DNA of 6,295 bases. Origin: Pseudomonadota bacterium (lineage in GTDB: Bacteria > Pseudomonadota > Alphaproteobacteria > Acetobacterales > Acetobacteraceae). Of this stretch, positions 1-6,295 are shown piece by piece. Location: the NCBI GenBank assembly GCA_021845835.1, contig JAJZVE010000289.1:1-6295 (forward strand). Direction: 5' to 3'. Numbering within the stretch: the first letter of the stretch is position 1; each line of letters opens with the position of its first letter. The notes beneath the pieces are model-generated. The model saw only the letters and a program-made list of their open reading frames with translations. It made no database searches and was not told the DNA's origin. Position numbers and translations under genes: made by a program.

Positions 1-390
1 GCCGGCCGCCTGGGCGCTACGAGGGCAAAGACCATCCGGCGCAGGAAGGCAGCTTCCGGCGTCCCGCAGGGCGGCCGCATGGCCGATCCCGATCTCCCTC
101 CTGCAACAGCATCACGGTCACGAACCCCATATGCCCGCGTCTCCCCCTCGGAATGCGTGCGGTTTTAGGCCGGGCGCCGGCCGGCGAGGAAAGGGTGGGT
201 CCTCGCCATGCTCGCCATGCTCGCCGCAAGAGACGCGGCTGCGCGTGGCTGCGCGTGGCTGCGGTCCCGCGCCCAGCGGCGCGCCTTTCACGCCGGCCGC
301 CTAGTGCCCGGCCTGATCGAACCGCACCCGAGGGAGAACGACGCAGACATGGGGCCCGCGGACCTCTCGGGCAGTGAGAAAGATCAGATC
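1..390. other. Non-coding stretch with two short tandem repeats
   Basis: No gene can be supported here. The first ~165 bases are open in several frames because of high GC, but the translations are Arg/Pro/Gly-rich with no recognisable pattern. Two short tandem repeats are visible: a 9-bp unit CTCGCCATG at 202-210 and 211-219 with a partial third unit, and a 10-bp unit GCGCGTGGCT at 241-250 and 251-260 with partial units on both sides. Around 318-338 lies a leader-like stretch, CGAACCGCA followed by AGGGAG at 331-336, which may be the ribosome binding site of an earlier start (349) of the next gene. Confidence 0.5.
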
Positions 391-984
391 ATGGCCACGA
401 AGACCGCTCAGAAGACCGCTGCGAAGCCGGCTCCCCGCATTGCATCGTCCCGCCCGGCGATCACGCTGGCGCTCGTCGCCGCCCACGCCCCCACGGAGGT
501 CCACGCCGAGAAGATGTCCGCCGCCTTCGCGCTCGACCCGGTGGACTACCACGGCATCCGCGAGGCCACCGAGGAGCACATCGGCCTGTCCGCCAAGGTG
601 CTGCAGCCCACCGTCAACGACATCGCCATGCGCATCCACCTCCAGCGGGTGGTCGGCAGCTTCGTCAGCTCCGCGCACGGGGCGGCCAACTTCTACCAGA
701 CCAAGGTCTCCGACGCCCGCACCCTGACCGCCAGGCTCGCCAACGAAGACCGCGACGAGGACCGCGAGCCGATCTACGGGTTCGAGAGCAAGGCCGCCCG
801 CGCCCGGCAGTTCGCCGCCGAAGCCGGCCTCACCGCCTACGCCCTGCTCGCCGCCGCCGAGGGTGCGGTTCACGCCTACGCCGCCATCACCGGCGAGGAC
901 TGGAAGCCCTACGAGCCGCCGCCGGCCGCGCCCGCCTCGGCAAGCCGCCGGTCGGCCGAAGCCGAGATGGCCGCCTTCGGGTGA
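391..984 (+). CDS. Hypothetical alanine-rich helical protein, 197 aa
   Basis: I do not recognise a named family. The N-terminus (residues 1-22) is a basic Lys/Ala/Pro/Thr tail, as in many nucleic-acid-associated proteins. Residues about 24-170 look almost wholly alpha-helical, with conserved-looking segments around HAEKM, the acidic stretch NEDRDEDRE (residues ~115-123) and AAEGAVHAYAAITGEDWKPY (~155-174). The last ~23 residues are a Pro/Ala/Ser tail. There is no signal peptide, membrane segment or catalytic motif. The ATG at 391 is preferred because MATKTAQKTA is a typical cytoplasmic N-terminus and a weak GAGAAAG lies upstream. An in-frame ATG at 349 has a better AGGGAG (331-336) but with a long 12-nt spacing; it would add 14 residues. 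Codon use fits a real GC-rich gene, and a strong hairpin follows directly. The reading frame is secure and the function unknown. Confidence 0.75.
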   Translation: MATKTAQKTAAKPAPRIASSRPAITLALVAAHAPTEVHAEKMSAAFALDPVDYHGIREATEEHIGLSAKVLQPTVNDIAMRIHLQRVVGSFVSSAHGAANFYQTKVSDARTLTARLANEDRDEDREPIYGFESKAARARQFAAEAGLTAYALLAAAEGAVHAYAAITGEDWKPYEPPPAAPASASRRSAEAEMAAFG

Positions 985-993
985 GGCAGCCAG

Positions 994-1017
994 GGCGGGG
1001 GTCGCACGGCCCCCGCC
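994..1017 (+). terminator. GC-rich hairpin after the 197-aa gene
   Basis: GGCGGGGGTC, loop GCAC, GGCCCCCGCC gives a 10-bp stem with one U-G wobble next to the innermost pair. It begins 10 nt after the stop codon at 984. No T-tract follows, so it may act as a weak or factor-assisted terminator, or as a 3' end stabiliser. Its loop and wobble position are the same as in the hairpin at 2249-2272. Confidence 0.5.
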
Positions 1018-1101
1018 TCGCGCCGCGTTGACTCCGGCCGCCGCCGCGGGAGCCGACCAGGAAGCGCCGCAAGCCACGCCACATCGGCACTCCTCTGCTC
1101 G

Positions 1102-1370
1102 CGACATCGGCGCACGAACCGCAGGGAGAAAGACCTCCACTGATCTCCCATTGTCACGCCGGTTAAGGTCGGGCCGGTTCAACCCCGCCTTCGGCGCCAC
1201 GCGAAGCCGCGCGGCTTCGGCACGCAACCTACGGCAGGGCCGGGCCGCGCCGGGCGCAGATCCCAAGCGATCCGCACCCGTCGCACCCCGGCCCCGCCCG
1301 GTTGCATATCTCAGGGGTTGAGCCGCCCCGAAGGCCGGCGTGCGCCGCTCCCGTCAGCAATCGGCTGGCA
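1102..1370 (+). repeat. Long direct repeat, copy 1, upstream of the DUF4326 gene
   Basis: This ~270-bp segment recurs at 1776-2048 in the same orientation, at roughly 90-93% identity by eye. The most conserved core runs from the stretch after CCGGTTCAACCCC through the 18-bp palindrome at 1202-1219 to the end at 1370. Indels between the copies are not all multiples of three (for example one extra base near 1163-1173), and the reading frame changes between copies, so it is not a coding repeat. It stops about 10 nt before the AGGAG at 1380-1384 that serves the DUF4326 start, so it acts as that gene's upstream or leader region. Confidence 0.9.
1175..1369 (+). promoter_or_regulatory. Candidate structured leader element, copy 1
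   Basis: Several pairings are visible. CGGTTCAACCCC (1175-1186) pairs with GGGGTTGAGCCG (1314-1325), 12 bp with one G-U. Inside are the palindrome CGAAGCCGCGCGGCTTCG (1202-1219), GCGC/GCGC (1247-1257), and GATC (1259-1262) with GATC (1269-1272) around loop CCAAGC. Downstream are CGGC/GCCG (1336-1347) and GTCAGC/GCTGGC around AATCG (1353-1369), the last ending 10 nt before the ribosome binding site. In the second copy the GATC stem becomes GACC/GGTC with pairing kept. It could be a structured 5' leader, an independent RNA or a single-stranded-DNA recombination site. I recognise no known riboswitch or RNA family. Confidence 0.4.
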
Positions 1371-1393
1371 GACAGACACAGGAGCAACAGACG

Positions 1394-1696
1394 ATGAGCA
1401 ATCTTCAGGCGTCGGAGCTAAGGGTTCTGAACAAGAAGCAACTGCACGGTTCGATCGCAAACACGGTCTACATCGGACGTCCGGGTATCTGGGGCAATCC
1501 GTTCGTCATCGGCAAGGACGGCACGCGCAGCGAGGTCATCGCGAAATACGAAGCGTGGGTCGTGCAGCAACCGAATCTGATGGCGCGGCTACAGGAGCTA
1601 CGCGGCAAGCATCTGGTGTGCTGGTGCGCACCGGCATCGTGCCACGGCGACGTGCTGATCAGGCTCGCGAACAGCACGCAACGGCGGTGCGAATAA
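1394..1696 (+). CDS. DUF4326-type protein, 100 aa
   Basis: The protein has the pattern I associate with DUF4326, a family of ~100-residue proteins common in phages and plasmids. VYIGRPGIWGNPF lies at residues 25-37, followed by a basic/Ser-Glu segment, then ELRGKHLVCWCAPASCHGDVL at 68-88 with three cysteines (76, 78, 83) and His84. The Cys/His cluster suggests a metal- or nucleotide-binding site, but the biochemical role of the family is not established to my knowledge. The ATG at 1394 is chosen because AGGAG (1380-1384) lies 9 nt upstream and the GR.G.WGNPF block then sits at its usual distance from the N-terminus; an earlier in-frame ATG at 1340 falls inside the upstream repeat. It is transcribed alone behind the 1102-1370 element. 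Family assignment is from remembered motifs, not a search. Confidence 0.88.
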   Translation: MSNLQASELRVLNKKQLHGSIANTVYIGRPGIWGNPFVIGKDGTRSEVIAKYEAWVVQQPNLMARLQELRGKHLVCWCAPASCHGDVLIRLANSTQRRCE

Positions 1697-1706
1697 TCGG
1701 CACATG

Positions 1707-1724
1707 GGGCGGCCGGCACCGCCC
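1707..1724 (+). terminator. Short GC hairpin after the DUF4326 gene
   Basis: GGGCGG, loop CCGGCA, CCGCCC forms a 6-bp stem 10 nt after the stop codon at 1694-1696. There is no T-tract, so termination is uncertain. Its position matches the hairpins found after the other plus-strand genes. Confidence 0.35.
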
Positions 1725-1775
1725 TGACCAGCCGCTCGCGCGCGGGCACCACGCCGCGCCGGCCTCCTTCCCGCA

Positions 1776-2048
1776 CGACACCGGCGCCCGAACCGCACGG
1801 AGAAAGAGCGCCTCCACTGACGTCCCATTGTCACGCCGGCCAAGGGTCGCGCCGGTTCAACCCCGCCTTCGGCGCCGCGCGAAGCCGCGCGGCTTCGGCA
1901 CGCAACCTACGGCAGGGCCAGGCCGCGCCGGGCGCAGACCCCAAGCGGTCCGCGCCCGTCGCACCCCGCCCCCGCCCGGTTGCATGCCTCAGGGGTTGAG
2001 CCGTCCCGAAGGCCGGCGTGCGCCGCTCCCGTCAGCAATCGGCTGGCA
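1776..2048 (+). repeat. Long direct repeat, copy 2, upstream of the 56-aa gene
   Basis: Second copy of the element at 1102-1370, same orientation, with about 20 substitutions and a few short indels. It ends 6 nt before the AAGGGAG (2055-2061) that serves the start at 2068. The gene between the two copies (DUF4326) and the gene after this copy are unrelated, so the element was duplicated without its gene, or different genes were placed behind it. The left edge is fuzzy by some 10-20 bp. Confidence 0.9.
1853..2047 (+). promoter_or_regulatory. Candidate structured leader element, copy 2
   Basis: The same pairings as in copy 1 are kept: CGGTTCAACCCC (1853-1864) with GGGGTTGAGCCG (1992-2003), the palindrome at 1880-1897, and GTCAGC/GCTGGC around AATCG (2031-2047). 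The small stem is GACC (1937-1940) with GGTC (1947-1950) around the unchanged loop CCAAGC, a T-A to C-G change relative to copy 1. The structure is inferred by eye; function is unknown. Confidence 0.4.
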
Positions 2049-2067
2049 TCCACCAAGGGAGCATACC

Positions 2068-2238
2068 ATGACCATCATCCGCTGCACCGACTGCGCGTTC
2101 GACAACGCCCGCATGACCGAAGCGGGCTACGACATCATCGCCATCGAGGCCTGGCGCTGGGACGACGGCGACACCGAGACCGAAATCCTCTGGGGGAAGG
2201 ACGAAGTCCCGATCGAGGCGAGCGAGGTGCCGTTCTGA
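2068..2238 (+). CDS. Small acidic hypothetical protein, 56 aa
   Basis: I do not recognise a family. The start is well supported: AAGGGAG at 2055-2061 with 6 nt spacing to the ATG. The protein starts with a Cys-x-x-Cys pair (Cys6, Cys9), followed by a mixed segment and a strongly acidic, Trp-containing second half (WRWDDGDTETEILWGKDEVP, residues 29-48). The Cys pair is isolated, so a full zinc ribbon is not formed by one chain. No membrane segment is present. The codon use is that of a genuine GC-rich gene, and a strong hairpin follows 10 nt after the stop. It lies behind the second copy of the duplicated leader and ahead of the Uma2 gene. Small acidic proteins next to nucleases can be inhibitors, but nothing here shows that. 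Confidence 0.72.
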   Translation: MTIIRCTDCAFDNARMTEAGYDIIAIEAWRWDDGDTETEILWGKDEVPIEASEVPF

Positions 2239-2248
2239 ACGCCGAACG

Positions 2249-2272
2249 CGCCGGGTCCGCACGGGCCCGGCG
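2249..2272 (+). terminator. GC-rich hairpin between the 56-aa gene and the Uma2 gene
   Basis: CGCCGGGTCC, loop GCAC, GGGCCCGGCG forms a 10-bp stem including one U-G wobble. No T-tract follows. It separates the 56-aa gene from the ribosome binding site of the Uma2 gene (2290-2295), so it could limit readthrough. It shares loop sequence and wobble geometry with the hairpin at 994-1017. Confidence 0.5.
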
Positions 2273-2303
2273 TCGCGGCCGTACCCAGCAGGAGGCTTCC
2301 CCC

Positions 2304-2945
2304 ATGCCACAATGTGCTATAGTTCCCGCCATGAACATCGCCCTCCACAAGCCGCAGATGACGCGTGCGCAGTTCTTCGCCTGGGCTGAGGCGCAGGACA
2401 CGCGCTACGAGTTCGACGGTTTCCAGCCTGTCGCCATGACCGGCGGATCCGTCAACCACAGCGTGATGACCAACAACATCCACCGGGCGCTCTACGCGCG
2501 CCTGAAAGGGAGCGGCTGCCGGCCGCTTGGACCGGACGCCGGCGTGGCGACTGTCGATGATGCCGTCCGCTACCCGGACGCCCTGGTGACCTGCACCAGG
2601 GTAACCGGCACGGCCCGCACGGTCGAGGGCGTGGTGGTCGTGTTCGAGGTGCTCAGCCCAACCTCCGGGCGCACCGACCGGATCGTCAAGCTGCGCGAAT
2701 ACCGCGCCGTCCCCTCCATCCGCCGCTACGTCATCCTGGAGCACGCCAGCATCGGCCTGACCGTGTTCGCGCGCGCGGACGGCGACGCGGCGTGGACCGC
2801 CACCGCGCTGACCGCCGAGGACACGTTGCCTATGCCCGAGATCGGCATCGAAATCCCGGTCGCCGAGTTCTACGAAGACGTCGATCTGGCGGACGCCAGC
2901 ACCCAGGACACCGCCACCGGCGACGGCGCCGCGGCGAAGACGTAG
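2304..2945 (+). CDS. Uma2-family (DUF820) PD-(D/E)XK nuclease-fold protein, 213 aa
   Basis: Uma2/DUF820 proteins have a restriction-endonuclease-like fold and are often annotated as endonucleases; their cellular role is mostly untested. From the 2304 start the hallmark positions are: the N-terminal helix MTRAQFFAWAE, RYEFDGF with Glu36, AMTGGSVNHS (~44-53), RYPDALV with Asp92, VVVFEVLSP with Glu115, then DRIVKLREY with Lys129. All expected acidic and Lys positions are present, so the core appears intact; the length fits the family (about 180-210) plus a 20-residue acidic/Ala tail. The ATG at 2304 has a perfect AGGAGG (2290-2295) 8 nt upstream. The ATG at 2331 gives the more typical N-terminus (MNIALHKPQMT) but has no ribosome binding site; TGCTATAGT at 2315-2323 could be an extended -10 giving a leaderless start there. 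The gene is followed by a strong hairpin overlapping its stop codon. Confidence 0.92.
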   Translation: MPQCAIVPAMNIALHKPQMTRAQFFAWAEAQDTRYEFDGFQPVAMTGGSVNHSVMTNNIHRALYARLKGSGCRPLGPDAGVATVDDAVRYPDALVTCTRVTGTARTVEGVVVVFEVLSPTSGRTDRIVKLREYRAVPSIRRYVILEHASIGLTVFARADGDAAWTATALTAEDTLPMPEIGIEIPVAEFYEDVDLADASTQDTATGDGAAAKT

Positions 2946-2965
2946 CGCGACAGCGTCGCGCTACG
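2941..2965 (+). terminator. Perfect 11-bp hairpin overlapping the Uma2 stop codon
   Basis: CGTAGCGCGAC, loop AGC, GTCGCGCTACG is a perfect inverted repeat that includes the TAG stop at 2943-2945. There is no clear T-tract after it. It may end transcription with help or protect the 3' end of the mRNA; because the stop codon lies in the stem, translating ribosomes would compete with its folding. Confidence 0.5.
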
Positions 2966-3016
2966 CTCAGGCGCTCGCCCTACTCCTGCAGCCTTCAGCC
3001 AAGAGGACCACTCACC

Positions 3017-3211
3017 ATGCGATTGCCCGACTTCACACGCGACGAGCAGCTCAACCGCTTGAAAGAGCAGATGGGCATCCCGAGAGACCAATACGGGTTA
3101 CTCCCAGACGTCAATTCCTCGCCCTCCAACCCCATCGCCGACCCCCGTACCGCCGGCCACTGCCCGGACGGCGCCACCGCGGGTTCGACACCGCGACCTC
3201 AGCGCAAGTGA
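3017..3211 (+). CDS. Small hypothetical protein, 64 aa
   Basis: I do not recognise a family. AAGAGGA (3001-3007) lies 9 nt before the ATG, a good ribosome binding site. Residues 1-30 (PDFTRDEQLNRLKEQMGIPR at 4-23) look like one amphipathic helix followed by a turn; the rest is Pro/Ser/Asp-rich and probably disordered. No cysteine pair, membrane segment or enzyme motif is visible. The N-terminal half has the look of a conserved small protein, while the C-terminal tail is low in complexity. It is the last plus-strand gene before a large inverted repeat and a converging minus-strand gene. Confidence 0.62.
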   Translation: MRLPDFTRDEQLNRLKEQMGIPRDQYGLLPDVNSSPSNPIADPRTAGHCPDGATAGSTPRPQRK

Positions 3212-3220
3212 GGCACGTGA

Positions 3221-3273
3221 GCGACAACAACGCTGGGCGTCGGCGCCACTGCGCCGCACGCCACCGTTGTCGC
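3221..3273. terminator. Long interrupted hairpin between convergent genes
   Basis: GCGACAAC (3221-3228) pairs with GTTGTCGC (3266-3273), GGCGT (3236-3240) with ACGCC (3258-3262), and CGGCGC (3241-3246) with GCGCCG (3251-3256) around loop CACT. This gives 19 bp with a 7x3 internal loop and one bulge. It starts 10 nt after the stop of the 64-aa gene and faces the 3' end of the minus-strand gene, the place for a bidirectional terminator. T-tracts are lacking on both sides, so the terminator role is inferred from position. Confidence 0.5.
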
Positions 3274-3335
3274 AGGCAGCCGCGCGACAGGGGGGATGGG
3301 TCATCAGGCGATTGCACGCCGACAGGGGGCGATGC

Positions 3336-3701
3336 TTATGGCGCGATGGTCTGCTCGGCTGGATCGAGCCCGAGTTCGCGGCGCAGATGGGCGAACTCCA
3401 CCGGGTTGAGCAGCCGGGAGTCGGCCGCCAGCCGACGCATTGCCGCGATGCCCTCCGCTGTGAAGAAGGCGCACGGGCCGTAGTGCCCGGGGCGAACTTC
3501 CAGCAGGCCGCGCTCCAGCATGCTGCGCACCGCGGGCGGCAGCTTCGGCTGGTTCTTCTGCGGCCCCGCCCGCCAAGTGCGCAGGAAGATGCCGTCGGCA
3601 AGTTGCAACGGCTGCCCGAAATGTCTCCCGAACTCGCGCCGGATCAGATCGCGCTCGCGGGCATCGAATGGGCATGGCAGCGGAGTGGAGTGAGAGTTCA
3701 T
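3336..3701 (-). CDS. Conserved-looking hypothetical protein with winged-helix character, 121 aa
   Basis: The reading frame extends further upstream, but the start at 3701 is preferred: AGGAAAG precedes it by a few bases on the minus strand and the N-terminus becomes MNSHSTPLPCPFDARERDLI. Residues 13-30 form a helix (ARERDLIRREFGRHFG), then ADGIFLRTWRAGP (35-47), PPAVRSMLERGLLEVRPG (55-72), a likely beta turn, AFFTAEGIAAMRRLAAD (78-94) and a final helix with FAHLRREL. The order 'helix, ERGLLEVR, strand turn, FFTAEGIAAMRRL' resembles the end of a winged-helix domain (compare 'RGLL..r..y.LTeaG..al' in many DNA-binding proteins). This is inference; no named family is claimed. I have the impression of similar proteins in Acetobacteraceae. 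It converges on the 64-aa gene. Confidence 0.78.
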   Translation of the reverse strand: MNSHSTPLPCPFDARERDLIRREFGRHFGQPLQLADGIFLRTWRAGPQKNQPKLPPAVRSMLERGLLEVRPGHYGPCAFFTAEGIAAMRRLAADSRLLNPVEFAHLRRELGLDPAEQTIAP

Positions 3702-4223
3702 GCGGCTTTCCTGTGGCGGGCATTCTCTATCCTGGGCCAGCCGCATCCCGGCAAGGGCTGCGCCGGCGATGGCAGGCCAGCACCGCGGCTTGCTGCTCCA
3801 TGACCCCGCCATGCTCCGGCCGGATCGCCACCAGCAGGGGTCTCCCGCCGGCTCTCACGCCGCATGAAACGAGGCCCCCACCGTGCCCGCCGGCGGCACC
3901 CATGGCACCCGATGATGTTCATGCCATGCGTCTGGCGGCATCGACTTGCGTAGCCGAGAGCGGACCCTGGCTGTCGCTGTGGCCATCATGCGGAACATCG
4001 GGGCGGTTCCGACAGACAGGGTTGCGTCGTCTGCCGCGCGGTCACAGCAGCACGGGCGACGCCGGCGACCAACATCATCGCCTGAACCGGCCGCGCGCCG
4101 CATGGCGGTGACGACCGGCCGCCATCAACGCTCGGGGCTGCGCCGCCCGATCCTGGCCATTCACTGCCACGCCTGAACCGAATGATCTTCCGGCCGGCAC
4201 GAACCCGCGGAAGGATCCCCACC
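3702..4223. other. Divergent intergenic stretch, no supported gene
   Basis: This ~520-bp stretch separates the minus-strand 121-aa gene from the plus-strand RHH-like gene. Open frames in it have Arg/Pro/Ala-rich translations, no ribosome binding sites worth naming and no family likeness. It should hold the promoters of both flanking genes; only a weak one for the minus-strand gene can be suggested. A leader-like CGAACCCGCGGAAGGA (4200-4215) ends it on the right. Confidence 0.5.
3726..3754 (-). promoter_or_regulatory. Weak sigma70-like promoter for the 121-aa gene
   Basis: On the minus strand TTGCCG (3754-3749) and GATAGA (3731-3726) are 17 bp apart. The -35 matches TTGACA at 4 of 6 and the -10 matches TATAAT at 3 of 6. 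A start about 7 nt downstream would give a leader of about 18 nt containing the ribosome binding site. The match is modest and the position is the main argument. Confidence 0.25.
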
Positions 4224-4499
4224 ATGTCGATTTTCCGGACCATCCTCGATGAGGAGCACAAAATTCTCCAACTGAAGGTGCCGCAGAGCCTGCATGACCG
4301 GCTCAAGGTCGTGCAGGAAGCGGCGCAAGCGCAGAAGCTGCAACTGCCGATCCAGCCGCTGCTGCTGGACGCCCTGGAACGCATCATCGAGAAGGCGGAG
4401 CAGGAACTGAAGACCGGGGTTCCGGCTGACGTCCGCAAGCTTCGTGGTGGCCGACCTCGCAAGGTCTCCGACCAGCCGCCAGCCGCCGCGGCCGACTGA
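4224..4499 (+). CDS. Ribbon-helix-helix-like DNA-binding protein with AT-hook-like tail, 91 aa
   Basis: Residues 14-23 (ILQLKVPQSL) look like an RHH beta strand, 24-38 (HDRLKVVQEAAQAQK) like helix A, and 42-62 (PIQPLLLDALERIIEKAEQEL) like helix B. RHH proteins dimerise through the strand and place it in the DNA major groove; they include plasmid partition, copy-control, antitoxin and mobilisation proteins. The C-terminus holds RGGRPRK (74-80), containing the GRP core of an AT-hook, followed by a Pro/Ala tail. GGAAGG (4209-4214) lies 9 nt before the ATG; an in-frame ATG at 4182 lacks such a site. The gene stands alone, and the large GGGTCGCATG repeat field starts about 160 bp downstream, a plausible target. 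The spacing between helices is longer than in minimal RHH domains, so the fold is likely but not certain. Confidence 0.78.
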   Translation: MSIFRTILDEEHKILQLKVPQSLHDRLKVVQEAAQAQKLQLPIQPLLLDALERIIEKAEQELKTGVPADVRKLRGGRPRKVSDQPPAAAAD

Positions 4500-4661
4500 C
4501 CTCGGGGGGGTTGCTCGCCGCGGCGCTGTCCGCACCGCGCCGACGCGGTCGCATTGCCGACGATACATTGTCCATCCTTTTGGTCTCATGCGGGGCCACC
4601 CACCGGATCGCGCCGGTTTCACCGGCTACCCGCTGCGCACCCGCCAAGCGAGTCGCCGATC

Positions 4662-5206
4662 GGGTTGCATGCGGGATCGTTCGCCGGGTCACATAGGCTC
4701 CGCCGGCGCGGCGCTATGCATGTGCCGATCTGGCGCACGCTTGCTTGACCCGCGACAGCGTAATCGTATCGCCTCGGCCAGCACTACGCGACGAGCGTGC
4801 CAGGCGGCCTGCCTGTCCAGTCGCATGCTCAAGCACCAGCCGGGTTACATCGGCATGGCCGGCCGCATGTCTGGCTTCACCCCGGCGTCGCATGGCGCAG
4901 CGCCACGCGCGCCTCTGCAGTCGGTGACATGTCCGGCAGCATCGGGTCGCATGCAAGGTCGCAAAGCGCGCCGCTGCGCGCACCCGATCGGTCGGCATGG
5001 CCGGGACGTTGCATGCGTTCCGAGCGATCCGACCATCGGGTCGCATGCCGGTCACCTGCCGGGCCGCATCGCCGTCGCTGACGCGGCGGTACGCTCCCGT
5101 CCATGCGGTCGCACGGCCGGCCGCATGGCGGATCAGCTGCCAGTTCGCATCGCGTCCGCCGGCGCGGGCTGCACGCGCCAGGCGGCTTGCTCATCGGGTC
5201 GCATGC
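4662..5206 (+). repeat. Field of same-orientation GGGTCGCATG-like repeats
   Basis: ATCGGGTCGCATGC occurs exactly at 4941-4954, 5035-5048 and 5193-5206. Many degenerate relatives share the orientation, for example GGGTTGCATGC (4662), GTCGCATGC (4820), GGCCGCATG (4861), GTCGCATGG (4887), TTGCATGC (5009) and GGCCGCATGG (5119). GCATG occurs 12 times on this strand in ~560 bp, where well under one would be expected at this base composition. The copies at 5035 and 5193 remain similar for ~40 bp. Spacing is irregular (about 6 to 105 bp), so it is not a CRISPR array. The long plus-strand frame through it has no family likeness. Candidates are a partition centromere for the RHH-like protein upstream, or origin or transfer DNA. 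Positions 4500-4661 hold nothing I can name. Confidence 0.7.
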
Positions 5207-5319
5207 CCATCACTGCCCGGCTGCGTGATCCTGTGCCTCCGAGCGCCCGCTGGCCCCCCTTCCCCAGCCAGTATCCGGCCGGTCCCTTTCCCCTCCTCCG
5301 AAATGGCGTGACACGGGAT

Positions 5320-5336
5320 CCCCGCCTTTGGCGGGG
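5320..5336. terminator. Perfect GC hairpin
   Basis: CCCCGCC, loop TTT, GGCGGGG is a perfect 7-bp stem. No T-tract follows on either strand and no gene ends nearby, so its role is open. It lies between the two repeat fields and could insulate them. Confidence 0.35.
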
Positions 5337-5407
5337 CCCCTCCCCCTGAGATGCGCCAGAAGCGCGCACACCCCACGCACGCCCGTGCTGCGCAATCGTC
5401 CCGATCC

Positions 5408-5771
5408 TCGTCTTACGCGATACCCGATGGCGCGCTAACCAATTGATGCCAGGCTGGTTTTTTGTATCCTCTTGCGTCTTACGGCCGTTTGAGGCGTCTT
5501 ACGCTCGTCCTGCGGCGTAAGACATCCGTCTCATGCTTGCACAGCGACGCCAGCCGCTGATGCCCAACCCATTGTTATTGCCCGCCAACCTTCGGGGCGA
5601 CAGGGCGTCGGTTGCGACTTGCGTGATATCCGTGATCGAAAGGTTTGCTTGTGCTCTGTAAGACGCTGGCGAATACATAGTCTACACTTGTGCAAGGATA
5701 ATATTTTGCGGTTTCCGCGGCCGGCGGTCTCCCTGGACATGTCTTACGTCTGATTTCTACGGCGTCTTACG
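5408..5771. repeat. Iteron-like cluster of GCGTCTTACG; candidate origin or partition site
   Basis: Exact GCGTCTTACG occurs at 5474-5483, 5494-5503 and 5762-5771. Near copies are TCGTCTTACG (5408-5417) and ATGTCTTACG (5739-5748) in the same orientation, and CGTAAGACAT (5516-5525) and TGTAAGACGC (5657-5666) inverted. Starts at 5408, 5474, 5494 and 5516 differ by 66, 20 and 22 bp, and 5739 to 5762 by 23 bp, close to multiples of two helical turns. The segment is the only AT-richer part of the window (for example around 5441-5470 and 5690-5710). Repeats, phasing and AT-richness are the usual marks of an iteron origin, but no Rep gene or certain DnaA box is visible. A partition site or an operator for the RHH-like gene at 5966 are alternatives. 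Confidence 0.65.
5443..5470 (+). promoter_or_regulatory. Weak sigma70-like promoter inside the GCGTCTTACG cluster
   Basis: TTGATG (5443-5448) and TATCCT (5465-5470) are 16 bp apart, each matching consensus at 4 of 6. Repeats at 5474 and 5494 would lie at and just after the transcription start, where a bound protein would repress. No gene follows closely, so this would drive a long leader or a small RNA. The T-run at 5458-5463 after AACCA/TGGTT pairing (5437-5441 with 5455-5459) could instead be a poor terminator. Confidence 0.25.
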
Positions 5772-5965
5772 CCAGCTTTCTCTTTTGGTTCGCCGTTGCG
5801 GTTGCCGCAGGGATCAGGCCGCTTCCGGCAGCCCCACGACGCCCCTCCTGGAACACAATCACCCGGCGAAAACCGGAATTCCTCGCACTTTTGCCAGCCC
5901 TCGGCACAGACGGCCACCAATCCCGGCGCGACACTCCGCCCCCGTTACAACCAGCGGGGCACGCC

Positions 5966-6295
5966 ATGGGAACCGCGATTTCCAGCGATGACGCCATGCC
6001 GACCCTCACCTTCCGGCTGCCGTCCGAACTCAAGGAGAGGCTCCAGCAACACGCCACCAGAGACGGCAAACCCGCCACCACGCTCGCCCGCGAATGGCTC
6101 GCGCAGCGGCTCGAGCAGTTGGACAGCGGGACGGCGACACCCTCGGACAGCAGCTCAACGACAGCTCGCGGCCAGGCCAAGGGTGCCATCGATCCGGCGA
6201 TCCTCAACGCCCTGCGCGACCTCCTGACCGCCGTCCATGCCAGCGCCGAGGAGACCAGAACCGCGCTGCGCATGCACGACGCGATGATGCGCCAA
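5966..6295 (+). CDS. Ribbon-helix-helix-like DNA-binding protein, 5' part (110 aa seen)
   Basis: The frame is open from the ATG at 5966 to the end of the window without a stop, so the gene is cut off. Residues 13-19 (TLTFRLP) fit the RHH strand, 20-34 (SELKERLQQHATRDG) helix A and 36-52 (PATTLAREWLAQRLEQL) helix B, a close match to the CopG/Arc/MetJ-type pattern. A Ser/Thr/Ala linker (53-75) follows, then a probable long helix from IDPAILNALRDLL onwards that looks coiled-coil-forming. An alternative in-frame start at 5996 would begin directly at MPTLTFRLP; neither start has a strong ribosome binding site (AGCGGGG lies before 5966). It sits 195 bp after the last GCGTCTTACG copy. RHH plus helical tail is common in plasmid mobilisation accessory and regulatory proteins, but the missing 3' side and downstream gene are needed to tell. 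Confidence 0.75.
   Translation, partial: MGTAISSDDAMPTLTFRLPSELKERLQQHATRDGKPATTLAREWLAQRLEQLDSGTATPSDSSSTTARGQAKGAIDPAILNALRDLLTAVHASAEETRTALRMHDAMMRQ

Follow-up and report, generated by a model that had tools for sequence, protein, structure and literature searches.

The duplicated leader described here is probably a single-stranded-DNA promoter resembling Frpo of plasmid F, and would represent a new, alphaproteobacterial class of such elements. It lies twice in the window (the whole 6,295-nt stretch of DNA analysed here), each time directly before a gene. Rather than an RNA leader or a promoter of the usual kind, the repeat is most likely a promoter formed only when the single strand folds, since its helices covary, its -35 and -10 elements face away from the gene in double-stranded DNA, and the spacing between these elements is constant along the helix but variable along the strand. 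The window itself is probably part of the conjugative leading region of a plasmid from an alphaproteobacterium, likely one of the Acetobacteraceae.

The duplicated leader and its relatives

The original prediction described a repeat of about 270 bp, and global alignment of its two copies (1102-1370 and 1776-2048) bears this out: over 273 columns there are 252 matches, 17 mismatches and 4 gap columns, giving 93.7% identity for aligned bases and 92.3% for columns. One 3-nt and one 1-nt indel separate the copies, and from 1167-1370 and 1845-2048 they run for 204 nt without gaps at 95% identity. The repeat ends 23 nt before the ATG of the DUF4326 gene and 19 nt before that of the 56-aa gene. Read off the sequence, its end lies about 10 nt 5' of AGGAG in copy 1 and GGGAG in copy 2, which agrees with the claim that both copies stop close to a ribosome binding site. 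The two genes are indeed unrelated, as had also been proposed; one encodes a protein of family PF14216 and the other a protein with no Pfam match, and BLASTP produced no alignment between them. The coordinates of all features are collected in Table 1.

Table 1. Positions in the window of the leader copies, their stems and promoter elements, the third hairpin and the genes behind them
Feature	Position	Strand	Remarks
Third, related hairpin	150-345 (about)	+	conserved core 194-269; before the 197-aa gene 391-984
-10-like TAAAAC, third hairpin	162-167	-	promoter scan
Weak -35-like TTTCCT, third hairpin	187-192	-	promoter scan
197-aa protein	391-984	+	no Pfam match; behind the third hairpin
Leader copy 1	1130-1393	+	directly 5' of DUF4326 (1394-1696); 92-94% identical to copy 2
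-10 GACAAT, copy 1	1150-1155	-	just outside P1, whose last base doubles as the first of the -10
P1 5' arm (outer stem), copy 1	1155-1164	+	pairs with 1333-1342; two G.U here
P2 5' arm, copy 1	1176-1186	+	GGTTCAACCCC; pairs with 1314-1324
-35 TTGAAC, copy 1	1177-1182	-	inside P2; spacer 21 nt on the strand, 18 nt along the 3' arm
P2 3' arm, copy 1	1314-1324	+	GGGGTTGAGCC
P1 3' arm (outer stem), copy 1	1333-1342	+	covariation
DUF4326 protein	1394-1696	+	PF14216, E 6e-27; behind copy 1
Leader copy 2	1807-2067	+	directly 5' of the 56-aa gene (2068-2238); aligned with copy 1 and 16 outside copies
-10 GACAAT, copy 2	1827-1832	-	conserved bases, spacing, scan
P1 5' arm, copy 2	1832-1841	+	pairs with 2011-2020; fold and covariation
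P2 5' arm, copy 2	1854-1864	+	pairs with 1992-2002; pattern and fold
-35 TTGAAC, copy 2	1855-1860	-	spacer 22 nt on the strand, 18 nt along the 3' arm
P2 3' arm, copy 2	1992-2002	+	pattern and fold
P1 3' arm, copy 2	2011-2020	+	fold and covariation
56-aa acidic protein	2068-2238	+	ends SEVPF (SSB-tail-like); behind copy 2

Copies elsewhere had been expected from a search of plasmids, and parts of the leader were found on two plasmids of Rhodovastum atsumiense, directly 5' of a 56-aa protein that is 59% identical to the one in the window. When 397 genomes from the family of Roseomonas E05, taken as Acetobacteraceae, were searched by blastn, 97 had a match at E <=0.001, most of the matches being short and close to the threshold; 24 places had E <1e-6. 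The leader pattern was found in no viral contig. Eighteen copies were aligned: the two of the window, L001, L003, L033, L088-L097, L101 (entered without its 5' flank), L104 and L106, the last being kept at E 7e-6 with a 72% match to most of the Rhodovastum leader. The alignment does not include L002 and L100, which are almost the same as L001, nor L098 (3' part only), L099 (broken into pieces), L102 and L103, whose matches are short, or secondary places.

In 17 of the 18 aligned leaders the next gene encodes a small protein, on the same strand and no more than about 20 nt from the end of the match; the eighteenth is copy 1 of the window, and it alone among the copies examined precedes a DUF4326 gene. 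Small proteins also follow L098 and L099, outside the alignment. Exchange of the gene, as originally proposed, holds for the wider family of hairpins described below, but this leader itself has a constant kind of partner, copy 1 being the exception. Where complete, the small proteins have 50-66 residues, with net charges from -1 to -10, and 15 of the 17 end in [LVI]-P-[FY] beside acidic residues; of the other two, L097 is cut by the end of the locus, and L106 is also cut, with the motif internal to the gene call. In L003 and L033 the rest of the protein looks different and the tail is the same. We call this tail SSB-like because DDDIPF is the end of the SSB that follows a related hairpin in Roseomonas mucosa. 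The 56-aa protein of the window has 26 database homologues, and 11 of the 12 that were fetched end in P-[FYW], the exception being P0023.

Hairpin structure and promoter elements

Folded as single-stranded DNA, the bottom strand of copy 1 (1137-1370) has a z score of -6.3 and that of copy 2 (1815-2048) one of -6.7, and in neither case was any of 200 shuffles equally stable. The sense strand also folds strongly, and the fold alone cannot pick the strand, since a complementary strand folds as well. The pattern formed by the two P2 arms occurs twice in the window against 0.00 expected from 200 shuffles, so the paired blocks are not due to chance. Across the alignment of 18 sequences (A2), which was built without reference to structure, 93.1% of the cells in P1 and P2 are paired, and 8 of their 21 pairs show changes on both sides, a number reached in 0 of 500 shuffles; for P1 the figure is 6 of 10 pairs in the 18 sequences. 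When the partners are slid, pairing falls to 21-46%, a comparison in which the proposed structure is favoured because it was derived from the same sequences.

The 92-94% identity of the two window copies makes their duplication or conversion look recent, and is what might be seen if a functionless untranslated region had been duplicated and spread by recombination. That reading is contradicted, however, by the compensatory changes in these stems and by promoter bases that are invariant across diverged copies, and we find it scarcely credible.

These promoter bases lie on the bottom strand. The -10 element of copy 1 belongs to the best sigma70-like match of the leader on either strand, and all 17 aligned copies that cover the element share A(-11) and T(-7). 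Ten kinds of hexamer occur, GACAAT, GATAAT, TATAAT (in L096), TAGAAT, TACACT, TAAACT, TACTCT, TAGACT, GACCAT and CAGGCT; the window's own GACAAT has no T at -12. A -35 element, TTGAAC or similar, is located within P2 across the leader copies. Among the 15 copies that were parsed, which do not include L001 and L106, the spacer measures 20, 21 or 22 nt on the strand, yet counted along the paired 3' arm 14 of them have 18 nt and the other, L104, has 19 nt. The helical spacing is constant because a variable bulge in the 5' arm absorbs the difference. The arm opposite the -10 is GCGCCG in the window and is not complementary to it, suggesting that the -10 is already open. The best promoter scores in the two leaders are 4.4 and 3.4 on the sense strand versus 8.4 and 8.4 on the bottom strand, and the scan found no promoter on their sense strand comparable to the bottom-strand one.

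Why should a promoter lie on the strand opposite the gene that follows it? As part of a duplex the bottom-strand promoter is directed away from the gene, but folding of the bottom strand turns it towards that gene. An ordinary double-stranded promoter, transcribing leftwards away from the gene, seems to us very improbable. Many copies of the core family do have -35 and -10 elements 15-19 nt apart, as this explanation would suggest, but in the leader class the spacer on the strand is 20-22 nt, which is unusual for sigma70. Moreover, 12 of 16 relatives have a sense-strand gene upstream, leaving mostly nothing for a leftward promoter to transcribe, and such a promoter has no need of a covarying hairpin.

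A structured RNA leader in the sense transcript, riboswitch- or attenuator-like and acting on the translation or termination of the following gene, was our first idea. It would account for a strong covarying hairpin that ends shortly before the start codon, for the U.G pair conserved in P2 (13 of 17) and for another in the conserved core of the wider family. However, half-paired changes show no preference for the sense strand, with A.C 93 versus G.U 52 in the core family's outer stems, 17 versus 16 in the leader class and 1 versus 1 in the apical stems (the last becoming G.U 21 to 0 when a conserved core position is included). The binomial p for A.C versus G.U is 0.0008, a value that is only indicative since the sequences are related. 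The window has no match in Rfam at E up to 5, the leaders contain no good sense promoter, and an RNA leader would leave the invariant -10 on the opposite strand and the constant spacing unexplained. The idea was dropped on the mismatch count and the -10 results, and we now consider it distinctly unlikely.

The wider hairpin family and its place on plasmids

A third hairpin in the window and many plasmids share the inner part of the Rhodovastum leader. This third hairpin, absent from the original finding, folds on the bottom strand (145-345) with a z score of -5.8. The 197-aa protein behind it has homologues of 47-59% identity by BLASTP in L003, L130 and L131, and further ones were recognised by eye behind the same hairpin in L004, L005, L015, L035 and L080. 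Matches to the family comprise 41 PLSDB records (E <=0.001), 30 stretches of genome contigs, alphaproteobacterial by their titles except for one titled only Proteobacteria, and 2 viral contigs. The exact pattern is present in 18 of the 397 genomes of the family of Roseomonas E05 and in 1 of 385 genomes drawn class-wide, that one being the centre genome itself. Judged by eye, the common shape has P1 as its outer stem, followed by P2, a small 3'-side hairpin, a conserved core (GGTGGGTCCTCGCCATGCTCG ... CTGCGCGTGGCTCCGGTCCCG) and an apical stem that varies. Window copies 1 and 2 have other hairpins in place of the core between the P2 arms. Each of two Paracoccus plasmids has three exact copies, on one strand throughout, and both orientations occur on one Bradyrhizobium contig and one Siccirubricoccus contig.

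On the strand that carries the TTG of P2, a -10 signal is seen in this wider family too, as scored with a simple weight table of our own making. From 56 core copies, 42 non-redundant ones with the anchor were retained (39 for the 3' flank), and the -10 score 14-22 nt beyond the TTG of P2 was 1.59 versus -1.76 (sd 0.52) for shuffled sequences, none of 300 shuffles reaching it. There was no enrichment 23-40 nt out (76 and 214 of 300 shuffles), nor in the 3' flank of the sense strand (131 of 300; n=39). Of the two controls, the same strand complemented was raised too but less (-0.10 versus -1.58, 0 of 300 shuffles); the reversed strand stayed within the range of its shuffles (105 of 300). Some copies score poorly for a -10.

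The called downstream gene is on the same strand as the hairpin for 36 of 49 core copies, within 400 nt for 31, and convergent for 13; for 7 more copies no downstream gene was called. Ten of the 56 copies fall inside called genes, so single gene assignments are rough; the gene caller, a simple one of our own whose output was held by eye against the annotated genes of L001 and L003, gave the third hairpin to DUF4326 because it had started the 197-aa gene too early. In the leader class a gene starts right behind the leader on the same strand in all 18 aligned copies, in line with the expectation that every copy would directly precede a gene. In the wider family the 13 convergent cases imply that not every copy is a leader. 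What does stand is the idea of a modular, non-coding expression element that moves between genes: there are often several copies per plasmid, most of them shortly before an accessory gene.

A Pfam scan of 17 of the 36 same-strand genes named SSB, ArdA, ArdC (two), Vsr, DUF3991/Toprim, AAA, YAcAr, DUF3768 and HigB, with no match at E 0.01 for 7 of the 17. Plasmid leading regions are reported to carry genes for anti-restriction, SSB and toxin-antitoxin functions (PMC11541004), and ArdC has been reported as needed in recipients (PMC7213743). The hairpins of the wider family thus adjoin genes of leading type, such as ssb and those of the ard types, and are their putative drivers.

The position of relaxase genes bears on the same point. 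Among 22 plasmid records searched, 19 have a relaxase (a further weak match, on A. pomorum pSH1, lay below the cut-off). In 15 of these 19 the nearest hairpin points towards the relaxase domain, at a distance of 5-8 kb. Hairpin and relaxase share a strand in 10 of the 15, namely two Rhodovastum, Lichenicola plasmid 1, two Roseomonas, one Sphingobium, one Shinella, one Jeongeuplla and the two three-copy Paracoccus plasmids, and are on opposite strands in 5, Skermanella and four Cereibacter plasmids. The other four (Tritonibacter, Kozakia and two Acetobacter) have a same-strand relaxase that is far away. Overall this gives 14 of 19 on the same strand and 5 of 19 on the opposite one, although several of the plasmids are close relatives and the independent cases are correspondingly fewer. 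For seven large plasmids of the same-strand group at 5-8 kb, the chance of a same-strand relaxase within 8 kb ahead is 1-4% each. For several plasmids the comparison covered the best hairpin place only, and second places on W03, W07 and W17 were covered in part. No relaxase was identified in the window itself. Its last gene (5966-6295), weakly of ribbon-helix-helix type, has one weak match near relaxases (E 0.007) and no clear homologue among the genes there, and for this reason we do not claim an oriT in the window.

Comparison with known systems and proposed mechanism

The closest parallel is Frpo of F, whose single-stranded form folds into a stem-loop that is reported to rebuild -10 and -35 boxes (PMC9849209; the element is cited there and in PMC11541004 also to Masai and Arai 1997). 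F has Frpo1 and Frpo2, reported to be 92% identical and to lie before different leading genes, and their deletion is reported to have abolished the early signal (PMC9849209); ssb is among the genes that they drive (PMC9849209; PMC11541004). In the F record the two Frpo regions, which stand in front of unrelated leading genes, show 89% identity across 559 columns. On the F map the leading genes are mostly on one strand, and they point towards oriT. The window resembles F in having two nearly identical copies before unrelated genes, each with a long stem-loop on the template strand and with predicted -35 and -10 elements directed at the downstream gene. It differs in that its element is GC-rich and alphaproteobacterial, with the -10 unpaired outside a short covarying stem and with a modular inner part. 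A blastn comparison of five leaders with Frpo1 and Frpo2 of F returned just three matches of 14-17 nt (best E 0.003), and we accordingly treat the element as Frpo-like in its working and not as a homologue. A simple scan of our own, applied to the F hairpins as a positive control, gave no single clear promoter and did not locate the published -35 and -10 of Frpo.

Two other kinds of element invite comparison. Single-strand initiation sites (ssi/sso) are likewise stem-loops on the entering strand, used there for priming, and Frpo itself is reported to act in both transcription and priming (PMC7690428). The leaders could be such sites, with the priming of second-strand synthesis as their main job and their position before genes incidental, since the hairpins lie on the presumed transferred strand, occur several to a plasmid and in some copies stand between convergent genes. 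In contrast to such sites, however, the window elements are tied to gene starts, invariably so in the aligned leader class, and carry sigma70-like -35 and -10 elements; we regard this explanation as unlikely. The cis-regulatory RNA motifs of Rfam, too, are covarying structured sequences just before genes, but they differ from the leaders, in which mismatches show no sense-strand preference and the promoter bases are on the other strand.

For the promoter of the folded single strand that we favour, the following mechanism can be envisaged. The plasmid would enter the recipient single-stranded, and its bottom strand, the template of the downstream genes, would fold into a long imperfect hairpin. 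One side of the hairpin would supply the -35 (TTGAAC, in P2) and, 18 nt along the paired arm, the unpaired -10 (GACAAT), with the other side serving as template. Host RNA polymerase could then start near the base of the hairpin, at about 1353-1356 and 2031-2034 as worked out by hand, so that DUF4326 or the small SSB-tail protein would be transcribed before second-strand synthesis. Once the second strand was made, the hairpin would be gone and the promoter off. While the DNA itself shows the covarying hairpin, the promoter elements with their geometry, the neighbouring genes and the plasmid context of the relatives, we infer from them the recognition by RNA polymerase, the timing, the start sites and the place of the window in a leading region. 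The shared-control cassette originally proposed survives in outline, with its trigger changed, most likely to single-strandedness during transfer.

The Frpo surveys began with five known Frpo/ssi sequences and with candidates from few islands, and the word alphaproteobacteria is absent from the main text of both (PMC11541004, PMC12826799). Among the papers listed in our searches, which took in few subscription journals, none described such elements in Alphaproteobacteria. We give roughly even odds to a fuller proposal, that this is an independently evolved alphaproteobacterial class of single-stranded-DNA promoter, in which the -10 is pre-melted and lies beyond a short covarying stem, a bulge fixes the helical spacing and the inner hairpin is exchangeable. 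Through it the recipient would first make establishment proteins, including a family of SSB-tail proteins of about 56 residues that may capture the partners of SSB, damping the SOS response or recruiting replication enzymes. If this is true, the switching on of genes from the incoming single strand would be a more general plasmid strategy. A class unrelated in sequence would yield a rule for searching, namely a covarying stem, -35 and -10 elements on the bottom strand and a constant helical spacing, and would point to unknown early plasmid genes such as those for the SSB-tail proteins and DUF4326.

The conserved core of the hairpin family

The core, the conserved inner part of the wider hairpin family (e.g. 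window 205-255), looks like a protein-binding module. It retains a conserved T.G pair, and in some copies it occurs twice in tandem, 10 nt apart, about one helical turn, as in CATGCTCGCCATGCTCGC. Convergent genes flank the core copies in the relative loci L017, L020, L021, L027, L036 and L040, among others, and several of these copies have alike flanks, GTGCTCG ... GGCGTCGGGACG. A promoter for a neighbouring gene does not account for copies in such a position.

The gene-poor stretch and records of two relatives

No gene was called over 1.4 kb of the window (4500-5965), and an oriT, an oriV or a partition site may lie within this stretch.

Features in and beside the gene-poor stretch
Feature	Window position	Remark
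Repeat GTCTTACG	5410, 5476, 5496, 5741, 5764; 5516	direct; 5516 inverted
Motif GG[CGT][CT]GCATG	4663 to 5197	six sites
Weak ribbon-helix-helix gene	from 5966	next gene after the stretch

Among the relatives, the 20.8-kb record of Sphingobium CAP-1 p2 (L006) contains its genes twice over in unchanged order, as would a 10.4-kb plasmid in dimeric form, which it appears to be. In L012, a short hypothetical gene (36699-36878, 59 aa) is labelled as a vanX resistance gene in PLSDB; this label seems doubtful.

Other leaders, promoters and small proteins

A long hairpin-like region of another type lies upstream of a DUF736-type gene in L088-L090 and L097 (in L088, GCGACTTTCTT ... AAGAAAGTCGC), the assignment being based on a Pfam test of the L090 gene (PF05284), with those of L088, L089 and L097 judged similar by eye. 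Each leading gene may have a hairpin leader of its own. By eye, too, a variant without the core, TTCAACCCCC ... CAGGGGTTTCC, was seen at ~3080-3200 of L003, preceding the Lichenicola homologue of the 197-aa protein. An apparent ordinary promoter of TTGAGT/ATAATA type, also recognised by eye, lies after the hairpin and before the gene in L004 (6200-6368) and L005 (4470-4600), so that these genes may be served by two promoters.

Proteins of ~50-66 aa with net negative charge are encoded at window 2068-2238 and in L001, L003, L033 and L088-L104. Their C-terminus is [LVI]-P-[FY], as in SSB; those of L003 and L033 share this tail, the remainder of their sequence looking unlike the others. The small proteins behind the leader are possibly mimics of the SSB tail.
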